Of a DNA stretch of 38,092 bases, positions 1 to 38,092 are shown one piece after another. Source of the DNA: Rhodospirillaceae bacterium (lineage in GTDB: Bacteria > Pseudomonadota > Alphaproteobacteria > UBA6615); contig JABIVD010000036.1 of NCBI GenBank assembly GCA_018667335.1, positions 1 to 38,092 on the forward strand, in the 5' to 3' direction. A program made the translations under genes and the position numbers. The notes beneath the pieces are model-generated. The model worked only from the letters and a program-made list of their open reading frames with translations, was not told where the DNA came from and searched no databases. Numbering within the stretch: position 1 is the first letter of the stretch; each line of letters opens with the position of its first letter.

Positions 1-1083
1 AGCCATATCTCGGCCCTTTCCCTGATTGATGCGCTACCGGAGCAGGGCGTTCAACCGGTGGTCGGCCTGCATCAGACCGCCGGCCCGCTTGCGAAGCATC
101 TCAACCAGCGGGGTACGTCGTTTGAGGCTTTGCCGGCGAATGCCGTGGTGTCGGGTGGTGGTCTTGTTCGGGAGCCCTTGCGGATGCTCGCTGCCGGCAG
201 GACTCTGGCGCATATGCTTCGCGAAAATAATTGGACGGTCGTGCACACCAACGACGCGCGAATGCATCTGACCTGGGCGGTGGCTGCTCGCCTGTCCGGA
301 TCGGCCCATGTCTGGCACCAGCGCACCGTCAATCCTTCGCGCCGCCTCGGCCTCTATGCCCGGCTTCCTGCCCGGGTTCTTACCATTTCGGACTATTGCC
401 GTGCCGGATTGCCGCCGGGTATGGCGCGACGTGCGACGGTCGTCGACGAGCCGGTCGACCTGCCATCGACCGATGCTTCGGCGAAGACCACGCACAGGGA
501 GCGGCTCGCCGCTGAACTGTCAATTCCATCGACATCTATGATCATCGGTTTCGTCGGCAATATGGAAGAACAGAAACGACCTGGTCTGTTCCTCGATCTG
601 GCCGCCCGGCTGGTTGATACGGACAGCCATTTCGTGATGGTCGGTGACACTCGGCATTTTCTGAATGACAGCCGTAGGGCGGCTCTTGCGTCCGGACCAC
701 TGGCGAACCGGGTGCATTTCACCGGGCCGCGGTTCCCGATCTTGCCCTACATGGCCAGTTTCGATGTGCTCGTCGCGCCAGGTGTCCGCGAGGGCCTTGG
801 ACGGACCGTGATCGAGGCGATGCTGCTGTCCGTCGCCGTCGTTGCAGCTGACGATGGGGGGCACCGCGATATCGTGGAACATGGACGGACGGGGTATCTG
901 GCCCGTCCCGACGATGCCGACGACTTTTCCGAGAAGCTGCGTAGCCTGATCGAGGATCCCGCCGGGAGGACCGCGCTTGCGGGCGCCGGACGCGAGGCTG
1001 TGGCTGCCCGTTTCAGCGCTCGGCAACATGCCGAAACCATTGCAGGACTATATGCCGACCTTGCGCCTGACATTCGTCATTGA
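1..1083 (+). CDS. GT4-like glycosyltransferase, 5' end outside window
   Basis: The reading frame is open from base 1 with no stop, so the true start lies before the window; 360 residues are visible. The C-terminal half is the sugar-nucleotide-binding Rossmann domain of GT-B enzymes: IIGFVGNMEEQKRP (strand and loop after the linker), HFVMVGD, then the E-x7-E signature EGLGRTVIE encoded at about 790-816, followed by ADDGGHRDIVEHGRTGYLA. This layout is typical of glycosyltransferase family 4, retaining enzymes that add a sugar from a nucleotide donor to a growing glycan at the cytoplasmic membrane face. Donor and acceptor cannot be read from the sequence. The next glycosyltransferase starts inside this gene in another frame, so the two are probably co-transcribed. 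Confidence in the fold is high and in the substrate nil. Confidence 0.85.
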   Translation, partial: SHISALSLIDALPEQGVQPVVGLHQTAGPLAKHLNQRGTSFEALPANAVVSGGGLVREPLRMLAAGRTLAHMLRENNWTVVHTNDARMHLTWAVAARLSGSAHVWHQRTVNPSRRLGLYARLPARVLTISDYCRAGLPPGMARRATVVDEPVDLPSTDASAKTTHRERLAAELSIPSTSMIIGFVGNMEEQKRPGLFLDLAARLVDTDSHFVMVGDTRHFLNDSRRAALASGPLANRVHFTGPRFPILPYMASFDVLVAPGVREGLGRTVIEAMLLSVAVVAADDGGHRDIVEHGRTGYLARPDDADDFSEKLRSLIEDPAGRTALAGAGREAVAARFSARQHAETIAGLYADLAPDIRH

Positions 1084-2146
1084 AAGCCTCGGTGGCGGCG
1101 GCGCGCAACGCGTGCTGGCTCTTCTGACGACCGCGCTTGCGGATCTGGGGCAGGAGGTGTGTGTTGTCACCTATGCCGAAAGGGGGGCCGACCGGGTGAC
1201 GCTTGACCCCCGGGTCATGCGTCGCGCCGCAGATCTTGGCGGGGAGTCTGGAAATGTCTTCGGTGCCATTTCCATGAACATCCGGCGGATTTCTGGGCTG
1301 CGTGACCTGATTCGGGAGTCCCGGCCGGATGTTGTGATCGCCTTCGTCGGAACCACAAATATCCTGACGCTCCTTGCGTGTTCGGGCCTGCGTGTCCCGG
1401 TTGTGATTTCGGAGCGCAACGACCCGGCCCGCCAGTCTCTCGGTCGGGCATGGGATGTCCTGCGCCGGTTGCTTTATCGCCGGGCGGCGGTCGTGACAGC
1501 GAATGCGACGGCTGCGGTAACCGCCATGGCGCACTATGTGCCGGCTTCCAAACTGTCCGTCATTCCCAATCCGCTTGCGGTGCCGGTTGAAATCAACGCA
1601 CCGGACGCCGGCGACCCCTATGTACTGGCGGTTGGCCGCCTACACCCCCAGAAGGGCTTTGATGTCCTGTTGGAAGCCTTCGCGGTCTTTGTCCGCTCGC
1701 ACCCTGAATGGCGCATGGTGCTGCTCGGTGAAGGCCCCGAGCGCGACCGCCTGACCGTTCTGGCCGATGAACTGGGAATCGCGGAGCGAGTCAGCTTCGC
1801 GGGTTTCGTTGATCCGACGCCGTTCTATCGGGGGTGCTCGATGTTCGTACAACCCTCCCGGTTCGAGGGATCATCCAATGCGCTGCTTGAGGCGATGGGG
1901 CATGCCTGCCCGATCATCGTCACCGGTGTGCCCGACGCGATGCCGGATTTTGTGAGTGCCGGTGAGAATGCCCGGGTGGTGCCGACCGAGGACGCCCCGG
2001 CGTTGACCAGCGCCATGGGGGCGTTGGCGACGAACCCTGCGGTCGCGCAGGAACTGGGGGCATCCGCACATCAGGCGGTCGCGAAACTGTCGCCCGACCG
2101 GATCGCGGGTATGTGGCTGGATATCTTTAACGGCGTGGCGCGCTAG
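1052..2146 (+). CDS. GT4 family glycosyltransferase
   Basis: A 364-residue GT-B glycosyltransferase. The N-terminus LRLTFVIESLGGGGAQRVL is the classic acceptor-domain start of GT4 enzymes, with a glycine-rich loop. The donor domain has YVLAVGRLHPQKGFDVLLEA, then WRMVLLGEGPERD, and the E-x7-E motif in FEGSSNALLEAM (about 1864-1895). I chose ATG 1052 because the family motif begins at once and an AGGA-like element lies just upstream. The frame stays open to ATG 977 and ATG 1028, but that extension is read out of the previous gene and has no family similarity. The gene overlaps the preceding glycosyltransferase by 32 bases, implying translational coupling. It probably adds a sugar in surface-glycan assembly; the linkage is unknown. 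Confidence 0.88.
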   Translation: MPTLRLTFVIESLGGGGAQRVLALLTTALADLGQEVCVVTYAERGADRVTLDPRVMRRAADLGGESGNVFGAISMNIRRISGLRDLIRESRPDVVIAFVGTTNILTLLACSGLRVPVVISERNDPARQSLGRAWDVLRRLLYRRAAVVTANATAAVTAMAHYVPASKLSVIPNPLAVPVEINAPDAGDPYVLAVGRLHPQKGFDVLLEAFAVFVRSHPEWRMVLLGEGPERDRLTVLADELGIAERVSFAGFVDPTPFYRGCSMFVQPSRFEGSSNALLEAMGHACPIIVTGVPDAMPDFVSAGENARVVPTEDAPALTSAMGALATNPAVAQELGASAHQAVAKLSPDRIAGMWLDIFNGVAR

Positions 2147-2158
2147 CGCGCGGGGCGA

Positions 2159-3109
2159 TCAGGCGCTCGGGGACAGAATCACCGTTCGCAGGCCACCGGT
2201 TTCGCAGATCAGTTTTACGGCATCATCGGCGCTTATCGATTCGAAAAGCGTGCGGATGACGCCGTCCGAACGAATCTTTTCGACACCTTTGTAGCCGAAT
2301 GTCTCTACCACTTCCGTGCCGCGTTCCCACGACGATGCGGCGAGGCTGACTTCATAGCCAGCCGCGAACAGCCGTCGCAGCACCGGTTCGAAACTATGTT
2401 CGGCCGTGTAGCGTGACAGGTGTGTTTCGAAGATGATCCGGGGCCGCATCGTGCCGGCCTCCACGGCGTCAAGCAGGCCGCGGATCACTTCCACTTCGTG
2501 CCCCTCCACATCCATCCGCATGACGTCCGGCGGGCCGAATTCCTCGGCCAGCGCTGGCACCGTGTTGACCTCGACGGGAATGCTCTCCCCGGCAAGATGG
2601 ACCGCGCCGCTGCCAATGTCATGGAACGTGTTCAGGTTGCTTTGGGTCGAAAGATGGAACTCACGTTTGCCTTCTTCGTCGGAAATTGCACCCTCTCGCA
2701 CAACGACGTTCGAAATCGCGTTCTGCTCCAGGTTTCGCTGCAAGAGTGCGACATTGCCCGGGGAAGGCTCGATCGCGACCACCTGACCGGATGGGCCGAC
2801 GAGCTGGCTTTCCATGATCGCGTAATAGCCGATGTTTGCGCCGATATCGAAGATCCGCATGCCGGGTTCCACGATCCGCTCAAGCATCGCCTTATGCTCA
2901 AGCTCGCGCTCGCCGAACAGCATCAGGGTGCGTGAAATGCCGCGATCGTTAAGATCGACCCACAGCCGATAATCATACACGCGACACAAGGCGAATTGCC
3001 GGCCGGTCACCCGGTGAGCGGTGGTGCGCGCGAGCCCCAGGACCGCCTTGCAAAGCGCCGGGGCGCCGCGGTCCCGCAGGGTCTCAATCGCGCTGTTCAA
3101 TTTACCCAC
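2159..3109 (-). CDS. FkbM family SAM-dependent methyltransferase (copy 1)
   Basis: A 316-residue class I methyltransferase of the FkbM family, enzymes that usually O-methylate sugars or polyketides. The SAM-binding motif I is IFDIGANIGYYA, followed by VVAIEPSPGNVALLQRN (acidic ribose-binding residue E) and the family hallmark RMDVEGHEVEVIRG. The N-terminal ~75 residues carry no recognised domain. The start is GTG at 3109, overlapping the stop of the upstream FkbM gene by 8 bases (GTGGGTAA), so the pair is translationally coupled. It converges on the glycosyltransferase ending at 2146. In a glycan locus the likely substrate is a hydroxyl of a sugar residue, which would give a methylated, more hydrophobic surface glycan. 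That substrate is inference. Confidence 0.9.
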   Translation of the reverse strand: MGKLNSAIETLRDRGAPALCKAVLGLARTTAHRVTGRQFALCRVYDYRLWVDLNDRGISRTLMLFGERELEHKAMLERIVEPGMRIFDIGANIGYYAIMESQLVGPSGQVVAIEPSPGNVALLQRNLEQNAISNVVVREGAISDEEGKREFHLSTQSNLNTFHDIGSGAVHLAGESIPVEVNTVPALAEEFGPPDVMRMDVEGHEVEVIRGLLDAVEAGTMRPRIIFETHLSRYTAEHSFEPVLRRLFAAGYEVSLAASSWERGTEVVETFGYKGVEKIRSDGVIRTLFESISADDAVKLICETGGLRTVILSPSA

Positions 3110-3938
3110 TGGTGTGTTCCTTCGGTAGCATCAGGTATTCGGCCAGGCGATATGCCTGGACGGGTGTGCCGTCGATCTCAAGGCAGACATACCCCAGTTC
3201 ATCGATTTCATGCATCAGCTTATCGATGGATTCTCCGAGTAAGCCGAGCTCCGTCGGATGCACGCTGAGAAACAGGGTCGGTCGTTCGCGTCGCAATGTC
3301 TCTCGCGCACCGCGCAGGACTGCCAGTTCGGCGCCCTCGACGTCGATCTTGATGACCTGCGGGTGCAGATCTCGCGCCGCGCAGAATCCGTCGAGTGTGA
3401 CCTGCCGGCGGCGGACTTGCGCGTAGGCTTCCGGGTTTTTTTTCACGACCACGGAATTCTGGCCGGTGGCACCGGCCTGTTCGAAAAAATCGACCTCTCC
3501 TTCGACATCTCCGACCAGCGCGTCGATCACCTCGACGTTCCGAACGCCGTTGCGTGACAGGTGGAAGCGCAAGTATTCCAGATTGGCTTTTCCCGGCTCA
3601 AAGCAGAAGACCCGGCCGCCGGGCGCCACCATTTGGCTGACCGGCAGCGTGACAAGCCCGATATGGCCACCGACGTCGAGCACGCAATCTTTTCCCCGGC
3701 TGGCCTCAACGGTGGCAATGAAGCCGTTGTTATGGCCTTCGCCCCAGGCTGCGAAGTTGCTGAATGCGAAGTGGGAGTCGAGACGGAACGGCCCGAATGG
3801 CCCAATTTTCTGAGCGGCAGTCGATCGCGGCATCCGCGCCAGGATAAAGCGCGCCATGCGTCCGAGCATCAGCCAAGAGCGGTCGAAGCGCGCGAGGCGT
3901 CCGTGGCGGAGTTGACGCAGGGTTTCGAGGACCGGCAA
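3102..3938 (-). CDS. FkbM family SAM-dependent methyltransferase (copy 2)
   Basis: A 278-residue FkbM-family methyltransferase. Motif I reads CVLDVGGHIGLVTLPVS, followed by VFCFEPGKANLEYLRFHLSR and the hallmark VIKIDVEGAELAVLRGA; the C-terminus has LFLSVHPTEL as in other FkbM proteins. It diverges clearly from its downstream neighbour (GGHIG against GANIG), so the two are old paralogues or separately acquired enzymes, not a recent duplication. They overlap by 8 bases and probably act on different positions of the same glycan. Upstream lies a 164-base interval crowded with short hairpins (3951-4074) that separates it from the cytidylyltransferase gene. Sugar O-methylation is the likely role; the acceptor is unknown. 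Confidence 0.9.
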   Translation of the reverse strand: MPVLETLRQLRHGRLARFDRSWLMLGRMARFILARMPRSTAAQKIGPFGPFRLDSHFAFSNFAAWGEGHNNGFIATVEASRGKDCVLDVGGHIGLVTLPVSQMVAPGGRVFCFEPGKANLEYLRFHLSRNGVRNVEVIDALVGDVEGEVDFFEQAGATGQNSVVVKKNPEAYAQVRRRQVTLDGFCAARDLHPQVIKIDVEGAELAVLRGARETLRRERPTLFLSVHPTELGLLGESIDKLMHEIDELGYVCLEIDGTPVQAYRLAEYLMLPKEHTSG

Positions 3939-3950
3939 TGACTCGCTCCT

Positions 3951-4074
3951 GCCGGGAGACCCGGCTGCAGAGTAGATGAGTTTGTCGGCACGAGGTGCCG
4001 TGGCAGCCCGGCCGGGCGGGTCGCCGGGACCGGGTCCGTATAGCTGCTTTGCGGGGGGCTGACAATGATCCCCC
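3951..4074. repeat. cluster of five short inverted repeats between legF-like and fkbM genes
   Basis: Within the 164-base gap I can read GCCGGG-AGA-CCCGGC (3951-3965), CGGCAC-GAG-GTGCCG (3986-4000), the 12-base palindrome GCCCGGCCGGGC (4006-4017), GGACC-G-GGTCC (4027-4037) and a G-run/C-run pair (4053-4058 with 4070-4074). None is followed by a T-run on the minus strand, so they are not obvious intrinsic terminators. They could stabilise mRNA ends or attenuate read-through into the fkbM genes. Confidence 0.6.
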
Positions 4075-4102
4075 GGCCGTCGCGCGGGAGCGTCCGGAAC
4101 GT

Positions 4103-4828
4103 TCAGGCGGCGAGTTCGCGAACCTGCCGTCGGTACAGGAGTTCGGCAATCTCGAGGTCGAGTGGCTCGTCGATATTCACGACGGGCCGCTGCGTGACAA
4201 TCGCCGCGCAGCGATCCTCAAGAATACGTCCCTCATTCAGCAGCGTATTGCGGCGAACCGCGTAACACAGGCCGTTGCGGTGGTAGTAGGCCGGGATCAG
4301 GTGGCGGTTCGCGTAGCCGGCTCCATTCGGCAGGTAGTAGCCTAACTGGCCGGACTCTTCGCAGGTCAGGGTCTTGTGGGGTGTGTAGTGCCCCGGAGTC
4401 CTGCTGACGGTCGCTGCGGCCGCGTTGACGGGGTTGTCGAGGGCGGCGAGGCACTGCTCGATATCTTCGGTGCAACGCAAGGGGCTTGTGGGCTCCAGGA
4501 GAAGCCCGATGTCGTAGCGGGTTCCGTCATTTCGCTCGCAGGTCGTCCAGGCATGCTGCCAGGCGTCGACCGAGCTCGCGAGGTCGCCGGCCAGTTCGGC
4601 GGGGCGGCGGAATGGTGCGTCGAGCCCGTGCGCGACGGCTTCGGCGGCGATGCTCTCGTCGTCGGTGGAAATAACGGCACGGTCGATCCACGGCGCATTA
4701 CGGCACTGTTCAGCGACATGCGCCACCAGCGACAGGCCACCGACGGCGCGTAGATTCTTGCCCCGAATACCCTTGCTGCCGCCGCGTGCGGGCACGACCG
4801 CAAGGATGCTCTGTCCCTGCCAGGTCAT
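4103..4828 (-). CDS. acylneuraminate cytidylyltransferase family protein (CMP-nonulosonate synthetase, LegF/NeuA-like)
   Basis: A 241-residue nucleotidyltransferase that would activate a nonulosonic (sialic-acid-like) sugar with CTP to the CMP-sugar donor. The N-terminus has the family signature ILAVVPARGGSKGIRGKN (about residues 8-25), the CTP-binding loop. ISTDDESIAAEA and LLLEPTSPLR (the P-T-S-P-x-R motif) follow, and the C-terminal VVNIDEPLDLEIAELL matches the family's end. Its ATG overlaps the stop of the synthase gene upstream by 4 bases (4825-4828), so synthase and activator are made together. Presence of LegB-, LegC-, PtmE- and LegG-like genes nearby favours a legionaminic acid derivative over Neu5Ac. 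Pseudaminic or another nonulosonate cannot be excluded from this protein alone. Confidence 0.88.
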   Translation of the reverse strand: MTWQGQSILAVVPARGGSKGIRGKNLRAVGGLSLVAHVAEQCRNAPWIDRAVISTDDESIAAEAVAHGLDAPFRRPAELAGDLASSVDAWQHAWTTCERNDGTRYDIGLLLEPTSPLRCTEDIEQCLAALDNPVNAAAATVSRTPGHYTPHKTLTCEESGQLGYYLPNGAGYANRHLIPAYYHRNGLCYAVRRNTLLNEGRILEDRCAAIVTQRPVVNIDEPLDLEIAELLYRRQVRELAA

Positions 4829-5898
4829 TCAGCTACAACCCGTTCGCGAGGCGGTTCATGTTCATCGAAATCCTCTTCGCAGAACAGGCGGTCGGCCGGA
4901 ATGTCGCGGACCAGGTGGCGACCGACATAGGTCTCGGTCATGTCGGCGGGAATACCAGTCCCGGGCTTCTTGGGGACGATCATTTCAGCCGTCACCATGG
5001 TGCCGGCACGCAAGGCGTGCGCCGGCGCAAGGCTGCGTACAAACAGTTGCCGCGTTGGGGACAGTTCGCGGGCGATATGGTCCTTGTCGACGGCACCGGC
5101 ATCCATTTGGAACAGCGCGTCGCGGAAAGCGCTCACCTGGCTGAATTCGGGTACGGTGAGCGACGCGCATGTGTCAGGACCGAACATGCGCCGGTCCAGC
5201 GTGATGTGCAGCTCGAGGATGCTTCCGCCACGGGCCAGTGCCGCAAACGCCGGGAACGGGCTGCCTGAGTGATCGGACAGGCCGACCGGGCAGTCGAAGC
5301 GGGCACGCATCTCGTCCATTACGTTCAGTCCGACCTCGGCGAACGGAGTCGGGTATTTGCTGGTGCACTGCAGAAGCGCGAAGGCGTTATCTGTCGGGCG
5401 AATCTGTTGGACGATCGTGTCGATTTCCTGCCAGTCGCTAAGTCCGGTAGAGACAATAAAGGGGCGCTTGGTCTCCGCCATCGCGTCGATCAGGACCCGA
5501 GAGCTGGTCTCGCCGCTGGCAATCTTCCAGGCCGGCATGTCGAGTGCGGCGAGTAGCCGGATCGCTTCGGGTGAGAAGGCCGAACTCAGGAATATCAGGT
5601 CGCGTTCACGCGCGTGATCGCAGAGGCCGGCCCATTGCTGGGGGGTGAACTCCATGCGCTTCCAGTATGCGTAACGCGAGTCATCCTGGTGGCTGAAGTT
5701 GATGCGAAACTGATCGTCGCGCGTCGATTCCGCCTCCGCGATGTGGGTCTGAAACTTGACCGCATCCGCGCCGGCATCGGCGGCAGCGTCGATATAGCTG
5801 TGTGCAAGCCCGAGCGAGCCATCATGGGCCTGAGCGACCTCTGCGATGAGGAAGGCGGGCTCGCCCGCCCCTATGTTGCGTTTCGCAATGCTAATCAA
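4825..5898 (-). CDS. N-acetylneuraminate synthase family protein (nonulosonate synthase, LegI/NeuB-like, with SAF domain)
   Basis: A 357-residue NeuB-family synthase, which condenses phosphoenolpyruvate with a 6-carbon amino sugar to give a 9-carbon nonulosonic acid. The TIM-barrel part (about residues 1-265) shows FLIAEVAQAHDGS, DAVKFQTH, KIASGETSS, FALLQCTSKYPTP and GLSDHSG, all family landmarks. The C-terminal SAF (antifreeze-like) domain spans about 286-347 and includes FVRSLAPAHALRAG and MIVPKKPGTGI. The length is typical for the family. Its stop overlaps the start of the cytidylyltransferase by 4 bases. The hydrolysing epimerase that would supply its 2,4-diamino mannose-type substrate is encoded at 34997-36181. 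Legionaminate synthase is the best reading in context, while Neu5Ac synthase is an alternative. Confidence 0.9.
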   Translation of the reverse strand: MISIAKRNIGAGEPAFLIAEVAQAHDGSLGLAHSYIDAAADAGADAVKFQTHIAEAESTRDDQFRINFSHQDDSRYAYWKRMEFTPQQWAGLCDHARERDLIFLSSAFSPEAIRLLAALDMPAWKIASGETSSRVLIDAMAETKRPFIVSTGLSDWQEIDTIVQQIRPTDNAFALLQCTSKYPTPFAEVGLNVMDEMRARFDCPVGLSDHSGSPFPAFAALARGGSILELHITLDRRMFGPDTCASLTVPEFSQVSAFRDALFQMDAGAVDKDHIARELSPTRQLFVRSLAPAHALRAGTMVTAEMIVPKKPGTGIPADMTETYVGRHLVRDIPADRLFCEEDFDEHEPPRERVVAE

Positions 5899-5973
5899 GG
5901 GCTGAGTACCGGTCGTCGATTGAGGTCCCGGATTGTGCGCCCAGTATCGTTAACAGATCATTATCGGGGCGCT

Positions 5974-6007
5974 GCGCGCAGTCACTAGCCGCGCGCAGTC
6001 ACTAGAC
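5974..6007. repeat. 17-base tandem duplication at the end of cysNC
   Basis: Two copies of a 17-base unit (GCGCGCAGTCACTAG plus two bases) start at 5974 and 5991; only one base differs. The second copy contains the cysNC stop codon (6002-6004), so the stop region itself has been duplicated, giving TAGTGA on the minus strand in each unit. It looks like a slippage duplication in the short gap between cysNC and the upstream end of the synthase gene. Confidence 0.8.
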
Positions 6008-7918
6008 GGACTTTCGGAAATTCTCCGTTACATACTCGACCAGCTCGTCGAGGCATTCCTCGATGCCGCGCCCGCTCGTGTCGACGCTGATGTCGGGGTT
6101 GGTCGGCTCCTCATATGGAGCCGAGACGCCGGTGAATTCCTTGATGTCTCCGGCGCGGGCCCGCCTATACAGGCCTTTCGGGTCGCGCGCTTCGCATGTC
6201 GCGACATCGGCGTCGATGAAAACCTCGCGGAATGCGTCGCCCGCCGCTTGCCGGGCGCGATCGCGGTCTGCGCGATAGGGTGAGATGAAGGCCGTGATCA
6301 CGATTAATCCGGCATCTGCCAGCAGTGCGGCGACTTCGCCGACGCGACGGATATTCTCCGCGCGGTCTTCCGGCGAGAACCCCAGGTTTGCGTTCAAGCC
6401 GGTGCGCACATTATCGCCGTCCAGCACATATACCTGGTATCCCTTGTCGAACAGGCGTTGCTCCAGTGCCATTGCCAGGGTCGATTTCCCCGCGCCCGAT
6501 AGGCCTGTGAACCAGAGCACGCCCGGCTTGTGTCGATTGCGGGCGATTCGCCGCGCCGGATCGACGCGATGATCGACCTCCGTAAGGTTGGTGCCGCGCA
6601 CCGTGACCGCTTCGCGTTGATCGGGATAGTTGCCGAGCGATATGACGCCACCGCCGAGGGTTAGATGCTTGTCGACGACAATGATTCTCCCTGTGTGGGG
6701 AAGATTGTCGTGCTCGTCAAAGGCCACGAGCTGGCTTGTACGGATGACGACGTCGGCAATTTCATCGCGGGCAACACGCGCCGCGTCATGATCTGTCAGC
6801 GCATCGATGTCGATCACCCGTTCGATTTTCTCGACAACAGCATCGACGCGATTCGGACCGATTTTGAGCTCGCACGCAGTGCCAACTTCCAGCGGCGTGT
6901 CGGCCAGCCAGAAGAGCCGGGCATGGAACACGTCCGATTCGACTGGCGCGGCAATCTCATGGCTGGCGATTTCGCCGCGTTCGACGAAAATTTGTTCATC
7001 GAGCGTGATGCCGATGGATTCGCCGGCGCGCGCCACTATGGCGGACCCGTCCGTATTCCAGCTTTCGATGGATTCAACCCGCGCGGTGCGATTGCTGGGC
7101 GAGAAGACAAGTTCGTCGCCGACATTCAACGTACCGGATTCGACCCGTCCCGCCAGAATGCGGCGCTCATCGAACTTGTAGATGTCCTGGAGCGGCAGGC
7201 GCAGCGGTTGCTCGGCCGCGGAGGCCGGGTGTTCGAACTGCGGCAGGGCCTCGAGAATGGTTGGGCCTTCGTACCAATTCATGTTCTTCGACGCCGTCGC
7301 GACGTTGTCACCTTCGCGTGCCGAAATCGGAATGATATGGCGCGGCGTGATGCCGATGCCTTCAAGATATTGTCGATACTCGGTCTCGATGGTACGGAAC
7401 CGCGCCTCGTCATAATCGACAAGGTCCATCTTGTTCACGGCGATCGCGACTTCTCGTACGCCAAGTAACTGCAGCAGATACATATGATGGCGTGACTGGC
7501 GGCGGACCCCCTGGTCGGCGTCGATCATCAGCAGTGCGGCGTCGGCGTTCGAGGCGCCCGTCACCATGTTGCGAATGAACTCCCGATGGCCGGGTGCGTC
7601 GATCAGGACATATTCGCGCGCGTCATGTCGGAACCAGATCTGTGAGGTGTCAATGGTTATGCCCTGGTCGCGCTCGGCTTTCAGGCTGTCCATCAGGAAC
7701 GCCCACTCGAACGGCATCCCGCGGCGTCGGCACATTTCCTCGATGGCTTCGAGCTTGCCATCGGGCAACTGACCGGTGTCGTGGAACAGGCGGCCGACCA
7801 GTGTGGACTTCCCATGATCGACATGGCCGACGATGACCACGCGCATCTGTTGCTCGGGGGCTGGGCGGGCCTTTACAGCGATGCCGGCTGTCGGCTGCGT
7901 GTTGGGCGCGTTCGCCAT
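6002..7918 (-). CDS. cysNC: bifunctional sulfate adenylyltransferase subunit 1 / adenylylsulfate kinase (CysN-CysC fusion)
   Basis: A 638-residue fusion. Residues 1 to about 440 are the CysN GTPase, which drives APS formation from ATP and sulfate: P-loop [19 protein letters not shown] (switch I), DAPGHREF (G3) and NKMDL (G4). Residues from about 460 are APS kinase (CysC): the Walker A motif is GLSGAGKST, followed by [12 protein letters not shown] and [10 protein letters not shown]. Together with CysD the product is PAPS, the universal sulfuryl donor. The start ATG shares one base with the cysD stop (TAATG). The fusion has the same architecture as rhizobial NodQ, which supplies PAPS for glycan sulfation. 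No PAPS reductase, sulfite reductase or sulfotransferase lies in the window, so assimilation against glycan sulfation cannot be settled here, but the glycan-locus setting favours the second. Confidence 0.96.
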
Positions 7919-8712
7919 TACATGTACCCCGAGGTGCGAAGGCGCTCGAATGAATCCTCGGCCTCATTGTCCATCAGGCGCCCGGCGCGCTCAGGCGACC
8001 GTGTGGTTTCGAGTTCCTCGATGATCTCGTCGATAGTCGCCGCATCGCTGTCGATCGGGGCGGTGATGTTCTTTTCTCCCAAGGAGCGGTAGCGCTTTCC
8101 GTCCTGCGAGAAGTACAGCGGATTGATCGGAATATTCTCGCGTTGGCTGTACCGCCAAATGTCGATTTCGGTCCAATGCAGCAACGGATGAATGCGCAGA
8201 TGGGCGTTTTCCGGCGTGTCGGTCGTGAACTGATCCCAGAATTCAGCAGGTTGATCGCGGAATTCCCAGGCGCCGTCCGTTGCCCGCGGGCTGAAAACGC
8301 GTTCTTTCGCGCGTGTCGCTTCTTCATCGCGACGAATGCCAACAAAAACTCCCTTATAGCCGCCGTCTTCGAGCAAGTTGGCCAGTCCGGCGCTTTTGCG
8401 GGCCGCCGAACGGGTCATCGGGGGCAAACTCGGGTCCATCTCGCTCTCGGGTGGGCAGTCGATCACGATCAGGTCGAGGTCCCACTCCTTCGTGTACTGG
8501 TCGCGATAAGCATAGACTTCGTCGAGTTCCATGCCGGTATCGAGCTGGACGACGGGGAACGGCACCTTTCCGAAGAAGGCCTTCCGCGCGAGCCAGAGTA
8601 CGACGTTGGAATCCTTGCCGACCGACCACAGCATGGCGAGCGGTCGGGCGCAGGCATAGGCCTCGCGGAGGATGTAGACGCTACGCGCTTCGAGTATGTC
8701 CAGGCGGTCCAT
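7918..8712 (-). CDS. cysD: sulfate adenylyltransferase subunit 2 (short form)
   Basis: The catalytic ATP pyrophosphatase subunit of sulfate adenylyltransferase, which makes APS with CysN. The PP-loop is [18 protein letters not shown], followed by [34 protein letters not shown] and [19 protein letters not shown], all conserved CysD landmarks. The C-terminus [16 protein letters not shown] and the final GYM are typical. At 264 residues it is about 35 shorter than E. coli CysD: between NPLY and RYRSLG only a few residues remain where the enterobacterial protein has a longer loop. I chose ATG 8712; a TTG at 8721 would add three residues. It is divergent from the dehydrogenase gene at 8997, sharing a 284-base intergenic region. 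Confidence 0.94.
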
Positions 8713-8786
8713 TGCACACAAATTTCTTGTTGGTTGGGATAATTAACACGATACTTGTGGCGAACCAGATAGGTCAGTCCGCAAGG

Positions 8787-8833
8787 CAACGCAAGTGGGC
8801 CAGACAGAATTCTGCAGATTTTCTCTTGCGTTG
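8787..8833. promoter_or_regulatory. two concentric dyads in the cysD/UDP-sugar dehydrogenase divergent region
   Basis: A perfect 9-base inverted repeat, CAACGCAAG (8787-8795) and CTTGCGTTG (8825-8833), encloses a perfect 10-base palindrome CAGAATTCTG (8805-8814). Both share the same centre within half a base. No T-run follows on either side. The position midway between two divergent genes suggests an operator for a dimeric regulator or a cruciform-prone site. Which gene it would control is unknown. Confidence 0.6.
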
Positions 8834-8919
8834 AGGATTTCCGACCCTGTTGCGTCAATTTATGAGCCGATGCAAGTGGAATTGTCGCAAAATCCACCTG
8901 TCCGGGCGATCTATCGGAC

Positions 8920-8948
8920 TTGGCATTGCGCCCCAGTCCGCGTTATGA
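8920..8948 (+). promoter_or_regulatory. sigma70-like promoter for the UDP-sugar dehydrogenase gene
   Basis: TTGGCA (8920-8925) and TTATGA (8943-8948) are separated by 17 bases and lie 48 bases upstream of the ATG at 8997. A ribosome binding site GGAG is at 8984-8987. The -10 region and the bases around it resemble the segment just before hemC (28381-28395). Confidence 0.5.
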
Positions 8949-8996
8949 GCCTCGCGCAAAGCTGCTTTAGTGCGGCCCACACCGGAGTTGAAGCAG

Positions 8997-10268
8997 ATGT
9001 CCTCCTCGCCACGTATTTCTGTTGTCGGCCTTGGATATGTCGGCCTGCCACTGGCGGTCCATCTGGCACGCCATTTCGACGTGACGGGGTTCGACATTGA
9101 TTCGATGCGGATCACCGAACTGAAAGACGGTGTGGACCGTACGGAGGAGGTTGAGCCCGCCGCTCTGGGTGTCACGGAGATGCAGTTCAGCGATGATGAG
9201 GCGGCGCTGGCCGGGACGAATATCTTCATCGTGACAGTGCCCACGCCGGTTGATGACGACAACAAGCCCGACCTTGGTGCGATCCGCGGTGCGAGCGAGA
9301 CCGTAGGTCGCAATCTTGAAAAAGGCGCCATTGTTGTTTTTGAATCGACGGTGTATCCGGGCGTCACCGAAGATGTTTGCGGCCCCATTCTTGAAGCTGG
9401 TTCGGGGCTGTTGTGCGGGGTCGATTTTTTCCTCGGTTACTCGCCCGAACGCATCAATCCCGGGGACCGGGAACACACCGTCGACCGGATTACCAAAGTT
9501 GTCGCCGGACAGACGCCCGAGGTTACTGCCCAGCTCGCAGCCATGTATGGCGCCGTCAACAACGGTGATGTCTTCGAGGCACGTAATATCCGTACCGCCG
9601 AGGCCGCCAAGGTCATCGAGAATGCCCAGCGCGATATCAACATTGCGTTCGTCAACGAGGTCGCCGTAATTCTGAACGGCCTCGACCTGAACGTGCTGGA
9701 TGTGCTCGATGCGGCGAACACCAAATGGAATTTCTTGCCGTTTCAGCCAGGGCTCGTGGGCGGGCACTGCATTGGGGTAGACCCGTTTTACCTGGCTCAT
9801 GCGGCGCAGTCGGTCGGGCACAACCCGGAAGTCGTCCTCGCCGGCCGCCGGATCAATGATGGAATGGGCGGTTATATCGCACGCGAAGTCGCCGAGCGCC
9901 TCGATGCACCCAATGCGCGGGTGCTCGTACTCGGGTTAACGTTCAAGGAGAATGTGCCCGATCTGCGTAACTCACGGGTGGTTGATATCATCTCCGGCTT
10001 GCGAGAAATGGGGCATGTGGTCGATGTGCATGACCCTCACGCCGACCGCGAGGAGGCGCAGCAGTTCTTTGGGATCGAACTTCTGAGCTCACTCGATGGC
10101 GGTGCGGATTACGATGCGGTCATCGGCGCCGTGCGGCACCACGAGTATGGCGAATTAGGTGCGGAGAAGTTGACAGGTCTCCTCGCCAAGGGCGGATTGC
10201 TTGCGGATATTAAGGGCATGTGGCGGGACACCGAGCTGCCCGAGGCTTACCGTCGCTGGCAACTTTAG
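8997..10268 (+). CDS. tviB: UDP-N-acetyl-hexosamine dehydrogenase, TviB/WbpO-like nucleotide sugar dehydrogenase
   Basis: A 423-residue UDP-glucose/GDP-mannose dehydrogenase family enzyme that oxidises C6 of a UDP-HexNAc to the uronic acid using two NAD+. The N-terminal NAD-binding domain has ISVVGLGYVGLPLAVHLARH and an acidic VTGFDID. PTPVDDDNKPDL, VFESTVYPG and GYSPERINPGD follow. The catalytic cysteine lies in GLVGGHCIGVDPFYL, and the C-terminal domain has VLVLGLTFKENVPDLRNS. This pattern fits the TviB (Vi antigen) / WbpO group rather than UDP-glucose dehydrogenases, so UDP-GalNAc or UDP-GlcNAc is the likely substrate. ATG 8997 is preferred over the upstream GTG 8970 because GGAG sits 9 bases ahead. 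It supplies a uronic-acid sugar, presumably for the surface polysaccharide built by the local glycosyltransferases. Confidence 0.92.
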   Translation: MSSSPRISVVGLGYVGLPLAVHLARHFDVTGFDIDSMRITELKDGVDRTEEVEPAALGVTEMQFSDDEAALAGTNIFIVTVPTPVDDDNKPDLGAIRGASETVGRNLEKGAIVVFESTVYPGVTEDVCGPILEAGSGLLCGVDFFLGYSPERINPGDREHTVDRITKVVAGQTPEVTAQLAAMYGAVNNGDVFEARNIRTAEAAKVIENAQRDINIAFVNEVAVILNGLDLNVLDVLDAANTKWNFLPFQPGLVGGHCIGVDPFYLAHAAQSVGHNPEVVLAGRRINDGMGGYIAREVAERLDAPNARVLVLGLTFKENVPDLRNSRVVDIISGLREMGHVVDVHDPHADREEAQQFFGIELLSSLDGGADYDAVIGAVRHHEYGELGAEKLTGLLAKGGLLADIKGMWRDTELPEAYRRWQL

Positions 10269-10316
10269 AGCGGTGTAACGGACCCGACGCGGGTAAGCCT
10301 CAGAGGCCGGGTTCGA

Positions 10317-11435
10317 TCAGAAGATCTTGGCGAACTCTTCATTGGCCCGGCGGTAATCGTCAAGCTGACCGATATCCACCCAGTATTCCTGGACGGGATA
10401 AGCGAGGGTCGTGAGACCTGATTTTCGACATGCCTCGAACAGATCCGGCATATCAAACGCGCGGTCGCCGGGCACGAGATCCAGCGCCTCGGGGCCGAGT
10501 ACGTAGATGCCGGCGTTTATGAAATGCCGCGTTACCGGTTTCTCGCGCATTCCGCGAATCTCGTGGTCGTCGACGTCGACCACGCCATAGGGCACCTGAA
10601 CTTCATAGGTGCGGACCGCCATCGTTGCCGCCGCGCCGTTCTCGCGATGAAAATCGATGAGCTGAACCGGGTCGACCTTGGACAGGATGTCACCATTCAT
10701 GACCAGCACCGGCTCACTCACGTCGCGTGAGAGTTTTGCCAATGGTCCGGCAGTGCCCAACGGCATGTCTTCCTCGATGTAGGAGACCGCCACGTTCATG
10801 GGCGTTCCGTCGCCGAAATGGTTGCGGATGACGTCTGCCCGGTAATTCACCGAGATATGGAACTCCGAGAAACCTGAATCGGAGAGCCGTCGAATGATTG
10901 TCTCCAGAATTGGCCGGCCGCCCACATCGAGCATCGGTTTCGGTGTGTGTTCGGTCAGCGGGCGCAGCCGCAGGCCCTCGCCGCCGGCCATCAACACGAC
11001 CCGATAGGGTTGATCATTGGGGGCCAGCAACGCGTCGATCGTGATCAGATCAACGGCGCGTCCCGCAAAGTCTATGACAGGTATGTGTTTGATTTTCTCG
11101 CGGTGCATGAAGGCGAGAATGTCGCCGCGCGGTTCACCGAAGGGGATCGTGCGTGGCGTCGGGTTCATTATCGTGCGCACCGGTGCGTCGGTTGCAATGC
11201 CACGCAGAAGTCCGCGGCGGATATCACCGTCGGTGACAGTGCCGATCAATTTGCGCTGGTGATCGACCACCAGACCGATCTGGACGGTCCAGGCGGTAAA
11301 ACGCTCGATCAATGTGTGAATGGACGTGTCGGGGCCGATCAGGCTTTGCGCGAGTCGCGTTTGCGGCGGCGCGACCTGTCGGACGGGCGACGGCGCGTTG
11401 GCCGGAGAGTTGATATGAGCGAATGCAGAATCCAT
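10317..11435 (-). CDS. CBS-domain sugar nucleotidyltransferase, PtmE-like (glucosamine-1-phosphate guanylyltransferase type)
   Basis: A 372-residue protein with two N-terminal CBS motifs (about 30-85 with LIGTVTDGDIRRGLL, and 86-138 with MHREKIKHIPVID) followed by a sugar-1-phosphate nucleotidyltransferase domain. The activation loop is VVLMAGGEGLRLRPLTEHTP (about 146-165) and the metal-binding aspartate lies in VLVMNGDIL. This CBS-plus-transferase layout is that of Campylobacter PtmE, which makes GDP-GlcN for the GDP-legionaminic acid route. It is encoded 30 bases downstream of the LegC-like gene and so belongs with legB-legC. A nucleotide other than GTP is possible. The CBS pair may sense adenosine nucleotides. 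It converges on the dehydrogenase gene across 48 bases holding two weak hairpins (10282-10294 and 10297-10307) without T-runs. Confidence 0.87.
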   Translation of the reverse strand: MDSAFAHINSPANAPSPVRQVAPPQTRLAQSLIGPDTSIHTLIERFTAWTVQIGLVVDHQRKLIGTVTDGDIRRGLLRGIATDAPVRTIMNPTPRTIPFGEPRGDILAFMHREKIKHIPVIDFAGRAVDLITIDALLAPNDQPYRVVLMAGGEGLRLRPLTEHTPKPMLDVGGRPILETIIRRLSDSGFSEFHISVNYRADVIRNHFGDGTPMNVAVSYIEEDMPLGTAGPLAKLSRDVSEPVLVMNGDILSKVDPVQLIDFHRENGAAATMAVRTYEVQVPYGVVDVDDHEIRGMREKPVTRHFINAGIYVLGPEALDLVPGDRAFDMPDLFEACRKSGLTTLAYPVQEYWVDIGQLDDYRRANEEFAKIF

Positions 11436-11465
11436 GGCTTCGGTGCATAGAATTCGCGAAAAACT

Positions 11466-12710
11466 TTAACGATCGATTGACGGTTGACGCTTTATCTCGC
11501 CTTTCAACCCGGCGCCTGACGGCAGGGTCAGGCCGCAGGCCGAGAGCCGATCGGTGATCGGCAACGGTGCGCGGGGCCCATCGGCATACATTTTCATGCT
11601 GTGGAGCGGCGCCCAGAACGGGCGAGATTGATAGCCGGCGGCGTTCAGGCTGGTGAGCGCCAGGTCTCGTGTGCGGGCCTTATCGAACAAAATACCGCAC
11701 AGCCAATTGTTGCTCTCGCCCCATGGTGGCGATGACACGTAGCGGACCCCGTCGGCATCAGCAAAAGTTTCGCGATAGCGCGCGGCCAGATCGCGCTTTG
11801 CCGCGAGTTTCTGGTCGAGGGTTTCGAGCTGGGCGCAGCCAAGGGCGGCGTTGATGTTCGGCAGTCGATAATTGTAGCCGATCATATCGTGCACCAGATC
11901 CGCGCCGTCATTCACCCGGGCCGTTGTCGTCAGATGCCGCAGGCGACGCGCCAGAAGATCGTCATCGGTGATCAATGCGCCGCCGCCGCCGGTGGTGATT
12001 GTCTTGTTGTCGTTGAAGCTGAACGCGCCGATCCGTTCGAACCTGCCCATATGCATTCCACCGATGGTGCTGCCAAGAGATTCGGCTGCATCCTCGACAA
12101 TGATCAGATGATACCGGTCCGCTATTTCGCAAAGCGCCCGCATGTCTGCGGGATGTCCGTAGCAATGGACCGGAACCATGGCGCGGATGACGGCACCGGT
12201 TTGCCGGTTGATGAGGATATCTCCATGCACCTCGCCGATACGGTCGAGATACTCCTCCAGTGCGATCGGGTCGATTCCGAGCCCCGTGGCCTCGCAGTCG
12301 ACGAAGTTGGGGGAGGCCCCGCAGTAGCTGATGGCGTTGGCTGTGGCGACGAACGTAAAGGATGGTACCAGCACTTCGTCGCCGGATTTAACCCCGGCCG
12401 TCAGAAGTGCAGCATGCAGAGCTGCAGTGCCGTTGATGGTTGCGATCGCGTGGCGCGCGCCGGTGATGTCGGCGAGCATGTCCTCGAACCGGTCTACCCA
12501 TGCGCCGACCGACGACACCCAGCCGGTGTCGAGACAGTCCTTCACATAATCCCATGCATTGCCGTCGATTTCGGGAGCGTGCAGAGGGTGGGGACCGCCG
12601 GCTTGCGGCAGGATCGCGTCGACACGCGCCAGCACGTCTTGTGCGATGGTGTCCGGCAGGGCAAGGGTCGGCGTAAACGGGTCGCCCGTCCCGAGTGATG
12701 CGTCAGACAT
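11466..12710 (-). CDS. legC: LegC-family PLP-dependent aminotransferase (DegT/DnrJ/EryC1 superfamily)
   Basis: A 414-residue sugar aminotransferase predicted to install the 4-amino group on the 4-keto-6-deoxy sugar made by LegB. The signature N-terminal block is PLHAPEIDGNAWDYVKDCLD, then TGWVSSVGAWVDRFE. TINGTAALHAAL and VPSFTFVATANAISY are PLP-pocket segments. VEDAAESLGS contains the aspartate that holds the pyridine nitrogen, and FNDNKTITTGGGGAL contains the PLP-binding lysine (about residue 236). I start at ATG 12710, which overlaps the legB stop by 8 bases (ATGTCTGA). The frame stays open for 91 more codons to 12983, but these lie inside legB and are low-complexity shadow. The LegC assignment, rather than PseC or PglE, rests on the N-terminal block and on the adjacent LegB-like gene. 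Confidence 0.9.
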   Translation of the reverse strand: MSDASLGTGDPFTPTLALPDTIAQDVLARVDAILPQAGGPHPLHAPEIDGNAWDYVKDCLDTGWVSSVGAWVDRFEDMLADITGARHAIATINGTAALHAALLTAGVKSGDEVLVPSFTFVATANAISYCGASPNFVDCEATGLGIDPIALEEYLDRIGEVHGDILINRQTGAVIRAMVPVHCYGHPADMRALCEIADRYHLIIVEDAAESLGSTIGGMHMGRFERIGAFSFNDNKTITTGGGGALITDDDLLARRLRHLTTTARVNDGADLVHDMIGYNYRLPNINAALGCAQLETLDQKLAAKRDLAARYRETFADADGVRYVSSPPWGESNNWLCGILFDKARTRDLALTSLNAAGYQSRPFWAPLHSMKMYADGPRAPLPITDRLSACGLTLPSGAGLKGEIKRQPSIDR

Positions 12711-13731
12711 TGTAGAGATGCGCCTTGTACCCTGCGCGATTGGCGGGCGCTGCAAACCAATCGATTGTCGCGGCGAGCCCGCGCCGGAATCCCTCGAGCC
12801 CGGCATGGGTTGGCTGCCAACCGAGCGTTGCGGCAGCCTTGCTGTTGTCACACCAAAGACGCTCCACCTCGGAGGCATCGGGTCGCAGGCGCTGGTCTTC
12901 GGTTTCGATCCTGATTTCGACATCCATCTCTGCAGCGATTGCCTGGGCTGTCTCGCCGATGGAGATTTCGAAGTTGGTGCCAAGATTGATCACCTCGCCG
13001 CTTGCCGCGGGTGTGTCCGCAGCGGCCAGAAATCCCAGCACGGTGTCGGCGACGAAGGTGAAGTCGCGGGTCGGCGTGGTCGCACCGAGGCGGATGGTCG
13101 CCGGTCCGGTCGCACGGTCGTGGTTTGCCAACTGTGTGATGATGGTCGGGATGACGGCCCGCGCCGACTGACGGGGACCGAATGTGTTGAAGGGGCGCAC
13201 CACGGTCACCGGTGTCCCGAAAGAGCGGCCATAGCTCAAGGCAATCTGATCTGCGCCGACCTTCGTTGCGGCGTAGGGGCTTTGCGGGTTGAGCGGGTGG
13301 GCCTCATCGATCGGAACATACTGTGCAGTGCCGTAGACCTCGCTGGTCGAGGTATGGATGACCCGTGCAACGCCCAGGTCGGTTGCCGCCTGAACGATGT
13401 TCAGCGTGCCTGTGACGTTGGTGTCGACATAGCTTTCGGGGGCCAGATAGGAATAGGGGATGCCGATCAGGGCTGCGAGGTGGAACACCGTTTCGCAGCC
13501 CGACATGGCTTGCCGAACCGCATGGGAATCCCGAACGTCGCCCGCAATCACTTCTATTGCGTCACGAATGTCAGGTTCAACATCGTCGAGCCAGCCCCAT
13601 GATCCGCGGGAATCATACTCGACGAAGGCGCACACCTGTGCGCCCTCCGCCACAAGCCGTTCGACGAGATGGGAGCCAATAAAACCGCCGGCGCCGGTCA
13701 CCAGGACTTTGGACAATTTACCCTCACACAT
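12703..13731 (-). CDS. legB: LegB-family NAD-dependent 4,6-dehydratase
   Basis: A 342-residue extended short-chain dehydrogenase, predicted to convert a nucleotide-GlcNAc to its 4-keto-6-deoxy form, the first committed step to legionaminic acid. The NAD loop is VLVTGAGGFIGSHL (about 9-22). The substrate loop FVEYDSRGSWGWLDD is characteristic of LegB relatives. The catalytic triad region is HTSTSEVYG with YAATK (Tyr153, Lys157), and RPFNTFGPRQSARAVIPT follows. ATG 13731 is chosen as the last Met before the dinucleotide-binding strand. No good ribosome site precedes it, whereas GAGGG lies four bases before an in-frame TTG at 13716, which could be the real start. It overlaps legC by 8 bases and lies 95 bases downstream of the heparinase-like gene. 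Confidence 0.9.
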   Translation of the reverse strand: MCEGKLSKVLVTGAGGFIGSHLVERLVAEGAQVCAFVEYDSRGSWGWLDDVEPDIRDAIEVIAGDVRDSHAVRQAMSGCETVFHLAALIGIPYSYLAPESYVDTNVTGTLNIVQAATDLGVARVIHTSTSEVYGTAQYVPIDEAHPLNPQSPYAATKVGADQIALSYGRSFGTPVTVVRPFNTFGPRQSARAVIPTIITQLANHDRATGPATIRLGATTPTRDFTFVADTVLGFLAAADTPAASGEVINLGTNFEISIGETAQAIAAEMDVEIRIETEDQRLRPDASEVERLWCDNSKAAATLGWQPTHAGLEGFRRGLAATIDWFAAPANRAGYKAHLYNV

Positions 13732-13826
13732 GCATGGCCGGGGTCCGGCCCAAGGATGCGCATGGTCAATGAGGATGGTTAAGGAAAGGTAAGGATTGCC
13801 GCCAAAACCGTAGCGACACGCGGCGA

Positions 13827-15485
13827 TCAGATCTTTTTCGGGACCCGCTTGAGCGCCCATTTGACGCGGGCGGCGCTGGTGCCTGCCTCGAGCGCGCCGG
13901 ACACCACGATCTGCTCACTGCGCCGCACGTCTTCGGTCTCGCCGAGATAGATGCTTTCGGCCAGCGAGACGGTTCCGCCTTCGGCGATCAGCCGCCATCC
14001 GATGCCGTTTGGCAGACGCAACAGCACCGCCGATCCGTTCTGCACCAGCGAGGCCTGGACCGTGGGGTGCAGGTGGAAGCGCAGTGCGAAGCCGCGCGCC
14101 GGTCGTGCCGTTCCCGCCGAGCCCGCCCGGTTCAGGACATCCTCGCCGCGGATGTCGTCGCCATCGACGGCCATGTAGACCCGGCGCTCATGTTCAAGCC
14201 CGTAAGCCGGCACATACCCGTTGTGGCTGGCTGAAACCCAGATATTGCCGTTGTCTTCGCTACGTTCAACGCCGACATTCTGCGGGCGCCGCCCGAATGT
14301 CCCATCGGCGAGAATTTCTGATGAGTTCGTGTCGTCAACCACCATGGTCGAATGCGCAGCCGAAGACCGCTGGACGGTGGCCCAGGGGTCGCGGTTGCCG
14401 GGGCGGGCACCACAATTGGTGATCAGGCGTTCCTTGCCGATCGAGACCTCGAGACTGAGCGTCCCTGCGTGGGCGTGGATGTCGAGCCCGGCTTGTGGCG
14501 GGGTGCCCGTGTCGAGGATTGCCACGGTGCGATTTGCCACAATGCGCTCGAAGCCGGTGTGCGGTGCGCTCGACGGTGCCCGCCCGCGCGCGTCAGCCTG
14601 GGCCAGCAGCATGTCGATCTGCCAGTCTTCGCTCTCGCAGCTGCCATTGAACAGGGCCAGGCGCCCGTCATTGTGGCGCAGCATGCGGAGGAACGGCGCG
14701 GCACGATCGATCGCACCCAGCAGGAAGGCTGGTATTTCGTATTCCGCTGCAAGCAATGCGCTGCGCACATCCACCAGATCGCGCAATATAGTCGCCTGGG
14801 TTTGCGGATTGCGCGACACGTGTCCGCCATCTGGGAGGATTTGTCGGTCGCAGGCGCGTTCGAGAATTTTAAGGCCCTGGCGAATCGAGGCCTCGTGACC
14901 GGGCAGGGCCAGGCCCACGACTGTGAGCCCCTTTGCTGCACGGATCAGACCCGCGCCTTCGACGCCACCGGGCAGAACGCGGGCCAGATGCTTCGCCTGA
15001 CGCGCGATTGTTGCCAGATAGCGCCGACGGTACTCATCGTCGGCGGACGCGCAAAAGAAGTCATGTTGGCCGAGCCAGGCAAATAAACGGGTCGCCAGAA
15101 CATCCGGGCGCCATGCAATTTCCTGCCAGCCGGTCTGGTGTTCGATCCAGTCTTCAACCAGGTCACGTGCCCGGCGTCGCGCGGCGTCGCCGCCGACGGC
15201 ACGCAGATCGCGCAGCCAATCGAAGCCATGCAGTTCGGCCAGCCAGGCATCGCTCATGCCGACCGGGCGCCATGCGTGTTTGCCGCCGCGTACGGTCTCG
15301 CCCAGAAATGACAATTCTCCGGCCGAGACCGCGGACCCGCGTTCGGCATTGCCGGGCCATGAGTCCGGCGGCACGATCACGAGCTCGTTCGGTGCCCGCC
15401 CGATCAGGGTGTAGCGATAGACCGGTGAGGCATAGAGAAGCTTGCCGACGCCATAGCGCAGATCCTGGAAGACGTTGCCGCTCAC
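13827..15485 (-). CDS. heparinase II/III family protein
   Basis: A 552-residue protein of the heparinase II/III-like family. The N-terminal half is alpha-helical and toroid-like, with tryptophan-rich segments such as [14 protein letters not shown] and [21 protein letters not shown]. The C-terminal beta-sandwich begins around residue 310 with [19 protein letters not shown], and [21 protein letters not shown] is the heparinase II/III core that carries a conserved His. I see no signal peptide, so a cytoplasmic role is more likely than classical secreted polysaccharide lysis. Related genes are commonly found beside rpe and rsmB in alphaproteobacteria, as here; their true substrate is not established. 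It overlaps rpe by 4 bases. Confidence 0.87.
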
Positions 15486-16174
15486 CGGCCGTCTCGCATG
15501 GCGGCGATATTGTCGGCGTAGGCATCCGGACCACCCCGGAAGGTGGCGGTGCCGGCGACCAGAATATTGGCGCCCGCTGCAATGGCAAGGGGTGCGGTTT
15601 TCCGGTCTATCCCGCCATCCACTTCAAGATCGATCGGCTGTCCGCCGGCTTCCACATGGGCGTCGATGCGTGCGCGCAGCGCGGTGATCTTGTCCAGTTG
15701 GCTCTCGATAAACGCCTGCCCGCCGAATCCGGGGTTGACGCTCATGACCAGGATCAGGTCGACCATGTCCATCACTTCGTCGACCACCGCAACTGGCGTC
15801 GCCGGGTTGAGCACCACACCGGCCTTCTTGCCCAGACCCCGGATCGTCTGCAAAGACCGGTGCAGATGGGGTCCGGCCTCGGGATGCAGCGAAATCACAT
15901 CCGCGCCGGCCTCGGCGAAGGGCGCGATCATGTAGTCGACCGGGCTGATCATCAGATGCACGTCGAAGGGCAGATCGCAGTGCGCGCGTAGCGCCTTCAC
16001 GACACCGGGGCCGATCGTGAGGTTGGGCACGAAATGCCCGTCCATGATGTCGATGTGGATCCAATCCGCGCCGGCCGCGGCGACGGCGCGTACTTCGTCA
16101 CCCAGCTTGGCGAAATCGGCGGCCAGGATCGAAGGTGCAATGCGGACAGGAGCCGCCTTTGATGAGGGAGCCAT
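15482..16174 (-). CDS. rpe: ribulose-phosphate 3-epimerase
   Basis: A 230-residue TIM-barrel enzyme that interconverts D-ribulose 5-phosphate and D-xylulose 5-phosphate in the pentose phosphate and Calvin pathways. Family markers are [35 protein letters not shown] (metal ligands His and Asp), [24 protein letters not shown] and [11 protein letters not shown] (second catalytic Asp). Length and ends match the family. The ATG lies 61 bases downstream of the rsmB stop and the gene ends within the heparinase-like start (4-base overlap), so rsmB, rpe and the heparinase-like gene look like one transcription unit. Confidence 0.97.
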
Positions 16175-16235
16175 GGTTTTTGGTAACCGATTTGCAGACT
16201 GCGCCGCAAGCGACGCAAACGGGGTACGTTGAGTC

Positions 16236-17534
16236 TTAGTTCCGGATCAGGCGCGCGGCGAAAAAACCGTCCATGCCGCCACGCTCAGACCAGTGGCAGG
16301 GCAGCGTCCGCAATGTGCCGGCAGGTGTGATGGCAGACGGCGTCAGCCCCGCCAGCTCCGGCCAGTCTTCGGCGGAAATAGGGTCGAGCGTGACGGGCGC
16401 GCCGGAGGTCAGGAGAGCATCCACCCGCGCGGTTCCCTCTTCGGGTTCGAGTGAACAGACCGAATAGATGATGGTCCCCCCGGGGGCGACCATGTTGACC
16501 GCGGCGGTTAGCAATCGATCCTGCAACGCCGTGGCGCTTGTGATGTCGGCCGAGCGTCGCCGCCGGGGGATATCCGGGTGGCGACGGATCGTGCCGGTGG
16601 CCGTGCAGGGCGCATCGAGCAAAACCGCGTCGACCGGGTTCTCCGGCCGCCACTGGGTGGCGTCGGCATCGACGATGTCCGCCTTGAGGCCGGTGCGCGC
16701 GAGATTTTCCTGCAGTGCCGATAGCCGCTGGTTGGAAATATCGACTGCCGTAACCGCCGGGCCGCGATCGGCCAGTTGCATGGTTTTGCCGCCGGGCGCG
16801 GCGCAAAGATCGATGACCCGCGCCTCTGTATCGTCGCGCAGCAGTTTCGCCGGCAGCGAGGCGGCAAAATCCTGGACCCACCACAAACCTTCGTCAAAAC
16901 CGGGCAGGTCGGAAATGCGTCCGCCGGTCTGGCGGCGCAGGGTTCCGCCAGGAAGAATCTCGGCGTCCAGCTTCGCTGCCCATTCCGCCGGGTCAGCGCG
17001 CTGGGCCAGGGTCAGATCGAGCGGTGGTTCGACCAAATGAGCGTCGGCGATGGCGCGCGCGGTATCCTCGCCGTAGATCTCCTGCCATCGCTTGAGCATC
17101 CAGTTCGGTGTATTGCGTTCACCCGGAGACTCGGTGCCCTCGCGGTTCTCGGGTTCACGCCCGATCCGCCGCAACACGGCGTTAACGAGGCCTTTCAGCG
17201 CACCACGACGGTACTGGCCGGCCAGGCGCACCGCACCGTCGACCGCCGCATGCGCCGGGGTTTCGAGAAAAAGGAGCTCTGCGGTGCCAATCCGCAGGAT
17301 GTTTTTGACGTGCGCGTGGCGGCCTGCCAGCGGCCGGTCGAGGCATTCGGAAATTCGGGTGTCGAGCTCACCGAGGCGTCGCAAAACCGTCGCGACGATC
17401 CGGCGCGCCTGGGCGCGATCTCGTGGCTCGAGCTTCGCCAGTACACGGTCGGCCGCGAGCGTGGTGTCGAGCGGTTTTCCGTCGACGAGGACGGCATCGA
17501 GGATCTGGCAGGCTGCGGTGCGGGAATCGGACAT
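16236..17534 (-). CDS. rsmB: 16S rRNA (cytosine(967)-C(5))-methyltransferase
   Basis: A 432-residue RNA m5C methyltransferase. Residues 1 to about 130 are the NusB-like RNA-binding domain ([35 protein letters not shown]). The catalytic domain follows with motif [17 protein letters not shown], the TC-type motif [17 protein letters not shown] (nucleophile-pair Cys310) and motif [16 protein letters not shown] (Cys360). Both cysteines needed for the covalent mechanism and product release are present. It methylates C967 of 16S rRNA by homology. Upstream, 91 bases separate it from gcrA and contain a strong terminator at 17551-17605, so rsmB probably has its own promoter in or near that gap. Confidence 0.96.
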
Positions 17535-17550
17535 GGCGCTTTATGCCCCA

Positions 17551-17605
17551 AAAACAAACCGGCCGCAGCCGGTCGCCACAATTATTGTGGACCCGCTGCG
17601 GCCGG
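17551..17605 (-). terminator. intrinsic terminator downstream of gcrA
   Basis: An 11-base stem CCGGCCGCAGC (17559-17569) with GCTGCGGCCGG (17595-17605) encloses a second near-perfect dyad CCACAAT-T-ATTGTGG (17576-17590). Read on the minus strand the outer stem is followed by TTTGTTTTT, the mark of a Rho-independent terminator. It would end gcrA transcription before rsmB. Confidence 0.8.
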
Positions 17606-17625
17606 AACGCTGGAAAGGCCTGAAA

Positions 17626-18099
17626 TCAGGCCGCTGTTTTGTCTTTCCGGATATAGGCCATGGCGCAATGCTCGGAGCAGTAGGGGCGTCCGGGCACCGT
17701 ATCGGCCTGACAGAAGCTGAAATCAGCGTCGTTCGGATCTCCGATCGGCCACAGGCAGTCAGACACGTCACCGCCGCGCCGCGCCAATGGCGGAATAGGC
17801 GCCTCATCGACGCGATTGCCGCCGTCCGGGACGATCTTTTCTCCGCCGATTTCCTCATCGGCCATGGTCCCGCGCAAGGCCTTGGCCTCAAGCGCCCGGT
17901 CAATTGCCCGATTGCGTCGGCGTGACCCGGTGCCGTTGCCCCGGATGGGCGACGGTCGGCTCTCCAGCCCAAGACGGTGCGCCTTGCCGATCACCGCGTT
18001 GCGCGTCACGCCGCCCAACTGCACGGCGATCTGGCTCGCACTTAGCCCCTTGGCCCACAAATCACGTAACATCGTTACCCGTTCGTCAGTCCATGACAT
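17626..18099 (-). CDS. gcrA: GcrA cell cycle regulator
   Basis: A 157-residue GcrA, the alphaproteobacterial transcription factor that works with sigma70 at promoters methylated by CcrM. The N-terminal HTH is MSWTDERVTMLRDLWAKGLS followed by ASQIAVQLGGVTRNAVIGKA (about 1-42). A variable basic linker leads to the C-terminal RNA-polymerase-binding part with CLWPIGDP, FSFC and GRPYCSEHCAMAY. Length is close to other GcrA proteins. AGGA sits 7 bases ahead of ATG 18099. The 181 bases upstream are AT-richer than their surroundings and carry DnaA-box-like sequences (18194-18231), which is relevant because DnaA is known to activate gcrA in Caulobacter. A weak hairpin (17617-17632) overlaps the stop codon, followed by the stronger terminator. 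Confidence 0.95.
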   Translation of the reverse strand: MSWTDERVTMLRDLWAKGLSASQIAVQLGGVTRNAVIGKAHRLGLESRPSPIRGNGTGSRRRNRAIDRALEAKALRGTMADEEIGGEKIVPDGGNRVDEAPIPPLARRGGDVSDCLWPIGDPNDADFSFCQADTVPGRPYCSEHCAMAYIRKDKTAA

Positions 18100-18193
18100 G
18101 TCCGGTTCCTGTTCGTTTCTTATTGCCCCAACGACCGCAGATTGCAGCCTTGATCCCGGGCGAAGCCTAGATCATGTGGGAATAGGGGGGCAA

Positions 18194-18231
18194 GTCCACA
18201 AAATGGAGTATGAACCCCAATATGTGGACAA
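18194..18231. promoter_or_regulatory. DnaA-box-like inverted pair upstream of gcrA
   Basis: GTCCACA (18194-18200) and TGTGGAC (18223-18229) form a perfect 7-base inverted repeat with 22 bases between. The right copy extended, TGTGGACAA (18223-18231), differs from the canonical DnaA box complement TGTGGATAA at one base; the left copy keeps the TCCACA core. They lie roughly 95-130 bases upstream of the gcrA start. A looser stem, AACCCCAA (18213-18220) with TTGGGGGTT (18255-18263), overlaps the area. Function is inferred. Confidence 0.5.
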
Positions 18232-18280
18232 TCTGTTGATTGAATACCCAGATTTTGGGGGTTTTCGGTTGTACTCGGGG

Positions 18281-19207
18281 TCATTTTCGTGCCCAAGGGC
18301 CGCGGGGCTCAGGTTGAGGGCGCGACCATGGGCCGGTCATTGCTGCACCTGCGGATGTGGGAGTTGTATCAACATTTCCAGACATTTGGCGCAATCGTGC
18401 GACCCGGTTCGCGGTGCTGGGATGGGTCGAAAACAGCCTGTCACGCTTGTGGGCGTGCAGCGGATTGACGATGAACATGTGTGCAGTCGCCGGATTGTGT
18501 TCGGCGGCCTGATTGTCGATCTGCCGTGCTCCGGCCTCGAGCTTCTCCAGCGCGCTTGCCAGCCATTCCGGGTCACCGCAGATCAGCGCCCCTGCCCGGT
18601 CAGCCTGATATTCGCGATTTCGACTGATCGCCATTTGCACCAGCATCGCGGCCAGCGGCGCCAGGATCATCATCGCGATGGTGCCGATCAGGCCGAAAGG
18701 ACTGTTGCGATTGCCGCCGAAGAAAAGCGCAAAATTGGCGAGCATGGATATCGCGCCGGCGAAGGTCGCGGTGATTGTCATGATCAGGGTATCGCGGTTC
18801 TTCACATGCGCGAGCTCATGGGCCATGACCCCGGCAACCTCGCGTTCGTTCATCTGCTTCAGCAGGCCAGACGTCGCGGCCACCGCGGCGTTGCTCGGAC
18901 TGCGACCGGTCGCGAAGGCGTTGGGCTGTGGATTGTCGATGATATAGACACGCGGCACCGGCAGCCCGCCGCGCTCGGCGAGCTGGGCGACGATCCGGTA
19001 CAGCGGGTGGGTCGGATCGTTGAGTTCCCGCGCCCGGTAGTAGCGGAGTACGGCGCTGCCTGAATTCCACCATGCAAACAGGTTTATGGCCGCCGCGACG
19101 ACCAGCGCAATGACGATCCCCTGGGCCCCGGCCAGCAGAAATCCGCCGACCATGAAGATCGCCGTCAGGGCGGCGAGCAGCAGCGCTGTTCGGAAATAAT
19201 TCGACAT
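18281..19207 (-). CDS. htpX: zinc metalloprotease HtpX
   Basis: A 308-residue M48-family inner-membrane protease that takes part in membrane protein quality control. Two N-terminal membrane segments are visible (about 6-27 and 29-47) and two more after the active site (about 143-163 and 172-193). Zinc ligands are HELAH (130-134) and the glutamate in [11 protein letters not shown] (about 199). [20 protein letters not shown] is the family substrate-strand signature. ATG 19207 is preceded by GAAGG at good spacing. An ATG 12 codons upstream and a longer open frame to 19774 exist but run into the divergent gene. The C-terminal ~30 residues (Pro/Gly rich) have no domain. It is divergent from the DUF1674 gene. 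Confidence 0.95.
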
Positions 19208-19312
19208 ACCGGCCTTCGTTGGTCCTCTCGTTGATCCCATCATCCAATGTGGGCGCGTGTGGTTGTCTTGCAATCCCTTGGCAAACCGGGCCGGATCGTC
19301 CATATCAATGCC

Positions 19313-19549
19313 ATGTCCGAAGAACATGACAATCAGTCCCGCGAACGTGCGAACCCTACGCCGCAGTATCGCGTCCGCACGCCGGAGGGTGAGACTGGAA
19401 CACCAAAACCCGCCCAAAATGCGGCGCCAAAGGCCGCGGTGGTGAAACCTGCGGATTCCGGTAAGCCGAAGGAAATCGGCGGCCCCAAGGGTCTGGAGCC
19501 GACCCGGTTCGGCGACTGGGAACGCGACGGGCGCTGCGTCGATTTCTGA
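19313..19549 (+). CDS. DUF1674 / SDHAF4-like protein
   Basis: A 78-residue protein whose last 25 residues, starting [19 protein letters not shown] and ending GRCVDF, are the DUF1674 domain. In mitochondria the homologous Sdh8/SDHAF4 binds flavinylated succinate dehydrogenase subunit A and protects it during complex II assembly; a similar role in this bacterium is inference. The N-terminal ~50 residues are a low-complexity Pro/Lys/Ala linker. ATG 19313 is preferred over the more distant GTG 19247, which would add an extension lying in the divergent htpX upstream region. The exonuclease gene follows after 13 bases. Confidence 0.85.
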
Positions 19550-19562
19550 CGCACCCCCCAAG

Positions 19563-20150
19563 ATGCCCGATACTTTGAAGGACGTGGTGCCCGCATCCGG
19601 GGTGATCGTTATCGCCGATCTGGAATACACGTCGTGGGAAGGTGCCCAGGAAAGTGGCTGGGCCGCGCCGGGCCAGTTTCGCGAGATCGTGCAGATCGGT
19701 GCAGTGCGGGTCGATGCCGGCAACGACTTCGCGGAGCTGGCGAGTTTCTCCGTGCTTGTCCGCCCGATGATCAATCCCGAATTGTCAGCCTATTTCGTGG
19801 ATCTGACGGGCATCACCAGTGCGGAGGTGGCGCAAGCGGGTGTTGAGCTGGCGGACGCGTTATCCGCATTCGCCGCCTTTGCCGGCACGGACGTCATCCT
19901 GTCCCACGGCCGAGACGATCTGGTGATTGGCGAAGATTGTGCATTGAAGGATTTTGAAAACCCATTCGCCGACACGGACTGGCGGGATATCAACCCTCCG
20001 CTCCGCGCGATCACGGGCGAACATCTGATGAGCTCGGAATTGCCTGTGCATTTTGGGGTCGGACCGGTCGAGAATGCACATGATGCGCTCGCCGACGCGC
20101 GGGGACTGGCGCGTATCCTCACGCACCTCCGGAACGATACCCAGCTATAG
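19563..20150 (+). CDS. DEDD-family 3'-5' exonuclease
   Basis: A 195-residue single-domain exonuclease of the RNase T / KapD / DnaQ-like superfamily. ExoI is [12 protein letters not shown] (Asp19, Glu21), ExoII is in [10 protein letters not shown] (Asp118 region), and ExoIII is [14 protein letters not shown] (His173, Asp178), giving a complete DEDDh set for two-metal hydrolysis. [12 protein letters not shown] and YFVDLTGIT are also typical of the fold. The substrate (small RNA, DNA end or other) cannot be told. It follows the DUF1674 gene by 13 bases and converges on the ABM-fold gene with a 13-base gap. Confidence 0.85.
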
Positions 20151-20163
20151 AAATTGTGGCGGC

Positions 20164-20454
20164 CTAGGCCCGTGGAATCTCTGCCACCATGTCGAGCATC
20201 CGGCCCTTTGGCCCGAACTCGCCGAGCACCTCGCCGATCTTTTCGGCGTTGGAATCTCGGAAGTCGATGAAGTGTTGGTGGGTGTCCCAGCGCATATAGT
20301 TGAGCACCGTACCGGTCGCCGCTTCGACGTGGATTGTCGCGCCATGGAACTCCGGCTGGGCCGCAACGAGGGTGCCGGTGATCGCTTTCAGCGCGGCGAC
20401 GCAGGCGTCGACCCGTTCGGGCCCGACGGCGAATTCAACCATCACAATCTGCAT
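20164..20454 (-). CDS. small antibiotic biosynthesis monooxygenase (ABM) fold protein
   Basis: A 96-residue dimeric alpha/beta-barrel type protein: IVMVEFAVGPERVDACVAAL starts the fold, and VLNYMRWDTHQHFIDFRDS is the typical second half with an aromatic and a His. Members include quinol monooxygenases (YgiN) and heme-degrading enzymes, but most small ones are uncharacterised. The ATG at 20454 overlaps the stop of the large membrane protein (TGATG), so it is translationally coupled to it. An in-frame GTG three bases earlier is less likely because it would sit directly on the AAGGAG. Its cofactor and substrate are unknown. Confidence 0.8.
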   Translation of the reverse strand: MQIVMVEFAVGPERVDACVAALKAITGTLVAAQPEFHGATIHVEAATGTVLNYMRWDTHQHFIDFRDSNAEKIGEVLGEFGPKGRMLDMVAEIPRA

Positions 20455-22541
20455 CACTCCTTATCCTCATCTGTTTGATCGGATGACATGTCCGGTTTGC
20501 GCGTGTTGGTGCGCAGCCGGTCGAAATCGAAAATGGTCGAGTCGTTGCGTGTGAATACGGGTCCGTCAGATTCGGGGCGATTTGCGGACTTGGGACGGTT
20601 GGCGGGCGGTTTTTCTTTTTCTTCCGCTTTTTTCTCTGCAGACGGCACCCTGTCCTCCACAGGTAACACCCTGTCTGGCGCCGGCCTGGGTGCGTTTTCA
20701 TCTTCGGAGGCGGTTGGCGTTGCGGGCGCGCCGTTCGATGCCGACTCGTCATTGACGACCGTGGCGCCGAGCTTTTCCCAATCAATACGGGTTTCCTGAA
20801 CCGCTTCGTGTCGCGCGCTCGGCTCCTGCGGCGTCGGTGTGGTGCGTTTTTCGGGGGCTGGCCGCGGTGGTTCGGGCCTCTCCGCTGCCGGGGTGGTCTC
20901 CTGTGTCAGGGGTTCCGCCGGTGTGTCACGGGTGCCGCGTTTGCGTCGCCAAGGCAGCCGTCCGGCGGACCTGGCCGGAGGCTCTTCCCGCGCGTCGTGC
21001 ACCACGGGTTCATGCAACGAGGGCGGGGGTGCGTCCGGTGTTTCGGACATGAGGGGTTCATGCACCGGAGCCGGAGGCTCTTCCGGCGTGTCGTGTGTGA
21101 CAGGTTCATGCACCGGCGGGCGCGGCGCGCGAGATTGACTGGCCTCCGGGGTCACCTCGATCGGTTCGTCGTCGAATGCCGTGGCGGCATCGAAGCCTGG
21201 TTCCTCATGCTTGTCATAATCGGCAAGTTCGGCGGGATCCAGGGCGGCGAAATCGGCCGAGGGCGCCGGGGTTGGTACATTGTGCCGGCGTCGTCCGAAC
21301 ATCGTTCCCAACGTGACCAAAACCAGCGCCGCACCAAGAAGCACGGTAGCGAGCCACATTTCGGGGATCGGCAGGAGCGGCATGGCCGCCGGTGCGCCGA
21401 TCCGTGCGACGAGCACCGTGATCAGCAGGATCGTCGCCAATACGCCGATGCCGACCTCGACGATCGCGAGCCAAATCATCGCAAACGAGGCGCCGAGCAT
21501 GGCCATGGCCGCACATGTCAGAACCAGCAGTACTAGCTGCCCTTGTGTATAGGGCCACACAAATACGCCCAGCGTGCCGGCCGTCGGAGCGAACATGATG
21601 TCGGTGGCAGCCATCAGGCCGGTGGTGATGAATATGAAGACTATGGTGGTCCCCAGGACATGCTGACGGCGCCGGGGACCGAATATGCGTGCGATGACGA
21701 AACCACCGAGCCCAAGACAAATTGTCGCGACGATGGTCGATTCGACTCCAAAACCTTCGAGTGGGCTTTTGCGGGCGAAATCACCCAGGTAGATCGTTGC
21801 GGCGTGCCCGGCGAGTGCCATCGCGATCAGCAGTGCATAGATTTGTGGACCCGTGAGTACGAACCCCAATGCATCGCGCGCATCGGCGCGCAGCTCCGCA
21901 GAGAAGAGAGCATTCGGTCGCCCGCCGCGGGCGCGGCCCATCGCCCGGAACAGGCTGAGCACGAGAAGGACCGTCAGGACGATCGCCAGCCAGCCCATCG
22001 GTTCGATCACGTCCAATCCACCCAGGTCCGTCAGCGCCGCGATGCGGTCTTCGGTCTCCGGGCGTGTCAACAGGCCGATGAGGGCGACCATGAGAAAGGG
22101 GCCGAGGATGAGGCCCGGCATGCCGGCGGCAATCTGTCGATGGGAGCCGTAGTGGCCGAGTACCAAAATCGGTAACACCAGCAGGGCGCCGGCGGCCAGG
22201 TTCAGGGCCGTGCGCCCCCATGAGAATGCCAGCGGCGATCCGATGGCCAGCATCGCCGCAACGGCGACAACAATCGAGAGTACGGCCAGAAACATGGCCT
22301 TGCGCCCGCCGATAACATAGGCCACCAGCAGGCCGATGATGCTGCCCGCGATGATGGAGCCCGGCTGTGCCTCGAGAGAAAGCGAGACGGCCGCGCCGCC
22401 GGGGGCAATTGCTCCGTTCCCTGCGAGTGAAATCGACAGGAACTGCAACACGGGAATCAGCGCTGCCGGGAGCGCGACCAAAAGGACGAGAGAAATCAGC
22501 GGCAAGCGCACGTGCGCGGTGTCATCGGGCTCGTATGTCAC
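20454..22541 (-). CDS. uncharacterised polytopic membrane protein with long disordered C-terminal tail
   Basis: I do not recognise this 695-residue protein. Residues 13 to about 415 hold roughly 12 hydrophobic segments (for example 13-40, 62-79, 83-101, 141-158, 183-200, 234-254, 268-287, 296-318, 334-358, 360-380, 395-415) with short polar loops, as in a transporter or membrane scaffold. Residues 416-695 are rich in Pro, Glu, Ala and Arg and look disordered. They contain three 16-residue repeats (477-524) starting V/L-H-E-P and a basic patch LPWRRKRGTR. A short hydrophobic-acidic motif near the end, STIFDFDRLR, could be a binding peptide. It lies 36 bases downstream of acs and is coupled to the ABM-fold gene. 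Function is unknown. Confidence 0.8.
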   Translation of the reverse strand: MTYEPDDTAHVRLPLISLVLLVALPAALIPVLQFLSISLAGNGAIAPGGAAVSLSLEAQPGSIIAGSIIGLLVAYVIGGRKAMFLAVLSIVVAVAAMLAIGSPLAFSWGRTALNLAAGALLVLPILVLGHYGSHRQIAAGMPGLILGPFLMVALIGLLTRPETEDRIAALTDLGGLDVIEPMGWLAIVLTVLLVLSLFRAMGRARGGRPNALFSAELRADARDALGFVLTGPQIYALLIAMALAGHAATIYLGDFARKSPLEGFGVESTIVATICLGLGGFVIARIFGPRRRQHVLGTTIVFIFITTGLMAATDIMFAPTAGTLGVFVWPYTQGQLVLLVLTCAAMAMLGASFAMIWLAIVEVGIGVLATILLITVLVARIGAPAAMPLLPIPEMWLATVLLGAALVLVTLGTMFGRRRHNVPTPAPSADFAALDPAELADYDKHEEPGFDAATAFDDEPIEVTPEASQSRAPRPPVHEPVTHDTPEEPPAPVHEPLMSETPDAPPPSLHEPVVHDAREEPPARSAGRLPWRRKRGTRDTPAEPLTQETTPAAERPEPPRPAPEKRTTPTPQEPSARHEAVQETRIDWEKLGATVVNDESASNGAPATPTASEDENAPRPAPDRVLPVEDRVPSAEKKAEEKEKPPANRPKSANRPESDGPVFTRNDSTIFDFDRLRTNTRKPDMSSDQTDEDKE
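20970..21113 (-). repeat. three 48-base in-frame repeats encoding 16-residue HEP units
   Basis: The tail of the membrane protein has units VHEPVTHDTPEEPPAP, VHEPLMSETPDAPPPS and LHEPVVHDAREEPPAR, exactly 16 residues each. The DNA keeps recognisable copies of the segment GGTTCATGCA at each unit start, so this is a diverged tandem duplication. Confidence 0.85.
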
Positions 22542-22577
22542 AACAATGCCTACATACCTTTGTATGTTCGGGTCGGG

Positions 22578-24521
22578 CTACCTGTTCTGTCGATTGTCGA
22601 CAAGATCGTCGACCACGGTTGGATCCGCAAGGGTGGATGTATCGCCAAGCTGGTCATGTTCGTTGGCGGCAATCTTGCGCAGAATCCGGCGCATGATCTT
22701 GCCCGACCGGGTCTTGGGCAGTGCAGGTGCCCATTGCAGGAGGTCCGGTGTCGCGATGGGTCCGATTTCCTTGCGCACGAACTTGATCAGCTCGTCACGC
22801 AGCGCGTCGTTGGTCTCGACGCCCGCCTTGAGCGTCACATAGGCGTAAATGCCCTGGCCCTTGATGTCGTGGGGATAGCCGACGACTGCGGCTTCGGCGA
22901 CATCGTCATGCTCGACCAGTGCGCTCTCGACTTCGGCCGTGCCCATGCGGTGACCCGAGACGTTGATGACGTCGTCGACACGACCGGTGATCCAGTAGTA
23001 ACCATCTTCGTCGCGGCGGCAGCCGTCGCCGGTAAAGAACAGGCCGGGATAGGCCGTGAAATAAGTCTCGGCGAAGCGTTTGTGATCGCCATAGACCGTA
23101 CGCATCTGGCCGGGCCAGCTGCCGTCTATGCACAATATGCCCTCGCACGCGCCCTCGAGCTCTTTGCCTTCGGCATCGACGATGACGGGACGGATACCAA
23201 AAAAGGGCAATGTCGCCGAACCCGGCTTCAGCATCGTTGCGCCGGGCAGCGGCGTCAGCAGGATGCCGCCGGTCTCCGTCTGCCACCACGTGTCCACGAT
23301 CGGGCAACGGTCATCGCCGACCACCTGGTGATACCAGTGCCAGGCCTCCGGGTTGATCGGTTCGCCGACCGTGCCCAGCAGGCGGATCGACTTGCGCGAC
23401 GTCTTCTTCACCGGCTCGTCGCCCTCGCGCATCAGCGCGCGGATCGCCGTCGGTGCCGTGTAGTAGATGTTGACCTGATGCTTGTCGCAGACTTCCCAGT
23501 GGCGTGACGCGTCCGGGTAGTTCGGCAGCCCCTCGAAGATCAGGGTCGTGGCGCCGTTCGCCAATGGTCCGTACACGATATAGCTGTGGCCGGTGATCCA
23601 GCCGCAGTCGGCAGTGCACCAGTAGACGTCACCGTCGTGATAGTCGAAGACATACTGGTGGGTCATCGACGCGTAGACCATGTAGCCGCCGGTCGTGTGC
23701 AGCACGCCCTTCGGTTTGCCGGTCGAGCCCGAAGTGTAGAGGATGAACAGCGGATCCTCCGCGCTCATCGGTTCGGGCGGACAGTCGGCCGACTGCGCTT
23801 CGCAGAGTTCGTGGTACCAGACGTCGCGGCCCTCGACCCAGTTGATGTCGGCGCCTGTGCGTTTGACCACGACGACCTTGTCGATGTGCTCGACCGTGAG
23901 CTTCTCGATTGCCTGATCCACATTGTCCTTGAGCGGAATTGTGCGGCCGCCGCGCAGTCCCTCGTCCGAAGTGATGACAAAGGAGGATTCACAGTCGTGG
24001 ATACGTCCCGCGATTGAGTCCGGCGAGAACCCGCCGAACACGACGGAATGCACGGCGCCGATCCGCGCGCACGCCAGCATGGCGACGGCGATCTCGGGAA
24101 TCATCGGCAGGTAAATGGTAACTCGGTCGCCCTTTTTGACGCCGAGCGACTTCAGTCCATTGGCGAACCGGCAGACGCGTTCGTACAGGTCGTTGTAGGT
24201 CAGCTTGGCGTCGTCCTTGGGGTCATCGCCTTCCCAGATGATTGCCGTCTGGTCGCCGCGCGTTGCCAGGTGACGGTCGAGGCAGTTCGCCGACGCGTTC
24301 AGCACGCCGTCGTAATACCATTTCACATGCAGGTCGGCGGTATCGTAGGAGACATCCTGAATCTGGGTGTAGGGCTTGATCCAGTCGAGACGCTTGCCTT
24401 CGTCGCCCCAGAAACCTTCCGGGTCGTCGATCGAGCGTTTGTACATTTCCTGATATTTTGCGTCGTCGGCCCAGGCGCGGTTCGCCCATTCGTCCGAGAC
24501 GGGAAACTTTTCGCGGAACAT
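22578..24521 (-). CDS. acs: acetyl-CoA synthetase
   Basis: A 647-residue AMP-forming acetyl-CoA synthetase, converting acetate, ATP and CoA to acetyl-CoA in the cytoplasm. Motifs are the P-loop-like [20 protein letters not shown], the acetate-pocket stretch [26 protein letters not shown], and the hinge segment [17 protein letters not shown]. The C-terminal [14 protein letters not shown] contains the catalytic, acetylation-controlled lysine (Lys608, equivalent to Salmonella Lys609). The length is canonical. The start ATG follows GGGGGAG. A 175-base gap separates it from the Rieske gene upstream; the membrane protein gene follows after 36 bases. Confidence 0.97.
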
Positions 24522-24666
24522 GGCGCGTACTCCCCCTTGTGATCAAATTGTCCGACGTTTGCGCCTGCCCTGCAACGGTGGGCCCGGTGCAGCCAGGTTC
24601 GTTGCGGCGCATTATCGGGAAATCAGTGCGGCCAGACAACCGCAAGGCGTCAGCGTCCCTCTCGTT

Positions 24667-24696
24667 CTTTGGGGCGAGCCAAGCCTTTGGGGCGAG
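24667..24696. repeat. 12-base direct repeat in the acs upstream gap
   Basis: CTTTGGGGCGAG occurs at 24667-24678 and again at 24685-24696, period 18, directly after the Rieske gene stop (minus strand). The rest of the 175-base gap shows only a weak CTGCA/TGCAG dyad. Confidence 0.7.
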
Positions 24697-25089
24697 TTAG
24701 GCGCCGAAGAGAACCATCCCGTCGTCGTCGATCATCACCGGCAGCTGGGTCAGCGACTTGCCGACACATGGCCCCTTCACGCAATACCCATCGTCCTTGC
24801 GGAACATGGCCCAATGGGTCGAGCACTGGATCAGTTTGCGATCCACGTCGAGAAAGGTGTCGGGTTTAAACTCGAGAGATATGCCCTGATGAGGACAGAC
24901 ATTCATGTAGCAATACAGCGCACCGTCTTCGTCGCCGGGGACAATGAAGATCGGCATCTTCGCGTCGGGTTTGTCCTTGAAGATGCGCTGCAGGACAAAG
25001 CCCTTGCCGGCTTCGCCGATTTCATCGACATGACACAGGACGCGGCGGTTGCCGCGCATCACCGGGGTGTCTGAATCTGTCTCGGTCAT
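24697..25089 (-). CDS. Rieske [2Fe-2S] domain protein
   Basis: A 130-residue protein that is essentially one Rieske domain. Cluster ligands are Cys65 and His67 in NVCPHQGISLEF and Cys89 and His92 in IQCSTHWAMFRKDDGYC; GPCVGKSL resembles the Pro-loop. No oxygenase catalytic domain or membrane anchor is attached, so it is a small ferredoxin-like electron carrier or a stand-alone Rieske protein of unknown partner. The gene is 15 bases downstream of the EVE-domain gene in the same orientation, suggesting co-transcription. Confidence 0.9.
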   Translation of the reverse strand: MTETDSDTPVMRGNRRVLCHVDEIGEAGKGFVLQRIFKDKPDAKMPIFIVPGDEDGALYCYMNVCPHQGISLEFKPDTFLDVDRKLIQCSTHWAMFRKDDGYCVKGPCVGKSLTQLPVMIDDDGMVLFGA

Positions 25090-25104
25090 GGTCGCGTTGA
25101 CTGT

Positions 25105-25518
25105 CTACGGTTTCACGCCGGCCATGCGGCACACTTCGCGCCATTCGGCGGCGGCCACCGGCTGCACCGACAGGCGCGAATTGTTGACGAGCACCATGTC
25201 GGCGAGTTTTGGGTTCGACTTGACGTTGGCGAGCGTGATCGGGGTCTCGACCGGTTTCACGGTCTTGATGTCGACCATGCCGAAGCGGCCGGACTCGTCC
25301 GTATGATCAGGGTAGTGCGTGCGCACCACCTCTACGATGCCGACGACCTGCTTCTCGTTCACGGAATGATAGAAGAAGCCTTTGTCGCCAACCTTCATGG
25401 CCTTCATGTTGTTGTTGGCCTGGTAGTTGCGGACTCCGTCCCAATGCTCGGTGCCCTTCTTGACCTGGTCGTCCCATGACCAGGCACCCGGTTCAGATTT
25501 GAAAAGCCAGTAGGCCAT
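25105..25518 (-). CDS. EVE domain-containing protein
   Basis: A 137-residue single EVE domain, related to human THYN1 and the PUA/YTH folds that bind modified nucleic acid bases. The N-terminus MAYWLFKSEPGAWSWDDQV is the classic signature. GVRNYQANNNMKAMKVGDKG and FFYHSVNEKQVVGIVEV follow. The natural ligand in bacteria is not settled: modified cytosine or tRNA bases have been proposed for the family. It lies between gpsA (75 bases) and the Rieske gene (15 bases), all on the minus strand. Confidence 0.93.
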   Translation of the reverse strand: MAYWLFKSEPGAWSWDDQVKKGTEHWDGVRNYQANNNMKAMKVGDKGFFYHSVNEKQVVGIVEVVRTHYPDHTDESGRFGMVDIKTVKPVETPITLANVKSNPKLADMVLVNNSRLSVQPVAAAEWREVCRMAGVKP

Positions 25519-25593
25519 GGCAATTGTCCTTCGTTCGATCTCGCAGTTTCAAATGACACCTTCTCAATACAGGGCAGCTGGACGGTGTGCCAG

Positions 25594-26580
25594 TCAGCCC
25601 TCGGCGCGCAGCGGTCGCGCCAGGATGTCGGTGATGGTCTCGTCCACGCTGGCGCCATCATGGAGGATCGCGCTGACCGCCGCGCAAATCGGCATCTCGA
25701 CCCCGAGCGCCTTCGCGCGGGTGAGAACGGCGGGTGCGGTGGTGGCACCCTCGGCGACGGACGCCTTTCCGGCGATCGCGTCGGCATAGGAGGCGCCCGA
25801 ACCCAGCGCTTCGCCGAGCGTGTAATTGCGTGACGCCGTCGAAGTGCAGGTCAGTGTCAGATCGCCGAGACCCGACAGGCCCATCAATGTGCGGGAGTCC
25901 GCGTTGAGTGCGGCGGCGAAGCGGGCGATCTCGGCGAGGCCGCGGGCGATCACGGCGGCGCGTGCGTTCTGTCCGAGTGCGCGTCCTTCGACGATGCCGC
26001 AGGCGATGGCGATCACATTCTTGATCGCGCCGCCGACCTCGGCGCCGACCAGATCGTTCGACGTGTAGGGCCGGAATGAAGGCGTGCCGAGCGCGGTTGC
26101 CAGCCGGGTGGCTGTGTTGGCGTCGGCACAGGCAAGCGTGACAGCGGTCGGCAGCCCACGCGCCACCTCGGCGGCGAAGGTTGGGCCCGACAGCACCGCG
26201 AGTTCTGCACCCGGCGCGGCTTCCGCCGCCACTTCGTTCATCAGTTTGCCGGTGTCGAGCTCGATGCCTTTTGAACAGATGATCATCGGTGTTCCCGACG
26301 CCGGTGCAATCGCGGCCAAGGTGGGGCGCAGGAACTGGGCCGGGGTCACCATCACGATCGCATCGGCACCGTCGGCGGCATGCGCGAGATTGTCGGTTGC
26401 CTCGATCGCCGGGTCGAGCTCGATGCCGGGCAGGAAAACCCTGTTCTCGTGATCTGCGTTGATTGCGGCGGCGGTTTCGGCCTCGTGCGCATGGAGCACC
26501 ACATCGCGCCCGGCGCGCCGCGCCACGGCGGCGAGGGCAGTCCCCCAGGCGCCGGCTCCGATCACGGTTATCCGTTGCAT
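25594..26580 (-). CDS. gpsA: NAD(P)H-dependent glycerol-3-phosphate dehydrogenase
   Basis: A 328-residue enzyme reducing dihydroxyacetone phosphate to sn-glycerol 3-phosphate for phospholipid synthesis. The dinucleotide-binding loop is ITVIGAGAWGTALA (4-17). IICSKGIELDTG, AVLSGPTFAAEVARGLPTA and EVGGAIKNVIAIACGI (catalytic Lys187) follow, with GLSGLGDLTLTCTSTASRNY near the substrate site. ATG 26580 has GGAG six bases ahead; the in-frame GTG at 26583 is discounted. The stop of the oxygenase-like gene upstream is 9 bases away. Confidence 0.97.
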   Translation of the reverse strand: MQRITVIGAGAWGTALAAVARRAGRDVVLHAHEAETAAAINADHENRVFLPGIELDPAIEATDNLAHAADGADAIVMVTPAQFLRPTLAAIAPASGTPMIICSKGIELDTGKLMNEVAAEAAPGAELAVLSGPTFAAEVARGLPTAVTLACADANTATRLATALGTPSFRPYTSNDLVGAEVGGAIKNVIAIACGIVEGRALGQNARAAVIARGLAEIARFAAALNADSRTLMGLSGLGDLTLTCTSTASRNYTLGEALGSGASYADAIAGKASVAEGATTAPAVLTRAKALGVEMPICAAVSAILHDGASVDETITDILARPLRAEG

Positions 26581-26589
26581 CACCAGCTC

Positions 26590-27231
26590 CTAACTCAGAT
26601 TGATCGCGACGGAAATTCGGGTGCCGTCGCCGAAATAGGGGCGCACGGCATGGGAGACCCAGGACGGGAACATCAGAACGGTTCCGGGCATAGGGCTGAT
26701 CGATTCGCTGGCGCCGAACGCCGCGCCGCCGGGCACGTTGGGAACCAGTTCGGGCCGGAACATGGCCGGTGCGACCCCGCGCGGATCCTGGAGTTCGAAC
26801 TGGCCCCCCAGCGAGGGGTCGTTGGCAGCGCCACCATCGTCGACATAATAGACCGCCGACCAGACGCAGCCCGGATGGGTGTGGAATTCGTTGCCGTGTC
26901 CCGATCGGTTGACGTTCGCCCAGGCGTTCGTGCGCCATGTCTGGGGTGCCGCCTTGCCGTGACGGTCAATGGTCAGCGTGTCGGCCATGTGCCGCACGAA
27001 AGACAGAAGATATGACGCGGCCTCGCCGCCCCAATCTGCCATGTCCCAGGTCGATTGCCAGCCGCCGAGGTTGGAATGTGCGGTTGAGGGTTCCTGCTCC
27101 GCGCGGGCGAGGATCGTCTCGCGCAGCGCCGCGCTGATGCGCATGTTCTCAGGCAAGGTTACGACCGCAACGGGCGTCGCAAACAGTGGCTGGATATCGA
27201 TCTTGGTGCTCGGTGTCGCGTCCGTGGCCAT
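26590..27231 (-). CDS. TIGR02466-type putative 2OG-Fe(II) oxygenase
   Basis: A 213-residue protein matching the TIGR02466 group of predicted 2-oxoglutarate/iron oxygenases. FATPVAVVTLPE is the usual N-terminal strand. AWANVNRSGHGNEFHTHPG carries the HxH-type metal motif, followed by VWSAVYYVDDGG. The distal His is in MFPSWVSHAVRPYFGDGTR, and the Arg in RISVAINLS would bind 2-oxoglutarate. ATG 27231 has GAGAG nearby; the longer open frame to 27543 lies inside tsaD and is rejected. It sits between tsaD and gpsA, two universal genes. The substrate is unknown; a protein or small-molecule hydroxylase is possible. Confidence 0.85.
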   Translation of the reverse strand: MATDATPSTKIDIQPLFATPVAVVTLPENMRISAALRETILARAEQEPSTAHSNLGGWQSTWDMADWGGEAASYLLSFVRHMADTLTIDRHGKAAPQTWRTNAWANVNRSGHGNEFHTHPGCVWSAVYYVDDGGAANDPSLGGQFELQDPRGVAPAMFRPELVPNVPGGAAFGASESISPMPGTVLMFPSWVSHAVRPYFGDGTRISVAINLS

Positions 27232-27257
27232 GATGTTTCTCTCCCGGCGCGCGCAGC

Positions 27258-28295
27258 TTATTCCGCGGCGTGCAGTTCGGCCAGCGGCCAGCGTGGGCGC
27301 GGGCGAAAGTCGAGCGTGTCGAGGCTGCCCGCACGCAGGCGCTCGATACCGGCCCATGCAACCATGGCGGCATTGTCGGTGCAAAGTGCCGGCGGCGGGG
27401 CAACCATGGACGCACCCTGTGCGGCACTGACTGTCGACAATGCCGTGCGGAGTGTCTGGTTCGCGGCGACGCCGCCTGCCGCCACCAGGACAGGTGGGAC
27501 ATTGGGGTGGCGAGCGTTGAATTCGGCCAGGGCATGCCGGCAACGGTCGGCGAGGACATCCGCGACGGCTGCCTGGAATCCGGCGGCAAGGTCCGCGGCG
27601 TCTTGCGTGTCGGGGGCGTGGCCGAGATCGAGTGCTGCCTGGCGGACAGCCGTTTTCAGACCGGAAAACGAGAAATCACATCCCGCCCTGCCCTTGAGTG
27701 GCCGCGGCAGCCGGAATCGCGTCGGATCGCCGTTGCGCGCTGCGGCCTCGACCGCCGGGCCGCCCGGAAACCCGAGCCCGAGAAGTTTCGCTGTTTTGTC
27801 GAATGCTTCGCCGATCGCATCATCCATCGTCGTGCCGAGCAACACGTGCCGCCCGACCCCCTCGACAATCAACAATTGGCAGTGGCCGCCGGAGATCAGC
27901 AGAAGCAGATACGGGAAGGCCACATCATCGGTGAGCCGGGCCGTCAGGGCGTGGGCTTCGAGATGGTTCACCGCGATGAAAGGCAGGTCGCGCGCTGCTG
28001 CGATCGCCTTGGCCGTCATCACACCGACAATGACCCCACCAATAAGGCCGGGCCCGCCGGTTGCGGCAATGCCGTCGAGCTCTTCCAGGTCGATGCCTGC
28101 TTCGTCGAGTGCGCGCGCGATGATCGAGTCCAGGTGTTCCAGATGCGCGCGTGCGGCGATCTCCGGGACCACCCCGCCGAACGGACGGTGATCGTCGAGC
28201 TGGCTGAGCACCACGTTGGATAAAATGGATCGGTCGTCGGACACGATTGCGGCCGCCGTTTCGTCGCAACTGGTTTCAATTCCGAGAACGCGCAT
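27258..28295 (-). CDS. tsaD: tRNA N6-adenosine threonylcarbamoyltransferase
   Basis: A 345-residue TsaD (Kae1/Gcp), which transfers the threonylcarbamoyl group to A37 of ANN-decoding tRNAs with TsaB and TsaE. The ASKHA fold starts with [27 protein letters not shown] and [12 protein letters not shown] give the metal-binding histidines. [12 protein letters not shown] is the nucleotide-binding loop, and [14 protein letters not shown] and [12 protein letters not shown] are also conserved. ATG 28295 gives the usual family N-terminus; ATG 28304 and 28313 are alternatives and no ribosome site decides among them. It is divergent from hemC with a 100-base gap. Confidence 0.96.
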
Positions 28296-28360
28296 GAGGA
28301 TCATATAGCCCATTTGGCTGGCGGCGTCGCATCGTCAGGAAAGTTCATTCGAGAAGCAAT

Positions 28361-28388
28361 TTTGCATTCGGCCCGCATGCCGTTATGA
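28361..28388 (+). promoter_or_regulatory. promoter-like element abutting hemC
   Basis: TTATGA (28383-28388) lies only 7 bases before the hemC ATG, with a TTTGCA-like -35 at 28361-28366 (16-base spacer). Transcription from it would begin at or next to the start codon, giving a leaderless mRNA. No Shine-Dalgarno sequence is visible before ATG 28396, which agrees with this. Confidence 0.45.
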
Positions 28389-28395
28389 GTTTCGC

Positions 28396-29319
28396 ATGAG
28401 CGATAACAAACTCCGTATTGGCACCCGGGGCAGTCCCCTTGCGCTTACCCAGGCAAACATGGTGCGCGACCTTTTGACGGCGGCCTATCCGGACGCGCCA
28501 GCACCCGAAATTGTCACGATCCGTACCACCGGGGACGCGGTCACGGATCGCCCGTTGGCCGAGCTCGGCGGGAAGGGCTTGTTCACCAAGGAGATTGACC
28601 GTGCGCAGCTGGATGGCGCGATCGATATCGCGGTGCATTCGGCCAAGGATATGGAAACCTGGCTCGTCGAAGGCATCACCATCGGTGCAGCACTGGAACG
28701 AGAAGATCCGCGCGATGCACTGATTGGAGCGGCGTCCATCGCGTCCATTCCCGAGGGTGGGCGGGTTGGTACGGCATCCCTGCGTCGCCGGGCACAATTG
28801 CTTGCATTGCGACCGGACCTGGAAACGGTGCTGTTTCGCGGCAATGTCGAGACCCGGCTGCGTAAAATAAAAGACGGCGAGGCGGATGCGACCCTGCTTG
28901 CCTATGCAGGGCTGCGCCGTTTGGGCCTGGGCGATGCGGCAGATGCTGTTCTGGATGAGGATGAGATGTTGCCCGCGGCGGGTCAGGGGATCATTGCGAT
29001 CACGAGCCGGACAGACGATGCCCGCGCCATGGACGCGCTACGGGCGATTTCTCACCCGGCGGCGGTGCTGTGTTTGCGCGCGGAGCGGGCGATGCTCGAT
29101 GCGCTCGATGGAACATGTCACACCCCGATTGCCGGACTTGCACGACTGGATGGTGATGAAATGCTCCTGACAGGCCTCGCCGCATGGCCCGATGGGCGCG
29201 GCCTGGTGCGTCTGGCGCACGCCGGCCCGGCAAACAATCCTGAATCCCTTGGCCGCGCCGTCGGTGCGGAATTGCGCACGCGGATGGGACCTGACTTCTT
29301 CGCAGCTCTCGGCGATTGA
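28396..29319 (+). CDS. hemC: hydroxymethylbilane synthase (porphobilinogen deaminase)
   Basis: A 307-residue enzyme that links four porphobilinogen units into hydroxymethylbilane in heme and tetrapyrrole synthesis. LRIGTRGSPLALTQANMV starts the protein. GLFTKEIDRAQLDGAIDIAV and HSAKDM give the catalytic Asp region, and VGTASLRRRAQL the substrate-binding Ser/Arg. LDGTCHTPIAG holds Cys241, to which the dipyrromethane cofactor is attached. It is one base upstream of hemD, and the block continues with mic60 and hemY as in many alphaproteobacteria. Confidence 0.97.
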   Translation: MSDNKLRIGTRGSPLALTQANMVRDLLTAAYPDAPAPEIVTIRTTGDAVTDRPLAELGGKGLFTKEIDRAQLDGAIDIAVHSAKDMETWLVEGITIGAALEREDPRDALIGAASIASIPEGGRVGTASLRRRAQLLALRPDLETVLFRGNVETRLRKIKDGEADATLLAYAGLRRLGLGDAADAVLDEDEMLPAAGQGIIAITSRTDDARAMDALRAISHPAAVLCLRAERAMLDALDGTCHTPIAGLARLDGDEMLLTGLAAWPDGRGLVRLAHAGPANNPESLGRAVGAELRTRMGPDFFAALGD

Positions 29320-29320
29320 T

Positions 29321-30034
29321 ATGCGCGTGTTGGTAACCCGTCCCCGGCCTGACGCGGATGAAACTGCGGCTGAATTGATTGCGCTTGGTCATGAACCAGT
29401 GATCGCGCCGCTGCTTGAGGTGACTTTCGATACGGACACCACACTCAATTTGTCGGATGCACAGGCGATCCTGATCACCAGCGCAAATGGTGTACGTGCG
29501 CTGGCGTCAGCGACAGTTCGACGGGATCTGCCTGTTTTTACCGTGGGGGACGCGAGCGCCGCTGCGGCCCGGCAAAACGGATTCGATCGAACCGAGAGCG
29601 CAGACGGAAACGTGCAGACGCTCGCTGACTTGGTCATAACTCGGCTATCACCGCCCGATGGGCAACTGGTTCATGTGGCTGGCACCGTAACGGCGGGCGA
29701 TTTGTCGGGAAAACTGGCGTTGGCGGGGTTCGAGGTCAGCCGGGCGGTGCTGTATCGCGCGGAACCGGTGCCTAATCTACCGGACGTGATAGGCGAACGC
29801 CTGAGGGGTGGCTCTCTCGATGCTGCGATATTCTTTTCCCCACGTACGGCTGCGCAGTTTGCCGAACTCGTCACATCTGAGGGATTGGTCGAGCATTGCG
29901 GCCGGACTGTCGCGGTCGCTTTGTCTGGTGCGGTCGCGGAGAAGCTTACAAATTTGGCGTTTTCAGACATCCGAATTGCGGAAACGCCCGACCAGGTGAG
30001 CCTGTTTCGCGCTTTGGGTGCGGCGAAGACATAG
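29321..30034 (+). CDS. hemD: uroporphyrinogen-III synthase
   Basis: A 237-residue HemD-family protein that closes and isomerises hydroxymethylbilane to uroporphyrinogen III. The N-terminus MRVLVTRPRPDADETAAELI is typical. AILITSANGVRAL, TVGDASAAAARQNGF, VHVAGTVTAGDLSGKL and AIFFSPRTAAQFAELV mark the two-domain fold, which is weakly conserved in general. ATG 29321 follows the hemC stop by one base. The open frame to 29192 overlaps hemC and is rejected. A 117-base repeat-bearing gap separates it from mic60. Confidence 0.92.
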   Translation: MRVLVTRPRPDADETAAELIALGHEPVIAPLLEVTFDTDTTLNLSDAQAILITSANGVRALASATVRRDLPVFTVGDASAAAARQNGFDRTESADGNVQTLADLVITRLSPPDGQLVHVAGTVTAGDLSGKLALAGFEVSRAVLYRAEPVPNLPDVIGERLRGGSLDAAIFFSPRTAAQFAELVTSEGLVEHCGRTVAVALSGAVAEKLTNLAFSDIRIAETPDQVSLFRALGAAKT

Positions 30035-30053
30035 ACGTACGCCCGGTACAGTG

Positions 30054-30090
30054 CGGGATGCCGGGATGATGTCGGGATGATGTCGGGATT
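30054..30090. repeat. 11-base tandem repeats after hemD
   Basis: CGGGATGATGT is repeated at 30062-30072 and 30073-30083, with partial copies CGGGATG (30054) and CGGGATT (30084). They sit in the hemD-mic60 gap, shortly after the hemD stop. Confidence 0.8.
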
Positions 30091-30114
30091 CTGTGGCGGA
30101 AGAACCTGAACAGG

Positions 30115-30138
30115 CGTATGTACGCATGAGTACGTACG
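30115..30138. promoter_or_regulatory. inverted repeat just upstream of mic60
   Basis: CGTATGTAC (30115-30123) and GTACGTACG (30130-30138) form a dyad with one mismatch and a 6-base centre, ending 13 bases before the mic60 ATG. GTAC occurs five times in the hemD-mic60 gap (30037, 30046, 30120, 30130, 30134). It could be an operator or an RNA hairpin affecting translation. Confidence 0.5.
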
Positions 30139-30151
30139 AATAAAGCGGAAC

Positions 30152-31555
30152 ATGACCATGCGTGATGAAACAGATCAGCCGGCAAGCAAGATCGTCGATG
30201 CCTTTGGCGGTATTCGCCCGATGGCGGCGCGGTTAGACGTCCCGGTGAGCACCGTTCAGGGCTGGAAACAGCGAGACACCATCCCGGCTGCGCGGATGGA
30301 AGCTATTCGCGCGGCTGCCGCGGCGGAGGGAATCGACCTGTCATCAGGCAGCACGGGTGCCGCGGGTCCGTCCGAATCAAACAGTTCGAAGGAACAGGAC
30401 GAGACGAGGGAAGAACGCGACGTGTCACCCGGGAGCGGAAAACCCGAGCCTCGGGATCGCGCGACATCTCCCGCCCGCGGTGGTGGGCTCGCGATTTTGG
30501 CCCTCGCGGTCGCGATCGGCGTCGGTGGCTGGGTCTGGTGGTCGACCATGGGACCGGGCGCGAGTGATGGCGACAATGCCCGTTTCTCAGCGCTTGAAGG
30601 CCGGGTCGCACGTCTTGCCGAGACCAATGGAGATGGCGCGCCGGCTGCAGACCCGGCGGCGTTGGCGTCCCTGACCCAGGAAGTGGCGGCGCTGCGCATC
30701 CAATTGTCCAAACTGTCGCCGCCGGATATGGAAACCGCCCTCGCGCCGTTGCGGGCCGAGATAGACGGGTTGCGTGATGCACTCGCGGCGGGGGGCGGAA
30801 ATGGGACGTCCTCTGATCCCGCGATTCTCGCCCGGCTCGACGTTCTCGACGTCGAGATACAGAACGCAATCCAAATTGCCTCCACGAACATACAGGCCAT
30901 GTCCGGCGGGATCTTGGAGTTCGATGCGAAGCTCAAGGCGCTGACGGCGGCACAGGCCGCATTGGAATCGCAGATTGCCGCGCTGGGCGCCGGAAGAGAC
31001 GCCGACGACGCGGCAATGTCTCGCGCATCGGTACTGGCGCTTGCGGCAGGTCAGTTGCGGACCGCGCTGGAACGCGGTGCACCGTTCGCGGGGCCTCTGA
31101 ACACGGCGGGGTCATTGGGTGACGCCGACCCGACATTGAACACGGCGTTCGAGATGCTTCGCGTATCTGCAGAGACCGGCGTGGCGACAGCGCCTGCGCT
31201 CGAGCTTTCGTTCGCAAATTTGATTCCGGAACTACTGGCCGCGGGCAGACGCGGCGAGACCGGTGATCTTGTCGATCGCCTGACGGGTCGGATCAACGAC
31301 ATCGTTCGCATCCGTCGGACCGGGGCAGATGTGCAAGGCAATGATATCGAGGCCCGGATTGCGCGCGCCGAAATATTGCTGGCGGATCGTAATGTCGCGA
31401 ATGTCATGTCGGAGCTCAAGGATGTTGGTGGCACGCCGGGTGAGATCCTCTCGCCCTGGATGACCCGCGCACAGGCGCATCTCGATGCGCAGGATGCGCT
31501 CGCGGTGATCGAGGCGCAGGCGATTGCCCGGCTGCGCGCCGAGGGCGGTTCGTGA
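30152..31555 (+). CDS. Mic60/mitofilin-like membrane protein with N-terminal HTH-like segment
   Basis: A 467-residue protein in the position held by alphaproteobacterial Mic60 (between hemD and hemY). One transmembrane helix is at about 112-131 (LAILALAVAIGVGGWVWW). Residues about 144-290 are coiled-coil-like (LEGRVARLAE, LTQEVAALRIQLSKL, LKALTAAQAALESQIAAL). The C-terminal part (about 300-467) resembles the mitofilin core, ending DALAVIEAQAIARLRAE. Mic60 shapes inner-membrane invaginations and contacts the outer membrane. Unusually, residues 11-60 look like a helix-turn-helix: KIVDAFGGIRPMAARLDVPV then STVQGWKQRDTIP, as in YdaS/Cro-like or carph-isopro segments. The stop overlaps the hemY ATG (TGATG). 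Confidence 0.82.
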   Translation: MTMRDETDQPASKIVDAFGGIRPMAARLDVPVSTVQGWKQRDTIPAARMEAIRAAAAAEGIDLSSGSTGAAGPSESNSSKEQDETREERDVSPGSGKPEPRDRATSPARGGGLAILALAVAIGVGGWVWWSTMGPGASDGDNARFSALEGRVARLAETNGDGAPAADPAALASLTQEVAALRIQLSKLSPPDMETALAPLRAEIDGLRDALAAGGGNGTSSDPAILARLDVLDVEIQNAIQIASTNIQAMSGGILEFDAKLKALTAAQAALESQIAALGAGRDADDAAMSRASVLALAAGQLRTALERGAPFAGPLNTAGSLGDADPTLNTAFEMLRVSAETGVATAPALELSFANLIPELLAAGRRGETGDLVDRLTGRINDIVRIRRTGADVQGNDIEARIARAEILLADRNVANVMSELKDVGGTPGEILSPWMTRAQAHLDAQDALAVIEAQAIARLRAEGGS

Positions 31556-32937
31556 TGCTTCGTTTCCTGATCTATGTGGCCGAAGTTGCCATCGTGGTGG
31601 CGGTCGCCGTCTGGCTCGCCAACCGCCCCGGCGTGGTGTCGCTCGACTGGGAGGGGTGGCGTGTCGAGACCTCGGTGGGAATTCTTGCGCTTTCGGCATT
31701 CCTCCTGGCCGTGACCGCTGCGGGTATTTTTGCCGTTTGGCGCTGGATTCGGCGCCGGCCGCGTGAATGGTCGATGCGACGACGCCTGAGCAGGCAAGAG
31801 GCAGGCGTGCGGGCGTTGTCAGATGGTCTGGTCGCGATCGCGTCAGGCGATGCTGACAATGCACGCAAACATACGCGCCGTGTTGGATCGCTGCTCGATC
31901 ATGCGCCTGTGACTTTGTTGCTCGAGGCACAGACAGCGCAGATCGCCGGTGACGAAGCGGCGGCGCGCGCCGCGTTCGAGCGCATGACGCAGAATGAGGA
32001 AACAGAGTTTCTTGGCCTGCGTGGTCTGATCACCGACGCTTTGAGAGAAGGCGATGACACGCGCGCTCTGTCATACGCGAAGCGCGCCTACGCGCTGAAG
32101 CCGCGCACCCCATGGGTGGTTGATTCAATGGTGTCGCTGCTGAGCCGGGCCGGGGACTGGCGCGAAGCCCAGCGGCTGATTGAGGAATCCCAGAAATCGA
32201 AACGCAGTTCGTCCGCGCAGGCGCGCCGGCAGCAGGCGGCCTTGCTCACAGAGCGCGCTCGTGTCGCCAGGAGTTCGGGCGAGGCAGCCGATGCCTATGC
32301 GCAAGCGCGCAAAGCCAACGAGCTTGATCCCGCTCTGGTCCCGGCGGCCAGCCTGCTCGCGCAACTCGTGGCCGAAGATGGTCGCGCGCGGCGTGCGCGA
32401 AAATTTTTAGAGAAATCCTGGGTGGCTGCGCCCCATCCCGACCTGCGCGATGTTTATCTCGGCCTGCTCGGCCCGCAGACGCCCCCCCTCGAAACCTACA
32501 AGGCGGTTGAGGCGTTGGTTCGGTCGACACCGGAACACCCGGAAAGTCACCTCGCGCTGGCCCGTGCGGCTCTCGATGCGAACCTGTGGGGTGAAGCTCA
32601 CCGGCGGCTCGACGAGCTTCAGGCGGTTGCGCCGACTGCGGGTGTTTATCGTCTACGGGCGCGGCTCGCCGATGAGGACGCAGAAGATATGACAACGCCG
32701 GCTGAATGGCTGGAGCTCGCGGCCAGCGCCGAGTCTGATCGTGCATGGGTATGCGGCGATTGCGGCACCGTCGCGGATGACTGGTCTGCTGTGTGTGGTC
32801 ACTGCGGCGCATTTGCGACGCTGGGCTGGTCACAGCCGCCACGAATTCACCGGGCGCTCGCCCATAGCGGTGGTGACGATTCGATTACCAACGCGCCGGA
32901 AACACTGTCGTCCGCCGGGGTTCCAGGCTCTGCCTGA
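31555..32937 (+). CDS. hemY: HemY-family TPR membrane protein with C-terminal zinc ribbon
   Basis: A 460-residue protein of the proteobacterial HemY family (not the protoporphyrinogen oxidase of that name). Two N-terminal membrane helices are visible (about 4-22 and 42-65, ending WRWIRRRP). A TPR-rich cytosolic/periplasmic part follows (KRAYALKPRTPWVVDSMVSL, KANELDPALVPAASLLAQLV). Near the C-terminus Cys400, Cys403, Cys414 and Cys417 in WVCGDCGTVADDWSAVCGHC form a rubredoxin-like zinc ribbon similar in layout to that of LapB. The ATG shares a base with the mic60 stop. Its exact role in heme metabolism is unclear for the family. Confidence 0.88.
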   Translation: MLRFLIYVAEVAIVVAVAVWLANRPGVVSLDWEGWRVETSVGILALSAFLLAVTAAGIFAVWRWIRRRPREWSMRRRLSRQEAGVRALSDGLVAIASGDADNARKHTRRVGSLLDHAPVTLLLEAQTAQIAGDEAAARAAFERMTQNEETEFLGLRGLITDALREGDDTRALSYAKRAYALKPRTPWVVDSMVSLLSRAGDWREAQRLIEESQKSKRSSSAQARRQQAALLTERARVARSSGEAADAYAQARKANELDPALVPAASLLAQLVAEDGRARRARKFLEKSWVAAPHPDLRDVYLGLLGPQTPPLETYKAVEALVRSTPEHPESHLALARAALDANLWGEAHRRLDELQAVAPTAGVYRLRARLADEDAEDMTTPAEWLELAASAESDRAWVCGDCGTVADDWSAVCGHCGAFATLGWSQPPRIHRALAHSGGDDSITNAPETLSSAGVPGSA

Positions 32938-33035
32938 TCGTGCCGAGTGACAAGCAGAGGCGGTGTAAAGCCTTTGCTAACCAAATTTGCGTTCAATGAC
33001 ATCTGATTTCCGGCTGCGCCGCGAACGTCCGAAAG

Positions 33036-35000
33036 ATGTCGATGACCGAACTATCATTGTTCCAGCAGAATCTAATTTTCCTCGACGCCGCGTTGCCCGG
33101 TGTCGCGTCGCTAGCGCGGCGATCCACCGACACGATTACGCAGCCTGTACTCGACGAGACAGGACGGGCGATCGATATCGATATTGGCGGAGCCCGGCTC
33201 TACAACCAGAATGCCATCGACTTTGCGCGCGCGCAGGTTGAATCCTGGCGGAAATCCCCGATGCGCGTCGTTGTCGGGTGCCCCGAACCGGACTCACTTT
33301 CAGACCCGTGCACGAAGGCATTGTCGACCGAACTCGCCGCCTGCGCCGGGGACTCTCTGCTTCCTATGCCGCCCGTCGAACAAGCGGGAATGCTTGTGGT
33401 TATAGGGGTTGGTCTCGGGCTGCATGTGCCGAAATTGCTTGAGAAAATTAAGCCGCGCCATGTGGTTCTGATCGAACCGATGGAAGAATTTCTTGTGCAC
33501 AGTCTGCATGCACTGGACTGGCGGGCCCTGTCAGATCACTGCACGGCACAGAATGCATCGCTTGACGTCATCGTCCAGCTTGATCCGCGGGCCGCACAGA
33601 ACGAACTCGACGAGCTGATGACACGATTTGGCGCATCGGCCGTGGATGGGGCCTACGCCTATGTTCACTATCAGACCGACACGACGATCGCGATCACGCG
33701 GGCATTTCATGAGCTCGTCGGCATGAAATCGATCATGCAGGGGTATTACAGCGACGAGAAACTCATGATCGAGAACACAGTGTCGAATGTCGACACGCAT
33801 GAATTCTGGATGATCGATGGGGCATATCAGGCGCCGCATGATCTGGCGGCATTCATCATCGGCTCCGGGCCGTCGCTCGATCGATCGATCGAGGCCATCC
33901 GCGCTTGGAAGGGACATGCGGTCGTCTTCTGCGCGGGGTCCGCTCTCCAGACGCTTCTGAGCGCCGGGATCAAGCCGGACTTCCAGATCGAGAAAGAGAA
34001 CAACGAGACCACAGAAGCCCGTATTGCCCACATCTTTGAGCGCTCCGGCGGAGACAATGAAACATTCGGTGTCGACCTGATGGCCTCGGTTTCAGTGAAG
34101 GCCGGCGTGACGCGCTTGTTTGACGACAAATTCCTGTTTCACCGAGAGTTTCTGAGTTCCTCGCGGATGTTTGGCGATGCCCATGATCCGGTTGTCGGTA
34201 CGGGCCCGTTTTCGGCGAACACCGCGATGGCGCTCGCGACCACATTGGGCTTCCGGAAGGTCTACCTGTTCGGCTGCGATTGCGGGTCTGTCGATCCGGC
34301 GGCGCATCATGCGAATGACACGGTCTACAACACGCGTGAGGGACACGCTCAAGGGCACAACGATATGCCGATCCAGGTGCCGGGAAACTTTGGCGGCCCC
34401 GCCTGGACCAACTCCTACTACCTCTGGAGCCGCTGGGTCTTCGAGACGGTGATCTCCAGCGCGGAAGTGACCGCATTCAATTGCAGCGACGGCGTCGCGA
34501 TACCAGGAACGCTGCCGGTGCACCCCGAGGATCTGGAGATTCCCGGTGCGGGGCTGGACAAGGCGAAAGTGGTGCGGGCGATCAAGAATGCCGGCCGTCA
34601 TTTCAACGCCGGTCAGTATATGGCCACTCAGGACGCCGAAGGCCGGCTTCGGGTCTGGCATGAATTCGCCCTGGAGATGCGCGCATTCTTGGATGATGTC
34701 CTGCCGGCGGCAGAGCATCTCCATGATTTCGAAGCTGCGCTCACCGAGTTCCTGAATCGATGCGATGAAGAATATGGCGGGGTGGTCGTCCCTCTCAGCG
34801 GTTCTGCCCGCGGCATGCCGCCTGTCGCCGGCTACTACATAAACCGCGCCGCCGATGCAGACGCGCATGCGCGGATGATGGGCATATTTCGCGACGTGTT
34901 CCGCACGCATATCGAGAATATTCTCGACGATGCGACCGGGCTCCTGGAGAGGATCGCGGCGGACCATACAGGTGCCAATGAACTGAGGGCCGCAGGATGA
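33036..35000 (+). CDS. Maf-like DUF115 protein (motility-associated glycosyltransferase candidate)
   Basis: A 654-residue DUF115/6-hydroxymethylpterin-pyrophosphokinase-like protein. The N-terminal region (about 1-240) includes MLVVIGVGLGLHVPKLLEKI and HVVLIEPMEEF. The DUF115 core (about 265-440) has LAAFIIGSGPSLDRSIEAIR, FCAGSALQTLLSAGIKPDF and VGTGPFSANTAMALATTLGF, then VYLFGCDCG. The C-terminus is helical. Maf proteins of flagellated bacteria transfer nonulosonic acids to flagellin, and this gene heads an operon with a LegG-type epimerase, which fits that role. An ATG two codons downstream is an alternative start. The 98 bases upstream show no clear promoter or flagellar sigma site. Confidence 0.85.
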   Translation: MSMTELSLFQQNLIFLDAALPGVASLARRSTDTITQPVLDETGRAIDIDIGGARLYNQNAIDFARAQVESWRKSPMRVVVGCPEPDSLSDPCTKALSTELAACAGDSLLPMPPVEQAGMLVVIGVGLGLHVPKLLEKIKPRHVVLIEPMEEFLVHSLHALDWRALSDHCTAQNASLDVIVQLDPRAAQNELDELMTRFGASAVDGAYAYVHYQTDTTIAITRAFHELVGMKSIMQGYYSDEKLMIENTVSNVDTHEFWMIDGAYQAPHDLAAFIIGSGPSLDRSIEAIRAWKGHAVVFCAGSALQTLLSAGIKPDFQIEKENNETTEARIAHIFERSGGDNETFGVDLMASVSVKAGVTRLFDDKFLFHREFLSSSRMFGDAHDPVVGTGPFSANTAMALATTLGFRKVYLFGCDCGSVDPAAHHANDTVYNTREGHAQGHNDMPIQVPGNFGGPAWTNSYYLWSRWVFETVISSAEVTAFNCSDGVAIPGTLPVHPEDLEIPGAGLDKAKVVRAIKNAGRHFNAGQYMATQDAEGRLRVWHEFALEMRAFLDDVLPAAEHLHDFEAALTEFLNRCDEEYGGVVVPLSGSARGMPPVAGYYINRAADADAHARMMGIFRDVFRTHIENILDDATGLLERIAADHTGANELRAAG

Positions 35001-36181
35001 ATGCCATTCGCAAACTCAACGGAAGCCCGGCGATCCGCAAGGTCTGCGTGGTCGTGAACAGCCGGGCCAACTACGCGCGTATCAAGTCGGTTATGCGTGC
35101 GGTCCAACAGCATAATCGGCTGGAGCTTCAACTCGTCGTCGGCGCTTCCGCGCTGCTCTATCGCTACGGCAATGTCGTCGATTTGATCCGCGCGGACGGG
35201 TTCGAACCCTCGGCGGTGATCTACTCGATCGTCGAAGGCGAAAACCCGACCACCATGGCGAAGTCCACCGGCATGGGAATTATCGAGCTTTCGAGCCAGC
35301 TGGAAAACCTCCAGCCCGATATCGTGCTGACGGTCGCCGACCGGTTCGAGACCATGGCCACGGCCATCGCGGCGGCCTACATGAATATCCCGCTGGCCCA
35401 TACCCAGGGTGGCGAGGTCACGGGTTCCATCGACGAGAGCGTGCGCCACGCCATCACCAAGCTGGCACATATCCATTTCCCGGCAACCGAACGTGCGCAT
35501 AGTTTTGTGGTGCGCATGGGCGAGGCACCGGAGACCGTGCATATGACCGGTTGTCCGGCAATCGACCTGTTGGTCGATACCGACCTCAGTCTGGACTCCG
35601 GCCTGCTCAACGGCGAGCAGGGCACGGGCGCCCACCTCGATCCGTCGCGCCCCTACATGGTCGTTCTGCAACATCCGGTCACGACGGAATATGGTTCCGG
35701 TTACGACCAGATTTCGGCCACGCTCGAGGCGGTTCGCAAGATCGACATGCAGACCGTTTGGCTGTGGCCGAATGTGGATGCAGGGTCCGATGATGTGTCC
35801 AAGGGCCTGCGCATGTATCGCGAGGAAAACCCGGACGCAAACGTGCATTTCTACCGCAACTTCCCGGCCGAAGAATATGCCCGCCTGATCAACAATTCCG
35901 CCGTGCTGGTTGGGAATTCGAGTTCGGCCCTGCGCGAAGGTGCCTATCTGGGTGTGCCGGCCGTCAATGTCGGCACCCGGCAGGGCGGCCGAGAGCATGC
36001 CGCGAATGTTTGTCATGCCGACTATGAACCCGGTGCGATCGAACAAGCGGCGCGGTCCCAGATGGATCATGGCCGGTATGAATCCTCACACATGTTTGGC
36101 GATGGCCATGCCGGCGTTCGGATCGCCAACCTGCTCGCCGATTCCGAAATCACCGTTCAGAAAAGATTGGCCTACGCATGA
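34997..36181 (+). CDS. hydrolysing UDP/GDP-sugar 2-epimerase, LegG/NeuC-like
   Basis: A 394-residue NeuC-family epimerase, which inverts C2 of a nucleotide amino sugar and releases the nucleotide. In the legionaminate route this yields the 2,4-diacetamido mannose-type substrate for LegI. Family marks are KVCVVVNSRANYARIKSVM, DIVLTVADRFETMATAIAAA, LAHTQGGEVTGSIDESVRHA, ITKLAHIHFPATERA, VVLQHPVTTEY and LVGNSSSALREGAYLGVPAV. The GGE and SIDESVRHA blocks point to the NeuC/LegG group rather than the non-hydrolysing WecB type. ATG 34997 overlaps the DUF115 stop by 4 bases, with GAGGG upstream. This gene completes the pathway begun at 4.1-13.7 kb but is about 20 kb away from it. Confidence 0.9.
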   Translation: MNAIRKLNGSPAIRKVCVVVNSRANYARIKSVMRAVQQHNRLELQLVVGASALLYRYGNVVDLIRADGFEPSAVIYSIVEGENPTTMAKSTGMGIIELSSQLENLQPDIVLTVADRFETMATAIAAAYMNIPLAHTQGGEVTGSIDESVRHAITKLAHIHFPATERAHSFVVRMGEAPETVHMTGCPAIDLLVDTDLSLDSGLLNGEQGTGAHLDPSRPYMVVLQHPVTTEYGSGYDQISATLEAVRKIDMQTVWLWPNVDAGSDDVSKGLRMYREENPDANVHFYRNFPAEEYARLINNSAVLVGNSSSALREGAYLGVPAVNVGTRQGGREHAANVCHADYEPGAIEQAARSQMDHGRYESSHMFGDGHAGVRIANLLADSEITVQKRLAYA

Positions 36182-37134
36182 GCATCGCGACCCTCGACGC
36201 TGCTTCGATCGATCCCGCGACGCCGGATCTTGTGGCGTTTCCTGATTGTGCCGTGTGTGGCGAACAGGCCTGGATTCCGATTTATGAGGGTCCGGTCCGC
36301 GACGGTGCGTTCGGCAACAGCCGGGCCAGCGGGATGGTTGCCGAATGCGTTGGCTGCGGTGTGCGCCGCCTCGACGAGCATTCATGCCACGACGATGCGG
36401 TCTACACCGACGCGGCCTACCGGGAAATTCTCGGCGAGGCATCCGACACCAACGGGTTCCATGCGGCCCATGACCCATTGCAGCTGGAGCGGTTGAACGT
36501 CGTCAATCCCATGACTCTGCGGGGCAAGGTGGTGGCCGACGTGGGCTGTGCGGCAGGAAGTTTTCTCGATTTTGTCGCGGGCCTGGCCCGGAGTGTGATC
36601 GCGATCGAACCGGGCAAACCGTATCACGAGTCCCTCACGCGGCGCGGGTTTCACGTCTACGACTATACGACCCATGCGCTGGACGATTGCGTGGGTGCGG
36701 TGGAGCACGCCTTCTCGTTTCAGGTGATCGAACATGTCGAGGCGCCGGCCGCGTTTCTGACCGAGATCGCGGCGCTCATGGCACCCGGAGGCCGCTTGAC
36801 GGTTTCGACACCCAATCGGGGTGATCTGCTGATGGAGCTTTTGCCCGAGGACTATCCACCTTTCTTCTACCGGTCTGTTCACCGTTGGTATTTCAGCGAT
36901 GATTCGCTCGCACGCTGTGGCCGCGCGGCCGGCCTGGTCCCTGTCGAGACACGGTTTGTCCATCGGTTTGGCGTCGCCAACACGCTGCGCTGGTTGCGCG
37001 AACGCGCACCCGGCGGCCGCCACCCGCTCCCGGGGCTCGATGACCCGGCGCTCGATTCCGTCTGGCGCGATACGCTGGCCCGCGAGGGAACGGCGGACAC
37101 GATCTACATGACCTTCGAGAAGCCGCTGCCGTGA
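36178..37134 (+). CDS. class I SAM methyltransferase with N-terminal zinc ribbon
   Basis: A 318-residue protein. Cys24, Cys27, Cys57 and Cys60 (CAVC and CVGC) look like a zinc ribbon, seen in several sugar C- or N-methyltransferase-like proteins of glycan clusters. The SAM-binding motif I is VVADVGCAAGSFLDFVA (about 118-134), followed by VIAIEPGKPYHESL, AFSFQVIEHVEAPAAFL (motif after post I) and LMAPGGRLTVSTPNRGD. The ATG overlaps the legG-like stop by 4 bases. It may methylate the nonulosonate or its glycan; no substrate can be read. The next gene overlaps it by 4 bases. Confidence 0.87.
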   Translation: MSIATLDAASIDPATPDLVAFPDCAVCGEQAWIPIYEGPVRDGAFGNSRASGMVAECVGCGVRRLDEHSCHDDAVYTDAAYREILGEASDTNGFHAAHDPLQLERLNVVNPMTLRGKVVADVGCAAGSFLDFVAGLARSVIAIEPGKPYHESLTRRGFHVYDYTTHALDDCVGAVEHAFSFQVIEHVEAPAAFLTEIAALMAPGGRLTVSTPNRGDLLMELLPEDYPPFFYRSVHRWYFSDDSLARCGRAAGLVPVETRFVHRFGVANTLRWLRERAPGGRHPLPGLDDPALDSVWRDTLAREGTADTIYMTFEKPLP

Positions 37135-37952
37135 GCCTGGCGGAAGACGCGCGTATCGATAGCGAACGGTTCACGCCCGAGATGCTCGACGGCCACGCCG
37201 CCGTTCTGGCCGAGCGTGTGTTCCAGGTCGAGACCAAGTGGCCCCATTTCAAGCGCCTGCTGACCGACGTCCGTGCGTTCGCGGCGGAGATGCCGGCCGG
37301 TGCGGTGGTGGCGTCGCTGGAGCGCGGCCTGCTCTACGGCGGGTGCTCGCTGGTCGCTCCGTTTTTTCAGGATCAGGATTTCCAGGCACTCGATTGCAGC
37401 CCACAGAGCGCGGAAGACCGTGGCGCCTACAACGCTTCTATGGTCGACGACCCGCGCTTCCTGTTCGTGCCCGGCGCGCGGCGGGTCGGGGCTTCGGACA
37501 CGGGCCTTGCGGATAGCAGCGTAGACCTCGTGCTGGTGCCCAACCTGGTGCACCACGTCGCCGACCAGGATGCGCTGTTCGCCGAGCTGGCGCGGATCAC
37601 GCGGCCGGGCGGGCGCGTCTATGTGTTCGAGCCGCTGCTCCGCGAACTCCACCAGTCACCCGATGACTATCTTCGCTGGACCCCGTTCGGTATGGCGCGC
37701 GCCATGCGTGAGGCGGGACTCCAGCCGGAAGAACCGAAAACCACCGGCGGCCCGTTTGAGGCGATTGCCTATTGCTGGATCCAGGCGCTGGAATATTTCC
37801 CCGAAGAATCCCGGGCGGACATGGCGGCCTGGTTCTATGGCACACACATGCCGGAACTGATGGACTGGGACGAGACCCACACGCAAAACCGTGTGCGGCA
37901 CAACACCTCGTTTCCGGTTGCCTACTCGATCACGGCGGGCAAGCCCGCCTGA
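37131..37952 (+). CDS. methyltransferase-like protein with eroded motif I
   Basis: A 273-residue protein starting at GTG 37131, overlapping the previous stop (GTGA). The second half reads like a type-11 methyltransferase: LADSSVDLVLVPNLVHHVAD, DALFAELARITRPGGRVYVF and EPLLRELHQSPDDYLRWTPF. The expected glycine-rich SAM loop (D-x-G-x-G) is missing; at its place is VVASLERGLLYGGCSLVAPF, followed by FQALDCSPQSAEDRG, which may supply the acidic residue. It could be a divergent active enzyme using another loop, or an inactive partner of the preceding methyltransferase. A perfect hairpin spans its last codons and stop (37934-37949). Confidence 0.78.
   Translation: MSLAEDARIDSERFTPEMLDGHAAVLAERVFQVETKWPHFKRLLTDVRAFAAEMPAGAVVASLERGLLYGGCSLVAPFFQDQDFQALDCSPQSAEDRGAYNASMVDDPRFLFVPGARRVGASDTGLADSSVDLVLVPNLVHHVADQDALFAELARITRPGGRVYVFEPLLRELHQSPDDYLRWTPFGMARAMREAGLQPEEPKTTGGPFEAIAYCWIQALEYFPEESRADMAAWFYGTHMPELMDWDETHTQNRVRHNTSFPVAYSITAGKPA
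37934..37949. repeat. hairpin over the 3' end of the last operon gene
   Basis: GGCGGGC-AA-GCCCGCC is a perfect 7-base stem covering the last codons, immediately before TGA 37950-37952. No T-run follows, so it is a possible mRNA-stabilising structure rather than a standard terminator. Confidence 0.6.
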
Positions 37953-37990
37953 AACATCTGCGGCGTGCCCGCAAAGTCCTTGACCGGGGA

Positions 37991-38016
37991 CCGCGCCCCA
38001 CCTAGGTAGAGCGCGG
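37991..38016 (+). terminator. dyad between the operon and tRNA-Thr, candidate terminator
   Basis: CCGCGC (37991-37996) pairs with GCGCGG (38011-38016) around the perfect palindrome ACCTAGGT (38000-38007); both have the same centre. It is followed by CCTTTCGG, a poor T-run, so termination is uncertain. The dyad lies 9 bases before the tRNA gene. Confidence 0.4.
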
Positions 38017-38025
38017 CCTTTCGGT

Positions 38026-38092
38026 GCCGCCTTAGCTCAGTTGGTAGAGCATCGCATTCGTAATGCGGGGGTCGCAAGTTCGAGTCTTGCAG
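38026..38092 (+). tRNA. tRNA-Thr (anticodon CGT), 3' end outside window
   Basis: The acceptor strand GCCGCCT begins at 38026. The D-stem GCTC/GAGC follows, then the anticodon stem TCGCA/TGCGG with loop TTCGTAA, which gives anticodon CGT reading ACG (Thr). The T-arm is GCAAG-TTCGAGT-CTTGC. The window ends two bases into the 3' acceptor strand (AG), which matches the expected complement so far. Confidence 0.92.

Follow-up and report, generated by a model that had tools for sequence, protein, structure and literature searches.

The acetate permease ActP of the SSF family, the SatP/YaaH acetate transporters (PF01184) and the MFS carriers (PF07690) were taken as the closest described systems for a membrane protein encoded next to acs in the window (the whole stretch of 38,092 nucleotides that was analysed). 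In E. coli, the gene order acs-yjcH-actP places an integral membrane protein downstream of acs, and this position is shared by the window protein; unlike ActP, the window protein had no match to SSF (PF00474), and its own genome had no SSF match at all. With the SatP/YaaH transporters only a candidate role is shared, whereas the window protein had no match to their profile and PF01184 was matched in 0 of 24 family genomes. MFS carriers contain an Asp in loop 2-3 as part of motif A. In common with these carriers, the window protein has 12 segments with N-in/C-in ends (as judged by charge), a cytoplasmic loop in the centre, loops 2-3 and 8-9 of basic character, the sequence GxxxGP (which we take to be the motif of these carriers) in helix 5 and a profile alignment over the full length. 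The window protein differs from them by the absence of a profile match and of the motif-A Asp, by a 277-residue tail, and by scores far below those of the MFS proteins that were tested.

The open reading frame of 695 residues had been placed correctly by the original prediction, and it lies on the minus strand, running from 22541 to 20454 (Table 1). Homologues were found in three other carrier genomes of the same genus (G003, G005 and G006; the window's own genome is G000). For the six possible pairs of these four genomes, the membrane half gave dN/dS values of 0.117-0.193 and the tail gave 0.314-0.577, the latter with high dS values (0.96-1.78) and with only a partial tail from G003. The gene is genuine and under purifying selection in both halves, and the values for the membrane half indicate that the protein is therefore real and used.

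Table 1. Coordinates of the membrane-protein gene, its parts and its neighbours in the window
Feature	Position	Strand	Evidence or remark
ABM-fold protein gene	20164..20454	minus	PF03992, 4.8e-07; ATG overlaps the membrane-gene stop (TGATG)
Membrane-protein gene, 695 aa	20454..22541	minus	GTG start, TGA stop; homologues in G003, G005, G006; dN/dS
Tail, residues 419-695	20457..21287	minus	Low complexity, probably cytoplasmic, predicted nearly structureless; composition, AlphaFold model
Conserved tail block 2, FTRNDSTIFDFDRLRTNTR, residues 663-681	20499..20555	minus	Three sequences compared
Conserved tail block 1, HEAVQETRIDWEKLGATV, residues 578-595	20757..20810	minus	Three sequences compared
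Basic patch PWRRKR, residues 530-535	20937..20954	minus	P530, W531, R533, K534 invariant in four sequences
Three 16-residue HEP repeats, residues 476-523	20973..21116	minus	Array private to the window genome
Membrane half, residues 1-418	21288..22541	minus	12 hydrophobic segments, N-in/C-in suggested by charge; hydropathy, 79-87% identity to three homologues
Loop 8-9 segment GFVIARIFGPRRR	21666..21704	minus	Degenerate, MFS motif-A-like, no Asp; sequence
Helix 5 segment GMPGLILGPF	22095..22124	minus	GxxxGP core, partial MFS motif-C-like; sequence
Loop 2-3 segment GLLVAYVIGGRK	22299..22334	minus	Degenerate, MFS motif-A-like, no Asp; sequence, alignment
Leader between acs and membrane gene, 36 nt	22542..22577	minus	5' part resembles the G002 acs-ABM spacer
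acs, acetate--CoA ligase, 647 aa	22578..24521	minus	TIGR02188, 1036 bits vs cut-off 725

The end of acs lies 36 nt upstream of the GTG, and the membrane gene directly follows acs in all four carriers. A one-base overlap between its stop codon and the ABM start was found in three of the four, that is, wherever the junction could be read. It is TGATG in both the window and G006 and TAGTG in G005, and purine-rich sequence precedes it in each of the three; in G003 the contig ends within the membrane gene, and a fragment of ABM opens another contig. Elsewhere in the window, an HtpX-like protease frame of 497 residues (18281-19774, minus strand), whose HtpX match begins at about residue 190, probably has its listed TTG start too far upstream, or else carries an N-terminal extension. 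A Mitofilin-like protein (PF09731, E 9.2e-08; 30152-31555, plus strand) is encoded after the genes for porphobilinogen deaminase and uroporphyrinogen-III synthase, and a tRNA gene (38026-38092, plus strand) runs off the 3' end.

No acceptable match for the membrane protein came from Pfam, NCBIfam, PHROGs, PADLOC or sequence searches of the PDB, the window's copy being the only query in NCBIfam and PHROGs. For all four members, Pfam listed no MFS family up to an E value of 10, at search filters that remove most matches above E 0.1, and the MFS cut-off was not reached; PF00474 and PF01184 likewise gave no match. DUF7797 (PF25073) was listed for all four members and was rejected, with a best E value of only 0.21 and, for the window protein, 0.32-0.39 and about 11 bits where the cut-off is 27. 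The profile searches thus agree with the claim that the membrane half belongs to no nameable transporter family, though a weak in-register similarity to MFS was found as described below.

The 12 helices that had been claimed were recovered as 12 hydrophobic segments by hydropathy between residues 14 and 415 (14-32, 61-79, 82-100, 111-129, 137-155, 184-202, 234-252, 270-288, 300-318, 336-354, 360-378 and 397-415). The topology was read from hydropathy and a charge count only: 12 Lys and Arg residues were counted in the loops taken as cytoplasmic (tail excluded), mainly in loops 6-7, 8-9 and 2-3 if both ends are assumed inside, vs 6 in the other loops. Twelve helices with both ends inside are predicted on this basis, and the tail should therefore be cytoplasmic. 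Among acidic residues inside the helices, D314 (helix 9) is invariant and E362 (helix 11) is Glu or Asp in the four sequences.

For the comparison with MFS carriers, 27 of 30 fetched MFS loci of the window's own genome (which had 42 MFS matches) were used, three having been dropped by a length filter of 350-520 residues. Of the 28 control proteins, 17 were membrane proteins of E. coli from outside the MFS (with kefC and cyoB in trimmed form) and 11 were DctM proteins, for which 22 loci had been fetched and 13 given, two of these being dropped by the same filter. In the global comparison, the profile of the four sequences was aligned with the MFS set end to end over 383 columns with a score of 16.3 (P 0.0037), a score which was reached by 0 of 150 hydropathy-preserving shuffles and lay above all 28 non-MFS controls (best 14.7). 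Used singly, the members scored 18.6, 14.9, 12.4 and 7.4; the lowest value belongs to the window's protein and lies below several controls. Eight E. coli MFS proteins scored 73-251 in the same test. By local score the query alignment (24.4) was not separated from the controls hyfB (27.3) and nrfE (24.4), and 24.4 was reached by 2 of 150 shuffles and, in an earlier run, by 1 of 40. In half-length MFS tests the query was within the range of the controls, and no internal match was found between the N-half and the C-half of the membrane half. When the DctM alignment was used as the partner, only 8 columns were aligned with a score of 4.1, MFS and DctM being the two families that were tried.

Motif-like segments were also seen. 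The loops GLLVAYVIGGRK and GFVIARIFGPRRR were likened to MFS motif A and GMPGLILGPF to motif C, and the GxxxGP of helix 5 and an Arg that opens helix 4 presumably occupy the positions that they have in MFS carriers. The motif-A Asp is absent from both loop 2-3 and loop 8-9, so that the protein may be a carrier which has lost its transport activity. For the membrane half the leading candidate, about an even bet judged from the sequence comparisons, is an MFS-type fold; the protein was not filed as an MFS member.

The long disordered tail that had been predicted corresponds to 277 low-complexity residues with 17% Pro, 12% Glu and 12% Ala, made up mostly of Pro, Glu, Ala, Arg, Asp and Thr. It is predicted to be disordered; the AlphaFold model of two sequences (pLDDT 52, longest helix of at most 4 residues) is consistent with disorder and is not proof of it. 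Absence of the tail from the homologues, named beforehand, together with a confident structural match to a known transporter family, as what would speak against the proposal, was not observed, since it is kept to its end in G005 and G006 and over its first 102 residues in G003, where the contig ends. Three HEP repeats of equal length were confirmed in the protein, starting at residues 478, 494 and 510 with a spacing of 16, and in the DNA, as an array with a 48-nt period, 3.0 copies, 68% matches and a TRF score of 146. The units of the window, scored against themselves, gave 61.7-72.0 vs a maximum of 41.0 in 300 shuffles of the tail. HEP does not occur in the homologues of G003, G005 and G006; one related unit was found in each of G003 (PPREPVVRVTPDMPPA) and G006 (APREPVMRDTPPEPPA), with scores of 41.0 and 44.0, respectively, above 300 of 300 shuffles, and the best unit of G005 (25.3) was inside the noise of 300 shuffles. 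As the array is private to the window and G003 and G006 carry one related unit each, an old unit may have been triplicated recently. The HEP repeats were ruled out as the conserved core of the tail, the homologues having no HEP and G005 no related unit above noise.

The basic patch that had been described was confirmed as PWRRKR, and PW-x-RK is common to all four carriers. Among the three tails readable to the end (window, G005 and G006), only two blocks reached 60% invariance over 15 columns, with consensus sequences like HEAVQETxIDWxKLGxTV for block 1 and FTRxxSTxFDFDRLRxNTR for block 2. Both begin with an RH[ED][AS]-like start, followed by T-x-[IF]-D-[WF]-x-[KR]-L. The likeness between the two blocks was matched by 8 of 2500 column shuffles when gaps were allowed; without gaps it lacked significance, 158 of 3000 shuffles doing as well, and the best pairing was a different one. 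A regular expression for the block motif gave 24 matches in 110 overlapping records, all in the window protein and its homologues, a rarity that is descriptive only because the expression was composed after the blocks had been seen. The claim that the tail recruits partners draws more support from the two conserved blocks and the basic patch than from the HEP repeats, their triplication being private to the window genome.

The protein query matched 4 of 60 relatives (the own genome counted), all in the window's genus, of which 7 genomes were searched, and a profile of the four membrane halves picked out these four carriers, and no others, among 24 genomes of the order. In the class sample 6 of 385 genomes were matched, two being carriers (the own genome and G006) and four being weak matches (E 0.003-0.05), and in the phylum sample 5 of 398, one being the own genome and four being weak (E 0.005-0.009). 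The samples overlap, and the larger two were drawn evenly from bigger groups, so that an unsampled homologue is possible. None of the eight weak matches outside the clade, which span between 46 and 182 positions of the profile, was accepted as a homologue. Three loci read by eye held, respectively, a frame resembling an ABC-type permease, a frame for a small membrane protein, and a short segment between unrelated frames; four of the remaining five matches contain stop codons. One viral scan gave no homologue of the membrane protein.

An ABM match was found in 12 of the 24 family genomes and an acs match, at a strict threshold, in 20. Among the 12 genomes with ABM, four carry the membrane gene, and in five (G002, G011, G020, G021 and G022) ABM follows acs directly; in G012 and G018 ABM is on a separate contig with no ABM within 150 nt after acs, and G023 was unreadable. 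The acs-ABM pairing is thus independent of the membrane gene, and acs with ABM looks like a functional pair of older date. The tie to acs and to the ABM-fold gene that had been claimed was borne out as adjacency and a one-base overlap with ABM; it is positional only, acs and ABM being adjacent without the membrane gene in the five relatives. In an acs tree of 18 genomes, rooted on G010 by choice, the four carriers were placed together with a support of 0.992, and G011, which has an empty site, was their sister; the empty-site genome G002 belongs to the window's genus. Since the carriers form one clade and relatives have empty sites, one gain into an existing acs-ABM pair is the simplest account, and the membrane gene was probably inserted once between the two genes. 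Downstream of acs, the spacer of the carriers shows a short match to the spacer between acs and ABM in G002, which is only suggestive. Both the membrane gene and an ABM match are lacking in two further genomes of the genus, G001 and G004, and their acs genes are 88% identical to that of the window, less than that of G011 from another genus (91%), for which reason the genus looks mixed.

An argument that the membrane protein replaces an acetate permease was dropped. Among the carriers, G005 and G006 had SSF matches and G000 and G003 had none; of the 20 non-carriers, 3 had such a match (one below the cut-off), and PF01184 was matched nowhere. As SSF is present in two carriers and absent from most non-carriers, gene content gives an acetate-permease role no support. 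The acetate link of the membrane protein is a guess from position only.

As a joint explanation, a lineage-specific, acs-linked and carrier-like inner-membrane protein with a role in small-acid handling and a partner-docking tail was considered the best, and is offered tentatively, the chance that all of it holds being somewhat below even. By this account, the gene would have been gained once between pre-existing acs and ABM genes; the membrane half would be carrier-like, probably with a far-diverged MFS-type fold, and would most likely serve acetate or another small acid handled beside Acs; the disordered cytoplasmic tail would dock a cytosolic partner through two related short motifs, and the basic patch may lie on the membrane. 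The MFS-type fold, any transport and its substrate, the docking and the docking partner are what we infer from these data. Alternatively, a transporter-derived membrane half could have lost its transport activity and act as an anchor, with the tail as a tether that holds Acs, the ABM protein or some other enzyme there. The motif-A-like loops without Asp (by the motif as we take it to be) and the retention of two blocks within an otherwise fast-changing tail would fit such a scaffold, but the invariant D314, the acidic residue at 362 and the strong constraint on the whole membrane half suggest a working core, and acs and ABM of the relatives manage without the membrane gene; we regard this scaffold as unlikely, if worth keeping in view.

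The link to acs may instead be an accident that provides expression only, with a horizontally acquired gene of unrelated function sitting in a transcribed gap. No homologue was accepted outside the clade among the 385 class and 398 phylum genomes sampled and the relatives have empty sites, as such an acquisition would have it, yet the position after acs is kept in all four carriers, the overlap with ABM in the three readable ones, and no donor was found, and we regard an accidental link as likewise unlikely. That the membrane half has another known transporter fold invisible to sequence methods is improbable: the AlphaFold model of three sequences is unusable (pLDDT 36.9) and the MFS profile evidence is weak, which would leave room for it, but it was MFS that aligned over the full length and DctM that did not, among the two families tried. 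Beyond the preferred account of a carrier-like protein with a docking tail, a bolder proposal would be a new family of membrane organisers, in which a carrier-derived anchor bears a tail that gathers acetate-activating enzymes at the inner membrane by a docking motif, T-x-[IF]-D-[WF]-x-[KR]-L, present in duplicate, and which arose in one clade by insertion into a conserved gene pair; it is a long shot.

The locus offers a clean case of a large membrane-protein gene that appeared, probably once, between two genes of core metabolism which are adjacent in close relatives, and that selection has maintained, its stop codon sharing a base with the start of the next gene. A membrane-protein family missed by the profile libraries searched would be added. 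Docking of Acs or the ABM protein by the tail, if it occurs, would link acetate uptake and activation physically.
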